A stretch of DNA of 64,000 nucleotides, from contig KK106983.1 in assembly GCA_000611775.1 (NCBI GenBank), positions 809,542 to 873,541 of the forward strand, written 5' to 3'. The first letter of the stretch is position 1; each line of letters begins with the position of its first letter. This stretch comes from Umbilicaria muhlenbergii (taxonomy: Eukaryota > Ascomycota > Lecanoromycetes > Umbilicariales > Umbilicariaceae). Positions 1 through 64,000 of this stretch are shown piece by piece. The position numbers and the translations under genes are program-made. A model generated the notes under the pieces. The model made no database searches. It was not told the DNA's origin and saw only the letters and a program-made list of their open reading frames with translations.

Positions 1-1027
1 GTGAAGACAGAGATATGTTCAAGTCTGACCCTCTTTAAGTTTTATGCCTCATCTGCCACTGACTGTGTGAAATCGTAGGTCTAGAACAAGTATTTCACAC
101 CTTCACGTAGTCGAACATGATCGTGAAAATGAAGCTGTCAATGTTTCTAGATCCATATGCCTATATTGCTTAACGCTGAGTCCTTGCGCCTTGCAATCAG
201 ATTCGGAACAAGAATCTCCAATACATCCGAAACGTGGAATCGAATACAAACTCCAAGAGGCATTATGCGGAGCTCAGTGGCATCGGACTGGATGTTTCAA
301 CATCTCCGGCGGTGGTCGGGAGGATCGTCCGATGATAACTGCCACTTGCTTTGACCCTCCGCCTGCTGTCGATCAAAACAAGGAAGTATACCGGGTTTGA
401 AACATGGCAGCTTCTCAACGCTCTCCAGACCGGTGTTACCATGTACAGTGTGCTGGAAGTATGGTGTTCACCTATTAAAGGACCCGGGAACGTGTGCCAG
501 AAACCACCGGGTTAGAAGAGAACGGGGGAAAATAAGCGAGGGTTACTTCCGCCTGGCGCCTTGTGTGTCGCGATTTCACAACCCTCAAATCCTCAACCCC
601 AACTACGACAGCTCCATTACAACGACTGGCAGCAGCTGCCGTCTTCTTTTAATTCTTACCTCGGGCATTCAGCTGCGCTGAGCTGTGATTGTGGAGATGC
701 TTCCAGACGCTGGACACCTACGTGAGTACACCCATCGTTCCACTGCCAAATAACGTACTTGCACCATGGTGTGAGGAAGAGCCTATGGTTTTGCTTCACT
801 AGGATACTGAATCGTTTGGCGATTTGCAAATATCATTAGCCACAGACTTGAGCAGAACGCTGACTTTACTTGACCCTAGTATATGTCAAGTGAGTCCCGT
901 CCGCTACGCTCCTGGAGAAGCAGAACGCTCCCGAAGGGTATCGCATTGCATCGATAGCAGAGACACAATGACCGGGACGGGATTATACTGTGGGACGTGG
1001 TCGCTGGGTTTCATTGGTAGGACCCAA
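1..1027. other. gene-poor stretch, no supported gene
   Basis: I see no open frame with recognisable protein similarity here. The right part (about 820-1027) may contain the eroded 5' end of the eL33 pseudogene that follows: a possible ATG near 967 and a Leu-Tyr codon pair typical of the eL33 N-terminus near 985, but the alignment is too broken to call exons. Confidence 0.4.
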
Positions 1028-1492
1028 CACCTGAGCATCAATGTGGAAAGCGTAACACCAACCCCAAAATCATGTATGTAGACCTGGAATGAAAGATGTC
1101 CAGTTCCGTATACTGACATCTGGCTCAGCTTGATCAAGATCGACGGTGTCGACCCAAAAGCCGCCAAACAAGCCAGACTCATGTTACAAGTCTCCAATGA
1201 AACTTTAACCACTTCTGCGTCTATAGCTTCTACCTCGGAAAGAAAGTCGCTCTCGTCTACCGCGTGCACAGAGAGAAGTCCGTGGATCAAAGATAAGGGT
1301 CATCTGGGGAAAAGTGACACGGCCACACGGTATGTCTCTTAGTACAACGGAGGCATTAGCATGAAAGACTCGGTTGCTGGTTACGGCATCCAGGCAACTC
1401 CGGAGTGGTAAGGACACAGTTCAAGAACAATCTACCACCGAAGTCATCTAACGCGTCGGTCAGAATTATGTCCTCCCTATCGTTCGATTTAG
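1028..1492 (+). pseudogene. RPL33: 60S ribosomal protein eL33 (L35Ae) pseudogene
   Basis: Decayed copy of the large-subunit ribosomal protein eL33. Four exon-like blocks are visible in order: 1028-1073 (frame reading QCGKRNTNPK), 1129-1167 (LIKIDGVDPKAA), 1227-1329 ([12 protein letters not shown], then after a frameshift [16 protein letters not shown]) and 1394-1492 (GNSGVVRTQF, NNLPPKS, ASVRIM). These match the conserved order of the eL33 family. Lesions: the donor after 1167 reads ACAAGC where GTAAGC is expected; about two extra bases near 1278-1281 shift the frame; the near-universal Phe-Gly after PPKS reads Ser-Asn; one extra base near 1484-1487 disrupts the last codons before the old stop at 1490-1492. 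The 5' end is not recognisable. Introns survive, so this is a genomic duplicate and not a retrocopy. Several independent lesions make a sequencing error unlikely. A functional copy should exist elsewhere. Confidence 0.8.
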
Positions 1493-2607
1493 CGGTCCGA
1501 TGTCGCAGTGGGTGTTGCTTGAGAGTTGGCGGCTCTGAGGGTTTTGATTGAGGCAAATCCTGGCTATCTGGCAGCGGTTTAGGTCATTGGATTATATGCG
1601 TGGACTCATACTAGCTCTGCGTTGTACCCGTATTTGAGCAAATCAAATCCATCATGAACGCAGCCGTGCCAGCCCATTATCTTACAAGGTATTTTGACAG
1701 CTGAAACCATGTCTCTAGTGCCCGGGACGCTTACGAGCGCACGTTGCATGGACTGCGCCACATTGCTTCCACCTTTCGAGGTATCTGTACTTATGGGTGC
1801 TGCTCAGCTGCCGCGGCACGGGTGCTCAACAAAGGCGTGCACCGTAGATGGGCAGCTCTGGATGTGGACGTACAGGTCTCGTCGGCCCCCTGCCAGTCTC
1901 TGCCTCCTTTGGGTAAGTCGGGAGAGATTGCATAATGCATCTCCACGTACTCGCAGAATTCGGCTGTACGCACGGTGGCCTAAACACAAATATGTCTCCA
2001 ATTTTAACCGTGATGATGAATGCGAAACAAGATCTGCGTATCGTGGGGCCTCATCGATTCGCCCAGCCGAATGACTGGAGGTGCTTCCGAAGCAGCAGGC
2101 CGCAGCTCTAGTGGCGGCAATCCCAGCAAGCGCAACGAGCCAACGATTGCCTGCCGCACTTGTTTCTTATCATCCCCAACCCAACCTTCTCCTGCAACTT
2201 CAAGCAAGCATCACGACACACTCGTTTCTATTCTTCTCCTTCCGTATTCCCTACCCTGGTACCTTTTATGCCCACTTTTCACGTCTGTATGGACCACCGA
2301 CGTGCATGACATTATCAAGCTCGCATCGCTTCTAACCAAACACCCGCCCATTCGCTCGTTTCAAACACACAGTTGGCATATTCCTTCCGGCAGGTCGGAT
2401 CTGGATGGCACGGGGATCGGCAGCTTCTTACGCAACTCTAACAAAACCAGCTGCGCCTGTGTGAATACCTCTTCTGCCTCTGTCGCTGACCTCTCCAAAA
2501 AGCTTTACGATTTCTTCACTCACTCGTTTCTGTTTTCCATATCCGGGCTCGTCCTGCTTTGCACTAGCAACATTACACTCGTTATTGGATAATTGACTCC
2601 GATCATA
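1493..2607. other. intergenic, no supported gene
   Basis: A short coding-like block near 1722-1781 reads ARDAYERTLHGLRHIASTFR and is followed by a GTATCT donor-like site, so it could be one exon of a second decayed gene, but I could not identify a family or join it to other exons. The remainder up to 2607 is Thr/Ser/Phe-rich in every frame and is probably promoter and 5' leader of the DUF2406 gene. Confidence 0.4.
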
Positions 2608-4210
2608 ATGGCAACCCGGTCCAGTGAGGGAAGACCAAGGACTCGATCGATGCTGAGCTTCGGCAGCCGCAGGAGCCGCAACAGTACTGACGGGGTTCCA
2701 AAGATGGATTTGACAGAGACATCAAAAGAAAAGTCTCACCGCCGGATGACATCGAAAGCCGATCCAACAAAGGCAATGAATGAAGCGCAACCAGGTGAGT
2801 GCTGTGCAAGCCCGATGCACCCGCATTTTCATTGCTGGCGAAGAGCAACTACTGACATGCGCACAGCTGCCACGGCTTTAGACAAGGCCACTATGGGATC
2901 CATCCGCAACATCCAGCATCGCGATGCACAAGGTAATATTATAGGTGCGGAGTAGCATGATTTTGGGAGATGAAGTGACGCTGAAGTCTTGCCAGACGAT
3001 CCCGATCGATCAAACCCTACTCGACCACGTCTCGAGCGTCCTTTGGATACCATACGATCGTTCGAAGCGGCGATCGACGGATCATATAATCGCAGGTCGT
3101 CATACATCCGCGCAGGTACGGAAACTGGCGTTTAACAGTGGGGACAATCAGGATGCTGACATGGTTCCTTTGCAGCTTCTTCTAATGATACCCATCCCCA
3201 GAGTCGACGAAGCAGCAGCTACTTCTCAGGTGAGCAAGCTTATGACGCCCTGGCCCACCAACCTCGCTCTCAATTTCATTATTTCGCTATCTAGTGCTTA
3301 TAGAACTCTTGTCGTCATCCTTAAAGTTTCCAAAACTCTAATGCTGGTCTGGAATCTCTGGGGTTCTTCCAAGCCGCTTGTCACTTTTTATTTTTCGTTG
3401 GCCGCGCGTATCATGCCGCTAAAAGAAACTCTGTGGGGCCGCTTACTGACTTAGTGCTTGTTTGAACGTACAGGGTTCAGCAGCAACGGTTTGAATAACC
3501 ACCAACAGCGATTTCCTACCGACAACGGTGGTGGTGGTGGCGGCTACTATGGAAACCGCATGTCTGTATCGAGGCCTGACAGCTACTATGGAAACCGCGT
3601 GTCTGTATCGAGGCCTGACAGCTACATCGACAACTATGCAAACCCGCCGAACCAATACCAATCCAACCAAGGGCGCAGTGGTCGCCTCGGTCAGCGGATG
3701 AACCCCGAATCGGGTGTGTACGGTCGCAATAACCAAGCAGTCTACCCTTCGCATGCACACCAGCAATCATATGATACCGTGACATCCGCGTCAGGGACGG
3801 GGAGCCATGGAACAGACCAATGGGGAACTTCGACCGACCCTAGCAGCGAGAACAGCTCCATCGATAAGATCCAGCAAGTCCCAAAGACAGACTTGGGGGA
3901 AGAATATGGATTCAGCGGTTTCGGAGGTGCTCCGCAATTCCCAGGTCCGATCCTCGAAGAGCATGGTCTTGACGCTCCAACGTATGGTCAACCCGGGTAT
4001 GGTCAGTCGCAGATGTCACTCAGCAACGGCCATCCGTATCAAGGCAACAATGGTCAGCCACCTCCGCCGCCGCACAAAGACACTGTATCTCGAGTCCCGA
4101 TTAAGCTGGGCAATTCTTCTGGTCCGAGTGGGGAATCGACCTATGTGCAGCCCCAGGTCGTAGAGAAGCGTAAGAGTTGGCTCAAACGGAGGTTCAGTAG
4201 GAGTGGATAA
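2608..4210 (+). CDS. DUF2406 family protein
   Basis: Fungal protein of unknown function. Five exons give 391 residues: 2608-2794, 2867-2944, 2996-3115, 3176-3229 and 3474-4210. The first ATG (2608) opens the N-terminus MATRSSEGRPRTRSMLSFGS. The diagnostic block spans the first introns: ADPTKAMNEAQP, then ALDKATMGSIRNIQHRD, then DPDRSNPTRPRLERPLDTIR followed by SFEAAIDGSYNRR. This is the conserved DUF2406 core (the family includes yeast YMR295C and YGR273C). The rest is low-complexity, rich in Gly, Tyr, Asn, Gln and Pro, and the protein ends in a basic tail, KRRFSRSG. A perfectly spaced 13-residue duplication sits in the last exon. The family is linked in yeast to the cell periphery and bud; a role here is inference. 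Confidence 0.85.
3543..3620 (+). repeat. 39-bp in-frame tandem duplication
   Basis: Two adjacent copies of a 39-bp unit differ by one base (ATG versus GTG codon). They encode the 13-residue repeat YYGNR(M/V)SVSRPDS in the disordered tail of the DUF2406 protein. The near-identity suggests a recent duplication. Confidence 0.9.
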
Positions 4211-4770
4211 GGGCACTGCGGCGCGATGACGTTATACACGGATGACTGCACATGGTTTAGTGTCAGTGTGGCAATCTTTACTCGTATAGCATGGCTGGGT
4301 TCAGGATGGAGAGGTTTAATGTACATTGGACGACATAACGCATACGACACGATGGCGTGGATGGTACAGGAGGTGTCTCGCACCTGGGCCGGGCTGGTCT
4401 AGGAATGGATTGAGAGCAATTGGATTCCTCTCATGGACTGCAGTCTGGGTGATTTCGATCGGTAGCATATTCCTTGCATATTACAAAACCCTGAGCTACT
4501 CTACCAGGAGGGTGGTAGTAGCCAACTAATACATTGGATGGAAAACGATGCATCTCTCATTCCGCATTCCGAATCACTAAGTTGTGCTCCGCTGCGTAGA
4601 CCCACTCCGTCCAAACTCAACAGGCTTGCTCAGTCAACAGTCAAGGCTGTTTCCATCCAAAACCACAGATTTTTGCAGCTAGAGTAGCTCCCATAGACAC
4701 CCCAAACTCCGACATGCCAAGGCACATGGATCCGGAAGCAAGAAAGATTGCCAAACCAATGGAACATCTG
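4211..4770. other. intergenic between convergent genes
   Basis: The 3' flanks of the DUF2406 gene and VMA21 meet here. I see no supported gene; short open frames lack codon structure or similarity. Confidence 0.5.
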
Positions 4771-5235
4771 TTACTCGCCCTTCTTCGCCTTCTCGTCCGC
4801 TGCCATCTTATCGCTCTGATCCTCCTTCATGGCAACGATGACATAGGCTACCAGGACAACGTTGGCCGTTATAGCGGCTGTTGCTCCTGCGAATGTTGAG
4901 TTCCCTATTGAGAGTAAACGTTCAATATTCTGGCAGAATTGATCTGCAACTACATACCCCCAAATACCAAATTCAGAGTTAGAAAATATGTGCCAATCGG
5001 ACCTGCTACCATTGCTGCTGTGAAGCCCAACAGTTTGTAGATAACAGCGCTGTACAGAACACGATGATATTAACAAGCCAAGAAATGCATACTAGTCTTT
5101 TCCGGAGTGCTTCGAGACTCACGCTGGGACTGCAGGTGTGATATCTGACTTCTTTGATGCATCAGGTCCGAAGGCATTTCGATCATCCTTTTGCAGAACA
5201 TTGTTCTCGCTCGCTATGATCCTCCTTGAAGTCAT
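4771..5235 (-). CDS. VMA21: V-ATPase assembly membrane protein Vma21
   Basis: Small ER membrane chaperone that assembles the V0 sector of the vacuolar H+-ATPase. Three exons on the minus strand (5235-5123, 5049-4958, 4904-4771) give 112 residues, the usual family length. The start [10 protein letters not shown] is typical of the family. Two transmembrane segments are visible: [20 protein letters not shown] and the second in the last exon, beginning [20 protein letters not shown]. The C-terminus is KKGE; the yeast protein has a KKXX-type ER retrieval signal, and this ending (KAKKGE) is only a near match. Introns start GTGAGT and GTATGT. It shares a 453-bp divergent promoter with FUN30. Confidence 0.93.
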
Positions 5236-5688
5236 GGAAAGCTGGGTAATACTGACCGTATGTGTTTTGGGGTCGAGTTCAGTGGTCTTGTATTATTGGG
5301 TCTTCTTTCAGATGGCACGAGCATACACTCAGATCGAGGAACGAGGAAAGCGTCCCAAGCGCGTCCACGCGTAAAGTGCTTTTTACCTCCGCACCCCTGT
5401 CAAAAACAGATGGCGATCTTCAAAGTGAATCTCATCTCACATTTCTCGACGCCCTCCCATGTCGGTTGGGCAGACAGAGTCCCTTTCTTATGTTGTACTC
5501 TGTGAAGAGTCGCTATTCAGTGTGTCGGGCTGTTCCCAGCGGGAACTTTATTTGCTCTCTACCCTTCCACTGTTTTGAGCTTCCCAGAACACCATTTACG
5601 ACACGACAGTTTTTGCACGTTTGTGGATCTGCGGAGACTCTCCACTTGATATAGCTGTGCGGCAATCCAACATCTGCGACATTCAAAA
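5236..5688. promoter_or_regulatory. shared divergent promoter VMA21/FUN30
   Basis: 453 bp between two divergent start codons. It must hold both promoters by position; I can name no specific factor site. Confidence 0.5.
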
Positions 5689-8600
5689 ATGGACTTCGTT
5701 CAAGAAACACCGGCAAAGAGGAGGAGGACGGAGATGGGCCATGTGCACGGCAGTCAGACCTATAATTCGCAGGACGATAGTGGCGACGATCTTTTCAAGG
5801 AGTTTGAAACAGTCGCAACACTTCCTTTACCAAAAGCTTCCGTCTCACAACCAAAGGGCTTAGAACAGAACGTACCCAGCTCACCGTTCGTCACGCAACC
5901 GACGCAGATCATCAATAGATCCACACCAAAGCTAGACACCACGGGTCGGAAGCCTTCAATCGTGCAGGTAGCTGCCTCATCACCTGTGAGAGCGTCTATA
6001 GCCACATCGCCTACACCTGCAAGGAAACCCGGAGGATTTCTCGCAAATGCTATGGCACCATTGGGCACAGCCTTCCGTCCCCCTGCGGGCATTGCGAAGC
6101 CACCTAGCAGGCCACCTGTGATAGACTTGAGTGATGATGAGGGACCGACTTACCAGGGCGGATCTTCTGATGAAGAGTCCCAGAGGAATCGCAGAGTCAA
6201 CATCAAACCGTCAACGTTCATACAAAGGGCACAAAAGTCGTTTGGAGGGATTGGTTCTGCGAATCGCGTTCAGAGTTCTTCGAATACTGGTGTCGATAGA
6301 TTCAAAGAGATTACATCGAATTCATTCTACAAGCCCTTGGATAAGGACAAGTCTAAGGGCCATGGATCGGGGATTTCCGGAGTCAAAGGTGACTCGAGAC
6401 GCAGAGACGAGGCGAACACAATCTCCAGAATCTCAGCGCCTACGAAAAGATCTGCAGATGTCATGGCAAATGCATACGGTAGCTCCAATCGTCCCATCAA
6501 GCAAGCACGGCAGGCTGGTCCTGCGAAAGCTAAGCCGGTGGAGGACATTACCATCGATGATGTAGAGGATTACCAGCTGCGTGGAAAGATCAAACAGATG
6601 CAGATGGTTCTTGGGCAATCTTATTCTGTAATGGTATGCCGTGACGCCCTCATCGCCAAGAAAGGCAGCATGGAAGATGCAATGGACCTTGTCATTTCCA
6701 AGGAGTCACACCCCCCAGAAATCGATCTAACCATCTCTGATGGAGAACAGGAGAGGAAACAGAGAGCGATGCAGCCAAAAGCTCCTGCTAAGCAGCAGCT
6801 CAAGGCTCCCAACAGATCTATCCAAGAGAAGTGGACGAGCACTCAATCCGTTCCCCGGAATACTGTACGAAGACCGCCGTCACCGCTTGCAACGCCTAAA
6901 ATTGCCGAGAAGCCAAGGAGAAGACTTGTGCAAGGTAGAAAGAAGGCTTCTTCCCCCGTCGTCGAATCACCTAAACCGCCTCCACCCCCTTCTACTCGGC
7001 AAAAGACTCCAGACTCCGATGACGACTCTGATTCGGGTGTTGGCTCCGAACCTGAAGAGGACACTGAGTTGGAGGGCAAGGTCCTCAACTTCTTCAACAC
7101 CTGTTCTGTTCAAGATCTCGCCGACATCAGTGGAGCGTCTGAAGAGATCGCGAGCGTCTTGCTGTCGCAGAAACCTTTTCTCAACCTAAGTGAAGTAAGG
7201 CAGATATCAGGTGAGGCTTCGGCTTCAACTACCGCAGGCAGGAGGAAACCAGTCAAGAGACCCATTGGTGACAAAATCGTCGACAAGTGTCTTGAAATGT
7301 GGACTGGATACGAAGCTGTTGATGAGCTGGTGGCACGATGTGAGGCCTTGGGCAAACCAGTTGCAGAAGAGATGAGAAAATGGGGCGTGAATGTCTTTGG
7401 CGCTACCACACAAGGTGAGCTCGAGTTGACCAGTTTCGACGATATCAAGAGCGGTGCCAAGGATGAAGCGAATCCATCGCAGCGTGATTCGGGCATTGGG
7501 ACGCCTTCAAGTGCCGCGCAGTCCGCCGACGAGGATGAGAATAAAATCAGAAAATCACCAGAACCTCGAAACGGGAAAGAATCGCACTCCTTCTTTCCTC
7601 AGCCTTCAATCTTGGGTGAAGGCGTCGTTCTCAAAGATTACCAAGTCGTTGGCATCAACTGGCTATCTTTACTATTCGATAGGAAGTTGAGCTGCATTCT
7701 TGCCGATGATATGGGATTAGGGAAAACGTGCCAGGTCATTGCCTTTCTTGCGCATCTTTTAGAGAAGGGCATAAGAGGGCCTCATCTTGTCGTTGTTCCT
7801 GGATCGACCCTGGAAAACTGGCTCCGGGAATTCTCCATTTTCTGTCCTAAGCTGTCTGTGATGCCTTATTATGGTAAGTTTTTTGACTTCATAACGTGGC
7901 ATATTAGAACTATTCTGACCCCGAGCCTCGAAAAGCCGAACTCAAGGAGAGAATAGCGGTTCGAGAACAGATCGAGAGCAATCTTGACACTATCAATGTA
8001 ATCGTAACGACATATGGTATGGCAAAGACAAAGGATGATAACAAGTTTTTGCGCCACCTGAAGCCCGTTGTAAGTGCATAATCATAATTGCTCATATCCA
8101 CTACCCCATATAGCAAGCAATGTTCTGACACCTTGGAGGTTTGCGTTTACGATGAGGGTCATCTTTTGAAGAATGCCAAGTCTACTGTTTACGACCAGTT
8201 GATGAGGATACCGGCAAAGTTTCGTCTGCTTCTCACAGGTACCCCATTGCAAAACAACCTCCGCGAGTTGGCGTCATTGCTTGGGTTCATCTTACCTTCG
8301 GTTTTCAAGGAGCACAGCGAAGACCTTGAGTATATCTTCAGTCACAAAGCGAGGACGACTGACGAGAATCATGCGGCCTTACTGTCTGCACAGCGTATTG
8401 CAAGGGCTCGTTCAATGATGACTCCGTTTGTTTTGCGCCGAAAGAAGCATCAGGTTTTGAAACTTTTGCCTGCAAAAATGAGACGCGTTGAGTACTGTGA
8501 GTTGGCACAGTCCCAGTACGAAATCTACACTAGGGAACAAGAAAAGGCGCGCAAAATCATCGCGGACAGGGCAGCAGGCATCAAAAACATCAAAAATAGC

Positions 8601-9440
8601 AAGCAGACGGCCAACATCATGATGGATTTGCGAAAGGCATCCATACATCCTCTGCTCTTCCGTCGCCTGTACAATGACAAAGTCATTGCGAAGATGTCTA
8701 AGGCATGCCTTGAAGAAGAGGACTTTCAGAATAGTGACGTGAACTTGGTTTACGAAGATATGGAAGTTATGACCGACTATGAGCTCTACCAATTCTGCGA
8801 GAGATACCCGACTACTATGGCAAAATTCTCCCTTCAGGATGATGAGTGGATGGACTCGGGCAAGGTCAGCAAGTTATGCGAGCTCCTAACCGCGTTCAAA
8901 GCGAATGGTGACAGAATTCTGGTTTTCTCACAATTTGTCATGGTCATGGACATCCTCGAGGCCGTAATGGAAACCTTGGGTATGCGCTTTTTTCGCTTGG
9001 ATGGCCAGACCAAGATGGAGGAGCGGCAAGACATGATTGACCAATTCTACGAGGACGAAGAGATCACTGTCTTCATGCTGTCTACCAAGGCTGGTGGTGC
9101 GGGCATCAATCTGGCGTGCGCCAACAAGGTCATCATATTCGACTCGTCGTTCAATCCCCAAGACGACATTCAAGCCGAGAACCGCGCGCATCGTGTCGGA
9201 CAAACCCGAGAAGTCGAAGTCATCCGTTTGGTTACCAAGGGCACCATCGAGGAGCAAATCCATGCTCTTGGGGAGACGAAGCTGGCGTTGGATGATAGGG
9301 TCGCTGGTGAGGGGCTTGTCGGAGAGGACGAGAAGAAGGCGGAGAAGCAGGGCGAGAAGGCGGTGACAGAGATGATGATCAAGCAGCTTGAGGGTGATAT
9401 CAAGGATGATAAGGATATGGTTGTTAGAGCGAAGCCTTAG
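5689..9440 (+). CDS. FUN30: Fun30/SMARCAD1-type SNF2 chromatin remodeller
   Basis: ATP-dependent nucleosome remodeller of the Fun30/Fft3/SMARCAD1 class, acting in heterochromatin silencing and DNA-end resection. Three exons (5689-7873, 7936-8069, 8139-9440) give 1206 residues. The N-terminal half is disordered; a CUE-like segment lies near residues 296-335 (LRGKIKQMQMVLGQ), and an acidic DSDDDSDSG stretch near 445. The SNF2 ATPase starts near 648 (LKDYQVVGINWL), with Walker A DDMGLGKT near 673, the DEGH box near 778 and motif III LLTGTPLQNN. The helicase C lobe ends with QAENRAHRVGQ near 1117. Both intron acceptors are non-canonical (AAAG and GGAG); these keep the frame, whereas the TAG sites 28 and 25 nt upstream do not. 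CTGAC branch-like motifs lie between each TAG and the used AG. The N-terminal start is the first ATG after an upstream leader. Confidence 0.93.
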
Positions 9441-9737
9441 GGCAATCGTAGCGTCTTGAAAGCGGCTTCTGGAGGCCAATACATCGTTGATGTGTTTCTT
9501 TGCGGGAATCCCGGTCAACCTGACCCAGCTCTGGATAGAAATATATCAATTTCCCTAAGTGAAGATATAAACTTGCATTGGAAGGGTTCAAAGTCCATGT
9601 GACTCTAGAGCTGGCACTTTATGCCCTGTATATAACATGATTAGGAGATGAGAGATACTTTCGCTGGATGCTCTGCTGTTAGCTTCTCTTGATTCACAAC
9701 TTCTGCCACATACTCCTATGCACTTATCAGATAGGGT
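9441..9737. other. intergenic
   Basis: 297 bp between FUN30 and the alkyltransferase gene, both on the plus strand; nothing recognised. Confidence 0.5.
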
Positions 9738-10772
9738 ATGTCATCAGCCCTACCCGCCCCCGCAATCGCGTCCTCCGCCCTACGTGACTCTTTAAACAAT
9801 GCCATAGAAGGAGACGACCTTTCCATTCGAGAGACTTCTCTCACCTCCCTCGCCGCCCCCCACCCCCAGCGAAGAGATTTCTACAAGACTACGCTCCCTG
9901 CCTTTGCCATCGCCAAGTCCAAGTTTCCGAATTGCCGGCCTGTGCATTTGGACAATTGCAGTTCGCAGTTCATCGACGACGCACTCGATGCTCGTTATCC
10001 CAGTGAGCTAAAATGTGCAGATACTGCGCATATGGCTGAGACGCAGTTGGAGAAGAGAATCACTTCAGGAGAGGGTATTGCCGACAGCAGATTGGATACG
10101 GAGGCGTTGGATACGCCGAGCTTCGCCACCAGCGGTGGGAAAGCCCCAAAGAGGACCTTTGACGGAGGCATCGCGAGAGACGGTCATGCCAGGAGCGTCA
10201 GGAGCAAATATTTCACCGCCACCAGCCGCAGTCAACCCAAACCCACGACGGCACAGAAGCCAATCGACGTCCGCCCCGCCCTAGCCGCTCCCCAAAAGCG
10301 CACCCTCGCCCCCATCTTCTCCAACCCCTCCAAAAGACCCAAACCCCTCCCCCCGCTGCACACAAACCCAGACGCGCCGCAAGCCGCCCCGGCACCACTG
10401 CCGGCATCACCTAACGACCTCTCGGCCACCAAAACCCTCATCCTCACCTCCGCCCTCTCCCCCTTCCGCCAACGCGTCCTCCTCGCCCTCCTCCAAGTCC
10501 CACCCGGCCACTACACCACCTACGCGGCGCTCTCGGACTTCCTCGCCTCGTCGCCGCGCGCGGTGGGCAACGCGATGCGGAATAATCCGTTCGCGCCCAC
10601 GGTGCCGTGTCATCGCGTGCTGGCTGCCAATGGGGGGATTGGCGGGTTTGGGGGTGAGTGGGGGGAGGAGGGGAGGTTTGCGAAGGAGAAGGTGGGGTTG
10701 TTGAGGGGGGAGGGGGTGAGGTTTGATGGGAGGGGACGGGTGGTGGGGGGGGTTTGGAGGGGGTTTGTGTGA
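9738..10772 (+). CDS. MGT1: methylated-DNA--protein-cysteine methyltransferase
   Basis: Suicide repair protein that moves alkyl groups from O6-guanine to its own cysteine. The C-terminal third (about residues 235-344) is the DNA-binding/transferase domain: SPFRQRVLLALLQVPPG, YTTYAALSDFL, the helix-turn-helix with RAVGNAMRNNPF, and the active-site PCHRV near residue 290 (cysteine acceptor), then GGIGGFGG. The N-terminal 230 residues are Pro/Ala/Ser-rich and not part of the known fold. The first ATG (9738) gives 344 residues in one exon; yeast Mgt1 has about 190, so either there is a long disordered extension or translation begins further in. The 3' half is extremely G-rich on the coding strand and the preceding 300 bp extremely C-rich, forcing Gly/Arg/Val codons at the C-terminus. 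Confidence 0.85.
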   Translation: MSSALPAPAIASSALRDSLNNAIEGDDLSIRETSLTSLAAPHPQRRDFYKTTLPAFAIAKSKFPNCRPVHLDNCSSQFIDDALDARYPSELKCADTAHMAETQLEKRITSGEGIADSRLDTEALDTPSFATSGGKAPKRTFDGGIARDGHARSVRSKYFTATSRSQPKPTTAQKPIDVRPALAAPQKRTLAPIFSNPSKRPKPLPPLHTNPDAPQAAPAPLPASPNDLSATKTLILTSALSPFRQRVLLALLQVPPGHYTTYAALSDFLASSPRAVGNAMRNNPFAPTVPCHRVLAANGGIGGFGGEWGEEGRFAKEKVGLLRGEGVRFDGRGRVVGGVWRGFV

Positions 10773-11452
10773 GGGGATGGGATGGGTGGGGGAAAAGGGG
10801 GGGAGGTGGATCGGCGAGATAGGTGGCGGTGGTCTGACGAGGAGGGACACGTTGATGTCTTGTTAGAGGTGAGGGTTTCAAAAGAGGGTAAATGCGTGGA
10901 TGCGAGAAGTTGAAGTCCTCAGGCTCTAGCACTGCACCCTTGCCTTGACTAAATGGTTATGTGGTGTTCGTTATTGTTTCGCTGCTGAGGATACACTGTG
11001 TTGCATTGCTCTGAAACTGCTGCTTCTTTGGATGGTTCATCTGGTGGAGGGGAGGAGAGGAGAGTAGAATTAAGTTGAGTAGAGTGAAGTGATGAAAACA
11101 GACTTTTGTCATATCACTGCTGCTGTCAACTAGCCAGCCGTCTGTTAACAAGGCGTTCCATATTGCCGCTCCCATCATTACTCCTACTACCACCTCCAAT
11201 ACAGCTGACTTACTACCCCCACTATCTACACCTTCACTCTTCTTTCTTAATGTTGCCGTCAGGTTCAGGCAATGAGGTGTTGTCAATTCCGTAAGTTAGT
11301 TGGTCAGCGAGACGATTACCTCTGTGGCATGCCACGGGTATGGGGGTCTGGCTGGCTAACTATTCGTGGGCGTTTCACACGTTAAGCATATCATGGGTGA
11401 TACCTGGTTTGTTAGTCACAGATGGGGATTTGCTGAATTGTTGCTTTTGTGA
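10773..11452. other. intergenic, weak ORFs only
   Basis: A G-rich tract continues to about 10840. A minus-strand open frame (11286-10957) contains one hydrophobic stretch (VLEVVVGVMMGAAIW) but nothing I recognise, and its C-terminal part is not gene-like. I do not call a gene. Confidence 0.4.
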
Positions 11453-11496
11453 CTCTCGTGGCTTGCGGGGCTTCCGTGGCTTCCGTGGCTTGCGAC
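11453..11496. repeat. 9-bp minisatellite (CGTGGCTTN)
   Basis: Four to five units of a 9-bp repeat (CGTGGCTTG/CGGGGCTTC/CGTGGCTTC). On the minus strand a frame through it reads repeating Arg-Lys-Pro. It lies 3' of the large hypothetical gene. Confidence 0.8.
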
Positions 11497-11529
11497 TGTG
11501 CGCTATGGGATAGTCTGCATCATGAGTAT

Positions 11530-11563
11530 CGTTGTTGTCGTTGTTGTTGTCACTGTTGTTGGT
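11530..11563. repeat. GTT trinucleotide microsatellite
   Basis: Imperfect GTT repeat interrupted by GTC and CAC, just downstream of the large hypothetical gene. Confidence 0.8.
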
Positions 11564-11784
11564 GAAGTTCTCAACATGGTCTTCACATTGGCTCTTAATA
11601 AAAATCCTCCGTTGAGAAATCTTGCATATTTGCAGGACAAAAAGAGCGAGGTTTAGGTCCTCAACATGAAAAGCAATAGTCTTCAATCCCAAATCCATCA
11701 ACTTGAACTTAGAAGCCGGCATCTTCAAGAAAAAGGTGAACACTTTCAAGCCAGAATTGAGAATGAGGTCCTCTTCTGCAGCGA

Positions 11785-14286
11785 CTAGTCCATTGGTTCG
11801 CCCTCCAGTCTGCCCGGAATCACACAAACAGTCCCACGTCTCGCGTAGGGCAAAAGATGATGACCCTGTTCAGTCATCTCGCAGGTGCACTGAAGACAAG
11901 TGCTGCGCTGCAGAATTGACAAAGTGGTATGGCTGACGGCTAACCCACAAGCGACCCATTGACCACACGTATTCTGATCGACTGCCTGAAAGTAGCATGT
12001 AATCGTGGCCTTATCAGGATTATCCTTCAAAGATTCTATTCCAAAAAGCCCTTGCTTAACCGTCTTGATCTGACGACCTTGGCTTTCGAAGTTTTCTGAC
12101 TGTGCGGGGCGGAAGCCGTTATAGTAAGAATGATCGCACCCATTTGTTACATAGAGTTCTCCAAGAGCCTTTGAGACGTGGCTAAGGGGGGACTCCAGAA
12201 CAAGTTGATCTTTAATCAGGACTTCTTGGTAAAGAGCAATGTCATCCCTAGGGAATCTTGCATGAGATGAAAGCTTCAGAGTTGGGAACATGTTCGTTGG
12301 GTGGTAGTGATTTACCGACCTCTGCTCCAAAGTTATTAGGCCATCTCTCGTGGAAGCGCTGTAGATGTTTTCTCGCCTCTCTCCATTCGCAGAAATCACT
12401 CCAGGGAGGAAGAAGACAAAGCTGGCTTCCATATCCAGGGCTTGCTGGATAGCTGGATTTTGTGCCACTATGTACCCCCGATGATGAGTAGCGAGAACGC
12501 TATCATTATCAAAACGAGAATCCCATCCGAGTATCCCATCAAAGGAGATATTTGTAGTAACAGTGATAAGATCAGATATGTATATACTCGCTGACTTATG
12601 AGGCTTGTCTAATATCTTGATTCCTTTTAAGCCTTTCTCCCTTGGGCCATAGCTGCTGGTGGTGTTATTGATATCTTGACCGTCAGACAGCATAGCCGTT
12701 AACGGTGCCGTTAAATTCAGCCATCCTATCCAAAAGTCTCTAGATTCGAGGAACTCGACCGAGATGGTGCGGAGATTTCGATCCCAATTTGTAAACGCAA
12801 GCCACGAAGCGGCCACCGCGATTCTCAACAGGAAACCTATATGCCCCATTTCGTCGTCACTAAATTCAAGTACTTCAGGTATATTCGGCAGCCTTGAATC
12901 TTCCCATGTCCCTTGAGGTGATTGGGTGCCACAACGTGTCTTGGGCTGTCTCAATGGAGTGCTGAGCCATGCCGGACCAGGTACCATGTGAAAGATGTAC
13001 CACCCAGGATCACACCATTCAAGTCTTTCGCGTTCTTGCTCACGTTCTTCATTCGATTCCGCCAGCTCTGATGTGCGTATGGTGAGATATTGACGCCAAT
13101 CACCGGGCTCGGCCTTACTTTCAGGATGTGAACCAAAGCCCAGCTGTGCAAGAATCCTCGAAGCCCGTTGTCGAATAGCGGGAAGGCAGTAAACTGAGTA
13201 TTTGACAAGTCCAATTTTCTCCAGCTTTCGATCCTCATATTGACGATATATATGCCTTGCAAGGAACTCCGTGTAGTTGTGTACCAATGATGTCACAATA
13301 TCCACCGCCATGGTTCTTATGAGCTCTGATGCTGGTAAATAGCAGTCCAGCAGGTTTGTCTTATTTGTATCAATCGTCCAACCGTACTGTTCTTCATGCC
13401 CGAGGCCTTTGACGTCGAAGAAGTCTTTCACCTTGCCCTGAATGAGGATGTCACACCGGCTTTCTTCATCAAAAATGTAAACAAGCACTCTTGCAGTGCC
13501 GTAGTCGCCGTTAATAGGGACCTGATCCACCGTTGTCCTGAGAACGCAAACAGGAAGTCCCAAAATGTGGCGAGCATAAGCAATTGTCCACGCTGCTCCC
13601 TTCAACCCATGATAAGCCAGAACTCTTCTGTCATCTTCCTGTACCAACTCGGACAACACTAGTATGATGTGTACCGTTGTTTCTTCGCTCGGAATACTGT
13701 TATATACGTCGGCTAACGATGTGGAATCCAAGGACTTATCGTCTCCCAGAAGACGCTTTAAGAGGCTGTGATATTGAAAAACCTTGTCTTTGAATACTGT
13801 TGTGCGTGATAGAGATGCCAGGATGGTTCTAAGTGATCGAAGCTGCGAGAAGCCCGGAGTGGTGACTGAAGAAGCTCCACTGGCTGTAAAGAGCTCCAAG
13901 ATAACGGCATCACTAGATTCTTCTGACATGACAGGTTGAAGAGCGGACATCAACGCGACGACATTTTCCCCGGCTCTACTCTTGAGAAGCTCATCAGCAA
14001 CGAAGTTGGTCGCCGCTCCGAGTTCCACGACCTTGTGTATCCAGATGGCTGTTTTCCTCTGCTCTTCACGACACATGCTGATCTCTTTTCGATACTCATT
14101 CGTGGCGGGACACACCTCCGCAATCATCAGCATACACTGAAGCGTGTGCTCGGAGACCCCAGCTGTTGCTAGTTGTTTCAGGGCGCCGACGCCTAGGTTC
14201 AGAGCCAGCGACCCGAAGCTGGGGATATTGACCTGCCATCCGATTCCGCTCCCCTGCCCTGATACCAGTGCAGTATTGGAGCTCAT
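11785..14286 (-). CDS. large uncharacterised ascomycete protein
   Basis: Single-exon frame of 833 residues from the ATG at 14286 (MSSNTALVSG). An in-frame ATG 15 codons upstream exists but precedes a region that looks like leader. I recognise no catalytic domain. The N-terminal 250 residues are helical and Leu-rich, with segments such as TTPGFSQLRSLR, KVFQYHSLLKRL and AYHGLKGAAWTIAYARHILG, which recall the shared N-terminus of a lineage-specific family of Pezizomycotina proteins of unknown function. The C-terminus is Cys-containing (STCLQCTCEM). No signal peptide and no clear membrane span. Base composition is plainer and less GC-rich than most neighbours, and it stands alone among housekeeping genes, which suggests an accessory gene. 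Function unknown. Confidence 0.75.
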   Translation of the reverse strand: MSSNTALVSGQGSGIGWQVNIPSFGSLALNLGVGALKQLATAGVSEHTLQCMLMIAEVCPATNEYRKEISMCREEQRKTAIWIHKVVELGAATNFVADELLKSRAGENVVALMSALQPVMSEESSDAVILELFTASGASSVTTPGFSQLRSLRTILASLSRTTVFKDKVFQYHSLLKRLLGDDKSLDSTSLADVYNSIPSEETTVHIILVLSELVQEDDRRVLAYHGLKGAAWTIAYARHILGLPVCVLRTTVDQVPINGDYGTARVLVYIFDEESRCDILIQGKVKDFFDVKGLGHEEQYGWTIDTNKTNLLDCYLPASELIRTMAVDIVTSLVHNYTEFLARHIYRQYEDRKLEKIGLVKYSVYCLPAIRQRASRILAQLGFGSHPESKAEPGDWRQYLTIRTSELAESNEEREQERERLEWCDPGWYIFHMVPGPAWLSTPLRQPKTRCGTQSPQGTWEDSRLPNIPEVLEFSDDEMGHIGFLLRIAVAASWLAFTNWDRNLRTISVEFLESRDFWIGWLNLTAPLTAMLSDGQDINNTTSSYGPREKGLKGIKILDKPHKSASIYISDLITVTTNISFDGILGWDSRFDNDSVLATHHRGYIVAQNPAIQQALDMEASFVFFLPGVISANGERRENIYSASTRDGLITLEQRSVNHYHPTNMFPTLKLSSHARFPRDDIALYQEVLIKDQLVLESPLSHVSKALGELYVTNGCDHSYYNGFRPAQSENFESQGRQIKTVKQGLFGIESLKDNPDKATITCYFQAVDQNTCGQWVACGLAVSHTTLSILQRSTCLQCTCEMTEQGHHLLPYARRGTVCVIPGRLEGEPMD

Positions 14287-14587
14287 AGCCGCGGTTTGTC
14301 TGATAATACACGGCCAAATGATCAAACACAAGCACTAACGGTACCTTACCCTTTAGTACACAAGGTCGACCGTCAACGCAAGGCTGAAGTCAGAACCAGC
14401 GTGAGAAGAGATAGAAAGTACGTGCTTTTCCAAGTAGGAGGAACAAGAAACCACTGTGAAGATGAGGGGGCCGGCTTCCTGCATCTCGTGTACGCTACGC
14501 CTCCTTGTCACACAGTTTTTGTCATCTGACGCACCAAAGAAGTCAAGTCTCGAATCGCCTAACATCCCGGAAGAGGGCTTGCCAAAG

Positions 14588-15975
14588 TTACAATTCATCC
14601 CTCCTCTGCTGCCCTCCTTGCTTTGGTACTTCTTCTACATTTTCCTCCCACATCCTTTTTTTCCGATTGGGCTGCTCATCCTCCGTCCTCTCTCGTAGAA
14701 CAGTGCCTTGCTCATTCTGCTGCGAGGATGCATCACCAGATCCACCTTGACGCCGGCTTTCTTCTGCCATCGTCCCGACTTGCTCTGAAATGCTCTTATC
14801 ACCCACACTACGAGGGGTAGCCTGATCCGGTTGCGCAATCTTCGCACCAGCTCCTCCGCCACCAACAGCGAATGACGGTTGAGCCATACCTCGCGCAAAA
14901 CTAGGGATACCGCCTTTCGCGCTTGGCTTGACGATCAGACTGGTAGAGACACGCTCCGAAGCCTGGGACAGAGTACTACTTGAGCTGGCTCCTCCAAATA
15001 CGCCTACAATGGCGGCGAATGTCCCCACGGTTATTCTGAAAAACAGCTTGATGGGAAACCAGAGAAACCACCACAGGGGCCCATAGAGGAGTCGACGGAA
15101 GATGAGCCACAGGATTGTACTGGCAAGTATGTAGAATGCGGTTTCTAGATACCAAGTATCCGACTTTTGCGAGTGGATGAGTGTGGATACGAGGGTGCGA
15201 GAGGAAGAGAGCAGAGTATCGAGGTTGCTATACGACTCTGTGAGGGAGGCAACGGCGGCTTTAGATTGCTCTAGTGACGTTGGCAATTAGTGCCTATATT
15301 CCGGTGTATGATAGTGGGAGGCTCACGTAGTGTTTCACGCACAAAGTGGCTTTTTGATAGCTCTGTTTGCCCCAGCTGGTTTAGTCTTCGTAGCGCAGTT
15401 GTCACGTCGGTCGAAGCAGCGACCAGCAACTCGTCCTGGGACAACTTTCCTTGCCCCCTTCGGCGGAGCCCGCCAGGCGTATTGCTCCCGTCCTGAACCC
15501 CAGCGAAAAGAAGCTCGCGTTCTTTCTGCTTTGCACTCTCGGCGTTGCGTTTAGCTTGGAGTTGAGCCTTCCTGAACTGCCTACGAGCTCTACGGCCAGA
15601 TATTAGCCCTTGAAGTCTTCTTAGACTTGATAGACCCTACAGCTTGAGGTCCTCGCCCAACCTCGCAACCTGAGCTGCTAGCGCGGTCCGTGAGCTTTGA
15701 TTATCGCCGTCCCTTCGACGTGAAGTAGAGCCCCAGCTTCCGCTGTTTATCAGATCCTCTGCCTCTTGTCTCAAAAGTTCGAATTCCTCTTCCTGGTCCT
15801 TGAGGCTTTGGTGGATCTCAGCGCTGAGCTCGAGACGTGCATCAGCTTCGTCTGGGTCGAGCGAGCTAGAGCCAGGCTGAATGGGAAGCTTTGCGAGGCG
15901 GTTGATAAATTGAAGGGTCTGCTTGTGAGCTTCAGACAGGGCGGTAAGGCGGGAGGTTATTGCTTCTGTAGTCAT
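14588..15975 (-). CDS. SEC20: SNARE Sec20 (Golgi-to-ER retrograde transport)
   Basis: t-SNARE of the ER that receives COPI vesicles with Ufe1, Use1 and Tip20. Three minus-strand exons (15975-15641, 15589-15327, 15270-14588) give 426 residues. The N-terminal part is coiled-coil-like. The Sec20 SNARE region reads QSKAAVASLTESYSNLDTLL, then SSRTLVSTLIHSQKSDTWYL, followed directly by the membrane anchor ILASTILWLIFRRLLYGPLW. The lumenal tail is Ala/Gly/Ser-rich, and the protein ends RRDEL, a K/HDEL-type retrieval signal as in yeast Sec20 (HDEL). Exon junctions keep frame throughout. It is divergent from the mL53 gene, sharing a 283-bp promoter. Confidence 0.93.
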
Positions 15976-16258
15976 GTCAAGGTATTAGGTTACGTAGATT
16001 ATGTTGAGCCTCAGCCCTCATGCAAAGGAGATGACGATGCGGCACTGGCAGACCCCTGTCAATAATCGACAGACTAGCGATCGCGAAAGTGAACTGCGGC
16101 AACATCAAGGTAAGGCATGTCTATTGTATTGATGAAGAAGGTGTTGTAGGTGACAGATGATGGTGAGAGGCTGCCTAAACCATCACGAGGTAAGTTCCAC
16201 TCTATGTGGACGTGGCCTTAGCTAACGTTTTCAAATAAGTCTGCTATTTGCCGCCACG

Positions 16259-16632
16259 ATGATCACCAAATTCATCACTGATGTCTCCACCAAATTTAAC
16301 CCCTTCTCCAAACGCGGAAAGACTTGTCGTATCTTTCTCGCCCAACTTCCGCCGAGCGCGCGGCAGACTATGAAGATCAACACAAAGCTTCTTCCGCGTA
16401 CAAGCAGGGAGGGCAGCGCGTTAAGCTTGAAGTTCAGTACGTCCAATCGTACCAGCAACTTATGGCTTGCCGGATATCAGACTCGTCAATGGATACACTG
16501 ACATGTACATTCACAGAAGATGGCAAAGAGATACATTTGGACACGGAGAAGCTGACTATCAACGACGTCATGGAGGAAGTGGACCGGCATTCAAGGATGT
16601 TGAATCGCCAAGCCGATTTGATGGGCAACTGA
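16259..16632 (+). CDS. MRPL44: mitochondrial ribosomal protein mL53
   Basis: Small protein of the mitochondrial large ribosomal subunit. Two exons (16259-16436 and 16517-16632) give 97 residues. The start MITKFITDVSTKFNPFS, the block GKTCRIFLAQLPP and the C-terminal block DGKEIHLDTEKL...EEVDRHSRMLNRQ are typical of fungal mL53 (yeast Mrpl44). The intron begins GTACGT and ends CACAG; the junction codon becomes Lys. Its 3' end faces the APH gene with about 100 bp between stops. Confidence 0.9.
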
Positions 16633-16734
16633 CAGGTCGCCATAATGGGACGCTGGGATGTTGACGTCCAAGGGCATATGAGTTGTGGGCATCGAAATTG
16701 GCTATCTATAAGCCTATTGAGCTTTCTATCACCT

Positions 16735-18043
16735 CTAAAGTTTCGCCTTCTGTCCAAAACCAGATCCTTTCAATCTCTCAATCAAGCTCCACGCAAACTC
16801 GCCGAACGGTCCCATCTGTACTGCATATTCCTTCGCCTTTGCGCTACTTGCCTGCCTTAACGCATACCGCGCCGCTATGCCCTGCATAATCACACTATTT
16901 CTGAAACATCCAAACGCGTCGCCCCACCCTTGCTCCTGGCTTGGGTCCCAGCCGGCGACTTCGGCATACCAATTGATGCACTCGGTGCGGGTGGGAAGCC
17001 CAGGGGTGGTGGTGGATGGTGAAAATGCGGGGTTGGACCGGCCGTAGAGGTTGGAGGCGGAGGCGACGTACGGGAAGAGGAGGTTGCTAAGGTCGGACAG
17101 GGGGTGCCCAATCGTGGACATCTCCCAGCTATTGGAACTAGGTATCAGCAGCCATATCGACAAGACCAACTCAGTACCATGGCGATTATACTCACTCTAA
17201 TATGCCAATCACCCGAGGCTCTGTCTTATGAAAGACCAGATTGTCTATCTTGTAGTCCCCGTGTATCAAAGTGCCCCTATCCTTTGGCTGCGTCTTCGGG
17301 TCTCCAAAGAAAGACACCATATCGTCGAAGTGGGGTATTTTGCCTACGGGCTGTTTTGACTCGATATCCACGGCTTGTGCTTGGGACGTTGAAATGGTCC
17401 CGAGAGTCTTGATCTGTCGGTTGTAGAAGCCTGAGGGTTTGCCGAAGTTCGAGAAGTTGATGGCTAAGGGGTCGACGCGGTGGAGTTTTGCAAGGGTGCG
17501 AATTGCATCGTGCCACCTGAACCACCAAGTCGATGTCAGCCTTTGCTATTTCTGATCTGCATTCACGGCTGAAAGTTTGCTCACATTTCCCTCCTCTCCT
17601 CTGGCCCAACGTCCGGAAACGAAGCATCCTCAACTATCCTCCCATCCAAAAACTCCATAACATAGAACGCCGTCCCTATCACTTCATCGTCCTCGCAAAG
17701 GCAGTAAGCCTTCGGAACCGGTACGTCCGTCCTCTCAAGCGCATGGATGATCCGGTACTCGCGCTCGACTTGGTGGGCTGTCTTTGAGAGAAGTTTTCCG
17801 GGGGGCTTTTTACGGAGAACGTATCTGTCTTTGTTGGCGTCTGTGATTTGGTAGGTTGGGTTCGATTGCCCAAAGCCGAACTGCGGATACGGTTAGCTAA
17901 CGTCCAAGGGCAGTGTGGGTGGGGAAGGATTGGGATGATCGGACCTGCTTAACGTCGATTGGTGTTTTGATTTGGGGCACACTCTTGTCAATGTAAGCTG
18001 ATAAGGATTCGACATTGATAGGTTGTCGTACAGCGCCCGCCAT
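16735..18043 (-). CDS. aminoglycoside phosphotransferase-fold protein (ACAD10/11 N-terminal-like)
   Basis: Kinase-fold protein of the APH family, ACAD10/ACAD11-like subgroup, which in animals phosphorylates 4-hydroxy acyl-CoAs. Four minus-strand exons (18043-17945, 17880-17585, 17516-17196, 17128-16735) give 369 residues. Visible motifs: the nucleotide-binding strand [12 protein letters not shown], the HEYRI-like REYRIIHAL, the catalytic loop [14 protein letters not shown] (Asp and Asn of the Brenner motif) and the metal-binding [16 protein letters not shown], where the Asp codon is completed by splicing. No acyl-CoA dehydrogenase domain is fused, unlike animal ACAD10/11. Substrate unknown. 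Shares a 304-bp divergent promoter with RFC2. Confidence 0.88.
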
Positions 18044-18347
18044 GATTGCTGCACTGTTGCTTCACCGATTCGATGGCTGTGTCTATGAGGGGTGCAGCGG
18101 TGGTCAATGGTGAATCTGGTGTTCCCCAGATTTCGGCCAGCCGAGGCCCAGCGGAGAAAATGGAGCAAACGTCCGAGCTTCGATCTTTGGCGCGAGACTT
18201 CGTCGCGTCTTCGAGCACTTGTACGGCCGACGTGCCTTCACTTTGCTGATAAGACTGACCTGACCGCCAACCGCTGCTCAACCCAGAGCACGCAACAACC
18301 AAGACCAAGTCGTCCTAACCATACCAAAGCAAGGTCTAGCGAGGACA

Positions 18348-19729
18348 ATGGCTAGTTTCTTTGATAACAAAGCCCGAGCAGCAGCAGCGGCAAACGGCGC
18401 ATCTTCCTCCAAAACTCCAACCGCTAAAGACAACACAAGACTCCAGCCGTGGGTTGAGAAATAGTTTGTGACTGGTTAGCGCAAACACAGGATGCTTATG
18501 GGCTGACGACTCGTAGTCGACCGAAGAGTTTGAACGACGTTACCGCACAAGACCACACTATCACTGTATTGCAGCGTACTCTACAAGCAACCAATGTACG
18601 GAGACCAAGCGTCAGCTCCCAATGAATCCATGGTCTCCATTGCTGATCATTGACATCAAGCTCCCACACATGCTCTTCTACGGCCCTCCAGGAACTGGCA
18701 AGACATCGACTATTCTCGCCCTTGCCAAGGAGCTCTATGGCCCTGAACTGTTCAAGACTCGCGTTCTGGAGCTCAATGCGTCCGACGAGCGGGGCATCTC
18801 CATTGTGCGCGAGAAAGTCAAGGACTTCGCTCGAATGCAGTTATCGAACCCACAGCCAGGGTACAAAGAGAAATATCCATGCCCGCCGTACAAGCTTATT
18901 ATCTTGGACGAAGCAGACAGTATGACACAGGATGCGCAGAGCGCGCTAAGAAGGACGATGGAGACATACAGCAAGATCACGCGGTTCTGTTTGATTTGCA
19001 ACTACGTTACGAGAATCATCGACCCTCTTGCAAGTAGGTGTAGCAAATTCCGGTTCAAGAGTCTGGATCAGGGAAACGCGAAGAAGAGACTAGAAGATAT
19101 TGCGGAGCATGAAGGAGTCAAGCTGGAGATTGGAGCCGTCGAAACGTTGATCAAGTGCAGCGAAGGCGATCTAAGAAAAGCCATCACCTTTCTTCAGAGT
19201 GCAGCGAGATTGGTGGGTGCTGTGCAGGCGCCGCAGTCGAAGGCGAATGGACAGTCGAAGATGAGAAGTATCGAAGACGATGATGAAGACGACGCTATGG
19301 ATTTGGACGGAGGCGACACCGGTATTGTGACCATCAAGAGCATAGAAGAGATTGCCGGGGTCATTCCTAACGCTGTGGTCGACAATCTGATACAAGCTAT
19401 GCAACCAAAAACGAAGGGAGCAGTCTACGAGGCTGTGGCAACCGCAGTCACAGATATGGTAGCAGATGGCTGGAGCGCCACTCAGGTAGTTACCCAGGTA
19501 CGTTGCAGTCCTTCCTCTCGTGTATGTAATTGTACATCCTGATATACTAACGCGATTTATACAGCTTTACCAGCAGATAGTGTTCAATGATACAATACCG
19601 AACAAACAAAAGAATAAAATTGTCATGGTATTCTCCGAGGTGGACAAACGGCTTGTGGACGGTTCCGACGAACACTTGATGATTCTGGATCTAGCGTTGC
19701 GGATTTCTGGGATATTAGCAGAATCTTGA
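18348..19729 (+). CDS. RFC2: replication factor C subunit 2
   Basis: Clamp-loader ATPase subunit that loads PCNA. Four exons (18348-18463, 18517-18595, 18661-19497, 19565-19729) give 398 residues. The start [17 protein letters not shown] leads to [13 protein letters not shown], then [14 protein letters not shown] (Walker A), [20 protein letters not shown] (Walker B with DEAD), the arginine-finger motif [12 protein letters not shown], and a collar domain. The block [19 protein letters not shown] matches yeast Rfc2/human RFC4 best. Intron 2 ends in CAAG, not YAG; it is required because the unspliced frame stops. An acidic insert ([14 protein letters not shown]) lies near residue 275. Confidence 0.94.
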
Positions 19730-20842
19730 TCACACCACGAATATGCGAATACTGAACCGGCTAAGTACGCTCGATTTCACAGACAAGGACCCCCGTTGTA
19801 ACAACACGGGCACCTGCACGGTTCTACTTTCTGGGTTATGCCACCCTTTTGCAACACAAAAAAGCTGTAGCTTCCTGCAAGGGTCGAAATTGAGATACCG
19901 GGCAATGTCAGTAAGTGCTGCAGAGGGATGTACCTCCTCAAACTGAGGAGGCCTGAAAGCACCTCGCTCTGCTGCCTTGCTACTCTGGTGTCCACCATTC
20001 TCAAAGCTTCCACTCCAGCTTTGACAAAAGACATGGCGTTGCAATATTGCTCGGAGATTGATCCTCTACGACTGAAGAAGAAGACTGACATGGTTGTGAT
20101 GCCTGAAGAGCCAGATCGAGTGTCAAGTAAATATATTACGAGTAGAATGAGATAGAACGAAACGGAATGCGAGAGTGAGATACAATGCGACAGAGTGAAC
20201 TGGAGTGAGTTACAATACAATGAAATTGTGGGCAGCAGACTCATATGGCCGGCACACTAAGCGGTACTACAATAAAGGCATGGTTATGGGGGATCAAGCG
20301 ACCATAGGCCCCATTGAGCGCTTGATGGATAGGTCAACTACGAAGTGCCTCAAAGGCCTATAGTAACTAGGGCTACTGATTGCTAAGGAAACAGGTGTGT
20401 TCACAGAAGCCAGCTATATTCGCACCTGCTAGAGGCCCCTGACGCGATTGGTTTCGCATGCTCAACAGCCGCTAGGCATTTGAACAAAGCCAGTGACATT
20501 ATCCAGCTGCTGAGGCCTCTCTCTATATCACAACAACGAAAGCGCCGTAGATAAGTTCTTGAAGTGGATCGTCTCCAGATCAAGGACTGCTACTGTCTCC
20601 TACATCACATCGTCCTCGTATTGGTTTTGGTTGTTCAATGGTTGAGGAGACAGTATGTCTCTTATTTTGTCTATACACATGCTACTCAGCTGCCGCCTGA
20701 CGCAGACCAAGGTGTCTATTAGAATAAAATTCAGGCCCTGAAGATAAAACTGATACGTATCAAATGCAAAGATGCATATCAGATTGGAGACGGTGCTGGT
20801 TTGTGACTGGCATTAACTGAGTTGCAGAAGTCCCTCTTAAAT
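19730..20842. other. intergenic, no supported gene
   Basis: 1.1 kb between the 3' ends of RFC2 and the membrane-protein gene. It holds a degenerate GAGTGAGATACAATGCGA-like repeat (about 20140-20225). No frame has coding character I trust. Confidence 0.5.
20140..20226. repeat. degenerate ~20-bp tandem repeat
   Basis: Purine-rich units resembling AATGCGAGAGTGAGATAC recur about four times with drift. Its only visible effect is a spurious Ser/Leu/His-rich frame on the minus strand. Confidence 0.55.
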
Positions 20843-22222
20843 TCACTGATCGCCGGTGTTGATTCGCCGCTGCCGCAGGACTGGCTCGGGCTCCCATGGA
20901 TATATTGGAGGACCCTCAGTATCAAATGTCATTTCAACGTCTTGTGTAGGGTCCGCCAGTGGCTTAATCCGATCCAGGACTGTGGGCGCCAACTCTGAGG
21001 ATCGCCGCTTGATCACTTCATCTGCTTGAATCAGCAGGGCAGCACTTCATTAAGCGGTCTTGAAATCACATACCGACATAGGCTTCCCGAAACGTCAAGA
21101 TAGTAGAGGCTAGGAGTAAGATAGCTACTATCTGCCCGAAACCCATTTCGTTCTCGTTTCCAGCCATATCCGAAGACGCGCTCGCACGGTCCGTGATTAT
21201 ACCCCAGAGGCCGTAACCAAACCAGAGGATATCGACATAGAGGCTGAAAACGGTTGAGCCCAATAAGGCTGCTATAACAACATAGATTACCAGGATCACA
21301 GCTAGCAAGATCTCTACGCTACCGAGCACGAGCCAAGCCGGGAATGCTGCAACAGAACTAGAAGCTCTCAGGTCCGTTCGTTTCTGATGAAGAGAAACAA
21401 TGCCGCTCCGTGTTTTTCTAACCGGTACCGTCCAGAAATACATCTCAAAGTATGTCCAGAGCGGTTCGTAAAGATAAATAAACGAGGTGCCATAGCCAAA
21501 AACAAGCAAGAAGATGTTGAGCTCCATCCAGAAGGCTGGGCTTCCCGAGACATTTCCCAATAAATCATCAAACAAGCATTGCGCGTCACAGTTATAGCTA
21601 TCATACCAGGCCCAGTGGCCCTGCAAAACCGTGGCTGCCAGCATCATGACGAGCGTAATCATCATGAGACAGACTCGCCCATTTCGCAGTGAGGGGCGGG
21701 CACGATGATATCGCGTGAGAACATTCAGAGTCGTCAGGTGCACATTGGAGGAAAACCAAGCTAGATCAGTAACAATCGAAAAGTGATACACCGATATTGA
21801 GCAGTGTTTTAAGAAACCGGCGGTCAAGATCGCTAGACCGGCGATCAACTGCTGATCGCTGAGGCTCAGTACGACCTTTTCCATCACCGGTCTCCAAAAG
21901 TCTTTCCGCTTGTCGCTGATCCTCAACAAGTTGGTCTTCTTGATCATGCGGGCTGCCCAAGCATCAATAGCATTGTCGTTCCAATTTTGAATCATGTCGA
22001 GTAAAAGGCCGGTGTGAGAGACAACAAGAGTTAAGGCAGCACTGGCAATAAAGGCACCTATAACCTGTGAGTATTGTCAGCTGTGCAGTCGTGCTCGAAT
22101 GCTGGCCAGAGGGACAGTCATACCCCGCTGCCTGCAATATCAGGGTCCGCCTGATAAGGGCTGTAGTCGATGCCCAGAGCCCAAAGCGTGCAATTTGGGG
22201 CGCTTTTGCCACAAAGTACCAT
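20843..22222 (-). CDS. multi-pass membrane protein, unknown function
   Basis: Three minus-strand exons (22222-22124, 22064-21074, 21021-20843) give 422 residues. Starts MVLCGKSAPNCTLW; the phrase QADPDIAGSG followed after the intron by VIGAFIASAALTLVV is the usual entry of a Pezizomycotina family of integral membrane proteins, as is LSLSDQQLIAGLAIL. About seven hydrophobic segments are visible, ending with IVAILLLASTILTFREAYV before a 60-residue cytosolic tail. Splicing at GTATGT near 21073 extends the protein past an in-frame stop and adds the tail DEVIKRRSSELAP. I know no function; often such proteins are called integral membrane protein only. Confidence 0.8.
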
Positions 22223-22625
22223 TGTCGCCGTCAGCACAGGGTTTCATAGCTGTCGAGAAACAACTCATAATGCGAGGGAATGCCCGTTTATATCAAGTGT
22301 TGGAAGAACAAGATAGCCTTACGCTACATGCCAAGACTAGTGCATTCAGCTGTGTCTAATCCCGAGCAATTCTAACCAGTACTAGAACGCTATGGCTCTC
22401 AACCCTGCAACTGGTTCGAAGGTGTGCAGAGTCGGTAATGCGACCAACCAACCAAAACGATCTCTAGCAGGCAGGCTAAGCTTGTGCTTGAATTACTGTG
22501 CGTCCACACATCAGCCCTTAAACCGTGCCGCAAATGGAGAGGAAAAAATTAATGTACCTTTGATGCTGCAGTTCGCATATGTAAATCTTCCATATTCCTT
22601 CGTCCTCTCAACAGCAAATAGGATC
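22223..22625. other. intergenic
   Basis: About 400 bp between the membrane-protein gene start and the DUS2 stop. Nothing recognised. Confidence 0.5.
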
Positions 22626-23849
22626 TCAAACTGCCAGAGCCGGCGCGACACCCGTTCTCCTCTCAGATAGATGGGTGTGCTTTCCGACGTCAACAAGATT
22701 TTTCTCCATCGGCCCACCTGCCGCTCGTGCACTTTCGTTCCTGGTTTTCGCCTTCTCAACAGCGTTATCCAAGTGCGCCGTTATGCCTATTTGCTGATCA
22801 ACATCTCGGGCCTGCTCATACAAATCCTCTAGCCCCAGGATCTCGCATGCTTCCACGTAGCCTTTCGCTCTCATGATCCGCCTGAATTGCTCCACTCTTC
22901 CGGGCATCAGCTGCTGCAGTAGGAATTTCGTATTGCCCCATCGGTTCTGTACCTCCAAAGCAGTCTTGATGTATTCTCTTGTGACCTCTCTCCACGGCAA
23001 GAGACCGCCGTCTTCCTTTGTCCTGAAGCAGCTTGGATTCGACTCGGCTGCCGTTGCAATCATCGCTCCATCGACTCCAAACTCTTGTACCAGCGCAAGC
23101 GCTTCGTCTCTGTTTTTCACGTCCCCATTCATCAAGCACGCTACCCCTTCCTCCCTACAAATAGAGGCGATCATCTTCAGCTGGTCACGTATAGCTCGCT
23201 CCCGCGGCCGCATAGGAGTCGTTCGACAGTGGACAGTCAAGCCAGTAATCCCCGTTTTGCACAGCCTTCTTACCAACGCTTCCGTCTTCTCTGCGGTCTC
23301 CAGAATCCTGATCTTGACACTGATGCCAATCTCCCACACTTCACCCACTTCTTTGACCAGTGCCTCCAGTATCGATGCTAACAGCTCGGGTGTTTGCAAC
23401 AAAGCAGCTCCCATGCCACCAGAGGTGGAGAAGGGCTTGGGGCAGCCAGCGTTCACATCGATGCCGGCAACATCGGGGGCAACGAGCTTGGCTGCTTCAA
23501 CCGCATGTATGGGCGAAGAAGTGCCGATTTGGAAGATCAGGCGGCCGTTTTCGCGGGTAGGATGGAGGCGATATATGAGGCTCTCCTTTTGGACGGGGTG
23601 GTAGAGTCGGGAGCCGTTTGAGGGCAGGCGGGTGAAATCGATGGTTGACGTTATTGGGTTGAAGCGCTTCACGGTGCCGATCATGGCCTTGTCGACAGTC
23701 TCCGGGCCCCATACAAGGTCTGCACCGTAGTGTAGGGCAAGCAGACGAGAAGGTAGTTCGCCGGAGCGGACCATGGGCGCGAGGACAACTTTGCCTCTGT
23801 AGTCGACACCATTTTTGGGGATGGGCACCCACTTCGGAGTGGAGGTCAT
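22626..23849 (-). CDS. DUS2: tRNA-dihydrouridine(20) synthase
   Basis: FMN enzyme that reduces U20 of tRNAs (yeast Smm1). One exon, 407 residues from the ATG at 23849. Motifs: VLAPMVRSGELPSRLLAL near the start, ADLVWGPETVDKAM, DVNAGCPKPFSTSGGMGAALL (catalytic Cys in the NAGCPK motif), VKIRIL, TVHCRTTPMRPRERA, and CLMNGDVKNRDEAL with DGAMIATAAESNPS. Upstream in-frame ATGs at 23873 and 23951 would add 8 or 34 residues; the family alignment starts close to 23849. Yeast Smm1 lies in the nucleus/cytoplasm. Divergent from the pyrophosphatase gene. Confidence 0.93.
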   Translation of the reverse strand: MTSTPKWVPIPKNGVDYRGKVVLAPMVRSGELPSRLLALHYGADLVWGPETVDKAMIGTVKRFNPITSTIDFTRLPSNGSRLYHPVQKESLIYRLHPTRENGRLIFQIGTSSPIHAVEAAKLVAPDVAGIDVNAGCPKPFSTSGGMGAALLQTPELLASILEALVKEVGEVWEIGISVKIRILETAEKTEALVRRLCKTGITGLTVHCRTTPMRPRERAIRDQLKMIASICREEGVACLMNGDVKNRDEALALVQEFGVDGAMIATAAESNPSCFRTKEDGGLLPWREVTREYIKTALEVQNRWGNTKFLLQQLMPGRVEQFRRIMRAKGYVEACEILGLEDLYEQARDVDQQIGITAHLDNAVEKAKTRNESARAAGGPMEKNLVDVGKHTHLSERRTGVAPALAV

Positions 23850-24216
23850 GATGGCGGTAAGTTGTCGTAGCATAACATGCTTGAGTTTGATATGAGTCTG
23901 AATGGAAGGTGTTTGTGTGACGTTTGGTATGTGATGTGAACTGTGAGTCAAGAAGTTTTACAAAATTACCTGAGCCAATCAATTTGGTGGATCTTCGAAA
24001 TGCTCACGAGTAGGTAAGGTAGCGTGGGTAGGGAGGAAAGGACATCCTCAAGCCGGTAAATCACGAAGCTTCCCCTTCATCGGACTGCCGGGATCCTCTC
24101 CGCAAATCGGGACACCACACGAAGTCGCTACAAGATTTTATAAACCCGAAAATAGCGTCACCGCCATTTGGTGATTGAGGGGATTACTACCAATTGATTA
24201 CTTGCTACCATATCGT

Positions 24217-25608
24217 ATGCTCGCATTTAGAGCGACTCCAAGCCTTCTGCATTTCACCCGCAGCTCGAGTTATCGTCTTCAGCTCCACCGCCCCACTCTG
24301 GCTTCCCACCTCAACAATTCTTCTTCTCGCGTACAACAGGTAGCTCGACACCTGACAAACTCACCACCAAAACCGTCCGAGATGTCTCAATTGCCCATCA
24401 GCGAGAAGGGGTACCATTCTAGGGCTCCGGCCGTCTACACCGTCCGCAAGAACGGTGCGCCCAATACCTTGGAGCACCGCATCTTCATCGAGAAAGATGG
24501 AGTGCCTCTGTCTCCTTTCCACGATATCCCACTGTACGCCAATGAGCAACAGACCGTGCTCAACATGATCGTGGAGATCCCCAGATGGACCAATGCGAAG
24601 ATGGAGGTGAGTCGGTCATTTTGGCCTCAAGGCTGCGAATCTGATTTCTCTCCCCTTTACTGGAGAACCTGACATTGTTCGACATCAATCTCACTAGTCA
24701 CCCAACACTGACCGGCCCCCTCTAGATCTCGAAAGAGGAAACCTTGAATCCCATCAAGCAAGACGTGAAAAAGGGCAAGCTTCGATTCGTCCGCAACTGC
24801 TTCCCCCACAAGGGCTACCTATGGAACTATGGTGCTTTCCCTCAGGTTCGGCCTACCCCCAAATGACGCTCAGGGTCCTCAACTACTTACTCGCTAAATC
24901 AGACCTGGGAAGACCCGAACCAAGTTCACCCCGAGACAAAAGCTAAAGGTGACAACGACCCACTCGACGTGTGCGAAATTGGCGAGCTCGTAGCCAAACC
25001 TGGCGAGATCAAGCAAGTCAAGGTTCTTGGTGTGATGGCCTTACTTGACGAAGAGGAGACCGACTGGAAGATCATCGTCATTGATATCAATGATCCATTG
25101 GCGCCCAAGCTCAACGATATCGAGGATGTGGAACGCCATTTGCCGGGGCTGTTGAGGGCTACGAACGAGTGGTTCCGCATCTACAAGATCCCAGATGGAA
25201 AGCCAGAGAACCAATTCGCGTTTTCGGGCGAGTGCAAGAACAAGAAGTGGGTTGAGCTACGAGATTGCCGGTATGCCAGCTGACCTAGGTTGTGCCAGAT
25301 ACGCCACAGATATCGTTCGTGAATGTGCGGAGGCCTGGGAGCGCTTGATCACCGGCAAGACCAATCCAGGGGATATTTCGCTGTAAGTTGTGTCTTTGAA
25401 AAGCACAGCCATGCTCCTTGTTCCAGTCCTCTTTTGCCTTGCGGAAAGTAAGCTAACAAAACCCTAAAGTAAAAACGTCTCCGTGCAGCACTCCAAGGAC
25501 CGCGTAAACCCTAGCGACCTCAACATCAAACGCAACGAGGACCTCCAGCCCGCACCGATCGACGGTAGCATCGACAAGTGGTTCTTCATCTCCGGTGCGG
25601 CCGTATAA
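24217..25608 (+). CDS. IPP1: inorganic pyrophosphatase with mitochondrial presequence
   Basis: Family I soluble pyrophosphatase (PPi to 2 Pi). Five exons (24217-24606, 24726-24845, 24903-25246, 25299-25382, 25470-25608) give 358 residues. The catalytic part has [29 protein letters not shown], the signature [12 protein letters not shown] (metal-binding Asp residues) and [18 protein letters not shown]. The first 55 residues ([18 protein letters not shown]...) are Arg/Ser/Leu-rich without acids, a mitochondrial targeting sequence. An internal ATG at 24382 ([12 protein letters not shown]) starts at the usual cytosolic N-terminus and has a purine at -3, while the first ATG has C at -3, so leaky scanning could give both isoforms. 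Intron 3 starts GTGGGT; intron 4 ends AAAG. Symbol follows the cytosolic yeast orthologue. Confidence 0.92.
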
Positions 25609-25819
25609 GTCCGAGCTTATATATCGCACTAACGCTCTTTTGGTAGTCGGCTAGATATAGATTCGAAAAAACGATGATCTTCGGTCAGAGCCATAGTCTT
25701 TCCATAGCGGAGACGTAAATACAACAAGAAGTTCCACTGAGACTCACTGGGACCGAAGATGCCTGGTGATGTCCTTCGCATGTAATCGCTAGAGCAATAT
25801 CCAATATAGAACTGCCCCT
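25609..25819. other. intergenic between convergent genes
   Basis: About 210 bp between pyrophosphatase and SDR stop codons; nothing recognised. Confidence 0.5.
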
Positions 25820-26869
25820 CTAACATACCATTCCGCCGTCGATAGTGTACACCGCCCCAGTAACAAAACTACTCTCATCGCTCAACAAAAAGGCAACCAG
25901 TTTCGCGACCTCCTCCGGCTGACCGATCCTATCCAGAGGTGTAGCCACTGCCATCCTGTCGCTGACGTCTGCCGACATCGAGCGCACCATCGGCGTATCA
26001 ATGGCGCCACTGCGGGTTTGCTCCGTCAGCGGCTTGACTCTCCACGAGGGAGCACGCACACGGTAGCCATGAGGCGGGGCTGGACGGGGCCGGGTGGGAC
26101 GACTTACGGAGCGATAGCGTTCACCCTGATATTCCTGGCTCCAACCTCTTTGGCCGCAGTGCGGGTGAGGCCGATGACCCCGTGCTGTAATAACGGACAA
26201 TCAGAATTTCCCCATCCACTTCCTTTTCCAACCAACGAAAAGCAAAACGGACTACTCCGCCCGCCCCGCGTAGAGCCCATTCTCCACCCACGCCCACCGC
26301 CCAATCCGCTATACGCGCCCCTAACCCCCCTCATTTCCCTCCATCCACCACTCCTTTTCAAGATAAAACCCACATACCTTCGAGGCCACATACGGCGCAC
26401 ACCACCTCATCCCAATCACCCCCGCCACACTCGCCGCATTAACCACACTCCCCCCCTCCCTCATAACCCTCAACTCCGCCCTCAAACAATAAAACACTCC
26501 CGTAAGATTAACCCCGACCGTCCCCTCCCAATCCTCATCCGTCACCTCCGTAATCTTCACCTGTCCCGACGTGCCTCTCACGCCCGCTAGATTGGCCGCG
26601 CCGTCTAGATGCCCGAACTCCTCGATCGTGGCGGCAAGCCAGGCGTCGACGGAAGGGGCGGAGGCCGTGTTGACGGTGGTAGTGAGGAGTTTGGTCGCGT
26701 TGTGCGGGTTGGCGGCTGAAATGGCGGAGGCGGCGGAGGCGAGGGGGGCGGGGTTTATGTCGGCGAGGGAGAGGGTGGCGCCGCGGGAGAAGAGGAGGTG
26801 GGCGGTTGCGAGGCCGATGCCGGAGGCGGCGCCGGTGATGGCGATGACTTTGCCTTGGAGGAGGGCCAT
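25820..26869 (-). CDS. short-chain dehydrogenase/reductase
   Basis: Classical SDR of 252 residues. Three minus-strand exons: 26869-26378, 26184-26108, 26009-25820. The Rossmann motif TGAASGIG lies at residues 12-19, DINPAPL marks the cofactor-specificity loop (Asp suggests NAD), the NNAG equivalent reads NLAG, and the catalytic Ser precedes YVASK, whose Lys codon ends exon 1. The C-terminus [12 protein letters not shown] matches FabG-like enzymes (SFVTGAxxxIDGG). Substrate cannot be told. The gene is very GC-rich, with C-rich coding 5' and G-rich coding 3' portions. No neighbouring biosynthetic genes. Confidence 0.9.
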
Positions 26870-27777
26870 TGTGGTCTGTTATTTAGTCTGGACGTTTGGT
26901 TTTGGCGAGGGGGCCGGGGTGGAGAGTTGAGGAGAGGGAAGGACGAGAGGATGCTTGAGAGGGGGAACTGGGACAGTTAAAGAGATGGGAGGGAAGCAGT
27001 GGAGGGTTAGGGAGCTGGGAGGGAATACGTGGGAAGGGGTGATTGCAATCGAACGATGCGGTGCCTCGTGGGCGCGAGGTATCGAGTCGCTGCTGAACCC
27101 AGTGGGGCAAAACAGACCAATGTGATGGTGTGGGGAATCGCGGGGGTGTATCTAACCCCGCCGCGATGTCCCCGTGTCAAATGGGATTGGACCCTTATGC
27201 ACAGTAAAGCATGGTGTCGTAAGTGGCTGCCACATGGTCGGGCTGCATGATAAGCAGCTTGCATGTATAAGAGATGATAGTGGATGCGTTTGGTGCCACC
27301 GGAATAGAGCTTCAACCGAGCTGTGTCGGCACTACCTCTCTATCTCCGATGCCACCATTGTGCTTCTGCCACACCGTGATATATGACTCAACACGCATCT
27401 ACTGCATGATCAGCACAAGAGCAGGGACACCAACAGTGGTAACTTGGAGCGGCAAGAAGATAGTGAAGCCTGATCACGCTGTGCTTGCCCTAGCGGCCCA
27501 TGATCCCTTTTCGACCTGACCTGGAGAAGCAGATGTATCCAGTATGTGCATTGAACGCATACGCTGCATATTGCCGCTTCCCTGCTCAACCTGACCGAAA
27601 ATTCTTTCGAGCTCCAGATCTTTTGATACACATCCCCAAACGCCGCAGATGAAGGCACACCACACGCCAATGCTCTAATAGGAACAACTGACCAAACTGA
27701 TAGGGAATCTTCGGAGCCAATTCAAAAAGATAAACTTGCCAAAAACTAGATGCACAGGATGATTGCAGGACTGCCAA
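26870..27777. other. intergenic, no supported gene
   Basis: About 900 bp. It holds the SDR promoter at the left and the 3' flank of BUB2 at the right; open frames here show no similarity I recognise. Confidence 0.5.
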
Positions 27778-29266
27778 TTACTTGGCATGGTTGATCATCT
27801 CCTCGTAAACCGCAGGTGGTATCTTTCCAACGAATGCCAAAGCAAGATTTCGAACGTCTTTTCCTTGCAGTGGAGGGAAAGATCTTAGTATCTTGGTGGG
27901 ACTATAAGCTGGGTCAGCAGTCCTCTACAGCTTTCTTGAGGCTGGACTATTACCTAGGACTAGCGAATATCGTTTCTCTAATCATGTAAAGTTGCGCCAC
28001 AATGCACAGTATGTTCAGGTGAGCGCCGTAAGAAAAGAGGAAATCCCATAAGTGGAGTACTTCGGGCAGTGGAGGCGTACAAGCACACAATGTTAAGACG
28101 GAGGGAAAAGCGTAGATTTCGGCGTGCATGCCTTTCGACAGTAGGTAGTCGGCCAACTTTGGATCAACAATCGCAAGGCACTTGTCGACAAGAGCAAGCC
28201 CTTTGTGTACGCCGTCCATGGCTCCTCGCACGTATCCGGGACATTCCTGTGTCAGAAACTGGTGAAAAGCAACAAAAGCCTCCGCTTCACTCCTGGCAGC
28301 GTAGAGGAATGGAGCACACAAAACGTTCATCCCTTGAACATAGATGCCATTTTCAGCTCCACCGCTCTCGGAACCTTCAGTCACAGATGCCGGAGGCTCT
28401 TGCGAGAGCGCCCTGACTGGAGACACATGTTGGAGCTCTGGACTACCCTCTCCCGTAGCGGTATTCGTAATCCTACTAGGTTCCGTGATCTTTGTATTTT
28501 TGGCGTCTTGTAAGGTCCACGCAACAGCGTTAAGGAGACGGATAAGAGACGCCTCACTAACGCGGCGCTTGAACAATGGGTCAGTAGCTAGGGTGCGAAA
28601 GGTGTCGTTACGAATCTTGTTGTAAGCGGGTGATGGTCCTCGATGGATAAGATCGAGGTATGTGTCCGTGGCAATTGGGGGTGCGTTGAGGAGAATCAGC
28701 CAGATGTATATACGTAGGGTAGACTGCGGACGATCAGCTCTCGGTCTTTGACTGTAGATTTCAATCTTTACCATTCCATCATTGTCCGCATCCATTGCAT
28801 CAGTCAAAACCAAACGTCTTAGCTCAGTAAGGCTGCCAACCAGGTCCCCTCTCGGCCCAATCTTTACCAGGCTTTCTAGTTGACTCTTCAGGGAAGTGTT
28901 AGGAGCAACCGACTTTTTTGCCATCGCGCTTCTCTTCAATACAGGACCAAGATGGGAGAAGCTTGTTATAGCAGCATCACTATTTGAGCGCGAGCGATGG
29001 TGGTCTTTCACAGCTTGCGCATTCAATTGGGAGGAAGGTGCAAAGTCTTTCTGCCCGTTCGAATTATTGCGTTGTTGTTGCTGCTGCTGCTGCCGTTGTT
29101 GTGAGATGAGCGACGGTGTATTCGAAGGTGCAAAGTTCGAGGGTAGGGTCTGCGCGGATTGCAATCGTCGAATTGTGCGTGTGGTTCGAGGCGAGGAAGG
29201 TTGCGTTGTTACAGGTATAGTCGGTTGGGCAACGTGGGGTGCATTCTTTACGGGAGAGTTCGCCAT
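27778..29266 (-). CDS. BUB2: Bub2-type TBC GTPase-activating protein
   Basis: GAP for the Tem1/Spg1 GTPase in the mitotic exit/septation checkpoint at spindle poles. Two minus-strand exons (29266-27954, 27901-27778) give 478 residues. The N-terminal 150 residues are disordered with a short polyglutamine tract. The TBC domain follows: IYIWLILLN, YNKIRNDTFRTL (the conserved Arg finger motif IRNDTFRT), YVQGMNVLCAPFLY (Gln finger), ECPGYVRGAMDGVHKGL, and YAFPSVLTLCACTPPLPEVL with LWDFLFSYG. These last phrases are characteristic of Bub2. The last exon encodes SPTKILRSFPPL and ends INHAK. Confidence 0.94.
29071..29103. repeat. CAA/CAG repeat (polyGln in BUB2)
   Basis: Trinucleotide run (GTT/GCT on the plus strand) coding for about nine glutamines with one arginine interruption in the N-terminal disordered part of Bub2. 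Confidence 0.85.
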
Positions 29267-30208
29267 CTGAAGGTGAAGCCTTGCTCCGTGGGCTGATGGT
29301 AATGGTCGATGGCAAGTAAACGTACACCTCTTCGAAAAGTCACACCGTCAACGGACTGGTAATTATATAAGCCCAGCAAGTGCTCACACAGCTAGATACA
29401 AGGAAGAGCAGCTCCTGCGCGGCACAGCGGTGCTTACTAGAAAGACAGAGACTTGGTACATTATGAGACGATATTGGAGCCCTACAAGGCGCAAGCTTCG
29501 AATTGGACGCGATAATCACGCGTTGCCGCTAACGAATAAGGTTGCCGCTCCCATGACGCGGATATGCGGGTCATGGGCACGTGACAGGATTCTGGGGTAA
29601 AGTCAACTGCCACGCGAACGATTAAAAGAACTGGCACTTCTACGTGGTAAAGCAGGCCAGTTTGCGGTGTTCCTCGGCACCAACAGCACAACCCGATGAA
29701 TCAAAGCGCAGCTTCTTTCAGTCAAACCAAGGAGTGTAGATGGCAGAGCTCAATTACATTTACATTCCGCAACTGCGCACTTAAATCTCCTCGAAATGTA
29801 CCTCGTGTTCAAACATCAAGGGGGCTTCCTGGTCTGCGAATCGCCAGTTTTAAGGGTGCGCCTGCTACTGCCTTCAGATACCGTAGTTCTAGCTTTCCTG
29901 CTTTGCAGCTACAGTGGCTCAACTAAGGAAGCAATGTATGGCAACCTTTGAGTGAAGATCCTAATATTGAATGGCTAGCTTCTAGTGACGTTACATTGTC
30001 AACATATCTCCTGGCCATGGAGTACTCCAGTAGACGCCCCGCTGCAGACTCCCACTTGTTCTGCCCGTACGCCTGCAAGATACCGCAAAAGAAAACACCG
30101 AGCTCAGACGATAGAACACTAATTAACCCTTAAAACCTGCTCGCCGCTACACCCGAGGAGTCGCCGGCACCTGGTCAAATTTCTCCTGTCCCTTAGCGTC
30201 CTCAACCT
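29267..30208. other. intergenic, no supported gene
   Basis: About 940 bp between the BUB2 start and the MEX67 stop. No gene recognised. Confidence 0.5.
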
Positions 30209-32565
30209 CTATGTGAAGGCCTCTGGTGGCAGATTGGCCTAAAATCTTGATCAGTAAGTTATTCCTAACTCAGACCCATGGGGCATTGCCATACCTTCGC
30301 CAATCCGAAAGCCTTCATCGCCTCTGCCAAGTTCCATCCACTCTGCTCCAGGCACATGCCAGAGTACTCCAATGTCATACCTGTTCCCCTACTCAGCTCC
30401 AACGCCATGACTTCCTTCTGCAACTGCTCATTCGATTTGCCGGGCACCGGTATTCCGAAACCCTGCGGCACTTGTGGCTGCGTCGGCGCCGATGGTTGTG
30501 GAGCCGGTGGAGGAAGTGCTTCCCCTCCTTGGGGTTCCCACGCACTGCTTCCACCATATGCTCTCAGGACAAGGATGTCGCTAACAACTCTTATTCCTCC
30601 AATGCCTGCGCCGGGTCCGAGGACAAACGTGCGATCAAAACTACGTAGCGCGGTGGCTATCCCCGTTGAGACGTCAACTTCCTCATATTGGCCATGGACC
30701 ATGGCAATCAGCCCTCCCACACCGCTCACCGACTGTCCTGACGGATCTGGTAGACCAGGTATTGAATGACATTCAATACACCACTTCTGAGTCTCCGATA
30801 GGAGATCCGGATGACGTGAGCTTGGTAAGGTCAACCAAAAGTCTCGGATGCTCTCACTACCCGTATAAATACGAGACACTTTGGCTGGTAAGTGACTGAT
30901 CCTTGTTAGATTCCGGCTCCTCTTGATATACGAGTCCCAAGACACAGAAGCTTGATGATCATCCGGCGCGCGTGGTGCGGAAGTGTTGACACTCAGTGAA
31001 AATGATGACTGGGCGTCATAATAGCCCTTTGCCAAGGCAGTGCGGTCGGTGTCGAAGGCAGGGAAAAACCGCTTGAGGAAAGTTTCGCCAATGGTAGCTT
31101 CGTCCCGGAAACTCGCCGTGAGGATAGGTATCGGCATTTTCACTGTTGACGCAGCCTTGACAGTATCATCGGATCGTACCTGCATGTTGTTGATCAGGCG
31201 TAAAGTAGGATACCACTTTAGGATTTCGTCCTGATACGTAGGAACTGCTGTTTCCAAAGGGTTTCCGGTAAGCACTAGGTGGTCAAGATGCCGGAACTTC
31301 CAGCGCCAGCCTTCAAGCGCGCGAAGGTCTCTGAGTTGGTTGTTCGAGAGGTCGAGGTTCTTGATCTCCGGAAAGGTTTGAGATAGTGCAGTGACCGAAA
31401 CTACGCTAGTGAGTGCATTGTTGGCCAGGGTGACACTAATAACGGCTTCGCGTTTTTGTTGGGCGCTGCTGAAAATTGTATCGCAGACCTTCATAAGCGC
31501 TGGGAAGAATTTAGACTCTCTGGCATTGGCGGAGAATGTTCCAGTGTCGGAAAACTCAGGATCAGTGGCAAGGAAGGACAAGTCCAAGAACTTGATTTCC
31601 GGATCATAGCGCCGGTTGAGCATGGCCTTCATCTTCCCTACTAAATCCTGGGTTGCTGGTGTTGCTTCCGGATTAACCTTGCTATTGTGCTGTTCTGCAT
31701 TTCCAGGACGTTCCTCAATGACGAGAGCTGCTCCAGCAAATGTGAAGGAGTTGAGTCTTAATATAGATGAAACGTCATCGGGCCTCACAGAGACTATGAG
31801 AGTGTCACCCTCAGATCGTGACTAGACAACGTTAGCAAGGCATATAGACCTTGAAGTTGCAAGTCACCCATGAGCGATGGCGGCAGATTTCGAATGTCTC
31901 GGTCGTCGTTCTGAGATATTGGCATGAAACGAGAGCGGACCGGAGAGGGCGAAAACGCGGTGACGCTGGTGACCGACAAACGGTGATGTCAAACATACCT
32001 TTCTGATCCTCATAGCCTCATTGGCCGACGAGTTCGGTGCTGTTGCTTTACGCTCCAGGAAAGCGACGAGATCTTTGATTCCACCATCCGGATTGGAGGC
32101 GGCTTTGCTTCCTTTCCAGCCCCGCACTGAGATTTGTACCAGTCCATCTCTTCTTCCGCGGCCGTTGCCTCTCCCAGCGGCCTCGTCCAATATCCCTATC
32201 ATACGCAGTCCGTTCCTTGGTCCTCGCACTACCGCATTGCCCGCACCCATGCCACGTAAGAGAGCTTTTTGCAAGACTGTGGAATTCAAACCACCGTTGC
32301 TCGGACCATTTCTTGAAGCGTCACGACCACCAGAAGAACCGCCGTTTTGTGCTTGGAACGGCCCTCTTCCACGGCCACCACGGCCTCTGCCCCGAGCTGC
32401 ACCCCGAGCTGCAGCCGCAGCTGCGTCCATATCCAGATCGCCATCTTTGTCCACACGAACAAGACCTCCGCGACGTTTTTGTATACCCCCTCGGCTGGGA
32501 TTGAAAGAGTGCCGTGTGTCGCGTGCTGCTCGTGGGCCGCTTGGCGGTGTTGAGTTTCGATGCAT
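30209..32565 (-). CDS. MEX67: mRNA export receptor Mex67
   Basis: Main mRNA export receptor (Mex67/NXF1), working with Mtr2 at the nuclear pore. Three minus-strand exons (32565-31999, 31821-30295, 30238-30209) give 707 residues. The N-terminus is RGG-rich (RGRGRGGRGRGPF) as in RNA-binding regions. The leucine-rich repeats include IKNLDLSNNQLRDLRALEGW and HLVLTGNPLE; the NTF2-like domain runs from about residue 420 (FLKRFFPAFDTDR, KGYYDAQSSFSLS) to SDILVLRAYGG; the C-terminal UBA-like TAP-C domain ends YSGMCLEQSGWNLAEAM and ANLPPEAFT, whose last ten codons lie in a separate 30-nt exon. Intron 1 is long for this window (177 nt). Confidence 0.94.
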
Positions 32566-33861
32566 CGTCACAACGAGGCGTTGATGTGTTGGGATCGGAG
32601 CTTATGTAGACGGCGGAGGGTACGGTGTGGTTGTGTAGGAGCGACCTGATACGAATCAGGAACACGGCTTTGTGTGCTTATTCGTAGCCATGAAACAATG
32701 AAAAGATCCGCCGGAAGGTAGGTAGGGAAGGAACCTAAGCTGGAATCTCAGATAATGTGCTGGAGGGTCGTCACGGGTAAGAGCGCACTGGATAGATCTG
32801 TCTCGGGTACAGTAGATGTATCAGCCGCACGAAGGAGAGATGTTGTTCAGGAAGGGTGTCGGCAGTTGGAAAGATGACTTATGGCGTGGTTGTAGCCTGC
32901 AGAGTGATAAAGCTGAGGTGTGTCAGAATATTTAAGATTCCGGGCTAGCTCTTTCCGGTTAAGTCTGATCTTCAATAGCGTTTCGCAAACCTACCGTACC
33001 AGTGGTTAAATATCTCCCGTGAAAACATACAGATTGTGGACTAGACACTTCAAGACCTTCTCTGACTGCAGCAAGAATCGGGCTAGAGACTCCTCTTAAG
33101 CCGGTATCGTCATCTCAGAATTCCACCTGATGAACCCCTAGATTCTCCTTCATCCGCTTCTTACTGCTGAGGTTTATTATTCCCCATCCTTGCATCCCTA
33201 TCAATATCACCGTCGGCTTCCCCCTCAAGGCTACCATTGACTAATAATTCCATGCCTGTTACTGGAGCCTTCTCTGCGCTATGTATCCTGACGGCCGAAG
33301 TAATTCATAAGTTGGTGGTTCTGGGTGATTGCTATTGAGTGCAGTACGAGGATATGAGATCCTCCTTTGTGAGGAAGCTATTTTATCGGCATCAATAACG
33401 CACTCATTATACACTATGAATAATCATGTGCCACGGACTCTGAGACAACGAAGCCGGATGCAAGACTTCTCTGACTTCAAACATAATGTATCTGCCGAAG
33501 AGCAAAAGCAGAACATGAAGTTCTATTCATGATATGGACACCCACACGTGCCAGGCTCCTCAGACCTTACCGCTTTGGGTTAGGGCACTCCATAGTCATT
33601 ATGTGGCCTTCTTCCAAAACACATGGGTGTATTATTGAAGAGCGGCGCGAAGATCAAGCATTGCGTTCTGTACCAGGGTCAGAAGACACCTCATGTCTCC
33701 TCTTTTCCCCTGCATCACAGCCTTTCCTCTCGTGCTCAGTCGCCACCATCCTTCCTTAGGTCTGTACCCCTATTCGCCCACGTGCTCAGTACTCCTACAA
33801 CGACGCAGCCCAGGGCATTTGTAGCTGCTGTTGGTGTCAGTCGAGCTTTCTCGGGGGCGCA
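32566..33861. other. intergenic (MEX67/ERV46 divergent region)
   Basis: About 1.3 kb between divergent starts. No frame looks coding; some short T/C-rich stretches may belong to 5' leaders. Confidence 0.5.
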
Positions 33862-35334
33862 ATGCCTGCCAAATCCCGCTTCACGCGTTTGGACGCTTTC
33901 ACCAAGACTGTGGAAGATGCCCGGGTACGGACGACTTCCGGAGGGATAGTCACGATAGTCTCGCTACTTGTCGTCTTCTATCTTGTATGGGGAGAATGGT
34001 CGGACTACAGGCGGATAGTGGTGCATCCAGAGCTCATAGTGGACAAGGGAAGAGGTATAAGAGCTGCGGAGAACCTTCGGCCTTGCTCTGACGTACTAAT
34101 GGAGGCCTCGACTAGGGGAGAAAATGGAGATACATTTGAACGTCTCATTCCCTCGGATACCGTGCGAGCTGTTGACCCTGGATGTCATGGATGTATCCGG
34201 CGAGCAACAAACGGGAATCAAGCACGGTGTCAGTAAAGTCAGACTTGCGCCCCAAAGCGAAGGTGGTCACGCCATTGATGTGAAGGCCCTAGATCTGTGA
34301 GTATACTGAGCTTCTACTCCATACGAATGGAGCCTGATATGCTGTAGTCACTCAGAAGACGACATAGCGACACACCTGGACCCAGAATACTGCGGTCAGT
34401 GCTACGGTGCGCCATCACCACCTGCGGCCATAAAGAAAGGCTGCTGCAATACCTGCGAGGAAGTCCGCGAAGCGTATGCCTCGGTCTCGTGGGCATTTGG
34501 ACGCGGAGAAAACGTGGAACAATGCGAAAGGGAACATTACGGCGAGCGCCTCGACTCGCAAAGAAAAGAGGGCTGCCGTATAGAAGGAGGCTTGTGGGTA
34601 AATAAAGTTGTTGGAAATTTCCACATCGCTCCCGGGAGGAGTTTCAGTAATGGAAATATGCACGTCCATGACCTGAACAACTATTTCGAGAGTCCGATCG
34701 AAGGCGGACACACATTTACGCACCAGGTCCATCATCTGAGGTTCGGGCCCCAGCTGCCAGAAGAGGTGACGAAGAACCTGGGTTCAAAGGCTTTGCCGTG
34801 GACCAATCACCATCTAAACCCCTTGGACGAGACACACCAGGAGACGGATGATCCAGCTTATAACTATATGTACTTTGTCAAGGTCGTCTCAACCTCGTAC
34901 CTGCCGCTTGGCTGGCAGTCGAACGGTGGTCAGGGAGAAATCCCACATGAGCTAGTTGCCATAGGAGGGCATGGTCATAGAGGAGATGGGAGTGTCGAGA
35001 CACACCAATACTCCGTGACTAGCCACAAGAGAAGCTTGAGTGGTGGTTCGGATGCGGGAGAAGGGCACAAGGAGCGGCTCCATGCGCGGGGAGGCATTCC
35101 AGGGGTTTTCTTCTCTTACGTGGGTTCAGTTTCTAAAACACTGAGGACTCATGCTGATTCTTGCAGGATATATCGCCGATGAAAGTCATCAACCGTGAAG
35201 AGCGCACGAAGACTCTGGCCGGCTTTTTTACCGGTGTTTGCGCTGTCATTGGCGGTACTTTGACCGTTGCGGCTGCGATTGATCGAGGTGTGTACGAGGG
35301 TGCTCAGAGGGTCAAGAAAATGCATCAGCGATGA
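33862..35334 (+). CDS. ERV46: ER-Golgi vesicle protein Erv46/ERGIC3
   Basis: COPII cargo receptor that cycles between ER and Golgi with Erv41. Four exons (33862-34054, 34116-34296, 34348-35119, 35167-35334) give 437 residues. The N-terminus MPAKSRFTRLDAFTKTVED leads to a membrane span (GGIVTIVSLLVVFYLVWGEW); the lumenal domain has KMEIHLNVSFPRIPCELL, LDVMDVSGEQQTGI, the cysteine motifs EYCGQCYGA and KKGCCNTCEEVREAY, and NFHIAPGRSF. The second span begins RTKTLAGFFTGVCAVIGGTL and the cytosolic tail ends VKKMHQR. All three introns have canonical ends. Confidence 0.94.
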
Positions 35335-36077
35335 TGTGTTTCTTTGTGCAGTAAAAATTCTATAAAATCGCATTATGGAACCCAAATACTGTCATTGTTT
35401 GTTCCAGTGGAGACCACAGATGGTGGCTCTTATTGGCCTAATCCGGCGGTTATTAGAAGCGCTAGCGTGAAGTGCTGGCGTGCTATCTGGACAAGTAACG
35501 GTTCTGCTGTACGCAATTCAGCGGATCTTGAGGCACCAATTCGAGCGTAACACGCAGAGTGTGCCTCTTCGCGTTGCTGAGCTACTAAGAAGGCCCTCGA
35601 ACTGAGAATTGCCAACTGTATTGACCCCATATGCCCAGAAAGCTGAGCATTTGTGCTGTTAGTCATGCCAGAGCTTAACGACGCAGGGCTCTATGGGTTC
35701 TCGGAGTAATTGGGAAATCTTAGAGCTTAAAGAGTGCTGAGAATCCTAAGAGCACTAAGAGTGGGCTCAGGAGCACAAAGAGTACTAAGAACACTAAGAG
35801 TGCTAAGAACACCAAGATTGCTAGCACGAAAGGATTCAAAGACCCGTTCAAGGAGATCTTCAAACATTTACGCTGCTTTGAAGCTCGTCCCATTGCTGAT
35901 CCCTTGGTATCTTACATTTTCTCCGCACGGTAAAACGCTACTACAGGGTTAATGATAGCGGTGACATCAGACCAACCAGCCTCTTAACAGCGTAATTATT
36001 ATGCCATCCCATCAATGTAATCTTACATCAGAGCCATGTCCGAAGCCCCAAACTTACCCCCAGCGGCACCGGCCCTG
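35335..36077. other. intergenic with a 9-bp repeat array
   Basis: About 740 bp between the convergent ERV46 and lyase genes. The only structure seen is the 9-bp repeat array listed separately. Confidence 0.5.
35722..35826 (+). repeat. degenerate 9-bp tandem repeat (GAGTGCTAA-like)
   Basis: About eleven units of 9 bp such as GAGTACTAA, GAACACTAA, GAGTGCTAA and GAACACCAA, with one longer interrupted unit. In one plus-strand frame the array encodes Lys-Ser/Asn-Thr/Ala triplets and stays open to a stop near 35930, but no start codon precedes it. Confidence 0.8.
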
Positions 36078-37202
36078 CTAAGAAGTGGGAACGACATACT
36101 CCCTCTTGCCCTCCGTCGAAAGCAACACCACCACCGCATCTCTCCCCAACCCCAACGTAGAAACACCCCCCCCATCCCCCACCACCCTCCTCAACCCCGC
36201 CAAGCCCGCCGCCCCACACGGCCCCACCTCCACCCCAAGCGACCCCAGCACCCCCACCGCCTCATGCGCCTCTCCATCCGTCACAACCACACTCCCCCCC
36301 ACCCCCCTCTGCAACACCGGCCACGCAATCGTCGACAACGTCCCGCAACAAAGCCCATTCATGATCGTCTCTCCCGCAACCACAGCCGTCGCTTCGCCCC
36401 TCTTCAGACTCTCATGCAAACACGCCGCCGCTTCCGCCTCCACCGCCAACACCTGCGTCGAGCTACCTTGGCGTCGATAATGCGTCACGACCGCCTGCCC
36501 GAACGAGCCCGACCCGATCGGCACAACCACTAGATCCGGGGTGCGGCCTACGAGGGCGAAGGCTTGGGAGTCGATCTCGTGGAACATGGTCGAGTAGCCA
36601 TCGACGATCCGTTGGGGGATTTGTTCGTAGCCGGACCATGCTACGTCGAGGACTAACACGCCGTTCGGGTCGCGGCGGGCGGCTTCTTCGGCTATGCGGA
36701 TACTCTCGTCGTAGTCAGTTTGGACGGGCGTGACGGTGGCGCCTTCGGAGCGGATCTTTTCCTGCGTGGCGGCGTCGACGAAGCGCGGGACGAAGATCTG
36801 GGCTTCGATGCCGAGGTACTTGGCCATTCGCGCGACGGCGCGGCCGTGGTTGCCGTCTGTGGTGGCGTAGAGTTTGATGTTGGCTGCGGCGGCGGCGGCG
36901 GCTAGGTCTTCTAAGGAGACTTTGGCGGGGAGGTTGAGTTTGGTGATCAGGGCGCGGTAGATGCCCCATGAGGCTCCGAGAATTTTGTACGCGGGCAGGC
37001 CGAAGCGGTTGGCTTCATTCTTGAGGAGGACGTGGCCGACGTTGAGCTCTTTCGCTAGTGAGGGGAAGGGGATGAGGGGAGTGGGTGCGTAGTCGGGGAG
37101 GGTTCGGTGGAACTCGATTATGGCGGGGTCGTCTTTGCCTTCGCATGTCCAGGTTCGGGCACTGGGATTGAGGAATAAGGTCGGGTCGTCTGATGTGGAC
37201 AT
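36078..37202 (-). CDS. PLP-dependent ammonia-lyase (diaminopropionate ammonia-lyase-like)
   Basis: Fold-type II pyridoxal-phosphate enzyme resembling diaminopropionate ammonia-lyase (2,3-diaminopropionate to pyruvate plus ammonia). One exon, 374 residues from the ATG at 37202 (MSTSDDPTLF). Motifs: LLKNEANRFGLPAYKILGASWG (the Lys of AYKILG is the PLP Schiff base), YATTDGNHGRAVA (phosphate/substrate loop), VLDVAWSGYEQIP, VVVPIGSGSFGQAVV (glycine loop) and GLCCGTLS. Substrate is inferred from the family. Divergent from the old yellow enzyme gene by 1.08 kb. Composition is strongly skewed, C-rich in the 5' coding half and G-rich in the 3' half. Confidence 0.85.
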   Translation of the reverse strand: MSTSDDPTLFLNPSARTWTCEGKDDPAIIEFHRTLPDYAPTPLIPFPSLAKELNVGHVLLKNEANRFGLPAYKILGASWGIYRALITKLNLPAKVSLEDLAAAAAAANIKLYATTDGNHGRAVARMAKYLGIEAQIFVPRFVDAATQEKIRSEGATVTPVQTDYDESIRIAEEAARRDPNGVLVLDVAWSGYEQIPQRIVDGYSTMFHEIDSQAFALVGRTPDLVVVPIGSGSFGQAVVTHYRRQGSSTQVLAVEAEAAACLHESLKRGEATAVVAGETIMNGLCCGTLSTIAWPVLQRGVGGSVVVTDGEAHEAVGVLGSLGVEVGPCGAAGLAGLRRVVGDGGGVSTLGLGRDAVVVLLSTEGKREYVVPTS

Positions 37203-38282
37203 TTCGGGAGGATTCAAGCAGTGCAAGATGAAAATGAAACGAAGGGAAAGCAACAACGCGAATGTAATAGCAACTGAGTAAAACCACTGTTTTGCAAGAG
37301 ACGTCCGGAGCAGGAAAAATAGCAGTCTTCAGCAGGTAACCTTCCCAAAACGTTTAATAATGAAGACAATGTCCCTTCAAGGATAGGAGCTAACAAAGAT
37401 CTAGTATTTACATATCATAAATCCTCCACGACCCTTCTTGATGTTTGGGTGAGAAGGTATCAACCCGGCCGAGGCCAGCCACTTAGTTTGTCGCTGCTAC
37501 CCAGCACCAAGTGCCATCCAGCACCACTCCTCCGGAACACCATTGTCGACAGCCACATCCAGTACTCACTGAGGATAGAGTATGAATATGACTGTCGAAA
37601 TTGGTGTCCCCGAGCAGTTCCGGAGATTCAGCCTCATCGGCCTTGAACCTTGTCCCGCTTCCCTGTGTCACTAACATGCCGTGACATTGGTTTCCAAATT
37701 ACTTGATTGAATAGTAGAAATGTCGTGGATGCGACGTCCACATATCCAAGAATAACTGGACATCCTGTAATACGGATTTTAGGAGAAAGAAGAAGTCAGT
37801 CAAGGTGGAGACAATCCAAACAAACTAGGTTTCCAGCGCGCAGAGAGGGACGGATGTAGCGGTTACTGCACCTCGCGCCAAGTACGGTCATAATATCCGG
37901 GTGGGAATTGCTAAGCATCCATGACACCACCGATCCCCACCCTTGGACGCCTCTGCAGACGCCTTTTTGCAAGGCACCGTCTCTCAAAAGAATACCTCCG
38001 TACCCTGATTCTTATCGTCAGTGTTACACCGAGCTTTCTAGAAGGATCCTTACTGCCGGCATGATGTGTAAGCAAAAGTCAATTCGATAGGGCAAGGATT
38101 ACGATATCAAACTTATTGTATTAACAATTATCTGAATCCACTGTTGACTGTTTAATAATCCTTCTGCGTCGTTGGAAGATACATATTGTCTGCTGTCCTT
38201 GCTTGTCGTCTTGTCCTCACTTCCCCCCATACCCATCAATCCATTCTCCAATCCCCACAACTCTCAATCGCAACCCCTCAAC
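37203..38282. other. intergenic (divergent promoter region)
   Basis: About 1.1 kb. A minus-strand frame 37677-37483 encodes 64 residues ending in a Cys/Trp-rich stretch (TGCGCRQWCSGG, then WCWVAATN). It could be a small secreted-type exon but has no signal peptide in frame, so I leave it uncalled. Confidence 0.4.
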
Positions 38283-39380
38283 ATGGCCAGCAAACTCTTC
38301 ACCCCCCTCCAGGTCGGCAACTGCCAACTCCAGCACCGCGTAATAATGGCGCCCTTAACCCGCTTCCGCGCCGACGATACCCACGTCCACCTCCCCATCG
38401 CCCAAGAATACTACTCCCAACGCGCCTCCGTCCCCGGGACCCTCCTAATAACCGAAGCAACGGTGATCTCCCCCCGCGCCTCCGGCTACAACAACGTCCC
38501 CGGCATCTGGTCCGCCCCCCAAATCGCCGCCTGGAAAGAAATCACCTCCGCCGTGCACGCCAAGAACTCCTTCATCTACCTCCAACTCTGGGCGCTCGGC
38601 CGCACCGCCGTCCCCGACCTCGTCGAGCGCGACGGCGGCGACTTCCTCAGCAGCAGCGCCGTGCCCATGAGCGACAACTCGCCCACCCCGCGCGCCATGA
38701 CCGAAGCCGAGATCCAGCTCTTCATCGCCGACTACGCGCAAGCGGCGCGCAACGCCATCGCCGCCGGCTTCGACGGCGTCGAGATCCACGGCGCCAACGG
38801 CTACCTGATCGACCAATTCACGCAGGACACCTGCAACAAACGCACGGACGCCTGGGGTGGCAGCGTCGAGAAGCGGGCGCGCTTCGGCCTCGAAGTCGCC
38901 AAAGCGTGCGTGGACGCCGTCGGGGCGGACAGAGTCGGTATGAGGCTCAGTCCGTTCAGCAGTTTCCAGGGCATGAAGATGGAGGATCCGCATCCGACGT
39001 TTACGTATCTGGCGCGGGGGCTGAAGGAGTTGAAGCTGGCGTACCTGCATTTGGTGGAGTCGCGCATTGATGGGAACGCGGATACCGAGGCGACGGAGAA
39101 GATCAACTTTTTGGTCGAAGTTTGGGATAAGACGAGTCCGGTGTTAATGGCTGGGGGGTTCAAGCCGGACTCGGCGAAGAGGGCGGTGGATGAGGAGTTT
39201 ACGGATAAGGATGTGGGGATTGTTTTTGGCCGACATTTCATCTCGAATCCGGATCTGCCGTACCGGATAAAGGAGGGCATCGCGCTGACTCCTTATAACC
39301 GCGAGACTTTTTACAAGGCCAAATCTACGGATGGATATACTGACTATCCCTTTAGCAAGGAGTTCGAGGCAAAGTTATAG
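38283..39380 (+). CDS. old yellow enzyme (NADH:flavin oxidoreductase)
   Basis: FMN ene-reductase of the OYE family, 365 residues, one exon. Motifs: KLFTPLQVGNCQLQHRVIMAPLTRFRA (N-terminal FMN strand), QLWALGR, the substrate-binding pair in VEIHGANGYLIDQF (His and Asn near residues 169-172), RTDAWGGSVEKRARF and the phosphate-binding GIVFGRHFISNPDLPYR. Yeast Oye2/3 carry the same His/Asn. In-frame codons extend upstream to 38172, but the family N-terminus fits the ATG at 38283, preceded by AACATGG. Physiological substrate unknown. Strong C-ending codons in the first half change to G/T-ending ones in the second half near 38,900. Confidence 0.92.
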   Translation: MASKLFTPLQVGNCQLQHRVIMAPLTRFRADDTHVHLPIAQEYYSQRASVPGTLLITEATVISPRASGYNNVPGIWSAPQIAAWKEITSAVHAKNSFIYLQLWALGRTAVPDLVERDGGDFLSSSAVPMSDNSPTPRAMTEAEIQLFIADYAQAARNAIAAGFDGVEIHGANGYLIDQFTQDTCNKRTDAWGGSVEKRARFGLEVAKACVDAVGADRVGMRLSPFSSFQGMKMEDPHPTFTYLARGLKELKLAYLHLVESRIDGNADTEATEKINFLVEVWDKTSPVLMAGGFKPDSAKRAVDEEFTDKDVGIVFGRHFISNPDLPYRIKEGIALTPYNRETFYKAKSTDGYTDYPFSKEFEAKL

Positions 39381-40235
39381 ATTATAGACTTGGGTTATAG
39401 CCATAGAGCATAGAGCACAGAGTCTAGTGCATAGAATCTAGAGTAATTTATTCATGAACAATAGATGACATCAATCATGCGTCCTCTGAATCTGTGGCTG
39501 TCTTGTCATTTCGAAGGTATCATAAACTATGAACAGCTGCGCGCCGCAGTAAATAAATCGCCGGAGGTTGAGGATAAGGCCAGGCATAGGGTCAGAGGAG
39601 TGGCAGTTTCAGGTAGCAGGATCCAGGGCGGCTTGCATAGAGAGTTCAACAACAAAGTACAAGTCTTATTAACCCTAAAAGCGCGAACATGGACCTTCAT
39701 GTCATCTAGAACTTGCTCAGTTCTTGATCCGCAGAATGTTGGGTCGATGTTGACATGCTGAGGAGTCTCTTCGTAGAAACTACCATCTACTCTACCCTAC
39801 GCCTGAGGGCTGGACTACGTATTTCGAACTCAAGTTTCCTGTGGTGATACCGAATTAGCCATCATAACTTCGCTGAAGGCTTATTACAAAAATGTAAACG
39901 TAGATAGGCGTCATGAAAAAATTAGAGTGTATGTTGTTGCTTTTTTATTCCTCATAGGAAATCAGGGTTAAAAAAGATTAATCTTCCGCCGCGAAGAACA
40001 AGGGTATAAAACCACGACAATTGGGGAAAAACTTACCAGATGAGAGTGCTGATAGTGCCCGCATGCAGGGGCATAGCTGTGTCATCAGCATAAATTCGCA
40101 TTGCATATAGATTTTGAGTCAAGTAGGTCGCACTGTGTGCGCATTCTTCTGTGGTTACTGGTCTAAAGCTATTCAAGCATGCGGAAACCTCCATGAGAAT
40201 CATGACATTTCCGCGCGTGACACGTGCTATGATAT
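39381..40235. other. intergenic, AT-rich
   Basis: About 850 bp between convergent stops. It begins with a degenerate CATAGAG-type repeat (39383-39445) and contains an AT-rich stretch (39880-40000). No gene recognised. Confidence 0.5.
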
Positions 40236-41391
40236 CTAATCGAAGAGACCACCGAACCCTAGACTTACGTTAGCATGATTTTGTAAAAGTTTTTATACGA
40301 TTAAACTGACCTTCATCCTCACTCTCTTCTTTCTCGGACTCTTCTGCCGGTGCGGCTGCGGGTGCATCCGTTGTGGTTTCCTCAGCAGCTGGGGCAGCTG
40401 GGGCGGCCGAAGCGTACGCATCTGGGTTCGCAATGCGGTCTTTCAACTCCTCAATCTCCGGCCAGCTGTAATCCGTCTCAACCGCGACAGCCAAGACCTT
40501 CTTGTAGCCGTTGACCAGGGAGTGCATGATCGATGGGAGGGTGGGGTAATTGGCGGCTAAGGAAATGGTCGTGATGGTCTTGATCGCAGAGTTGAGTGCA
40601 GCAAACAGCTGACTCTCCTCAATGTCAAGAACCTCTGGTGCGAAAGTTTGTCCTTGGTCGTACACTTGAGAAATGCTCATGCCGTAGGTGAAGGGAGAGA
40701 TGTTCAGCATGTTGAGAAGTGTAGACTCGGATGCTCCAACTTTGCATCCAGCCTCGACCAGCTTCAAGTCCGTGGTGATTTCAATGGTACCACGAGCAAT
40801 CTTGGTAGGAACACCGAGAGCCTGGAAGAACGAGGTCTTTCCGGGTTCCATACCGGTGTTACCAGCAGGTACGAAGACATCGGCAGGGGCGACAGCACCA
40901 GCTCTTGCGGGTGCAGCGACTTTGTTAGCCAGGATTCTCTCACGTGTCTTGTTCAGGTCGGCATTGGTGAAGATGAAGCCCACGTTGCCTGGTAACTGTC
41001 AGCTTGTCGCTTCCTTGCACGATCGACATGGCGGTATTCGATGTACCTTTGATGTGTGGCAGTAGGCGCTCGTACTCCGGGAAGTCGCTGATGAAGCCCT
41101 TGATAGCTCTACGGACCTAAGATGAAGACAAACCTGTCAGTAAGATCCTATGATGATCTGAACTTCGCGCTCAAAGCGAATGGATCGGGTAGGTGGAAGT
41201 GAAGACTTGCGCCGTACCATTGTGTTTTTACCCATGAGCACAACGCCATCTCCTCTCAAGCTGGACCTGATCTCGTGCATTTGCTGGGAGCTGACATTGT
41301 CGACTGTAACGATGAAGATTGACTTGTACTCCTCCAAAAGCCCCTTGAGCTTGTCGAAGTAGCCGGCCTTGTTGGCAGTCTTGCCCCCCAT
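40236..41391 (-). CDS. RPP0: 60S acidic ribosomal protein P0
   Basis: Stalk base protein that binds rRNA and the P1/P2 heterodimers. Four minus-strand exons (41391-41218, 41116-41047, 40988-40311, 40258-40236) give 314 residues. N-terminus [20 protein letters not shown]; then [37 protein letters not shown] and [11 protein letters not shown]; an Ala-rich hinge follows; the C-terminal peptide SEDEGGFGGLFD binds elongation factors. The last eight codons, GFGGLFD plus stop, sit in a 23-nt terminal exon. Intron 1 starts GTACGG directly after ATG (Met of NTM). Shares a 261-bp divergent promoter with TRM82. Confidence 0.96.
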
Positions 41392-41652
41392 GTCTTCTTT
41401 GGAACGAAGATAGGATATTTAAGGGTCAAGTTCGTGGAATAATGTAATTGAGTGCTCTGCTTGGGCACTTGTGTCGTTGATGATATTCTACAAAGACAGG
41501 CCGGTGGACGAAAATGGGTTGTGCGTCTACCTCGCTTGCTAGGGCCTAGTAGCTCTTCATGTTAACAGGGGTCATCTCAGGCATATGATATCGCAACTCG
41601 ACCTCATATAAACCTTCTGGGCTGTTTGTAAGACTTGCTCTACTACGACAAG
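41392..41652. promoter_or_regulatory. bidirectional promoter RPP0/TRM82
   Basis: 261 bp separate the start codons of a ribosomal stalk protein and a tRNA methyltransferase subunit. It must contain both promoters. I can point to no specific factor site. Confidence 0.6.
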
Positions 41653-43405
41653 ATGCTGAATCCATTTCAATGTCTATACTACTGTTCTTTACGCGATAGC
41701 AACAAGGCTGCCATTCTACTTGCTGCGTCTGGACCGCGGATATTTTCATTCAACATCTCAGATGGCTCTTTACTTTCTACATGGCCCTTCAGTGCAGTTG
41801 TAGAGGGCACAGAAAGATTTCTGCAAAGCGATTTCAATGTTGCCCACAAAAGCGGAGCGAATGGCGTCGAGGAAGGATCTGTTTCGCAGGACAAAGATGC
41901 CGAGAGGCCTGGAAAGCGAAGAAAACTGTCACCCCATGCAAGCGGTTCTGATAGTGCTTTAACAGAAACTGTTGTCCAAGAGCAAAATGAAACCATTGAT
42001 AATGCATCAGCTACACCAGCTATACCAGCTGTGATCAGATTGACCGGTTCGTCGGACGGCAAATATGTAGTGGCAGTCACTGGCGAAGACAAATGCATTC
42101 GAGTCTTTGAGCTTCATACAAATGGTACTCTTGTTGAAAATAGCAAGCGGTAAGTTTTAGAGTCTACTTGGAGGTAGTCTGCTAAACATCCTATCAGTTA
42201 CATGCCAAAGAGGCCTTGTGCTATTGTGCTCACTACGGATAATTCTACAATTCTGTGTGCCGATAAGTTTGGTGACGTCTATTCTTTGCCTCTTCTGGGG
42301 CCCTCATCCGAAAAAGACCCACAGACACCCAGCACCGATAGCACTGCGATCAATGGAGACTCGGAGATTTCGCATAAGCCATTTGTGCCCGCTGCCAGTA
42401 CGCTTACAGTGCACACGCGGAGAAACCAGCAAGCCCTTAAAAACCAGCAGAATGTTACTAATCAACCAAAGACGAAAAAGCCCCTAGAGTTCAAACATCA
42501 ACTTCTCTTAGGGCATGTTTCCCTCCTCACCGATTTGGCATATGTTACTTTAAGCGCTTCGAAGTCCACTCTGGGGAGGAAACGAAGCTACATACTTACC
42601 TCCGATCGTGACGAACATATTCGGGTGTCTCGAGGCTTGCCACAAGCTCATGTCATAGAGGGTTACTGTTTGGGCCATACAGAATTCGTGAGCAAACTAT
42701 GTGTCCCGCACTGGCAGCCTCAGCTGCTGGTCTCTGGTGGCGGAGATGACTACTTGCTACTTTGGGATTGGATTTCGGGAACTACTCGATTCCGGATGGA
42801 CTTGAAAGGACCACTCAATGAACTCTGGAAATCGCATGGAATGAGCATTCCAAAGGGACAAAAACCTGTTCCTGAGGATGTATTAGAAAAGATTGCAGTG
42901 TCGGGAATATGGAACATGCAGCATCCTGAGACCCCAGTAGACAGTATTCAAGGAGAGATTATTATCGCCTGTGAAGGGTACGTTTTGTCCACCCTAAGTG
43001 CCTGTGTAGACCCACTGACCTTGATTTCGAAGGATTCCTGCGTTATTGTTCTGTTTACTCGATGCGCAGGGAGGCTTGACCTTCCGCCAATGTCTCTATA
43101 TTGCCGGCAATGTCTTGGATGTTGCAGTCCTAGAAAATCGATCCACGCTATTGTATTCCATGGATAACATCCACGAGAAGTGGTCTACTAAGGATGTAGA
43201 CAAGGGCCCGTTGCGAAGTTCGGTTGGAGCTGTAACGTTTTCTAGAAGTGCACAGAGCTGGAGTGAGGAAGCCAACTTCGAAGATATCATTACGGTCATG
43301 AACCAGGAAATACTGGCGCAGGATGGAAGTAAGGGAGCGGCGTTGAGCGAACTCCTATACAGTATTGAGAATCTTAGAAAAAGGGGTCAAGGTCAAGATG
43401 ATTAG
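41653..43405 (+). CDS. TRM82: tRNA (guanine-N7)-methyltransferase WD subunit Trm82
   Basis: WD-repeat partner of Trm8 in m7G46 tRNA methylation. Three exons (41653-42149, 42198-42977, 43033-43405) give 549 residues. The phrases SSDGKYVVAVTGEDKCIRVF, KRPCAIVLTTDNSTILCADK and DRDEHIRVSRGLPQAHVIEG followed by YCLGHTEFVSKLCV are the classical Trm82/WDR4 blade signatures. After exon 2 (IIIACEG) the frame resumes as IPALLFCLLDAQGG with an unusual GAAG acceptor; a CTGAC branch motif lies about 15 nt upstream. The C-terminus is a helical tail. HEM12 follows in the same direction 208 bp on. Confidence 0.92.
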
Positions 43406-43613
43406 TCAATGGACATATCGTTGGTATGCTGCTCCTGTAGTATCATGGTCATGTCTAGCTGTAGTGTTGCGCTTGAACATTTGTTTCGGAGGAACTGGCT
43501 GAACACCATCGGTCTCCCCCAATAGCTTAGCGAGACCCTGCATAATTGGCTGGGTTCCGGTATGGTACATTATACATGACGTTCGAGCAGCACACTGACT
43601 CCGATCTTTAACA

Positions 43614-44882
43614 ATGACGAGATTTGAACCCTTGAAGAATGATCTGCTACTCAGAACAGCGCGCGGTATGTTTGTGCCATGGCTGGGAATGTAATACTCC
43701 ACAGAGACATAAGCTAAGACCTCACATAGGCGAAAAGGTGGAGAGACCACCGATGTGGGTGATGCGCCAAGGTACATGCAATCGCACGCAGTCCATTAAG
43801 CCCACGTTGAAGCTAAGTAGTGGCTATCAAGCTGGCAGATACCTTCCAGAATATCACCAGGCCAAAGGCAACCATGACTTCTTCGAGTGCTGTCGTTTCC
43901 CGGAAATCGCATCCACCCTCACCCTCCAGCCCATTGAACGTTATGAAGGCCTCATTGATGCGGCCATCATCTTCTCCGACATCCTGGTCATACCCCAAGC
44001 CATGGGGATGACAGTCGAGATGGTAGACAAGAAGGGCCCTGTTTTCCCAGATCCCCTGAAATCGCCGAGCGACCCGCAATATAAAGAGTTGATGGCAAGA
44101 GATGTGGATGTGGAAAAGGAATTGGATTACGTTTATCAAGCTATTACGATGACGAGGCGAAAGCTGAGGGGTAGAGTGCCCTTGTTCGGGTTCTGTGGTG
44201 CTCCTTGGACGCTGCTCTGCTACATGGTAGAGGGTGGAGGAAGCAAACTGTTCGTTCAGGTCAAGACGTGGATCTACAAATACCCGGAAGAAAGCAAGGC
44301 GCTATTGAAGAAGATCGCTGTGTTATGCGTGGAGTATCTGGCGCTCCAGGTCCAGGCCGGGGCGCAGATTGTTCAGGTCTTCGATTCTTGGGCCGCAGAA
44401 CTTTCGCCTTCGTCTTTCCAGCAATTCTCCCTTCCATACCTTCGGTACATTTCAGAACATTTACCAACTCGGCTGCGTCAGTTGGATCTAGATGTAGTCC
44501 CGATGGTCGTGTTTGCCAAAGGGGCGTGGTATGCTTTGGACAGCTTATGCGATTCGGGCTACGACGTTGTCGGACTTGATTGGCTTCAGGATCCAACAGA
44601 GGCAGTTAAGATTGCCAAAGGTCGAGTTGTACTGCAGGGCAATGCTGATCCCGGAGTCTTATATGGAAGCAGAGAAGCCATCACGGCTGTTGTGGAAGAG
44701 ATGGTTAGAGGATTTGGCGGCGGTAAACAGGGGTGGATTGCAAATTTGGGCCATGGTGAGTGTCCAGGCCACTCATTCAGAACCTTTCTGACTTGCTCTT
44801 AGGCATCACGCCGTTCGTCAACCCTGACGATCTGAGATTTTACTTCAAAGAGATCCATCGTCTCGGCGGAAGTACCAGCTAA
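43614..44882 (+). CDS. HEM12: uroporphyrinogen decarboxylase
   Basis: Haem-pathway enzyme that decarboxylates uroporphyrinogen III to coproporphyrinogen III in the cytosol. Four exons (43614-43665, 43730-43771, 43832-44755, 44803-44882) give 365 residues, the usual length. Exon 1 reads [18 protein letters not shown]; the family signature [17 protein letters not shown] is split between exons 2 and 3 by an intron ending TCAAG. Later motifs: [17 protein letters not shown] (catalytic Asp), [40 protein letters not shown] and, across the last intron, [13 protein letters not shown]. Exon 2 is only 42 nt. Confidence 0.95.
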
Positions 44883-45052
44883 ACCGTTTACGAAGTCACG
44901 CTGCAAGGTTCGAAACACGAATTGAGAGCTCTGTATAATAGCGAGTCTATATTCTAATCTTCCGAGGTGTACAAAAGCACGACCCTTGGCGTTTGCCTGT
45001 CTTTGCTGCTTCAGTAGACTAGACACTGTACAGTGGAAGGAAATCTAGAACT

Positions 45053-45636
45053 TCACACGCCAATGTCTTCGTTCCTATCATTTGCGGTCACGTTTAGTAA
45101 AGGACTTCAGTTCACATGAGGTCGGACAGCGTCGAAGAAGAGGAGAGGACATACCAGACATCAGGTTTCTCCTCGATAAATCTCTTCATAAGAGCTTCAC
45201 ATTCCTTGTCTTGGAGTACGACAACCTCGATCCCTCGTTGCTTGAGATACGCTTCACCGCCGACAAAGGTTTGGTTCTCGCCAATGACTACACGGGCGAC
45301 TTTGTACAGCACACAAGCGCCAGTACACATGTCGCACGGAGACAGGGTCGTGTACATGGTAGCGCCTCGATACGCCGAAGCCGGAAGCCTACCCGTGTTT
45401 TCAAGGGCTGAGATTTCTCCCTGTGATATTACACCAGTCAAGCTGTATACAGATCTATCTCAAAGACTGCGGCCTACATGAAGAGTTGCGCTGCCTTTCT
45501 GGACTCTCATATTATGACCTCTGCCCAAGATCCGGCCATCCTTTGACACTAGACAAGCCCCAATTGGTATCCCGCCCTCCTGCGCACCTTGCTTGGCTTC
45601 TTCAAGAGCAGCGATGAATCCAGGGTCTTGGTTCAT
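45053..45636 (-). CDS. FCY1: cytosine deaminase
   Basis: Zinc enzyme converting cytosine to uracil (pyrimidine salvage; absent from animals). Three minus-strand exons (45636-45478, 45420-45155, 45074-45053) give 148 residues, close to yeast Fcy1 (158). Motifs: EGGIPIGACLV, RGHNMRVQKGSATLH, then HGEISALENTGRL (zinc His plus catalytic Glu, joined across intron 1) and TTLSPCDMCTGA (two zinc cysteines). The last exon of 22 nt encodes NEDIGV, which matches the family C-terminus. Convergent with HEM12, divergent from the DnaJ gene. Confidence 0.95.
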
Positions 45637-46509
45637 TTTCAGCTGACGGTGGTGTTGAGCTCTCTACAAAATAGCAGACTTTGCTGCTTTCCCATTTCTG
45701 CTATTTTCAGGGCCCTACAAGGATTGAATTATCGGACTAGCGGACTGAGGGACTAGCCTAGGTCTTGGTGTAGATAAGCGACTGGGAGATCGTGATAGCG
45801 ATAGCGATATATTTAGCGTCTAGACGTTCTTTTCAAGCCCAAGCAGAGCCATGCGAATCCATGCAAAAGCGTCCTGCGGTTCAAGTGCGTCGGTATAATT
45901 TCGTCATAGATATACGATGGTAGTTTTCTACTGAGTTGACCATCTCCGTAGCCTTGAATTCGCGCCCACGTGGCATTGGCAGTGAATAATTGTACTCTAG
46001 AGCGGCGGTGGAATAGAACAGAACCCCAGCGAAAAGTTCGCTGACCAAACAGGCATAGTCTTACCGACCTTCAATCCTCAGGGTTCATCGTTTTTTCGAG
46101 CCATCCACGCCATCCAACTCTCAGCCTGACAAACAATTCTTTGAATAACGCCTTCGCTACCTCATACCATTCCATCCTCCAAGATCGCTCATCAGGGTCT
46201 TGAACCGATATTATTGTTTGAAGTTTTCAGGTCTGTCACGGATACTCGTAGCCTCGCTATAGGCAACTACCATCCTCAGGTGAGTGCGCTTGTCACTTAC
46301 ACTCGAGCAAGTCGTGAAGACTGCGTTCCTGCTCTCTTGCCTTGCGACATTGTTATCAGGCTTGAACGAGGCTCACATTTTGCTTAGAACATTCCCAAGC
46401 AGTGTTCTACATTCCTGGGCTGATTATCCGCGCCGCATCAGCTTCGACACACTCCTCACGGGATTACCCAACTGACTTCACATCCACCTAATATCTACTC
46501 GTCGACAAA
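45637..46509. promoter_or_regulatory. divergent promoter FCY1/DnaJ with likely 5'-UTR intron
   Basis: 873 bp. A GTGAGT donor at 46281 and a TTATCAG acceptor near 46359 could bound a 5'-UTR intron of the DnaJ gene. No specific factor site claimed. Confidence 0.4.
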
Positions 46510-47911
46510 ATGGTCAAGGAAACCAAGTTCTATGACACGCTCGGGGTAGGTGGATACCTATGTAATGCGCGTTCGTAAAACGAAAACTAAATCCACTTCA
46601 GGTTGCTCCCACAGCTTCGGACGCCGAGCTTAAATCGGCATACAAAAAAGGAGCGCTGAAGCATCATCCAGGTCAGTCGAGGTTTGAGAAGCGGCCGAAC
46701 TATTTAGTGCTAATGGTGACAACCACAGACAAGAATGCCCACAACCCAGAAGCGGCCGAGAAGTTCAAAGACCTATCACATGCGTACGAGGTTCTATCCG
46801 ATCCGCAGAAACGCTCAGTTTATGACCAATATGGCGAAGAAGGCTTGGAACAGGGCGGCGGCGCCGGCGGCATGAATGCAGAGGATCTCTTCTCACAATT
46901 CTTTGGTGGCGGTGGAGCTTTCGGAAGCATGTTCGGTGGTGGCATGCGTGAAACCGGCCCGAAGAAAGCCAGAACTATTCACCACGTTCACAAGGTCACC
47001 CTGGAGGACGTGTACCGTGGTAAGGTTTCGAAACTTGCGCTGCAAAAGTCGATAATCTGTCCAGCTTGTGAAGGACGGGGAGGCAAAGAAGGTGCTGTCA
47101 AGGCTTGCAGTGGTTGCAACGGAGCGGGTATGAAGATGATGATGCGCCAGATGGGACCGATGATCCAGCGCTTCCAAACAGTCTGCCCCGATTGTCAAGG
47201 CGAAGGAGAAATCATCCGGGATAAAGACAGGTGCAAGAAGTGCGGTGGCAGGAAAACTATCAGTGAAAGAAAGGTTCTTCACGTCCACGTTGACAAGGGC
47301 ATGAAGACCGGTGCCAAGATCGACTTCAAAGGTGATGGGGATCAGATGCCGGGCGTTCTTCCTGGAGATGTGCAGTTCGAGATTGAGATCAAACCACATT
47401 CACGGTTCCAGCGCAAAGATGATGACCTCTTCTACCACGCTGAGATCGAGCTGCTTACCGCTCTTGCGGGCGGAACTGTTCACATAGAACACTTGGATGA
47501 AAGATGGTTGACTGTCCCCATCTATCCTGGCGAGGTTATCAGTCCAGGTAAGGGAATCCTATCCGTTCGAAGTTTGTCAAGCTCACTGCTGTAGATGAGG
47601 TCAAAATGATCCGAGGCCAGGGTATGCCATCTCTTAGGCACCATGAGTTTGGCAACCTTTATATCCAATTCGGTGTCAAATTCCCACCACCAAACTTCAA
47701 TACACCGGAGAACATCGCCAAGCTCGAAGGGATTCTGCCTCCTCGCAATACCCAAAGTGTACCTCCGGAGGATGCAATGATGGAAGATTTTGAACTTGAG
47801 GAAGTCGACTCAAGCGGTCAGCGAAGAGCTCATGGTGCCACGTCGATGGATGAAGAGGACGAGGACGGTGTTCCAGCAGGCGCTGAGAGGATGCAATGCG
47901 CTTCCCAGTAA
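46510..47911 (+). CDS. YDJ1: type I DnaJ/Hsp40 co-chaperone (Ydj1/Mas5)
   Basis: Cytosolic Hsp70 co-chaperone. Four exons (46510-46545, 46602-46671, 46729-47547, 47595-47911) give 413 residues. The J domain has [20 protein letters not shown] and the HPD motif, its Asp codon completed across intron 2. A Gly/Phe region with [14 protein letters not shown] follows, then four CxxCxGxG zinc motifs ([32 protein letters not shown]), substrate-binding domains, and a C-terminal CASQ, the farnesylation box also found in yeast Ydj1. Exon 1 holds only 12 codons. Confidence 0.96.
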
Positions 47912-48343
47912 TTGGGTCCTCAGAACGGCTGATGAGTAACAACTACATGTCTTGCTCCTAGATATAAGGACATGCGCGTCTGGATATTGTCCCGCCGTGA
48001 TCGTGTCTCGAGTGGCTGCGTGCTTTGATGTTGTGTTCCGCATCTTCGACTGCAGCCACTCGATGTGCTCTATATGAGAAGCATTGCTCCATTTACTCCG
48101 ACCGATAGAGATACTGGCATTCACAGCTGGTGGTTTTCCCTTTGTCCTATTTTTCACTAGTGGCGACATCTTTGATATCATACCAAGGCGATAGATTCGG
48201 TGGCGGTTGGGTCATATGAGGCTGTCTTTTGCTGCTGTGTCCACCCAGTCATCTTTTCTTGCATGCATGGCGTTTTCTGAGTATAATACAATCGATCAAC
48301 ATTGATCCGCTACGAGGTCCATGCTCTCCAACGAATGGCTGCT
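47912..48343. other. 3' flank of the DnaJ gene
   Basis: About 430 bp. A minus-strand frame 48181-47810 of 123 codons runs into the DnaJ 3' end; it has no similarity I recognise, so I leave it out. Confidence 0.4.
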
Positions 48344-48583
48344 TTAGTGTAGAGTTAGAGGATTAATACACGTACTCTTGGACCGCGGCAGTAGAAGCAG
48401 TAAACCCTGGTCCTGTATAGTATCCCAGGTCCATGTCTTATGCCAGAGGCCCCGGCAGAACCCCTTTTTCGTAGCGTAGTTGTCGGGCATCGGCGTTCGA
48501 GCGCGTTCTTCCTCCGGCGTCAAACCCAAGAATGAGCTATGTAGCTCGTTATAGGGGCTGCCTCCATGTATTTTATCGACCAT
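48344..48583 (-). CDS. small conserved-looking protein, unknown
   Basis: 79-codon frame starting ATG 48583 (MVDKIHGGSPYNELHSSFLG). The composition is protein-like, with charged and aromatic residues in ordered phrases such as LTPEEERARTPMPDNY and GLWHKTWTWDTIQDQG, unlike a chance frame. It may be the first exon of a longer gene, since a donor-like GTGTAT occurs near its end. Its start lies only 41 bp from the MSH1 start, head to head, and would overlap if MSH1 used the upstream ATG at 48532. I do not know the family. Confidence 0.4.
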   Translation of the reverse strand: MVDKIHGGSPYNELHSSFLGLTPEEERARTPMPDNYATKKGFCRGLWHKTWTWDTIQDQGLLLLLPRSKSTCINPLTLH

Positions 48584-48624
48584 GTCAACCCTTTTCGCCT
48601 ACCAGAGGCATTGGTATCCTGCAC

Positions 48625-51600
48625 ATGAGGACGCTGTGCTCTCTGAATCGTCTCCATTATCTCCAGTCATGGCGCCTCGTCCTCCCCAGGCTTCACGTTC
48701 GAGGAGCGAAGTCGAAGACAACCTTGCAGCTCAAAGACCTCCCTCAGGGCATTCTTACGACTGACAATGTCGCTCACGAGGAAGAGGATGAGGGTCTTAC
48801 ATATCCCACTGTGGTGCAGCAGGCCAGGAATAATATGCGGAAGTTTGAGAATTGTGTACTGTTGACACGAGTGGGAGGGTTCTACGAGGTTCACCCAACC
48901 CAACTTCACGGCAGCAGAACCGCGCTGATACTTCTGTAGCTCTACTTCGAGCATGCCGAAGAGTATGGACCTCTACTCAACCTTAAGATCGCTCAGAAGA
49001 GGACAACGGCCGGACCGGTTTCGATGGTTTAACCTCTCTGGAAGCCCGCTACTACAACATTCAATACTGACCGTTCACTAGGCAGGATTTCCTTACTTCC
49101 AACTGGACCGGTTCCTAAAGATCTTGGTGCAAGACCTCAACAAGTATGTGGCCATCAGCGAGGAGTACGCCAACAACGCTTCAGGCAAAGTCAAATCAGG
49201 TGGACTGCTATTTGACCGCAAGGTCGCGAGGATCATATCGCCGGGAACATTGATTGACGAGAAGTTCATGGACCCTTATGATAACAACTTCCTCTTGGCC
49301 ATACATCCTTTGGATAATGGTACCGATGTGGATGCGAACATTGATGGGCTTCCAGCGGAGCTTATCAAAGATGCTCCAATGCCCAGACTCGCATCTATAC
49401 TCGTCGGTCTTGCCTGGCTTGATCTTTCTACTGGTGATTTTTATACCCAACCCACGACTATGGGGGCATTGTCGTCTATTATTGCTCGGATTGGAGCGAA
49501 GGAGATAGTACTCAACAAAACTCTCGATAGTGTCGTCGAGGGACACATTTTAGCAATACTTGAGCATGATCGCCACCTGGTGACATACCACCGTGCTCAC
49601 CTGGAAGCGCCGTCAATGTCCGATTGGGTGCCTATGCTGGAGGTTCCTGTATCTGCTGAGACGCAAGCGGCGTTCAGTGGAGAGGAGGTGGCAGCCGGGA
49701 GTCTTCTCTTGAGTTATGTTGATGAGCGGCTGCAAGGCCTGGGAATCAAGTTGCAACCACCGGTTCAGAGATCTGGTAAAGAGACGATGGGCATTGACAG
49801 GAATAGTATGCGGGGATTGGAAGTACTGGAAACCTCGAGGGACGGGATTAGCGGGGGCAAAGGTAGCTTGTTGCATGTTATACGGAGAACTGTCACGAAA
49901 AGCGGTACACGTCTACTGAAAGATTGGCTTGGTATGGTTTATGTCCCATTTCACCAACAGAGAGACTTCTTTACATGAGTCCCACATCTGCGTCTGTTTC
50001 TATCCGTTGAGTATATCAAGATCACTGACTGGTACACTGTAGCTTCCCCCTCTACATCGCTCTCTATAATCAATTCTCGATTAGACCTTGTCGAAAATTT
50101 TTTCGATGATCCATCATTGAGAGAGGAGATTGTGAGCATGCTCCGCCGTAGCTACGACGCACAGCGTCTCGTTCAGAAATTTGCTTTGGGCAGAGGTGAC
50201 GCCGATGATCTTGTTAGCTTACAGCGAACGATTGAAGCGACCAGAGGGATTGCCAACATTCTTCATGGATACAACTCGTCCCCCGGATCGCCTTCGAAAG
50301 CACCAGGTGACGATGTTGACAGAAATTCATGTTTGCAGAAGTTGAGCAGCCGTTTATCTCTTAGCGGCCCAAGTGCCCTTGCTGCACGAATCGCCGAGGT
50401 CATCGACGAAGAAGGACTCTCAGAGAGTCATCGTATGGAAGAAAGCGAAGGTACAGACATGTTATCGTTGGCGCAAGAAGTGCTGAGCAGCGAAGGCTCT
50501 TCTGAGGACATGGAAGCTCTGTCTCGGGTTGTGCGAAGCAAAGCCAGCACCAAAGCCGCCAAAGAGCAAGACGTGGAGTCTGAAGATACGTGGATCATGC
50601 GCACAAGTGCAAGCCCTACATTGCAGCGCCTTCACGACAACCTAGCGGAGTTACGTCAAGAAAAGGCCAGCCTCACAGCAGAGCTGAGACAGCAACTAGG
50701 CGCACAGAGCTTATCCTTACGATGGACACCCGGACTTGGGCACATCTGCCACATCAAGGGCGCCAAGGACGTCCGCACATCGCTCGAATCCTTCGCCAAC
50801 GTTCGCAGCGTCAGCTCCTCCAAATCCACCCGTTCCTTCCACCTCTCCTCCTGGACCACCCTCGGCACCACCATCGACCAAACCAAACTCCAAATCCGCG
50901 CCGAAGAACAACGCGTCTTCCAAGAGCTACGCCAGCTCGTCATCCGCAACCTAGTAAAACTCCGCCGCAACGCCGCCGTCCTAGACGAACTCGACATCGC
51001 CTGCGCCTTCGCCCTCCTCGCCCACGACCAATCCTACGTCCGCCCCCTCCTCAACCTCACCACAACCCACCAAATCATCGCCGGCCGCCACCCGACCGTC
51101 AAACAGGGCCTCCAAGAACAAGGCCGCGAGTTCGTCAGCAACGACTGCCTCGTCGGCTCCCCCGACCGCATCTGGCTCATCACCGGACCCAACATGGCCG
51201 GCAAATCCACCTTCCTCCGCCAAAACGCCCTCATCACCATCCTCGCGCAAACGGGCTCCTTCGTCCCCGCCGCCCACGCCGCCCTCGGCATCGTCGACCA
51301 GCTCTTCAGCCGCGTGGGCGCGGGCGACAACCTGTTTGCGGACCAGTCGACGTTTATGGTCGAGATGCTCGAGACGGCGCACATACTGCGGCATGCGACG
51401 CAGCGGTCCTTTGTGGTCATGGACGAGGTGGGCAGGGGCACGACGCCCGAGGATGGGGTGGCCGTCGGGTTCGCGGCGCTGGAGTATTTGTGGAGGGGGG
51501 TGCGGTGCAGGACGCTGTTTGCGACGCATTTTCACCGACTGGCGGATATGACGGCGGGGTGGGAGGGGGTCGGGTGTTTTTGTACGGATGTGAGGGAGGG

Positions 51601-51880
51601 GGAAGGGGGGGGGTGGGCGTATGTGCATCGGTTGAGGAGGGGGGTGAATCGGAAGTCGCATGCGCTGAAGGTGGCGAGGTTGGCGGGTAGGTCGTTCGTG
51701 GGGAGTGAGTTTTTGTGGGGTTGCATGGCTGATGGTTGAATAGGTATTCCGGAGTCGGCTATTGAGAGTGCGAGGCGGGTGCTTGAATCGTTTGAGTCGA
51801 CATCGCGCGGGGGTATACATGAGACCGCTGGTGAAGACGCAGCGGATGTTCGACGAGTGGCTGGGGAAGAAAAGAGTTGA
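48625..51880 (+). CDS. MSH1: mitochondrial mismatch-repair MutS homologue Msh1
   Basis: MutS family ATPase for mitochondrial DNA mismatch repair. Five exons (48625-48888, 48940-49026, 49082-49931, 50043-51686, 51744-51880) give 993 residues. N-terminus MRTLCSLNRLHYLQSWRLVL is Arg/Leu/Ser-rich, fitting mitochondrial import; an upstream in-frame ATG at 48532 also exists. The mismatch-binding domain has RVGGFYELYFEHAEEYGPLL (the Phe-Tyr-Glu reader motif) and AGFPYFQLDRFLK. The ATPase has TGPNMAGKSTFLRQ (Walker A), FMVEMLETAHIL, VMDEVGRGTTPEDG (Walker B) and FATHFHRL. Intron 1 has a weak donor, GTTCAC. The last 1 kb is C-rich up to about 51,320 and then G-rich. Confidence 0.94.
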
Positions 51881-52171
51881 CGGTATCGGCGGCTTTTTAA
51901 GCCGGCTGGGGATGAGTTATGGATTGAACCGCTACTTGGAACACTCTGCGTGGAAGAAAGGGGGCAACATGTCAGGATATGTAGAGCCGAACTACCTCAA
52001 ACTTGAAGGGCCCTGGACGTCTGTTGGCGCAGATTCAAAAACAAATGGGGAAGAGGCGATGACCATTCACTCTACATCACGAAGCGAACACCGCCATCCA
52101 TGTGACGTTCAATGCACAATTTGATAGGAAAACGAGTCGGCAAAATACGCTGCTATTGCCAATGAAATAAA
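51881..52171. other. intergenic between convergent genes
   Basis: About 290 bp between the MSH1 stop and the outer stop of the flavodoxin extension; nothing recognised. Confidence 0.5.
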
Positions 52172-53341
52172 TCACTGAACCTCACACTTGTCCTGGAATT
52201 TCTTCTTCTTCTTGTCCTTGCCGCTTTCTTTCTCCGTCATCCGCTGCGGGTACGATTCCGCAGCCGCACCCTTCGCCATCGCACCGCCCGAAGTACCATT
52301 ACTGGCCGCTCCAGCTCCAGCCCCAGCCCCGGCATCATTCCTCACCGTCTTCTGTTCCGCACCCTGCGCTCCTCCCGCCGCCGCAGCCCCGCTCTCAGGA
52401 CCATCTAGTCATGTGGAGAAGTTGACCTTGGAGACAGCCTGGTAAAAGGCCTTACCCTGAATCTGAGCGAGCTCGAGTTCCTTGTTGGTGGGTTGGCGAG
52501 ATCCGTCACCGCCCTATCGGTCCCAAACAACCAAACGTCAGTATTCAGTCATACATTCTCACCCGGTCGACATCGGCCGCATGTGGGAGAGACCACCAAC
52601 CGCAAAAGTGCCCGCTCCCCACGGACTCCCGCCCCTGACCTCGCTCAAATCGCCCAAGATCGGAAACGCAGTCTTATACCCCAACGGCACATAAATCATG
52701 CCATGATGCGCCATCGTGCTCATGGCCGCAATCACGGTGCTTTCCTGCCCGCCGCCCATGGTGCCGGTGCTGACGAAGACGCCGGCGTATTTGCCCCAGT
52801 AGGCGCCGCTGGCCCATTGCGCGCCCGTGTGGTCCCAGAAGGCTTTCCATTGCGCGGGGAAGTTGCCGTAGCGGGTGGGGATGCCGAAGAGGAAGGCGTC
52901 GTATTTTTCAAGGGTTTTGGGGTCGATATTGGGGATCGAGGAGTCTTTGGGGGCGGCGTGCATTTTGGCCAGGACTTCTTCGGGGAGGGTCTCGGGGACT
53001 CTGAGAGGGAGAGAGGGGTGGAGGGTTAGCGGGTGGGTGGGGGCTTGGTTTGTTGGGTGTGTGGTTGATGGTGCGCGGAGGGGAAGAGGTGCTCACTGGA
53101 AGAGGTCGGCGGTGCCGCCTGCAGCTTCGATGCCGGCTTTTTCGGCTTCGGCCAGCTTGTGGATGTGGCCGTACATGGAGTACTGGGAGTTTGGTATAAG
53201 CGTTAGTATTGAAGATGAAAAGACGGGGAACAGTCTTGCGCCGCGATTGAGGGGCCAACTAGACGAGGAGTCGTGTTCCTGGATAGCGGGGTGCCTTGGA
53301 GGGGCAACACTCACGAAGATGATTGCAATCTTGGGCGCCAT
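52172..53341 (-). CDS. WrbA/Ycp4-type NAD(P)H:quinone oxidoreductase with cryptic CaaX extension
   Basis: Flavodoxin-fold quinone reductase (FMN) of the WrbA family (yeast Pst2, Rfs1, Ycp4). Four minus-strand exons: 53341-53315, 53182-53097, 53000-52601, 52513-52409. The short product has 205 residues: [29 protein letters not shown] (FMN loop), [46 protein letters not shown] and a C-terminus [15 protein letters not shown]. The stop TGA (52411-52409) is directly followed by CTA and the frame stays open for 78 more codons, Ala/Gly-rich, then KDKKKKK and terminal CEVQ, stop 52174-52172. A 51-nt in-frame GTAAGG...CTAG segment (52455-52405) could also be spliced out. Related fungal proteins are found at eisosomes. 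Ends given cover the long form. Confidence 0.9.
52406..52411 (-). promoter_or_regulatory. candidate stop-codon readthrough site (TGA CTA)
   Basis: On the coding strand the first stop of the flavodoxin gene is TGA followed by CTA. UGA CUA is the established leaky stop context in fungi and animals. Downstream, 78 sense codons are in frame and end in a polybasic CaaX sequence. Confidence 0.6.
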
Positions 53342-54522
53342 GATGATTGGGGAGTGATGAGACGGGTGCGTATAGCTTGTGAGGCAAAGAAGACAATTGC
53401 TTTGGAAGCGGCAGGTATGTGCTATATGTTGTTGTGGAGGAATGCGAAAGAATAACAGCACGAGGAGGGTTTTATAGAACCGTTATGGCGGCAACGGCCG
53501 CGCTGGGCCAGGCCACCCAAACGGGCTCCATGTTTAAGGTAACCTCGACGCTAGGGCTCGCGATGACCGGGGAGATGGCGCAGGCTGAGCAAGCGAACCC
53601 TTACGCAATGCTGACACGTCTCCACCGAGCATTCGGTCGATGATTTGTTCAGCAAACCAGCAGCACCCGCCCACGCCTTGTCGTCGAGTCACTCGGTGGC
53701 TTGGAGCTCCAACTAAGGCCCGCATTGTCGCATCATCTGCTTTCACAGCGTCCAGGTTGTTTGACAAAGCGTTTGTCACAGGCTCCTTCGCCGGAAAAGA
53801 TGCTGAGAAGATGAGAATAAGGTGTGGCACCCCACAATAATCCGGAATCCGGAATCCTGCCGGAATCCTGCACATCTCCCACTCGCTTAACCTCGGATTT
53901 GTCTCGTATTATCCAACTTTTACCAAGCCGATTAATCTTTAATCTTTTCATGCAAGGGCGGCACGACCAGTGGAATTAAGGTTAAGCAAGCCTTGCTGAA
54001 AAATCAGACCCTACCTTACCTTATTGCCGGGACGTGCTCCGCAGCCGGCTCACGCCGGCCTTCCGCGGTGGAATTGGTGCAGGGCGGCAGGGCGGGGTAA
54101 ATGCACGTTGACTTCGAGGTAAGACATCGCTGATCATATACGTAGCAAGGTGATCAGGTCGTTATATACCCTACGTTGCTGCTGGCCGCTGAAGCTTCGA
54201 ATCGTGTTAACAAAGCCAACAACATCGTCACCAATCGAAAGACTAACAACAAGTCGCTTACCAGTATCCGCCTCAGATCTTGGCAGGGCCAACGGGCGTC
54301 TTCTATAGTAACCAACACCATCGATCACTGCTCAATCCCTTAATAATTCTCTCCTCGATGCTCGTTTGTTAGAATACCGATGACCACTGCCCTGAGTGGA
54401 GGCCTTCCTTGGTGCTCGCTTCGACCCGACATCGCAGGCGTGTAGATTGCCCACACTGGTCGCGCAAGGTCCAGGAGGCCCAGCCAAGGCATGGGAATGA
54501 CCACTGACCGGATCGCATGCCT
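53342..54522. other. intergenic, no supported gene
   Basis: About 1.2 kb between the flavodoxin start and the HELQ stop. It contains a small repeat of CCGGAATCC (three copies, 53850-53870), which may be a flavodoxin promoter element or chance, and a GCCGGC palindrome pair near 54041. No gene recognised. Confidence 0.5.
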
Positions 54523-57769
<3,247 letters not shown>

Positions 57770-59108
57770 ATGGTCACCACTCTGACGAGATATGTGCAAT
57801 CAAACAAATGCGCCTGATCTTATACAGGCAAACCGAGTAAATCTCTTCCCGTCGTTTTATCATTGTCGTTGTCTGTTTTCCAGACTTGCATTACTGTAAG
57901 AGCAGACGTCTTAATGTTTCGAGATAAAGTTGGCACTAGGCTAGGAAGGGCAAGGTCTGACATGGTCGATCGTTTAACCCGAGCAGAGCCAAGGTACTCG
58001 AAAACGGCCCTGACGTCCGCGGTGCTTCCTCCCTGCCCTCCAGCTGCGAGTGTGCACAGTCGGACTCGGCTCAGACCCCCTTGGGTGCAAGCACAGTAAG
58101 ATCACCCATCTGTCCAAGGCGGAAGCTTGTCCTCTCTGGCTTGGTGGAGCTTGCACCACTTCCTGTGGGTCTTTGCGAAGGATGTGGGGGGATACCGGGT
58201 AGTCGTGCTCTCTTTCCCCCAGGAGCCGGCCGCCTCCTGGGAAGAGCCGGGAGAGCACACAAGAACAAGGTACGGAAATACCTTACCTAACCTCAAGCGT
58301 GTGAAGTTATCGGTCTCTCGTCATCAAGGTCTGGTGTCCACGATGTGCCCATCTTCACGTATTCCCTAGGCTTGATGCATTAATAAATTGGAGTCGTCGT
58401 CGAAATAGAAGCCGAACATGGACTCGCTCCAAGAGGACGGAGAAGCGTAGATGTACGGAATAGGCACGTTACCTTGGCCGAAAAGCATTATTCGGATGCC
58501 CGTTCTTATTGGCGTCCCGCCACAGGCTTCGGCAGGTAGCATGCTGAAAGGCACTGGCGCAGAATCCCAGTCGGCCCTGCGTAGCACCGTAGACGGGATA
58601 GATATCTTACCCAAACTGAAGTTCGCCCACCTTTGCATCTTGTCATTCTTCGCCCTCACCCTCACCCTCGCCCTCATCTCATGCTCCCCACTCTCGGACG
58701 TCTCCACGGTCATTGGCCGCTACTTTGCTCGACGCTCTCGCCCTTGTACAATTTATTCACTCTTACTCGTCCTCTTGGAGAGCCGGGTTCTTCGACGCAT
58801 ACAGCTTCTGATTCTGTGCATCTTCCACTTCCCACGCCTCGCCTTACTGACTGCAGCGGCTTGGGGCCGGGTTAGGTCCATCTTGCTTCCACAACACGAG
58901 GCTGTCCTTCCAATGCGGCATACCTTACACTCCCGCATCAAATCCCGCCCGTCTCTTTATTCGTGACCTGGTATATTAAGCATATGTAGCCGAAACCCAA
59001 GTTTGTCGCTCCGCCTCAGTACATAGCAGCATTAGCTCTGTGGGGGCTACTTCTACAAAGACGACGGCACTATATTTGTAGGGGTCCTTCGTCGGCGCCG
59101 CTGGCATC
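57770..59108. other. intergenic (HELQ/SNT2) with inverted repeats
   Basis: About 1.3 kb between divergent genes. Long frames exist on both strands (58451-58966 plus, 58713-58366 minus) but overlap each other and have no recognisable features. A CCCTCA hexamer run lies at 58651-58677. A strong inverted repeat is listed separately. Confidence 0.45.
58205..58258. repeat. two-part inverted repeat (potential hairpin)
   Basis: Outer arms GTGCTCTC (58205-58212) and GAGAGCAC (58251-58258) enclose inner arms CCCAGGAG (58218-58225) and CTCCTGGG (58234-58241) around the GC-rich loop CCGGCCGC. Both arm pairs are perfect. A further 9-bp inverted pair, GGTGCAAGC (58084-58092) and GCTTGCACC (58149-58157), lies just upstream. 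Confidence 0.75.
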
Positions 59109-62100
59109 ATGGCGGACGAGAGTGATAACGACAACGACACAACCTCACCGGGTCATATCACTCCGCAGCCGCCAGACCAGTCCGCGGCTATTACACCTCC
59201 TTCCACCACAAACGATGCACCATCAGACTCTGTGCCACCACGTGCTTCCTCCGGCACACCACATCCACCCGTCGCTCTAACCGCGGCGACAGAGGCATCC
59301 ACAAAAGCGACACCTCTCGATTCGCAACCAATGACCGCTACTTCATCTACTTCGTCCGCGCCCTCAATAAAGGTCACGTCGGCCAGCGAAGCAAACGGAC
59401 CGTCTCCATATGGCACGAGATCGCGGAATAGGACGGGGACTGCGCGAATAAACTATGCGGAGGACCGAGACATGGACGTGGATGTGGATTGGGGCTCCAG
59501 CTCCAAGAAGGCCCAATCTTCCTCAAGCTCCGCAGCTCCTGGCTCTGCACAAGCGGGTGAGAGTGAGAAGTTCTTGGGTGTCAGCACACGCCGATCCTCT
59601 ACCAGCACCAATGGATCGGTGGCACCAAAGTCTACGGTACAGGCCGTACCGATGCCTAAAGACTACATACCTGGAATGTCAACCTTCTCGGTCAACGCCG
59701 ACACCAGCGCGGTCTCTCATGCACCATCCAAAAAGCGCAAAGCGCCAGGAGGAGTGCCAAATGCCACAAGTGCATCTACTGCTCAGGCCCACCCCACGAC
59801 CTCGAGGAGGACGAGCGCCGCCATACCGGCTGCCGGCGGTTCTCGGGAGACTAATATGCTGAGTTTCGAATCGAGTCAAGGGTTTTTAAAGAATGGCAAA
59901 CTGCGGGCGGACGATGGCACATTGCTTGGGCTCAATGGTATGCATATCCTTGGAAACAATCTGGCTTTGGCAATTTTTCAAAAGCACAAAGCGCATATGA
60001 AACTCCCTACTTTCTGGAGGTTCTTCTTTCTAATGTGATGGTAGAGCACGTATATCTTATATGCGAACCACCGGGAGAGCCTTACTACGTAGCTCGCATA
60101 ATGGAATTCTTACATGCGAAAAATGATCACAGCTTACCTATAGACTCCTTGCGCGTCAATTGGTACTATCGCCCACGAGATATACAGCGGAAGGTCAACG
60201 ACACCCGTGTGGTATTTGCATCCATGCATTCTGATACTTGTCCTCTCACCTCACTGCGGGGGAAATGCAGGATTCTCCACAGGAGCGATATAAACGATCT
60301 GGACGAATACAGAAAAACCAAAGACAGTTTCTGGTACGAGAAGATGTATGACCGCTATATCCATCGTTACTATGAAGTCATACCTACGGCTCAAGTCATC
60401 AACGTGCCCGAGAGGGTCAAGAAGGTCTTGGACGAACGATGGAAATTTGTGATTGTAGAGATCGGACGCGGCAAGGAGTTGACCAGTGCAGTCAAAAGCT
60501 GTAAACGATGCTCAGGGTACTGTGCGAGGTGAGCAGTCCTATCGTCCCTCTTTCGGTTTTTTAGACTAACTCCTTGTGCCAGTAACGATTCGGTTGATTG
60601 TGCGATGTGCAAAAACACTTATCACATGAACTGCGTCCGACCGCCGCTACTGAAGAAACCCGCGCGTGGTTTTGCCTGGTCCTGCGGTCCATGTAGCCGA
60701 AAACAAGAACGCAAGCTTGAAGCTCGCAACACTCCCATTGTGGGTGAGAGAGCAGTAGATGCCGAGGAAGAGGAGTTATTGGAAGAGGAAGAAGATGACA
60801 ACGCTGGAGTGTCAGACCTGACAAGTGGGAGTAGCCCAAGGGAAGCAGACTCTCAAGATCTAGGGACGCGGCCTGCCACAGCCGAGCAGATAGCGCAAGC
60901 AAAGCTCTGGCCTTACAGGTATCTAGGCATACATTGCCGGGTGGAAGATGCTCTTGATTATGACGACCGAATATACCCACGTGCCAGTTCTCGCCTGGGT
61001 CCCCGACATCAAGCAAACGTCACCATCTGGCATGGCCGGCCTGTGGAGTTAGTCAAACCGGCCGATATCAAGAAGAAGTACATCAAGGGTAGCAGCCACA
61101 AGAAGGATGCTAAGCTCTCCAAAGAAACGATTGCAGCGCTGGAAGCTGATAAGATCGCAAGGGAGAAGCGGCCAAAGTGGGTTATGGATGAGCCTCTAGG
61201 ATACGTCCACCGCGGCGAAGATCATCCCAATTGCGATCCGGCAAATACTGCGAGGCTGCAATTCTGCCTACCTGAGGTCGGCGAAATATCCTCGCGCGGT
61301 ATGGACGACGAGCAAACTTCGGGTGATCTCAACATCAAGCTCGAGCAACGCGAGAAGTTCATTGATGACTACATGGCTAGAGCCAGGCCGATTGCTAGAT
61401 CATTTGGGCTGGAAGGATGGTCTACAAATTTCCTCGACAAGGCGCTCGAGCTACTCTGCAATAACAACTATGCCGTGGAGCCAGCACTTGAGCAGCTCCG
61501 GAATGTTGATAAGAGGAAGGATCTGAAGGAACCGGAGTTGACCAAGGAAGAGCTCAGGAAGTTTGAAGAAGGTGTTGCAAAGTACGGTTCCGAGCTGCGG
61601 GATGTCTCGAGACATGTGGGCAAGTCCCAGAAGCACGCGAACATCGTGCGTTTCTACTACATGTGGAAAAAGACGGACAGGGGGAAGCAAATATGGGGTC
61701 ATTACGAAGGTCGGAAAGGCAAGAAGCAAGCGAAGCAAACAGACTCAAAACTAGTGGACGACGTCGCCGATGATATTGATGACTCTGCCTTCGACAATGA
61801 CAAAGCCGCTCTGCGGAAGCGTGGCTTTGAGTGTAAATTCTGCGCCACGAGAAAATCTCCCCAGTGGCGTCGAGCGCCTGGGACTGTGCCAGGAACTACC
61901 GTCCCAGCGGAGCCCACTCCAAAGAGCAGCAAAGACAAAGGCGTACACCTTCTCGTGGCGTTGTGTCAACGCTGCGCCGGCCTTTGGCGCAAGTATGGCA
62001 TACAGTGGGAGAATATCGACGAAGTAGCTAAGAAAGTCGCACAAGGAGGCGGCAGGGCCTGGAAACGCCGTGTGGACGAGGAGCTCCTGATCGAGCTGGT

Positions 62101-64000
62101 CAGTGCCAATGAGGCGAACCAAATTGGGATGAGCACCGCAGCGGCAGCGGCAGCCGCCTCTGTAGGTCTCGATGTACCTCCGGCGTTGACTATCCAGCCT
62201 GGACAAGAGAATGCCAAAAAGAAACAGAAGATGAATCTTGAGCAGCAGCAGGTACCGAATGGCTTGCCCATTGATCCTCCTAAGAAGAAAGTGATCGAGA
62301 AGCCGCCCGAACCACCTTTAATACCGGATCAGCCGAGGATCAAGGCCCTTCCCTGCGCGGTGTGCTATGAAACGGAGCCAGCGGGCGACCAGCTCGTTTG
62401 CTGTCGAGCTTGCAGGCTTACTGTTCATAGAAACTGCTATGGCATTGCCGAGGGTCGACCAGCCAACAAGTGGCTTTGTGACATGTGCTTCAACGATAAC
62501 ACTGGTTCCTTGTCTACCTCCTACGAGTGTGTGCTGTGCCCAGTGCGCTGGAATGAGCACGAACTCATGGAGCCTCCCAGAATATCTCACAAGAAGAAGA
62601 CCGACAGGGAACGTGAGAAAGAACGCTTGGAGCGTGAGATGGTCCTGGATGCTACTGAAGTGTATCGCCGTAAGCAGGAAGATACGGGTAGGCCTGTGGG
62701 TCCTCGCGAACCATTGAAGCGTACAGCTGGCAACAACTGGGTACATGTCGTCTGTGCTATCTGGACAGCTGAGATGATTTTCGGGGATGCGAGGGCGCTG
62801 TCGCCGTCTGAAGGCATCGGGTCCATCCCCATATGGAGATATCAGCAGGTCTGCAAGCTTTGCAAAACCACCACGGGAGCCTGCGTGACATGCCATCAAT
62901 GTCCTGCTACGTTCCACGTGGCATGCGCCCAGCAACATGGGTATATTCTGGGCTTCGACGTTCGTCCGGTGAAAGGCTCCCGGCGCGATGTTAGCAATAC
63001 AATTGAACTAGGCAATGAGGCTGGAAACGCGAAGGCGGTCATTTATTGCAAGGAGCATACGCCCAAGGATATTGTCCATCCGATGAATGAACCTGTTGCA
63101 AATGAACGCTACAACGCATTGCAGTTGTATGTCCGCACGTACAAGCAGGCTGATACTTCCATGAGCGGGACGGTGCGAAAAGCTACCCTCATCAACTCCT
63201 CTACGAGAGCAATTACGCAACCAGCTTCGTCAACATCTGCGTCCGGAGCACTGGTCTCGAACGGATTGAGTGGGGCGAATTCAGCATCAGGAGCTTCTAC
63301 TCGGAGTTCAAGGGTGTCACCTGCGGCAGTGACTGTGAAGTCCGAGGAGGTAGATGAAGATGGAGATCGTGTGGTCCATTTGAGCGCTGTGACGAGCGCA
63401 GAACCAAGCGATAAGGAGTGCACTAGCTGTGGGACGACCACGAGTCCCAAGTGGCATAAGACAAGGGCCAAGCCGGCAAGGAGAGCCATTTCTCACGGCC
63501 CAGATAAACCTATGGCCTCCCCCTCAATTCCCTCCCAGCCACACTTGGTACAGCCAAATGGCTACGTCAACGGAGATGTCCCGTACGAGCGTGAAAGATC
63601 TTCCGACCAAGCTCTCGGCTCCCAATCGGAATCAGTGGTGGAGGGTTACGCTCAAGGCAATGGTTGTTCACTGGGCCACGAGACGTCTGTGAGGAATGCC
63701 GCGCACGCCAACGTGGCGATCACAACTTCGAACGGCGGACCGCCTGTATCGACAGTGGATACTCCCATGGTATATCAGTGCCACAAGTGCCACTTGAAGC
63801 AGCTCCAGGACCCACCCTCACACCAAACAACTCGATCGCCATCACAAGGGCTTCGAGCAGAGCCCGATGTTGTCCATGTATCAGACTCACCAAGCTCATC
63901 GCATGCGTGGCCTCCAGCGCCTGCGGCGTCTGTGGCACCCGCTGTGCCTGCCCAGAGTCCGTATAGCGGGTGGTCGAGCCAGCCCCCGCCATCGCAGCAC
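59109..64000 (+). CDS. SNT2: Snt2-type BAH/PHD/SANT chromatin protein (3' truncated by window)
   Basis: Chromatin reader and putative E3 ubiquitin ligase of the Snt2 family. Exons 59109-59937, 60045-60528 and 60583 to beyond the window end. Over 1550 residues visible; the frame is open at 64000. Order: disordered N-terminus (MADESDNDNDTTSPG), BAH domain (HVYLICEPPGEPYYVARIMEFL, DTCPLTSLRGKCRI), PHD finger 1 (CKRCSGYC, CAMCKNTYHMNC, CGPC), a SANT-like region (FEEGVAKYGSELRDVSRHVG), a GATA-like finger (CKFCATRKSPQWRR with CQRC), PHD 2 (CAVCYETE, CCRACRLTVHRNC) and an extended PHD (CKLCKTTTGACVTCHQCPATFHVACA). A second CxxC (CTSCGTTTSPKW, then CHKC) lies near the end. Divergent from the helicase. 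Confidence 0.92.

What the first reader, a model, noticed from the sequence alone, without database searches (positions are those of the whole stretch)
52172..52460. Cryptic membrane-anchored isoform of a WrbA-type flavodoxin through TGA-CTA readthrough or an optional stop-removing intron
The enzyme ends at a plausible family C-terminus ([15 protein letters not shown]) with TGA CTA, the best-known leaky stop context. The same frame then runs 78 codons without a stop. Its end is not random: KDKKKKK followed by CEVQ is the K-Ras-like polybasic plus CaaX arrangement. Independently, GTAAGG at 52455 and CTAG at 52405 bound exactly 51 nt, a multiple of three and normal intron size here; removing it deletes the stop and joins Gln to DGPESG in frame. 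Fungi are known to use readthrough and alternative splicing to expose cryptic peroxisomal signals on glycolytic enzymes. Here the hidden signal would be a lipid anchor, giving soluble and membrane quinone reductase from one gene. Related yeast proteins (Pst2, Rfs1, Ycp4) are reported at eisosomes. I know no described readthrough-dependent CaaX protein.
Basis: partly seen in the sequence, partly recalled or inferred. Interest (0 to 1): 0.92.

Follow-up and report, generated by a model that had tools for sequence, protein, structure and literature searches.

The report
Leaky stop adds hidden membrane anchor
A common fungal quinone-reducing enzyme seems to be made in two forms from one gene: a soluble one, and a rarer one made when ribosomes run through a leaky stop signal and add a tail ending in a lipid-anchor motif, a tail also found in many distantly related moulds and lichen fungi.

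Summary
A WrbA/Pst2-type quinone reductase gene on the minus strand (53341-52172, three introns) ends at TGA CTAG (52411-52405); the frame then runs 78 codons to [19 protein letters not shown]. The open frame alone is weak evidence (243 of 4000 shuffles stay open). The comparative evidence is strong: 28 relatives, the named ones from five classes of Pezizomycotina, carry the same kind of tail, a variable linker ending in a CaaX box; 27 of 28 have PCGLP before it. Long and short gene models are mixed on the tree, so they are one gene, not two paralogues. Two unnamed ORFs read straight across the stop: both have Trp-Leu at the stop position and Trp again after the CaaX, and no other Trp lies in the scanned part of the 28 tails, as expected if TGA was read as Trp. 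The rival 51-nt intron lacks a branch site that 3 of 3 real introns of this gene have, but many database models bridge the stop, so splicing is not excluded. I judge the anchored isoform very probably real and readthrough the likelier route. No RNA, ribosome, peptide or orthologue DNA data were available.

The parts
52172..53341 (-). whole gene, ATG to second stop: WrbA/Pst2-type NAD(P)H:quinone oxidoreductase (205 aa to the first stop, 284 codons to the second)
   Evidence: gene model from sequence and homology; close orthologue P0002 passes TIGR01755 and NF002999 cut-offs
53183..53314 (-). intron 1 (132 nt, GTGAGT...CCAG, branch CTAAC)
53001..53096 (-). intron 2 (96 nt, GTGAGC...TCAG, branch CTAAC)
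52514..52600 (-). intron 3 (87 nt, GTTGGT...ATAG, branch CTGAC)
   Evidence: boundary set by homology [13 protein letters not shown]
52409..52411 (-). first stop codon TGA, end of the soluble form
   Evidence: of 156 homologues with at most 16 residues after the conserved QG/HG, 136 have 12 or 13; here 14
52405..52408 (-). CTAG directly after the stop: TGA CTA G context
   Evidence: UGA CUA tested in Ustilago maydis in PMC4207609
52405..52455 (-). candidate 51-nt stop-removing intron (GTAAGG...CTAG), judged unlikely
   Evidence: best branch-like site at 8-45 nt from the end is CTGTC, without the branch A; ATGAC lies only 4 nt from the end
52175..52408 (-). 78-codon in-frame extension: variable Gly/Ala-rich linker plus anchor signal
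52199..52219 (-). polybasic KDKKKKK
   Evidence: a similar run in Lasallia P0002
52175..52186 (-). CaaX box CEVQ
   Evidence: C-x-x-x in all 28 aligned long forms, in 26 at the very end and in 2 before a Trp
52172..52174 (-). second stop codon TGA, end of the anchored form

Best explanation
One gene makes two enzymes. Most ribosomes stop at TGA and give the soluble quinone reductase. A minority read TGA CTA G as a sense codon and add 78 residues: a low-complexity linker and a CaaX box next to a polybasic run. The tail is inferred to be prenylated and to hold a fraction of the enzyme on a membrane, where it could keep membrane quinones such as ubiquinone reduced. The arrangement is inferred to be ancient in Pezizomycotina. 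Shown by sequence: the gene, the stop, its context, the frame, and a tail with CaaX shared by relatives. Inferred: that the tail is translated, that this happens by readthrough, that it is prenylated, and where it goes.
For: (1) 28 aligned relatives carry the tail and end in C-x-x-x (26 at the terminus, 2 followed by Trp); 27 of 28 have PCGLP. (2) The stop position is conserved: of 156 homologues with at most 16 residues after QG/HG, 136 have 12 or 13. (3) Long and short models are interleaved on the core tree: 14 label changes against a shuffled mean of 15.6, 142 of 500 shuffles as low; Rutstroemia (long) and Clarireedia (short) are sisters. The search of the window genome found one locus (best candidates only). 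(4) P0133 and P0129 read VNFA-W-L-D and VNFA-W-L-A across the stop and W after the CaaX; from 13 residues after QG onward there is no other Trp in the 28 sequences, as expected if their ORF caller read TGA as Trp. Leu and then a residue with a G-initial codon in 2 of 2 fits TGA CTN G. (5) CUA after UGA suffices for readthrough in Ustilago maydis (PMC4207609, section 6 read). (6) The 51-nt intron has no full branch site, against 3 of 3 real introns of this gene. (7) C. albicans Ycp4 carries a tail of about 90 residues ending in a CAAX box (PMC4556627, passage), and yeast Ycp4 is listed as a substrate of the palmitoyltransferase Erf2 beside Ras1 and Ras2 (PMC5364179, passage).
Against: No transcript, ribosome-profiling or peptide evidence. 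No orthologous DNA was found, so the codons after the stop in P0129 and P0133 are inferred from amino acids, and these two ORFs are visible only because they are in frame. The other 26 of 28 long forms are database gene models that bridge or lack the stop; by eye 13 of 26 leave the short form right after its conserved Lys, before KVNF, which a real splice donor could explain (the script's cruder offsets put 8 of 26 there and spread the rest over 11 other values). The missing branch site rests on three introns, and a full site appears in 18% of shuffles of the candidate, so it is moderate evidence only. No unusual RNA structure follows the stop: z-scores 0.49, 0.28, -0.01 and 1.51. One search listed 120 of 5514 matches and one search used a query that carries the motif, so the counts are not frequencies in fungi.
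Confidence: 0.72

Rival explanations
1. Alternative splicing: a short optional intron (51 nt here) removes the stop. Retention gives the soluble enzyme, removal the anchored one.
For: GTAAGG donor and CTAG acceptor bound 51 nt, in frame. 26 database gene models carry the tail without the stop, 13 of 26 by eye with the same point of departure after the conserved Lys. The QGK and KVN codons can make GT donors. Fungi are reported to use both routes for peroxisomal isoforms (PMC4207609 and PMC4359377, passages).
Against: No full branch site at 8-45 nt, against 3 of 3 in the real introns; none of the 15 in-frame stop-removing combinations of 39-150 nt has one. The other 13 models leave the short form at several other places. 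Comparing P0121 with P0129, whose shared parts look almost identical by eye, the implied intron is 13 codons, 39 nt. It predicts Leu after the stop only if the acceptor always lies there.
Confidence: 0.2
2. Two separate genes or paralogues, one short and one long, as with PST and YCP4 in Candida.
For: Candida albicans has separate PST1-3 and YCP4 genes (PMC4556627, passages).
Against: One locus found in the window genome; long and short labels are mixed on the tree and close relatives differ; both forms are encoded in the same stretch here.
Confidence: 0.02
3. A relic or accident: the stop is recent or a sequencing error, or the open frame is chance 3' UTR.
For: Openness alone is reached by 243 of 4000 shuffles.
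Against: The stop position (136 of 156) and the tail with CaaX (28 aligned relatives) are both conserved; two other sequences show a probable TGA at the same place.
Confidence: 0.03
4. The tail is translated but the cysteine is not prenylated; it serves only as a tether or for another interaction. (This overlaps with the other explanations.)
For: Prenylation was not testable here, and the linker is not conserved.
Against: C-x-x-x stays at the end in 26 of 28 and before the probable stop in 2 of 28, with last residue L 18, Q 5, S 3, M 2, residues accepted by farnesyl- or geranylgeranyltransferase I (recalled).
Confidence: 0.08

Closest known systems
UGA CUA readthrough isoforms of fungal and animal metabolic enzymes (Tpi1, Rpe1, Art1, LDHB, MDH1), PMC4207609 and PMC4359377
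   Same: leaky UGA CU(A) directly after a cytosolic enzyme; the extension carries a terminal targeting signal; found in several species
   Different: signal there is PTS1 for peroxisomes; here a CaaX box. The Ustilago screen in PMC4207609 section 6 looked for PTS1; the mammalian screen in PMC4359377 (passages) also looked for prenylation sites but followed PTS1
Ycp4 of Candida albicans (PMC4556627, passages) and S. cerevisiae (PMC5364179, passage)
   Same: flavodoxin-like quinone reductase family; C. albicans Ycp4 has a long tail ending in a CAAX box and GFP-Ycp4 is at the plasma membrane; yeast Ycp4 is listed as an Erf2 substrate
   Different: Ycp4 is a separate gene from the PST genes and its tail is part of the ordinary protein; here one gene gives both forms
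Drosophila Syx17 readthrough extension with a predicted farnesyltransferase signal (PMC3840789, passages with Table 2)
   Same: a prenylation signal placed behind a readthrough stop
   Different: a prediction, in a fly syntaxin, unrelated to this enzyme
Minor allergen Alt a 7 / Cla h 7 and Pst2 (PDB 5mp4)
   Same: the same enzyme family; 5mp4 is the best solved match of orthologue P0002
   Different: in the listed records the name minor allergen Alt a 7 goes to both short and long gene models; the listing notes no stop between the forms
Ras proteins (recalled)
   Same: CaaX plus a second signal: upstream cysteine as in H/N-Ras, or polybasic run as in K-Ras4B
   Different: no sequence kinship claimed or tested

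Membership tests
WrbA / NAD(P)H:quinone oxidoreductase type IV (TIGR01755) | profile match above curated cut-off | tested here: met
   orthologue P0002 204 bits (cut-off 132.5), P0133 196.9 bits; the window protein itself was not scanned, but is 88% identical to P0002 over 189 columns
Functional translational readthrough gene | leaky stop context (UGA CUA) | tested here: met
   TGA CTAG at 52411-52405; motif per PMC4207609
Functional translational readthrough gene | in-frame extension conserved as protein | tested here: met
   28 aligned long forms; in frame with the stop shown only for the window and, by inference, P0129 and P0133
Functional translational readthrough gene | stop codon and its context conserved in orthologue DNA | tested here: inconclusive
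   only inferred from W-L in P0129 and P0133; no orthologue DNA found
Functional translational readthrough gene | extended product shown in cells | not testable with these tools
   no RNA, ribosome or peptide data
Alternatively spliced isoform | donor and acceptor bounding an in-frame stop-removing stretch | tested here: met
   GTAAGG 52455 to CTAG 52405, 51 nt
Alternatively spliced isoform | branch site CTRAY at a normal distance | tested here: not met
   absent here, present in 3 of 3 real introns of the gene
Alternatively spliced isoform | spliced transcripts across the stop | not testable with these tools
   no transcript data
CaaX prenyl protein | Cys-a-a-X at the extreme C-terminus | tested here: met
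   CEVQ here; 26 of 28 relatives at the terminus, 2 of 28 before a Trp
CaaX prenyl protein | prenyl group and membrane binding | not testable with these tools
   needs experiment
Ycp4 orthologue group | clusters with yeast Ycp4-like proteins | tested here: inconclusive
   the two unnamed CaaX proteins that I took as Ycp4-like (P0161, P0226) fall outside all others on a midpoint-rooted tree, with a long branch for P0226; named Ycp4 sequences were not in the tree

The most novel reading that the evidence does not exclude
A readthrough switch conserved across Pezizomycotina makes a prenylated, membrane-bound isoform of the Pst2/Alt a 7 quinone reductase from the same gene as the soluble one, while yeasts reached the same pair through separate PST and YCP4 genes. 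It would be the first conserved readthrough-dependent lipid anchor known to me, and within it the second membrane signal differs between lineages: a cysteine in PCGLP in most relatives seen, a polybasic run in the lichen lineage of this window.
Probability: 0.65. Interest if true: 0.86.

Novelty: new variant of a known kind. Interest (0 to 1): 0.8.

Why it matters
It would extend functional readthrough in fungi from peroxisomal signals to lipid anchors, explain why databases hold this enzyme in two lengths, and give a natural comparison of ways to make the same pair of forms: readthrough, splicing, or separate genes. It would also offer a way to tune how much quinone reductase sits on membranes through termination efficiency.

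Tried and rejected
Paralogue explanation: disfavoured by tree and single locus. Stimulatory RNA structure after the stop: four overlapping stretches folded, none clearly better than shuffles. Orthologue DNA in viral and prokaryote collections: none; three viral contigs matched a KVNF-TGACTAG pattern and were not read. A second scan of genome contigs was allowed and not used. A third protein search with a made-up query around VNFAWLDG and several tail variants returned 4 matches among 50 candidates, all already known, so no further stop-crossing ORF was found. Other in-frame stop-removing introns of 39-150 nt: 15 combinations, none with a full branch site. Paper searches: Ycp4 + CaaX gave 3; alternative splicing + CaaX + fungi + flavodoxin 0; stop codon readthrough + CaaX 6, none on this topic by title; Ycp4 + readthrough 0. 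The library lacks most subscription papers.

Full report
What is there. The window lies in a 34.8-Mb, 7-contig genome; on the tree of core sequences its nearest rows are the lichen fungi Lasallia pustulata (P0002) and Hypocenomyce scalaris (P0019). The gene is on the minus strand, 53341 to 52172, with introns of 132, 96 and 87 nt. The protein is a WrbA/Pst2-type quinone reductase: its close orthologue P0002 passes the NCBIfam cut-offs for type IV NAD(P)H:quinone oxidoreductase, and the best solved match of P0002 is 5mp4, Protoplast secreted protein 2. The enzyme stops at TGA 52411-52409 after 205 residues, followed by CTAG. The frame runs on for 78 codons to CEVQ and a second TGA.

Is it more than chance? 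Not by openness: 243 of 4000 dinucleotide shuffles of the tail are open, 7 of 4000 open with Cys at -4, and 582 of 4000 shuffles of the downstream DNA are open over the same length. It is by conservation. One search listed the best 120 of 5514 matches (8000 candidates scored) and one search listed 111 of 123 candidates, together 228 proteins. Of these, 218 carried the anchor used for cutting tails and 10 did not; 34 of the 218 were at most 320 aa with at least 50 residues after the anchor, 183 had fewer than 50, and one was longer than 320 aa. Of the 34, 30 have a CaaX at the end or just before a Trp; the four without are P0057, P0092, P0177 and P0227. Two of the 30 (P0161, P0226) are unnamed proteins that I took as yeast Ycp4-like; the other 28 were aligned. 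Named sources among the 28 are Lasallia and Icmadophila (Lecanoromycetes), Rutstroemia, Lachnellula, Halenospora, Sclerotinia and others (Leotiomycetes), Colletotrichum, Diplogelasinospora, Apodospora and Xylariaceae (Sordariomycetes), Phyllosticta and Aureobasidium (Dothideomycetes) and Penicillium (Eurotiomycetes); class names are recalled. P0129 and P0133 are unnamed; P0133 groups with Leotiomycetes. C-x-x-x is at the very end in 26 and before a Trp in 2; 27 of 28 have PCGLP before it; the last residue of the box is L in 18, Q in 5, S in 3, M in 2. The linker between is highly variable. One search used a query holding the motif, so these numbers show breadth, not frequency.

One gene, two forms. 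Of 156 homologues with at most 16 residues after the conserved QG or HG (a limit set by me; longer tails and proteins over 300 aa were dropped, and Basidiomycota and unnamed rows are included), 136 have 12 or 13, so the stop position is conserved as well. On a tree of 56 core sequences, chosen by me from the 228 plus the window, the 23 long and 23 short models are mixed: 14 label changes, shuffled mean 15.6, 142 of 500 shuffles as low. Rutstroemia (long) and Clarireedia (short) are sisters with very short branches; Penicillium and Aureobasidium also hold both labels. The label thus seems to follow the annotator. The search of the window genome found one locus (it scores best candidates only).

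Readthrough or splicing. P0133 (jgi, 1349-base contig) and P0129 (lgn, 1753-base contig) are ORFs that cross the stop. They read VNFA-W-L-D and VNFA-W-L-A, and W follows the CaaX in both; from 13 residues after QG onward no other Trp occurs in the 28 sequences. The plain reading is TGA translated as Trp by an ORF caller under another code. If so, the codon after the stop is Leu and the next begins with G in 2 of 2, as in TGA CTA G of the window. That is inference from amino acids. These two ORFs can be seen only because they are in frame, so their frame is not independent evidence; their Leu is. P0121 (Halenospora varia) looks almost the same as P0129 in the shared part (by eye) but lacks 13 residues spanning the stop; the implied intron would be 39 nt. 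The 51-nt candidate in the window has a good donor and acceptor, but no CTRAY branch site 8 to 45 nt from its end, while introns 1 to 3 have CTAAC, CTAAC and CTGAC 20 to 25 nt from their ends; a full site turns up in 18% of shuffles of the candidate, so this is moderate evidence resting on three introns. Against readthrough, 26 long models in databases avoid the stop, and by eye 13 of 26 leave the short form directly after its conserved Lys; the script's cruder offsets put 8 of 26 there and the rest at 11 other values. A real donor there cannot be excluded in some lineages. RNA structure after the stop is unremarkable.

How it likely works. PMC4207609 (passages and section 6 read) reports that CUA after UGA is enough for readthrough in Ustilago maydis, and notes that G often follows. 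A small fraction of the enzyme should therefore carry the tail. The CaaX is expected to be prenylated: X = L suggests geranylgeranyl, Q, S or M farnesyl (recalled). The second signal is a cysteine in PCGLP in 27 of 28 relatives and a lysine run in this window and Lasallia. In Candida albicans Ycp4 has a tail of about 90 residues ending in a CAAX box, and the flavodoxin-like proteins are seen at the plasma membrane and proposed to reduce ubiquinone (PMC4556627, passages); there the PST proteins, for which the passages describe no such tail, were also at the membrane, so a CaaX is not the only way to get there. Yeast Ycp4 is listed as an Erf2 substrate (PMC5364179, passage). A review passage names YCP4 of Magnaporthe oryzae as an AP1 target involved in growth and stress responses (PMC10055536); whether it is this orthologue was not tested. 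The likely role is a membrane-bound fraction of quinone reductase.

What is known. Readthrough-dependent PTS1 isoforms are established; a readthrough extension with a predicted farnesylation signal is listed for Drosophila Syx17 (PMC3840789, passages; a potential prenylation signal in flies is also mentioned in PMC4973966, passages); the mammalian screen also looked for prenylation sites (PMC4359377, passages). I saw no paper on readthrough or splicing of this enzyme in the listings; the library is incomplete. Hence a new variant of a known kind, with a good chance of being biologically real.

Noticed in passing
window 52600-52514 (minus strand): Intron 3 uses an unusual donor GTTGGT; a GTGAGA donor lies 38 nt further in (52562) and would shift the frame. 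Possibly a second layer of alternative splicing.
   Followed up: no
P0092 (Lachnellula hyalina): Gene model tail without CaaX and unlike the tails of two other Lachnellula species (GPCGLPxKC-box); possibly an annotation frame error.
   Followed up: no
rows of 388-467 aa, such as P0003-P0018: Symbiodinium and other protist or unnamed records hold proteins about twice the usual length with the same family domains; at least P0018 shows two copies of the enzyme in tandem.
   Followed up: no
P0161 and P0226 (lgn): Unnamed, probably yeast Ycp4-like proteins end SCSKCIIM and SCSKCTIL with no Trp or break before the tail, resembling the C...KC-box pattern of moulds.
   Followed up: partly
P0070 (Lachnellula suecica): Long model keeps the whole short-form end INFA and goes on with TAGG; its stop context may differ from the rest and would be informative.
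   Followed up: no
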